In this document: one piece after another, positions 1 through 11,986 of the stretch
Layout: every line of letters starts with the position of its first letter
Position numbering within the stretch: position 1 is the stretch's first letter
From: a bacterium
GTDB taxonomy: Bacteria; JAJVIF01; JAGGVT01
DNA length: 11,986 nucleotides
Direction of reading: 5' to 3'
Assembly (NCBI GenBank): GCA_021157815.1
Contig: JAGGVT010000169.1
Location: forward strand, 1-11,986
Translations under genes and position numbers: made by a program
Notes under the pieces: generated by a model
Told to the model about the DNA's origin: nothing
The model's input: the letters and a program-made list of their open reading frames with translations, nothing else
Databases searched by the model: none

Positions 1-72
1 AAAAGAAAAGAATTGAGTTTATCAACCAAGTCCGAGATAATTCCTTTATCTCATTTCAGGTTAGCCTGCACA

Positions 73-95
73 GGTGCCGGTCAGAGACCAGCGCT
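73..95. repeat. REP-like GC-rich hairpin
   Basis: The arm GTGCCGGTC (74-82) pairs with GACCAGCGC (86-94) across the loop AGA, with one mismatch and one G-T wobble; a further wobble pair extends it to 73/95. It is followed by a purine-rich stretch and then a short T run (110-115). It lies in a stretch where I see no credible gene, so it may be a REP-type repeat or the end of a transcript from outside the window. Seen directly: the self-complementarity. Inferred: the repeat nature, which needs other copies in the genome. Confidence 0.4.
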
Positions 96-231
96 CCCAG
101 GGGAAAACATTTTTCTCATACTCAAAGAAGGTTTTTCAGTAGCGACTATTTATTACAATTGCAAATTAAAATTCCACTTGATGCGCTGTAGGTTACTGTG
201 ACGATTCCGTTATAATGAATGAAGAAGTATA

Positions 232-368
232 TAGCCCGGGAATCCATTTCCCGGGAAAATTGGTGGCATGAGCGCTTCAACTTGGATTGTTAATTTACCA
301 TCGCATATCCATTTTGTCATATTGCATTTAAGTCAGGTTGTTTTCCCGGGAAATGGATTCCCGGGCTA
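232..368. repeat. 137-bp MITE/BIME-like element with perfect 28-bp terminal inverted repeats
   Basis: Positions 232-259 and 341-368 are exact reverse complements (28 of 28) separated by 81 nt. Each arm is also a hairpin by itself: in the left arm CCCGGGAA (235-242) pairs with TTCCCGGG (248-255) around TCCAT. This nested symmetry is typical of paired REP sequences (BIMEs) or of small non-autonomous elements. No open reading frame fits inside, and I see no transposase in the window that would mobilise it. It lies just after the end of the metallo-beta-lactamase-fold gene and might also form the 3' end of that transcript, though no T tract follows the stems. No clear target-site duplication is visible. 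Confidence 0.75.
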
Positions 369-397
369 CATTTAAACCTGTCCCTTTTTCAACAACC

Positions 398-1027
398 CTA
401 TTTAATCAACATCGGAAGATTGTTCATGTCAACTTCAATTATCTCGCCATGCCCTGGGATGATAATATCCGCCTCATCAAAAACACGTCGTGCGCTTTTG
501 ATATATTCACTGTCCATGTAATCAGGTTTGAATTCACCCGAGAGGATATCCATTCGAACAGCATCGCCGGAGCAGACGTATCGCGTATCGTTAATTGTGA
601 TTTTCACGCTTATGTGATTCTTTACATGCCCGGGTGTCGCGAATATTTCGATTCCCTCAGGCGCTGGAATTTTTGATACATTGTCGTAAACGGTCATAAC
701 ACCCTCAGGAGTTACGCATCCATGGTCGAGTATCCGCCTTGCGTGCCTGAATATGTCAGTGTTATCGATGTGGTCGTGGTGATAGTGTGTGGCGATGAAG
801 CACTTGATTTTCAGTGGGTCGATATACTGGTTGATTCGCTCCTTGATTTCCTTGTGAAAAATCCGGGCGCCGGAATCGATTATGGTCGGTTCATCGCCGA
901 GGAAAAGCGTAACTGAGGAGGTTACCTGATGATAGCGCGCGATTACGCCATCTGAATTTATATAATCAAAACGGTGAGTTCCCTGTTTGATAAGAATTAG
1001 TTTCGGGGCAAGTTCAGTTGGCTCCAT
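398..1027 (-). CDS. Metallo-beta-lactamase-fold metal-dependent hydrolase
   Basis: A 209-residue cytoplasmic protein with the full metal-binding signature of the MBL (glyoxalase II-like) superfamily: H-Y-H-H-D-H at residues 81-86 (ligands H81, H83, D85, H86), T-P-G-H at 131-134, S-G-D at 153-155 and P-G-H-G at 191-194. An earlier strand ending in I-I-D-S-G (about 49-53) is also typical. Spacing and length match a compact single-domain hydrolase that binds two metal ions; the substrate cannot be told (thioester, lactone and phosphodiester enzymes share this pattern). There is no signal peptide. The gene starts 6 nt after the stop of the methyltransferase at 1034-1891, so the two are probably one transcript and perhaps one pathway. 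The stop is TAG, and no strong terminator follows before the inverted-repeat element at 232-368. Confidence 0.9.
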   Translation of the reverse strand: MEPTELAPKLILIKQGTHRFDYINSDGVIARYHQVTSSVTLFLGDEPTIIDSGARIFHKEIKERINQYIDPLKIKCFIATHYHHDHIDNTDIFRHARRILDHGCVTPEGVMTVYDNVSKIPAPEGIEIFATPGHVKNHISVKITINDTRYVCSGDAVRMDILSGEFKPDYMDSEYIKSARRVFDEADIIIPGHGEIIEVDMNNLPMLIK

Positions 1028-1033
1028 TTAGTG

Positions 1034-1891
1034 TCATTTCTCCGCGCTGATGATATAAACGTCCTGTTTATAATCAAACGGACAAACCTCCCTTAGCATC
1101 GCCTCGGTTCGGTCAAGCAGCGCCTCGACATACTTTTGTATCTTGTCATCGTCGATTAACCTTATAAAGGAGCGTATCCGTTTTTCATATTTCGAATTAA
1201 TATCAACTGTAATGCTTCTGTCCGCAATTTGTGGCGTGACATTTTTAAAGCCAATCCCGATAAGCCATCGTTCAACCCAGTCGCCGGGAATTTCCCTGAA
1301 ACCCGGGATGCCCTGGTTCAACGCGAGATCAACCACCAGCTTGCGCGCTCTGCAGTAAATTTTATGGCGCGATATGTTGTCCAGTTTAATACGGGATTGG
1401 TCATCACCTTTGATAAGAGCGCTGATAATACCCGTTTCACTTTCGACATCATGTGATGGCGGCTGGTCCGGTTCGATATCTATAAGCACAAGTTTTCTTT
1501 CAGGTTTAAGATAATCATGAAGTGATTGGAGTGTGTCTATTTGTTTTCGCGGCGCATAGAGGTCGATTTTGCTGATTAAATAGTCAGCGATGATGAGATC
1601 AAAACTGGCATCCTCAAAAAGTCCAGCTTCGCTAAGGTCGGATGCGATAACTTCTGCATCCTTTCTGTCACCGCCAAGCTCGTTGAAAATGCGGGTAACC
1701 TTGTCGTCATCGCCCGGCACGCAAACACACATGAGTTTTTCCGGTGAGCAGTTGATTACATGTCTTGTGCTTCGACGCCCCCCGCCAGCGACCAGTACAT
1801 TTAAACCCGCAATTTCAATATCAGCCAGCGCGGTCTCAATAATTTCTTCCTTTGTGTACATACTTGATAGATTATACTGCAATTGGGGCAT
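1034..1891 (-). CDS. Class I SAM-dependent methyltransferase-like protein
   Basis: A 285-residue protein whose first half reads as a Rossmann-type methyltransferase. A strand-glycine loop N-V-L-V-A-G-G-G (31-38) stands for motif I, an acidic strand end V-I-A-S-D-L (81-86) for the adenine-binding region, F-D-L-I-I-A-D (97-103) for motif IV, and Y-L-K-P-E-R-K-L-V-L-I-D (127-138) for the following helix-strand. Motif I is unusual: R-R follows the glycines where an acidic/glycine pattern is usual, so catalytic activity is likely but not certain. The C-terminal half (about 150-285) is mainly helical with many charged residues and I do not recognise it. Start: M1 (1891) and M11 (1861) are both possible; neither has a Shine-Dalgarno sequence. 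A TATAAT (minus strand, 1871-1876) lies 9 nt before M11. It is the first gene of an operon with the MBL hydrolase. Confidence 0.8.
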   Translation of the reverse strand: MPQLQYNLSSMYTKEEIIETALADIEIAGLNVLVAGGGRRSTRHVINCSPEKLMCVCVPGDDDKVTRIFNELGGDRKDAEVIASDLSEAGLFEDASFDLIIADYLISKIDLYAPRKQIDTLQSLHDYLKPERKLVLIDIEPDQPPSHDVESETGIISALIKGDDQSRIKLDNISRHKIYCRARKLVVDLALNQGIPGFREIPGDWVERWLIGIGFKNVTPQIADRSITVDINSKYEKRIRSFIRLIDDDKIQKYVEALLDRTEAMLREVCPFDYKQDVYIISAEK

Positions 1892-1940
1892 CGAAGTAAG
1901 CCCAAAATTAAATTCGTGCCAGACACCAGGTTACAATTTA

Positions 1941-1968
1941 TTTTCACCACTTTTGACTATGCTACAAT
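1941..1968 (+). promoter_or_regulatory. Candidate sigma-70 promoter for the O-methyltransferase gene
   Basis: TTTTCA (1941-1946, four of six matches to the -35 consensus) and TACAAT (1963-1968, five of six) are 16 nt apart in the 114-bp divergent gap between the two methyltransferase genes. The -10 box ends 37 nt before the ATG at 2006. The spacing is good but the region is AT-rich, so chance matches are likely. Confidence 0.35.
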
Positions 1969-2005
1969 TATCATTTCAAAACACAAAGGAACCGCAAACA
2001 CTGAA

Positions 2006-2995
2006 ATGGCAAACGAGATTACACCTGAAAAAATACTGGAACTCTCAGCAGCTTATCGGCAGAGTTGTGTTCTTTTTGCCGCGTATCAACTCGACATTTT
2101 CTCCATCCTCACGGATAGCGATAAAACATCATCGGATGTGGCTAAAGCGCTTTCCACCGATGAGCGCGCGACTGACCGCCTGATGAACGTACTTGTCGGA
2201 ATGGGATTGCTAATCAAGCAGGATGGCGTTTTTGCAAACACGGATGTCGCGAATCAATTTCTCGTAAAAGGGAAACCGGATTACCTTGCGGGTTTGGGGC
2301 ATTCCGCGAATTTGTGGACAACATGGGGAACGCTTGCGGATGCGGTTAGAGAGGGAAAAGCCATTTTGGGCACTCGAATGGATGAGCGCGGCGAGGATAG
2401 ACTGCGCAATTTTATTGAGGCAATGAACTGGAGAGCATCAAGAAGCGCGGCGGAAATGCTTGCAACCCTCGATTTAAACGGTGTGAATAGAATTCTTGAT
2501 ATCGGCGGCGGTTCGGGAGCGTTTTCATTCGCTTTTGTAAATGCGGATGAGAATATAAAATCTACAGTTTTTGATGTACCGGATGTTATCAAACTGACAA
2601 ACGAATATATCCAACGGGCGGGATTATCCGACAGAGTTGACACAATGACCGGTGATTACAACATTGATGATTTTGGCGCTGGATTTGATCTTGTGTATAT
2701 GTCAGCGATAGTTCATATCAATTCACCCGAGCAGAACATTGCGTTAATCCGGAAAGCGGCGAATGCCCTGAATCCATCAGGCCGTATTGTGGTGTCCGAT
2801 TTTATCGTGGATGATTCCAGAACCAGTCCGCCAATGGCAGCCTTCTTCGCACTGAACATGCTGGTTAATACAGAATGCGGCGACACATACACCGAAAACG
2901 AAATCCGGGAATGGTTCACTGATGCCGGCTTGACAGAAATAAATAGAATCCACTTGAGTAGGGGAATCTCACTTATGACTGGAAGGAAACCATAA
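2006..2995 (+). CDS. Family-2 O-methyltransferase (hydroxyindole/caffeate O-methyltransferase-like)
   Basis: A 329-residue cytoplasmic enzyme with the layout of dimeric small-molecule O-methyltransferases. Residues about 8-95 form a helical, winged-helix-like dimerisation domain (A-A-Y-Q-L-D-I-F at 25-32, then S-S-D-V-A-K-A-L and the R-L-M-N-V-L helix). The SAM-binding domain has L-D-I-G-G-G-S-G (164-171), V-F-D-V-P at 188-192, and the strand F-D-L-V-Y-M-S-A-I-V-H (227-237). H237 sits where the family has its catalytic histidine. The substrate is probably a hydroxyl (phenolic or polyketide-like), but this is inference. The frame stays open upstream to 1883; I chose the ATG at 2006 because the protein then begins at the normal domain start, and the upstream 41 residues look non-coding and overlap the divergent gene. 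AAAGGA (1985-1990) is a distant ribosome site, 15 nt before the ATG. Confidence 0.92.
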   Translation: MANEITPEKILELSAAYRQSCVLFAAYQLDIFSILTDSDKTSSDVAKALSTDERATDRLMNVLVGMGLLIKQDGVFANTDVANQFLVKGKPDYLAGLGHSANLWTTWGTLADAVREGKAILGTRMDERGEDRLRNFIEAMNWRASRSAAEMLATLDLNGVNRILDIGGGSGAFSFAFVNADENIKSTVFDVPDVIKLTNEYIQRAGLSDRVDTMTGDYNIDDFGAGFDLVYMSAIVHINSPEQNIALIRKAANALNPSGRIVVSDFIVDDSRTSPPMAAFFALNMLVNTECGDTYTENEIREWFTDAGLTEINRIHLSRGISLMTGRKP

Positions 2996-3045
2996 TGGCA
3001 AACAATGGGCTTATGCGCATTATCGATTGTTATATTCTTGTGTAA
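2995..3045 (+). other. Possible translationally coupled 16-codon ORF (leader peptide or gene remnant)
   Basis: The O-methyltransferase stop TAA (2993-2995) overlaps an ATG (2995-2997) as TAATG. A strong Shine-Dalgarno GGAAGGA (2981-2987) lies 7 nt before this ATG. The frame runs 16 codons (peptide M-A-N-N-G-L-M-R-I-I-D-C-Y-I-L-V) to TAA at 3043-3045. The initiation context is as good as that of a real second operon gene, but the product is too short to judge. It may be a relic of a lost downstream gene. Confidence 0.25.
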
Positions 3046-3080
3046 CTCAAATTCCAGGAGTATAATCATTTTGGATAATT

Positions 3081-3112
3081 AAATAGCAGAGGGTTTAAAC
3101 CCTCTGCTATTT
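3081..3112. terminator. Perfect 32-nt palindrome, probable terminator
   Basis: Positions 3081-3096 are exactly mirrored by 3097-3112: the outer part AAATAGCAGAGGG pairs with CCCTCTGCTATTT around TTTAAA, giving 13 stem pairs. It lies 85 nt after the O-methyltransferase stop and would end that transcript. Because it is symmetric, with A-rich and T-rich flanks, it could also stop minus-strand transcription coming through hicB and the kelch ORF. The T tract is short (ATTTG), so termination is likely rather than certain; a REP-type repeat is the alternative. Confidence 0.6.
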
Positions 3113-3139
3113 GAAGCTCGTATCATGTGATATTATTAT
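3111..3139 (+). promoter_or_regulatory. Candidate promoter of tRNA-His
   Basis: TTGAAG (3111-3116) and TATTAT (3134-3139) are 17 nt apart, with four and five matches to the sigma-70 consensus. The -10 box ends 37 nt before the tRNA. A second match, TATAAT, lies at 3137-3142, but its spacing to TTGAAG is 20 nt. The -35 box begins inside the last two bases of the palindrome at 3081-3112. Confidence 0.45.
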
Positions 3140-3176
3140 AATTGCATGGCACAAACGAAGTATCAAATCAACGATG

Positions 3177-3253
3177 GTGGCTGTAGCTCAGCTGGTTAGA
3201 GCGCCAGGTTGTGGCCCTGGAGGCCGTGGGTTCGACTCCCATCAGCCACCCCA
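3177..3253 (+). tRNA. tRNA-His (anticodon GTG)
   Basis: A complete cloverleaf is visible. The acceptor stem GTGGCTG (3177-3183) pairs with CAGCCAC (3243-3249); discriminator C is 3250 and CCA is encoded at 3251-3253. The D-stem is GCTC/GAGC. The anticodon stem CCAGG/CCTGG holds the loop TTGTGGC, so the anticodon is GTG. The T-stem GTGGG/CCCAT holds TTCGACT. A G precedes the acceptor at 3176 and can pair with C73, which is the G-1 identity element special to tRNA-His. The gene stands alone and is followed after 18 bp by the end of the minus-strand kelch ORF. No second copy of its 3' end, which would mark an integration site, is present in the window. Confidence 0.97.
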
Positions 3254-3271
3254 TCTTATTTCCGGAAACAT

Positions 3272-3538
3272 CTAATTGAAAACACCCGCTCTTACTGACG
3301 TGAGTTCCACGGATGAATCTCCACTGCCTGCGGCAAGATAAATTTTGCATTTATAATACGCCGCGGCAGGAGAAAATCCCCTGTCCTCGGGAAGGTCTAT
3401 TTCATGTGTCCATGTTTCAGTAGTTGTGTCAAAAGAGTCAACCCAGTTCCAGGAATTGGCTGCATGCTGGTGGCCACCCATCAAATAGATTTCATTGCCA
3501 ATCGCGACAAATCCCGGACCGCCACGCCAGCGGCTCAT
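3272..3538 (-). CDS. Kelch-repeat fragment coupled to hicB, probable remnant
   Basis: An 88-residue protein with about one and a half kelch motifs. [14 protein letters not shown] (9-22) is a classic kelch strand with the double glycine; the W at 43 follows after D-S-F-D-T-T-T-E-T; a weaker repeat follows at about 54-73 (K-I-Y-L-A-A-G-S-G). A kelch propeller needs several such blades, so alone this cannot fold as the family normally does. There is no signal peptide. Its ATG overlaps the hicB stop as ATGA, with GAGG placed 7 nt upstream, so it should be translated by coupling. That start context is normal for a hicA toxin gene, but no HicA features (short dsRNA-binding fold with a G-S-H-like motif) follow. 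I infer a rearrangement that joined a kelch gene piece to the hicB end; a genuine small protein of unknown role is the alternative. Confidence 0.6.
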
Positions 3539-3753
3539 TTAACTACCTCAATCTGCTGCAGACCAACGAAACGGGGTGATGTATCTTTCAAATCAGCGTT
3601 TTCCTCAAAACACAACTCCAGCACTTCCTTGAGATTTTTTTGGAGTTCATCAAGTGTTTGAGCCTGAGTATGCGCTCCGGGAACACTCGGAACAATTCCC
3701 ACATAGAGATTTGTTTCTGGATCCCACTCTATATATGCCGTAAAAGTTCTCAT
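3535..3753 (-). CDS. hicB: HicB-family (UPF0150) antitoxin-like protein
   Basis: A 72-residue protein of the compact HicB fold: an N-terminal strand pair F-T-A-Y-I-E-W-D (4-11), L-Y-V-G-I-V-P-S-V-P-G-A-H-T (16-29), then T-L-D-E-L-Q-K-N-L-K-E-V-L-E-L (33-47). In hicAB modules HicB binds the HicA mRNA-cleaving toxin and blocks it. This is the short form without a C-terminal ribbon-helix-helix or helix-turn-helix domain, and the length is normal for it. No hicA is found on either side: the downstream ORF is a kelch fragment and upstream is 173 bp without a gene. It may therefore be an orphan antitoxin, or a HicB-like protein with another role. A purine-rich GAGAGTGAG precedes the ATG, and TATAAT (minus strand, 3796-3801) is a possible -10 box without a good -35. 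Confidence 0.85.
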   Translation of the reverse strand: MRTFTAYIEWDPETNLYVGIVPSVPGAHTQAQTLDELQKNLKEVLELCFEENADLKDTSPRFVGLQQIEVVK

Positions 3754-3861
3754 ATCTCACTCTCTTGATCAAACGTCAGGATATTCATATCGTTAATTAT
3801 ATCATCGAATATTCAAAAAGGTGAGCGGAAATATGTTCGCGGGGTTACAGGTTTTCCAATT

Positions 3862-3889
3862 CAAAGAAAAACCGGGCGTAACGCCCGGC
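3862..3889 (-). terminator. Rho-independent terminator of the 928-residue lipoprotein gene
   Basis: On the minus strand CCGGGCG pairs with CGCCCGG around a 3-nt loop (plus-strand 3872-3888) and is followed at once by TTTTTCTTT. GC-rich stem, tight loop and T tract are all present. It lies 38 nt after the lipoprotein stop codon. Confidence 0.85.
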
Positions 3890-3926
3890 CATTTGTTTTC
3901 GAAACTCATTTAAAACAATCCTGATA

Positions 3927-6713
3927 TTAATTCTCGATAATCTCCACTTTGCATGAATAAATCGAGCCATTATGTACCGAGTCATCAAGCTGCCATGCCA
4001 GTATCAGGTTATTGCTGTTGTCAACAATTAAATCCGGATCGGATTCCGCGTCAGCAAAATCGCTGATAAGGAAATCCGGGATAAACGTTGCGCCATAGCT
4101 GCCTGAGAGTGCAACGTAGATGTCATCATCGCTTTCGTACGCAATTACAATGATGTCATAACCGAATTTATTTACATAAACAATCGGTGCGTTTAACAGC
4201 GAGCCGGATGATGATGTAACCACAACCGGTGTGCTGAATGATGTCCCCCCGTCAGTGCTTTGCACATAACAAATTTCATCAAGCCCGGATGTGTTGTTGT
4301 GGCGTTCGAATGAAACGTTGATTGTGTCGTTGCTGTCGATGAAAACACCGGGGTCTTTCACTTCGATGTAATCGCTGGATGTGCCATCCCAGATTGTGCC
4401 TTCTGTCCAGCTGTTGCCCATCGAATCGACAGATTTGATACTTTTGATTATGTTCTCATTTACATTATAGTACGCGAGGAACATAATACCTGTCGAGTCC
4501 TCATGGACTGAACGAACATTGCTGATACGCGGGTCGTCATAGGAAACATTGACAGTCATCTGATTCCAACTTTCGTTAATCAAATGCTGGTTGCCACTTC
4601 GACGGCATTCAATCTTATCATAGTCATCACCGAAAGCGTAAAGGTAGCCTGATGTGGCTGAACCGTAGAGTTCGTTGAAATGATCGAACGGAACTTTGTT
4701 ATTCCATGTGTACTCATAAGACCCACCTGTTTTGGCAATGTAGTTACGGTCATCTGGATTGGAGGATACGGAAAAATACGCGTACGAGTCGGTGTCTCCC
4801 TGGTCAGCAGCTACTTTACAAGGCGGGCCAAGACCACTGGTTCCAATCATTCCCTGTGTCCAGTACCAGCTTATGCCATTACTTGAGTGAAGTCCCAGTA
4901 CTGTATCAGATGTTCCACCATAATATTTATAAACATAAGCCATTGCGTATTGCCCGTCATCCTCAAGACAGATACACGGGTCCAGTCTTTGGCCATGATT
5001 TCCAAACGGTGAGGATGTTACCTCTGCCGGTGTACTCAGGAAATTGATATCCAATGTTAATGGATTTACCGTGATTGCAAGAGTGCAAATGTCGCTTGTT
5101 GCTGCCGGAATGCCGTCATCTGTAATTCTCGTCGCGACATCAACAACAATCGGATCAGTTCCTGGATTACTGAAGGGTGTTGTTGTTACCGGAGCGCCGG
5201 TCGTGTTTGAACCGTCAACATCAAAAGTGGTTCCGTCATAATCAAAATCATATTCATAAAGCACGATATTGTCGCCGTCAGGATCACTTGTTCCCGGCCC
5301 GGGGAAAAGGTCGATGGTTGAACCGCTGTAGATTTCTTCCGAAGATGCGTCAAGATCGCATACAGGCGCCTGATTTCCAATAACTTCAATAATGAAAGTC
5401 TGATAGGCCGCAAACTCTGAAATGTTAAAGCAACCCTCTAGTGGATTGGAAGTTGGACCAACCCGTGTGATACCATCCGCGCCGTTCAGAAGTAAAAACT
5501 CATTCTCACCGGCGGGATAACTGTCAGTGATTTTGACCAAACCGCGATGGAATCCCATAACACCTGAAGCATCGTTTGTGAATGTGATTTCATAAGTCAA
5601 TGGATTTAGCGGATCCCGCGGGTCGCCGCCTGTCGGTGTCGGAGATGAAACAACAACAGGTGATGCGGTAACGCTGGAAACCTCTACACTAATCTGCGCA
5701 ATATCGCTTGCCGCGCGCATCTCTCCGAGACCTTCTCCAACAGCGACTCCGTGGTTCATATCAAGTACGCTTACTGTGAGTGTCGCATCGGATGTCGGAA
5801 CGCCCTGTATCAGATTATTGCTTGTGATTTCAATTGAAACTTCACTCGCCGCTTTCTTGTTGAATTGCGGCAGGCGATAAATCGGCGACAATCGCATGTT
5901 CTTGTTGTCAGCGGAAATGCCATACGTGCATCCAATCGCCAGAATGAAATCAACTGATTCGGCGTTTGTAAAATCGAATTCATATTCCCGGATATCCTCA
6001 TCGCCGCCCATCGGCATAACCAGATAACCTGACGGATTCACACAATCAGCGAATCCGTTTGTATTGGACGGGTCGTAATTTCCTGCGGAATAATCGCGGT
6101 AATGAAGAATATAAGGATGCAGAGTTGCATCAGTTGGTAGAATTTCATCAAGCGCATCATCCAGATATCCAGTATAACCTGACGCGTTGAGAAGCCCTCC
6201 TGATGCCACGGATGTTCCAAGTCCGGTGAAACTGTCACTATCGCCGCTTTGCATGACAACGATACCCTCAACGTTAAATACATGAAGGTCCATTCTGTTT
6301 TGCCCTGTTGGCGGTTTGAGTGGGTCGCCGACATCAAACGGGTGTCTGACACCGATATTTGCAACGATATTCCCGTCCGCGTTTAGCTCGATTGAGTGCA
6401 GTTTCACACAATCGGTGCATGGAGCGAGAGTAAGGAAGTTGGTTATATCCACAACTTCGAGAACGTCCTGGCTGCCTGTTTCCCTTAACGGTGTCAGTTC
6501 ACCATTAAGCGATACAGTATCTATGTGTCCGCTGAATACACCAATCAGTCCTGATGAAAAATATGAGTCAGGTTCAGCACTGCCTGCTGGAACCTGATTT
6601 TGTGTTGATATCCCTGAGTTTTCCAAAGTTACAGGATTGCCTCCTGAGGAACATCCAACTGCCATTACCGTGTCAATCAGAATAAGAAGGACAATCAAAA
6701 ATCTTTTTTGCAT
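3927..6713 (-). CDS. Large surface lipoprotein with PKD-like and BNR/sialidase-like regions
   Basis: A 928-residue exported lipoprotein. Residues 1-20 are a signal peptide ending in the lipobox A-V-G-C, with C21 as lipidated residue. Residues about 50-265 form a module with an aromatic R-H-P-F (123-126), D-L-H-V-F (142-146) and V-D-F-I-L-A-I (254-260). Residues about 288-410 look like a beta-sandwich. A PKD/Ig-like domain follows at about 447-550 (N-Q-A-P start, T-S-D-P-D-G-D, Y-E-Y-D-F-D-Y-D-G). The rest (about 560-928) resembles a beta-propeller with BNR-type turns such as S-T-D-G-G-T-S-F (819-826); I see no catalytic sialidase arginine triad, so binding is more likely than hydrolysis. Start: AGAGGTG lies 7 nt before the ATG. 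It has its own promoter candidate and terminator, so it is monocistronic. The first two modules recur in the lipoprotein at 7491-9398. Confidence 0.85.
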   Translation of the reverse strand: MQKRFLIVLLILIDTVMAVGCSSGGNPVTLENSGISTQNQVPAGSAEPDSYFSSGLIGVFSGHIDTVSLNGELTPLRETGSQDVLEVVDITNFLTLAPCTDCVKLHSIELNADGNIVANIGVRHPFDVGDPLKPPTGQNRMDLHVFNVEGIVVMQSGDSDSFTGLGTSVASGGLLNASGYTGYLDDALDEILPTDATLHPYILHYRDYSAGNYDPSNTNGFADCVNPSGYLVMPMGGDEDIREYEFDFTNAESVDFILAIGCTYGISADNKNMRLSPIYRLPQFNKKAASEVSIEITSNNLIQGVPTSDATLTVSVLDMNHGVAVGEGLGEMRAASDIAQISVEVSSVTASPVVVSSPTPTGGDPRDPLNPLTYEITFTNDASGVMGFHRGLVKITDSYPAGENEFLLLNGADGITRVGPTSNPLEGCFNISEFAAYQTFIIEVIGNQAPVCDLDASSEEIYSGSTIDLFPGPGTSDPDGDNIVLYEYDFDYDGTTFDVDGSNTTGAPVTTTPFSNPGTDPIVVDVATRITDDGIPAATSDICTLAITVNPLTLDINFLSTPAEVTSSPFGNHGQRLDPCICLEDDGQYAMAYVYKYYGGTSDTVLGLHSSNGISWYWTQGMIGTSGLGPPCKVAADQGDTDSYAYFSVSSNPDDRNYIAKTGGSYEYTWNNKVPFDHFNELYGSATSGYLYAFGDDYDKIECRRSGNQHLINESWNQMTVNVSYDDPRISNVRSVHEDSTGIMFLAYYNVNENIIKSIKSVDSMGNSWTEGTIWDGTSSDYIEVKDPGVFIDSNDTINVSFERHNNTSGLDEICYVQSTDGGTSFSTPVVVTSSSGSLLNAPIVYVNKFGYDIIVIAYESDDDIYVALSGSYGATFIPDFLISDFADAESDPDLIVDNSNNLILAWQLDDSVHNGSIYSCKVEIIEN

Positions 6714-6806
6714 TACACACCTCTGAATTGTATTTATAAGAAGATATTTACTCTATTGCTTACAGGAAAAACTGATAAACATCATTACCAATTTTACCAA
6801 TAAATT

Positions 6807-6835
6807 AGATTACTAAAAATACCAGTACTTGTCAA
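6807..6835 (-). promoter_or_regulatory. Candidate promoter of the 928-residue lipoprotein gene
   Basis: A perfect TTGACA lies on the minus strand at 6830-6835. At 17 nt spacing the -10 position reads TAATCT (6807-6812), only three of six matches. The -35 is convincing and the -10 weak. The distance to the ATG is 93 nt, leaving an AT-rich leader. Confidence 0.4.
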
Positions 6836-6840
6836 AACTT

Positions 6841-6869
6841 AAAGAAAACCCTACGTTATCCGGAGGGTT
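6841..6869 (-). terminator. Terminator of the lipoprotein / HEAT-like operon
   Basis: On the minus strand AACCCT pairs with AGGGTT (plus-strand 6864-6869 and 6847-6852); after one mismatch two inner C-G pairs leave the loop GATAA. TTCTTT follows directly. It lies 23 nt after the stop of the gene at 6893-7471. The stem is short, so strength is moderate. Confidence 0.6.
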
Positions 6870-6892
6870 AATAATTTCAAGAACAAAAAAAA

Positions 6893-7471
6893 TCAGTTCG
6901 CCTCTATTTGCGGAGGCTTAAGCTCACTGATTATCTTGTCAATATCAGCTTTCAGCCAATCGACTTTCTCCTTGTCTCGAACCGCAATCAGTTTGTCCCT
7001 GACCTTGTTGTACCATATCATCGGCTTTTCGAGATTTTTAAAATCCATTTTTGAAAGGCTCAGCACCGCGAGTTCGCGTTTGGGTGTGTCTTTCAAATCG
7101 GTTTTTTCAAGAAGGAAGTTGATTGCGTCGGGATGAGCAAATCCGCTCAATGACCTTATTACCGTACACGGCATGTCATCGTAATAAATCAGGATATCGG
7201 GAATGTCCTCGGGGTCGCCGACTGAGCCAATGGCAATCAGGCAGAAATCGGTGATAGGCATATCCAAAGTGCCGTCTTCAATTTCATAAAGCACTTCAAA
7301 AGCGGCGTCTCTAAGTTCCATCTTATCCCAATTCTCAGGCGGGAAAATAGAATCCAGCGCATAGCATGACCTGATAAACTTATCTGCAAGATCACTGTAT
7401 GCCATTGCTGACGCTGAGATTAACCCAATGAGCAGAACAGAAATTATGGAAATTGTAAGTAATCTTTTCAT
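6893..7471 (-). CDS. Secreted HEAT-like helical-repeat protein
   Basis: A 192-residue protein with a Sec signal peptide: K-R-L at the start, a hydrophobic core at 4-20 and the cleavage site A-M-A (22-24), so the mature form begins at Y25. The body is a series of amphipathic helix pairs, e.g. D-F-C-L-I-A-I-G-S-V-G-D-P-E-D-I-P (75-91) and C-T-V-I-R-S-L-S-G-F-A-H-P-D-A-I (102-117), with G-D-P and H-P-D turns typical of HEAT repeats. Such folds bind other proteins; no enzymatic motif is seen. It is probably periplasmic. It starts 19 nt after the stop of the protease-like lipoprotein and has its own AAGGAG 10 nt before the ATG, so it is the second gene of that operon and could be a partner or helper of that lipoprotein (inference). 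A terminator follows. Confidence 0.8.
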   Translation of the reverse strand: MKRLLTISIISVLLIGLISASAMAYSDLADKFIRSCYALDSIFPPENWDKMELRDAAFEVLYEIEDGTLDMPITDFCLIAIGSVGDPEDIPDILIYYDDMPCTVIRSLSGFAHPDAINFLLEKTDLKDTPKRELAVLSLSKMDFKNLEKPMIWYNKVRDKLIAVRDKEKVDWLKADIDKIISELKPPQIEAN

Positions 7472-7490
7472 ATCATTAATACTCCTTGCA

Positions 7491-9398
7491 TTAATACTTC
7501 GGGAAATTATTAGGATAATTCATTTGGAACCAGTTGATCCAATTTTCCTGTCCATCAGTAATGTCATATTTGTCCCATGTCCATTCAGGAACTGCGTAAT
7601 ACATCAGGTTGCCCATGTAGCATCCTTCCGGGTCCGCATATAGATATCTTGGAACGCCGGCTGGGAAGCCGCTTGTGTCGCCGCATGGAAGACTGTACAC
7701 ATCAAAAAGATATTCATCAATAAAATAGCCTAAAGCGTGTCCGTGCTCGTGTGCAATAGGAGTTCCCCAGTACCATACAGTCGGACTGTATACGGTGTAA
7801 ACATTATCGACGTTGTGAAGTATTTTGGCTGGATTTGGAACGGCATAAGCGGTTTGAACACCACCATTTAGAACATCAACAAAGTAAAGACTGAGCATAT
7901 CGGTTCCCTTGCCGTAGTTATGATGCATTGCCACGGATTCATCCATGCTGTTCAGAACATAATACTGGCTTGATATTTCAGTTACAGTTCCATCCCAGAC
8001 CAGTTCGTAACCATACTGATTCCAGAAATAATTGGTTTTGGCCATCAATTGGTTTAGAAGACTGAGAGAAAGTTCAACGTCAGGACCGGTTTTTTCCCAG
8101 ATAGGCCAGTTGTAATTTGGATAACCGCTGGTTGCAACATAAATTTCACAAGGAAAATGTGTAATTGCGGGAGTGATATCAGTTGTCAATCTGTAAAATG
8201 CGCTGTCGCCTGTGGAGAAAATCCTGATGTAATATGTGCTTGTTGTGCTTGATGGCAGTTCAATATGATCGGCGAAAGTCAGCATCTGGCCCGGACATAT
8301 TTCTTCATCTTCGCGCGCGTACACAATCATGTAGCATGAGCCTGAGAGTATCTCAAGGTCAATTGTACCGCCTGTAACACCGTTTGGCGGCATAATGAGT
8401 TCATACCAATCCTCAGGATCAACAGTGTCAACACAACCGGCCAGGAGTTCATGCGAGCCAATTGTTGAAGCGGTTGTACAGTTCTGGTTGTCATCCGGCG
8501 TGCATCCGGTTTGTGTAATAGTGATGATTTCATATTCGTACAGTGATGACATGCCTGATGTCGCGACAACAAGGCATTCATATTCCCCAAAGGATGCGCC
8601 TTCGCTGTTGGTCAGTTCAGTTTCCCAGACATCCTCGCCTGAATTGTAAGTGAACTGCGTGTAGTATGTTCCAGTGATAGGAAGCGCGCTGATGCTTACA
8701 CTTGAAATATCATCCTGCCAGTCGTAAACCTTGATCTCAAGATCGCACGTTGAACCCTCATCCTGCAAAAGTTCAGTGTGTGAGAAATCGCTGATTTCAT
8801 AAGGTTCCGCACAGTTTGTGGGCCAGGATACATCAACAGCAAAAACAATAGGGCCAGAGGGCCATGGGACATAAACCTGAAGATTTTCCGTATGCTGTGT
8901 GTGAGCTAAAAACTTATGGAGGGGCTGATCTTTGGCAAATGCCTTAAAAGGATTTCTTGTCAAACCTCCAACACGGTCATAAAGATCAGTCCACGCGTCA
9001 TCGTTGGTTAATAATAATCCTTTATCGTTGGTGAAGAGAATCAGCCGGACATCATAACCAAACAGCGAATAGTTATTTGTAATTGAAAAATTAACGCTGT
9101 AGGTTTGTGTCAGTGGTTCATAGGAAAGCACCTGGATGTTGGTTGAAACCATCGAGGTTAAATTCAAATGGCCTGCCATGTCACGATAGGGAGTTACCGT
9201 TGCTTCAAGGGTGTCGGGATCAATAGTCATTTCCCACATCCCGGCAAGGTTATGCCCTGTTTCATTGGTCATGGTTTTCGGAATACTGGATGAATCCGGG
9301 GATGTTATCGGATCGGATGATGGTGCTTTTGACGAACATCCCATGGTTAAGAACATCACAAATATTAGTGATGCGCACAAGATAATAAACCTATGCAA
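7491..9398 (-). CDS. Lipoprotein with metzincin-like zinc-protease domain (TTG start)
   Basis: A 635-residue lipoprotein counted from TTG; numbering below is from the upstream ATG at 9416 (641 residues). The signal peptide ends with L-T-M-G-C, C27 being lipidated. Residues 55-200 and 205-305 match the first two modules of the lipoprotein at 3927-6713. Residues about 306-412 resemble a PPC domain (D-P-E-D-W-Y at 333-338, T-Y-Y-I-R-I at 394-399). The C-terminal part carries H-E-H-G-H-A-L-G-Y-F-I-D (556-567): HExxHxxGxxD, with H556, H560 and D567 as zinc ligands and E557 as catalytic base; M605 may be the Met-turn. This is the metzincin pattern with Asp as third ligand, as in snapalysin. Start: GGAGGT (minus, 9405-9410) lies inside the ATG reading and exactly 6-7 nt before TTG (9396-9398), whereas the ATG has no ribosome site. 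A surface peptidase is inferred. Confidence 0.85.
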   Translation of the reverse strand: MHRFIILCASLIFVMFLTMGCSSKAPSSDPITSPDSSSIPKTMTNETGHNLAGMWEMTIDPDTLEATVTPYRDMAGHLNLTSMVSTNIQVLSYEPLTQTYSVNFSITNNYSLFGYDVRLILFTNDKGLLLTNDDAWTDLYDRVGGLTRNPFKAFAKDQPLHKFLAHTQHTENLQVYVPWPSGPIVFAVDVSWPTNCAEPYEISDFSHTELLQDEGSTCDLEIKVYDWQDDISSVSISALPITGTYYTQFTYNSGEDVWETELTNSEGASFGEYECLVVATSGMSSLYEYEIITITQTGCTPDDNQNCTTASTIGSHELLAGCVDTVDPEDWYELIMPPNGVTGGTIDLEILSGSCYMIVYAREDEEICPGQMLTFADHIELPSSTTSTYYIRIFSTGDSAFYRLTTDITPAITHFPCEIYVATSGYPNYNWPIWEKTGPDVELSLSLLNQLMAKTNYFWNQYGYELVWDGTVTEISSQYYVLNSMDESVAMHHNYGKGTDMLSLYFVDVLNGGVQTAYAVPNPAKILHNVDNVYTVYSPTVWYWGTPIAHEHGHALGYFIDEYLFDVYSLPCGDTSGFPAGVPRYLYADPEGCYMGNLMYYAVPEWTWDKYDITDGQENWINWFQMNYPNNFPKY

Positions 9399-9403
9399 GA
9401 TAG

Positions 9404-9410
9404 AACCTCC
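9404..9410 (-). promoter_or_regulatory. Ribosome binding site that decides a TTG start
   Basis: GGAGGTT on the minus strand is a near-perfect anti-16S match. It falls on codons 3-5 of the ATG-started frame, so it cannot serve that ATG, but it is ideally spaced for the TTG at 9396-9398. The protein then begins M-H-R-F-I-I-L, a normal lipoprotein signal peptide. Confidence 0.75.
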
Positions 9411-9432
9411 ATGCATGGTTGATGAGATAAAT

Positions 9433-9462
9433 ATTATAAAAAATTATCATGCCAGTTGTCTG
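9433..9462 (-). promoter_or_regulatory. Candidate promoter of the protease-like lipoprotein operon
   Basis: A perfect TATAAT (minus strand, 9433-9438) has CAGACA (9457-9462, four of six to the -35 consensus) 18 nt upstream. The -10 ends 34 nt before the TTG start. The -35 overlaps the inverted repeat at 9450-9465, which could be an operator. Confidence 0.5.
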
Positions 9463-9465
9463 GCA
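9450..9465. promoter_or_regulatory. Palindrome overlapping the -35 box, possible operator
   Basis: TGCCAG (9450-9455) and CTGGCA (9460-9465) are perfect inverted 6-mers 4 nt apart. They cover the -35 region of the promoter candidate for the lipoprotein operon. The size and position fit a dimeric repressor site, but no regulator gene lies nearby. Confidence 0.35.
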
Positions 9466-9762
9466 CTTCATTTTCCCATTGAATATGATAGAAGTCAAAT
9501 TAATAAATTGATAATCCGACTTCGTAAATCGCGTACCAGTCATTAATAATAACAGGTATTAACTGCAATATCAAATCTGCCACTAAAATGATTTTACCAG
9601 ATTTTCACTCTTGATTAAACATGCTCAAAATGCTTTCAGGAAATTCAGCCTGCTTCTTAATTAACATTCATTTTGAAAACTGGCATGAAATCAGCCCTGC
9701 TAATAATCTAAGATGCCGTTTAGAAGCATGTAAATATCCTTTTATTTGGATTATCGTAATGG
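9466..9762. other. AT-rich intergenic stretch, no gene seen
   Basis: I see no convincing coding frame, RNA or clear repeat here. A frame at 9621-9812 on the plus strand lacks a ribosome site and ends inside the GC-rich structured block, so I do not accept it. Confidence 0.5.
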
Positions 9763-9817
9763 CGTCTCCGGAGAGTCGCCCCGAACGCCGCATCCAGTCA
9801 CCTGACTTCTAGGCGAC
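9763..9817. repeat. GC-rich structured block with nested palindromes
   Basis: GTCGCC (9775-9780) is mirrored by GGCGAC (9812-9817); between them AGTCA (9796-9800) is mirrored by TGACT (9803-9807). On the left, CTCCGGAG (9766-9773) is an exact palindrome. The block stands out in composition from the AT-rich sequence before it and directly abuts the element at 9823-10043. It looks like a second REP-like unit; no coding sense is visible. Confidence 0.4.
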
Positions 9818-9822
9818 CCATC

Positions 9823-10043
9823 GGGAAGCTGTCTTAAAACCTGCCAAAATCGTCATTCCGACATTCGCAAAGCGAATGGTCGGTTCTTTAGTCTGTCCTC
9901 AGAAATCCCTTTCTTCCTTGCGTTTATCAGTAGCCGTGAGTTTCGCTGATTTTTCAAGGGATTCCGACCATCCTCCTCGCTTCGCTCGTTGGATGTCGGA
10001 ATGACGTTTTTCTTGCTGTTTGGAGATTCTGAGACACCTTCCC
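9823..10043. repeat. 221-bp MITE-like element with long imperfect inverted ends
   Basis: The ends 9823-9849 and 10017-10043 are inverted copies with 20 of 27 matches, beginning GGGAAG. Further in, CGTCATTCCGACAT (9851-9864) is exactly mirrored at 9993-10006, ATGGTCGG (9876-9883) by CCGACCAT (9964-9971), and AATCCCTT (9904-9911) by AAGGGATT (9956-9963). Between the first two blocks each arm has its own small hairpin (ATTCGC-AAA-GCGAAT on the left, a GCGAAGCG-type core on the right). REP-like units with a GTCATTCC...GCGAAGCG pattern are frequent in bacterial genomes and may be tied to Y1-type (RAYT) transposases; no such gene is in the window. It lies in a gene-free gap, so insertion would be harmless. 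Confidence 0.7.
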
Positions 10044-10132
10044 GGGTACGCCCCTAATACAATCAATCTGCTAATCCGTTTTTCCAATCAGCTCCATAAG
10101 ATGGATTTTCTGATTAAAAAGCATATGAAACC

Positions 10133-10161
10133 TTGAAATCCGATTTGAAATCATTTATTCT
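10133..10161 (+). promoter_or_regulatory. Candidate promoter of the amidase gene
   Basis: TTGAAA (10133-10138, five of six) and TATTCT (10156-10161, four of six) are 17 nt apart. The -10 box ends 83 nt before the ATG, so the transcript would have a leader of about 75 nt that includes the alternative hairpins at 10178-10210. Confidence 0.4.
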
Positions 10162-10177
10162 TATATGTGGATTATAT

Positions 10178-10210
10178 GGCAATAGATTGCCTGGAACTAA
10201 TTGGCAATCT
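10178..10210 (+). promoter_or_regulatory. Leader with two mutually exclusive hairpins, or an operator
   Basis: The sequence holds GGCAAT (10178-10183), ATTGCC (10186-10191) and GGCAAT again (10203-10208). The middle copy can pair with either outer copy; with the right one the stem extends to eight pairs, AGATTGCC (10184-10191) with GGCAATCT (10203-10210). It lies between the promoter candidate and the ribosome site. An RNA switch or a DNA-binding site are both possible; seen directly is only the complementarity. Confidence 0.4.
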
Positions 10211-10244
10211 GACCGGGGTGATTTCGTCCTAATGGAGCGGATAT

Positions 10245-11986
10245 ATGATTCTGCGCTTCACTGACAACTGGACGAGGTTGGGTCGGTCGTTTATTTTCGC
10301 CATCCTCGTAGTGTTACTCTTCATATTACCCCAAACCGCTGTCGCTGAAGATGGAAGCATTTTTGTCAACGGGGATAAAATTGATTCTCTCTATCGATTC
10401 AAAAAAGGAATCAAATACCTGCCTGTCAAAAAGGTTGCGCATTCGCTTGGACTCGAAGTGCTCAAGAAAGGCAGAAAATGGGTAATACGAGGAGGTGGGC
10501 GCGGTGAAATCTCATTTGCTGAACGCGACAGGAAAGTTATTTCACGCGATGACACTTTGTTTATTTCCGAATCATTCTGGCGGAATAGCGTCGGTGTCGA
10601 GGTCATTGAGAAAGGAAACACCGTTTATGTTACCAACCGAATTGTGGATATCAAGAAGTATCCAGATGGCCTGATAATAATCGCAGCCGCACCGATTCAA
10701 TTCACAAGTTTCACTCTGGATAATCCATATCGCACAGTCTATGATTTCAAAAACCTGGCTATCGGGCAAAAAACGCCTGAGTTAAAATACTCTTTTCGAA
10801 ATGTTCCTTTCAGTTCAATAAGGCTCGGACAATTCGAAGCCAGACCCTATATTGGCAGAGTTGTGATTGATCATATATCAGCGCGCTTCAAACCTGTCGC
10901 TGGAATACAGGGAAGATTCCATCATATCTTCTGGATTGGAAATCGCGAATTCACATACGAACAGGAAGAGAGTGTACCGGATGCGATATACAAACCGGCT
11001 GAAACTCTCCTGTCTATTGGCAAGGATGGCAATCTGTATTTCAAAGGCGTGAAATTTGACAGCGTTTCAGGATTTTACCTGTGGGACAAGGAACCGTATC
11101 GCGCTGTGTTTGACCTTAAGGGATGCACGCTTCCCTTTAAAGATGTAAGGGATTTTCAAGGCAAAGGAAATATCAAACAAGTGAGAATCGCTCAATTCGA
11201 CAAGGATATAGCGCGTATCGTTGTTGAGCTTGATGTAATTCAGCCAATGAGCTACTACATCATTTCAAAAAGCGAGCTGCAGATGTTCTTTTCAACCAGG
11301 ACATTCAAATCCGGTTTGCGTGTACTGATTGATCCGGGTCATGGGGGAAAGGATCCGGGAGCGATTGTCACTAAAAAACAAATGGGCGGGCTTTCAGCGG
11401 ATGAAAAAACAGTTAATATGAAATTATCTCTGGAACTGGGAAGAATTCTGACTGAGCGGGGAGTGCAGGTTTATTACACCAGAACCTATGACACGTTCAT
11501 CAGCCTTGAGGATCGCCGTGATATGGCAAAGAAAATGGGCATTGACCTTTTTGTCAGCATTCACACAAACGCGCTTCCGAAAACTCCGCAGACCTGCGCG
11601 TCAGGTGGAGAGGTCTATTACTATTACAAACGCGACAAGGAACTGGCGCATCAAGTCGCTCAATACATGGCATGGAGGACCGGTTTCAAAGGGCGCGGAA
11701 CTTTCTTCCGCCCGCTTGTAGTCATAATGAATAAAACAATCCCGTCGATTCTGGTTGAGGTGGGATTTCTGGATAATCCGAAAGACCTTGCCGCGCTGCT
11801 TGATCCAAAGGGAGTGTATTCCCACAACGCCATGGTTGGAGTCGCGGATGCCATTGCGAAAGTGCTTGGGGCAGATTTGCAGGCAAAGCCAATTAAACTG
11901 GCGCAACAGAAACCAACTGAAGAGAAACCGAAGGAGCCGGAAAAGGCAATCTTCAAACCGAATATCAGGCTGGGACATCGATTTAA
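10245..11986 (+). CDS. N-acetylmuramoyl-L-alanine amidase with AMIN domains (3' end beyond the window)
   Basis: At least 580 residues, open to the last base without a stop. GGAG (10234-10237) lies 7 nt before the ATG. Residues 1-34 are a signal peptide ending A-V-A. Residues about 36-130 look like a copper-amine-oxidase N-terminal-like (stalk) domain (V-N-G-D-K-I at 41-46, Y-L-P-V at 58-61). Two AMIN-type beta domains follow at about 138-235 and 258-350, which target septal or peptidoglycan sites. The Amidase_3 domain (about 357-543) has D-P-G-H-G-G (363-368), D-E-K (386-388), S-I-H-T-N-A (438-443) and L-V-E-V-G-F (503-508); zinc ligands H366, E387, H440 and catalytic E505 are all present. 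It should cleave the MurNAc-L-Ala bond during cell separation in the periplasm. The tail after 550 is rich in K, E and P and may be a linker to a further domain outside the window. Confidence 0.93.
   Translation, partial: MILRFTDNWTRLGRSFIFAILVVLLFILPQTAVAEDGSIFVNGDKIDSLYRFKKGIKYLPVKKVAHSLGLEVLKKGRKWVIRGGGRGEISFAERDRKVISRDDTLFISESFWRNSVGVEVIEKGNTVYVTNRIVDIKKYPDGLIIIAAAPIQFTSFTLDNPYRTVYDFKNLAIGQKTPELKYSFRNVPFSSIRLGQFEARPYIGRVVIDHISARFKPVAGIQGRFHHIFWIGNREFTYEQEESVPDAIYKPAETLLSIGKDGNLYFKGVKFDSVSGFYLWDKEPYRAVFDLKGCTLPFKDVRDFQGKGNIKQVRIAQFDKDIARIVVELDVIQPMSYYIISKSELQMFFSTRTFKSGLRVLIDPGHGGKDPGAIVTKKQMGGLSADEKTVNMKLSLELGRILTERGVQVYYTRTYDTFISLEDRRDMAKKMGIDLFVSIHTNALPKTPQTCASGGEVYYYYKRDKELAHQVAQYMAWRTGFKGRGTFFRPLVVIMNKTIPSILVEVGFLDNPKDLAALLDPKGVYSHNAMVGVADAIAKVLGADLQAKPIKLAQQKPTEEKPKEPEKAIFKPNIRLGHRF

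Follow-up and report, generated by a model that had tools for sequence, protein, structure and literature searches.

Gene content of the locus

The window, that is, the whole stretch of 11,986 nucleotides analysed here, is contig 73 of a draft bacterial genome (G000; 3.217 Mb in 221 contigs, 90.9% complete). It carries two predicted lipoprotein genes, P0002 and P0001, which lie in this order on the minus strand with the gene of a 192-aa protein between them. As shown below, they represent the short (class B) and the long (class A) form of one family. Both open reading frames are real, as had been described preliminarily, but the P0002 frame extends to 9416; the end given there (9398) would place its start six codons after the ATG. 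The features are as follows (window coordinates).

3927..6713, minus strand: P0001, class A lipoprotein of 928 aa (open reading frame, and about 75 paralogous G000 loci over residues ~5-550)
6651..6713, minus strand: P0001 signal peptide and lipobox, Cys21 (VG-C-SS; read from the sequence, lipobox pattern)
5913..6560, minus strand: P0001 scaffold module 1, residues ~52-267, beta-sandwich (predicted model, and HHalign to class B module 1)
5379..5843, minus strand: P0001 scaffold module 2, residues ~291-445, beta-sandwich (predicted model and HHalign)
5058..5366, minus strand: P0001 PKD-like domain, residues ~450-552 (paralogue matches reach residue ~550)
3930..5036, minus strand: P0001 cargo, propeller-like, residues ~560-928 (matches other family cargos)
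6893..7471, minus strand: 192-aa protein with signal peptide and a weak HEAT-repeat match (HEAT_2, E 0.0072, under the Pfam cut-off)
7491..9416, minus strand: P0002, class B lipoprotein of 641 aa (open reading frame, and about 43 G000 loci sharing residues ~5-305)
9336..9416, minus strand: P0002 signal peptide and lipobox, Cys27 (TMG-C-SS; by reading)
8823..9254, minus strand: P0002 scaffold module 1, residues ~55-198 (predicted model, and HHalign 99.6% to class A module 1)
8553..8804, minus strand: P0002 scaffold module 2, residues ~205-288 (predicted model, and HHalign 97.8% to class A module 2)
7494..8504, minus strand: P0002 cargo, a PPC-like stretch (~305-420) and a putative zinc peptidase (~421-641) (class A homologue L073:2013-7100)
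7737..7751, minus strand: HEHGH motif of the putative peptidase of P0002, residues 556-560 (HENGH in the class A homologue)

Taken whole, neither P0001 nor P0002 has a Pfam match above the cut-off or an NCBIfam match. In class A, a PKD-like domain often separates the scaffold from the cargo (PKD_4 was found by Pfam in 21 of 73 class A C-termini); the corresponding stretch of P0001 has no Pfam match itself. The propeller-like cargo of P0001 also lacks a Pfam or PDB sequence match of its own, and it matches other cargos of the family, for example that of a class B gene, C153:310-1380 (26% identity over residues 561-913). Neither the PPC-like stretch nor the putative peptidase in the P0002 cargo has a Pfam or PDB sequence match. 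The reading of this protein as a zinc protease rests on its motif, an HExxH kept between relatives (HEHGH in P0002, HENGH in the L073 homologue), and no sequence match to a described peptidase family was found in Pfam or PDB.

The 192-aa gene lies about 20 bases from P0002, between the two family genes, and an operon is possible. Downstream of the family genes, a HicB-like antitoxin frame (PF15919, over the cut-off; 3275-3753, minus strand) overlaps an 88-aa Kelch frame. The latter, apparently a relic of a once longer Kelch protein, adjoins a tRNA-His gene (gtg; 3177-3253, plus strand).

Two N-terminal modules shared by both lipoproteins

The preliminary description held, from reading the two proteins side by side, that they share two N-terminal modules. 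Pairwise BLASTP of P0001 against P0002 finds almost nothing (E 0.022, mostly in the signal peptide), and therefore this by-eye claim was weak. We aligned the scaffolds found in G000 by searches with each protein (alignment A3, class A, 73 rows; A4, class B, 35 rows) and compared the profiles. HHalign joined the two classes at 99.9% over 275 columns (E 1.5e-35) and, when signal peptides were removed, at 99.9% over 243 columns (E 7.6e-32; here and below, E-values are those of single comparisons). As a guard against signal-peptide and generic beta-sandwich similarity, the modules were cut apart along the predicted models. Each proved to be significantly similar to its counterpart only, with module 1 matching module 1 at 99.6% (E 1e-24) and module 2 matching module 2 at 97.8% (E 7.3e-13), while the controls (module 1 against module 2, reversed alignments and the family's own PKD domain) gave 0.1-3.8%. 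With the first 45 residues removed, a class A HMM matched 14 of 39 class B members and a class B HMM 49 of 73 class A members at E < 1e-3, a cut-off at which reversed sequences gave zero matches.

These results confirm that the N-terminal halves of P0001 and P0002 are homologous module by module and belong to one scaffold family. A chance resemblance between beta-sandwich lipoproteins, with which the non-significant pairwise BLASTP would agree, is contradicted by the module-specific HHalign scores and their clean controls and has a negligible probability. Most of the residue-level correspondences noticed by eye hold in the profile alignment: DATLTVSVLD with CDLEIKVYD, YEITFTND with WETELTNS, and VDFILAI with VFAVDVSW are aligned as described. 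DVRLILFTN and DLHVFNVEG fall in the same block with the register off by a few residues, and the supposed common turn (C-V-N-P / V-P-W-P) is not supported, as VPWP is placed elsewhere.

Structure prediction, which had been suggested as a check, gave two confident models, one for the class A scaffold (ma453c37ca7da, 402 aa, pLDDT 88.2, pTM 0.88) and one for class B (m6d26a4aaaece, 246 aa, pLDDT 89.7, pTM 0.82). Compared by strand order, both are tandem beta-sandwiches with the same order, and class A has insertions in modules 1 and 2, those in module 1 comprising the PCxDC, NRxDLHVFD and NADGYT blocks. The scaffold has no sequence match in the PDB. In a PDB fold search, the class B model reached Z 8.5 (3.4 A over 117 residues, to 7dda) and the class A model a best Z of 5.6. 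The general fold is like that of tandem Ig-like beta-sandwiches in the PDB (transglutaminase, GH2, integrin, C3; VP37), at a level of likeness expected of a common arrangement and without a sequence match. These middling scores name no family, and we would not read the models as evidence of a new fold.

A large family of predicted lipoproteins in one genome

A genome-wide profile search revealed a scale that the preliminary description had underestimated. In G000, 139 open reading frames or fragments were matched by the search with both profiles, 130 of them at least 350 aa long. We regard about 130 genes as a fair count, some matches being pieces of broken genes. The coding bases of the family amount to 315,783, or 9.8% of the assembly. 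Several members are split by stops or frameshifts (L090:4099-6342, L101:10305-10904, L138:4315-5404, L204:1-2409 and L106:2618-4486), and these are either decaying copies or assembly errors.

A lipobox, as expected of bacterial lipoproteins (Lgt/LspA substrates), is common in the family: its pattern was found in 110 of the 123 members that are uncut at their 5' side, P0001 included, and the residue following the lipobox cysteine is serine in 102 of these 110. Among the 13 members without the pattern, several have a cysteine in a slightly different context and others start inside the scaffold. Omp85 was detected above the Pfam cut-off both in G000 and in another genome of the same bacterial class (G002), and therefore an outer membrane, and with it a diderm envelope, is expected. 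The surface display that had been proposed is partly supported by these features, which speak for a lipid anchor and an outer membrane; that the proteins face outward is a presumption.

In at least 21 cases, two family genes follow each other on one strand, no more than 600 bases apart. A search of the upstream regions for a shared regulatory motif brought out no more than words resembling a promoter (TATAAT) or a Shine-Dalgarno sequence (GGAGG), and because of this we infer no shared regulator.

Cargo variety and exchange

Behind the scaffold, the family carries a wide variety of C-terminal domains. Among the Pfam families listed for the cargos are PKD, BNR, PQQ, SBBP, LVIVD, Kelch, NHL, fn3 and beta-helix, together with C11 peptidase (four), M23 peptidase, arylsulfotransferase (ASST) and PrcB_C. 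This variety bears on whether the lipoproteins might instead face inward, into the periplasm, with roles such as envelope assembly or BamB-like functions. PQQ_2/BamB-type propellers among the cargos and an AMIN/Amidase_3 envelope gene nearby would be in keeping with such a location; a repertoire of some 130 differing tips that includes peptidase, BNR, Kelch and SBBP domains would be hard to fit into one housekeeping role, and we consider an inward orientation quite improbable.

The preliminary description also held that the cargo is exchangeable, and two kinds of gene pair speak for it, namely closely similar scaffolds whose cargos have no detectable homology, and like cargo on both scaffold classes. 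The first kind is exemplified by two class B genes, L085:2906-5239 and L144:215-2215, whose scaffolds are 87.5% identical over 240 aa. The L144 cargo is a PQQ-type propeller, to which the L085 cargo has no detectable similarity. At the DNA level, the two genes share 83% identity as far as the end of module 2, after which they are unrelated. Within their scaffold DNA lies an exact tract of 125 bases, one clear example of its kind, which looks like the product of recent gene conversion.

The second kind has several examples. The cargos of L080:54-3017 (class A) and L148:458-2797 (class B) show 67% identity (425 aa), while BLAST finds no similarity between the scaffolds that bear them; those of L075:3-2177 (class A) and L144 (class B) show 71% (192 aa), and those of two neighbouring genes in L079, one of each class, 48% (385 aa). 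The P0002 C-terminus has a counterpart in the tail of L073:2013-7100, a class A protein of 1696 aa (39% identity, 349 aa). Among the 81 genes that have a cargo relative, 28 find their best one behind a scaffold of the other class. Conversely, 296 of 334 scaffold pairs with more than 45% identity have no BLAST-detectable cargo homology, an upper bound that overstates non-homology because BLAST misses diverged propellers.

This last point is also what could be said for an account without exchange, in which a single multidomain family has C-termini that simply evolve faster than its N-termini: propellers diverge quickly, BLAST can miss them, and for 19 genes the best cargo match does belong to the nearest scaffold of the same class. 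Rapid divergence alone, however, would hardly leave cargos 67% identical over 425 aa on scaffolds that BLAST cannot relate, or place a PQQ propeller behind one of two scaffolds that are 87.5% identical and a cargo that does not match it behind the other; such pairs contradict this account, and we regard it as very improbable. These gene pairs show that cargo has been exchanged between scaffolds, with the junction at the end of module 2 or, in class A, after the PKD domain.

Many exact repeats between upstream regions and cargos were set aside, as they reflect neighbouring genes that overlap the 200-base upstream window. A dispersed repeat, exact over 50-59 bases between pairs, lies upstream of L075:3-2177, L144:215-2215 and L100:196-3450 and could promote recombination.

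Distribution and expansion of the family

The family had been suspected to be lineage-specific, and its distribution agrees with this. It is present in all four genomes sampled from the same bacterial class, which represent three taxonomic families (G000, G001, G002 and G003), and the remaining 381 of the 385 genomes searched gave no match; viral contigs held no relative either. The class A profile gave 125 matches in G001, at least 150 in G002 and 103 in G003, and the class B profile 182, 44 and 156, respectively. As these matches are stretches, part of which overlap between the two profiles, adding them up would overestimate the number of genes; each of the four genomes has more than 100 of them.

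A tree with 104 tips, built from the class A scaffolds of G000 and G002, has several deep clades in which genes of both genomes occur together, and towards the tips the genes group by genome. The expansion therefore took place partly before the split of the families to which G000 and G002 belong and partly later. Some members in G001 and G003 (L151, L152, L155 and L156) match both the A and the B profile along most of the scaffold, and these intermediates are possibly closer to the ancestral form.

Relation to known systems

BtuG is a beta-propeller. It is also a surface lipoprotein (PMC6143338), and it and the SusD-like proteins, which serve vitamin and glycan uptake in Bacteroides (PMC6143338, PMC10404256), are, like the proteins described here, lipidated proteins of a diderm. 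We found no common sequence family with them, and here, in contrast, one constant scaffold bears unrelated cargos. The scaffold models are nearly all beta, unlike the helical TPR-type SusD fold, and no Pfam SusD match was found in the window's proteins. Polymorphic toxin systems (PMC3482391) likewise join C-terminal domains that vary through recombination to an N-terminal region that stays constant; however, theirs are toxin domains accompanied by immunity genes, behind a secretion module, whereas the cargos here are propellers and peptidases behind a lipoprotein scaffold, and no toxin domain is among the cargo Pfam families listed. Cargo proteins of type IX secretion (PMC5121618) also place many extracellular domains on one common module, which in their case is a C-terminal sorting domain and here is N-terminal, behind the lipobox. 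By analogy, and without claiming membership in either system, we would name BtuG (PMC6143338) as the nearest functional parallel and polymorphic toxins (PMC3482391) as the nearest parallel in evolutionary pattern.

The comparison with SusD raises the question of whether the scaffold may itself be the working part, which would dock a shared partner, as SusD-like proteins dock a transporter, or bind a ligand, with the cargo tuning specificity. Conservation is much stronger in the scaffold than in the cargo, and the near-invariant scaffold residues (PCxDC, HPF and NRxDLHVF in class A; D124, D216 and Q218 in class B) may be more than structural. On the other hand, no partner gene stands beside the family genes of the window, among whose genes there is no TonB-type or SusC-like transporter, and many loci adjoin other members of the family. 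We think this role for the scaffold unlikely.

The scaffold corresponds to no Pfam, NCBIfam or PDB sequence family, and no description of it was found in the open literature, in line with the earlier impression that it is undescribed. A new lipoprotein family of unusual size, with a constant holder and a variable tip, fits what could be checked at the level of sequence. We propose that P0001 and P0002 are, as seems probable, members of such a large, lineage-specific family of predicted outer-membrane lipoproteins. The lipid would anchor the protein in the outer membrane and the two beta-sandwiches would form a membrane-side stalk or dock, from which the cargo, mostly beta-propellers and sometimes peptidases or other enzymes, may bind or cut polymers, glycans, proteins or neighbouring cells. 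The pattern of the genes suggests that tandem duplication would multiply them, and that recombination at the scaffold/cargo junction, together with gene conversion inside the scaffold, would keep the holder alike and let the tips vary. In a diderm bacterium, one undescribed scaffold accounts for about 130 genes and about 10% of the DNA, and such a natural library of one holder and many tips makes the exchange of cargo between envelope proteins measurable, through scaffold versus cargo trees, breakpoints and gene conversion.

Family members in a nanoarchaeal draft genome

In a profile search of genome contigs, the sole match was a metagenome-assembled genome (MAG) labelled 'Nanoarchaeota archaeon' (MM_PC_MetaG.mb.142), which contains three class A members on two contigs.

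L191 (JAHIRU010000001.1) 6995-12389; L192 5394-7373: nanoarchaeal class A members

One of these contigs encodes an archaeal TFB and the other archaeal-type TrpRS and TyrRS (above the NCBIfam cut-offs). The third-position GC of the three members (0.28-0.38) is close to the values of their neighbours (0.21-0.34) and lower than the mean of G000 (0.45). The tree puts them at three distinct positions within the G000 genes, and support for the exact position is low in two cases. No match to Lgt was found in this MAG. Transfer from a relative of G000 appears to be the likeliest origin of these genes. A chimeric assembly is a possible alternative, above all for the second contig, where the family gene lies at the end.

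It has been noted that whether DPANN archaea have bacterial hosts remains to be seen (PMC8204110). One could imagine a repertoire of constant holders and variable tips serving recognition or attachment at the surface throughout this bacterial class, from which at least three paralogues were passed to an episymbiotic nanoarchaeon that uses them in contact with bacteria; we consider this full scenario unlikely. The three nanoarchaeal members may nevertheless help to find out with which bacteria such archaea live together. The sample-set name MM_PC_MetaG occurs in a study of Fennoscandian deep groundwater (PMC8275790).
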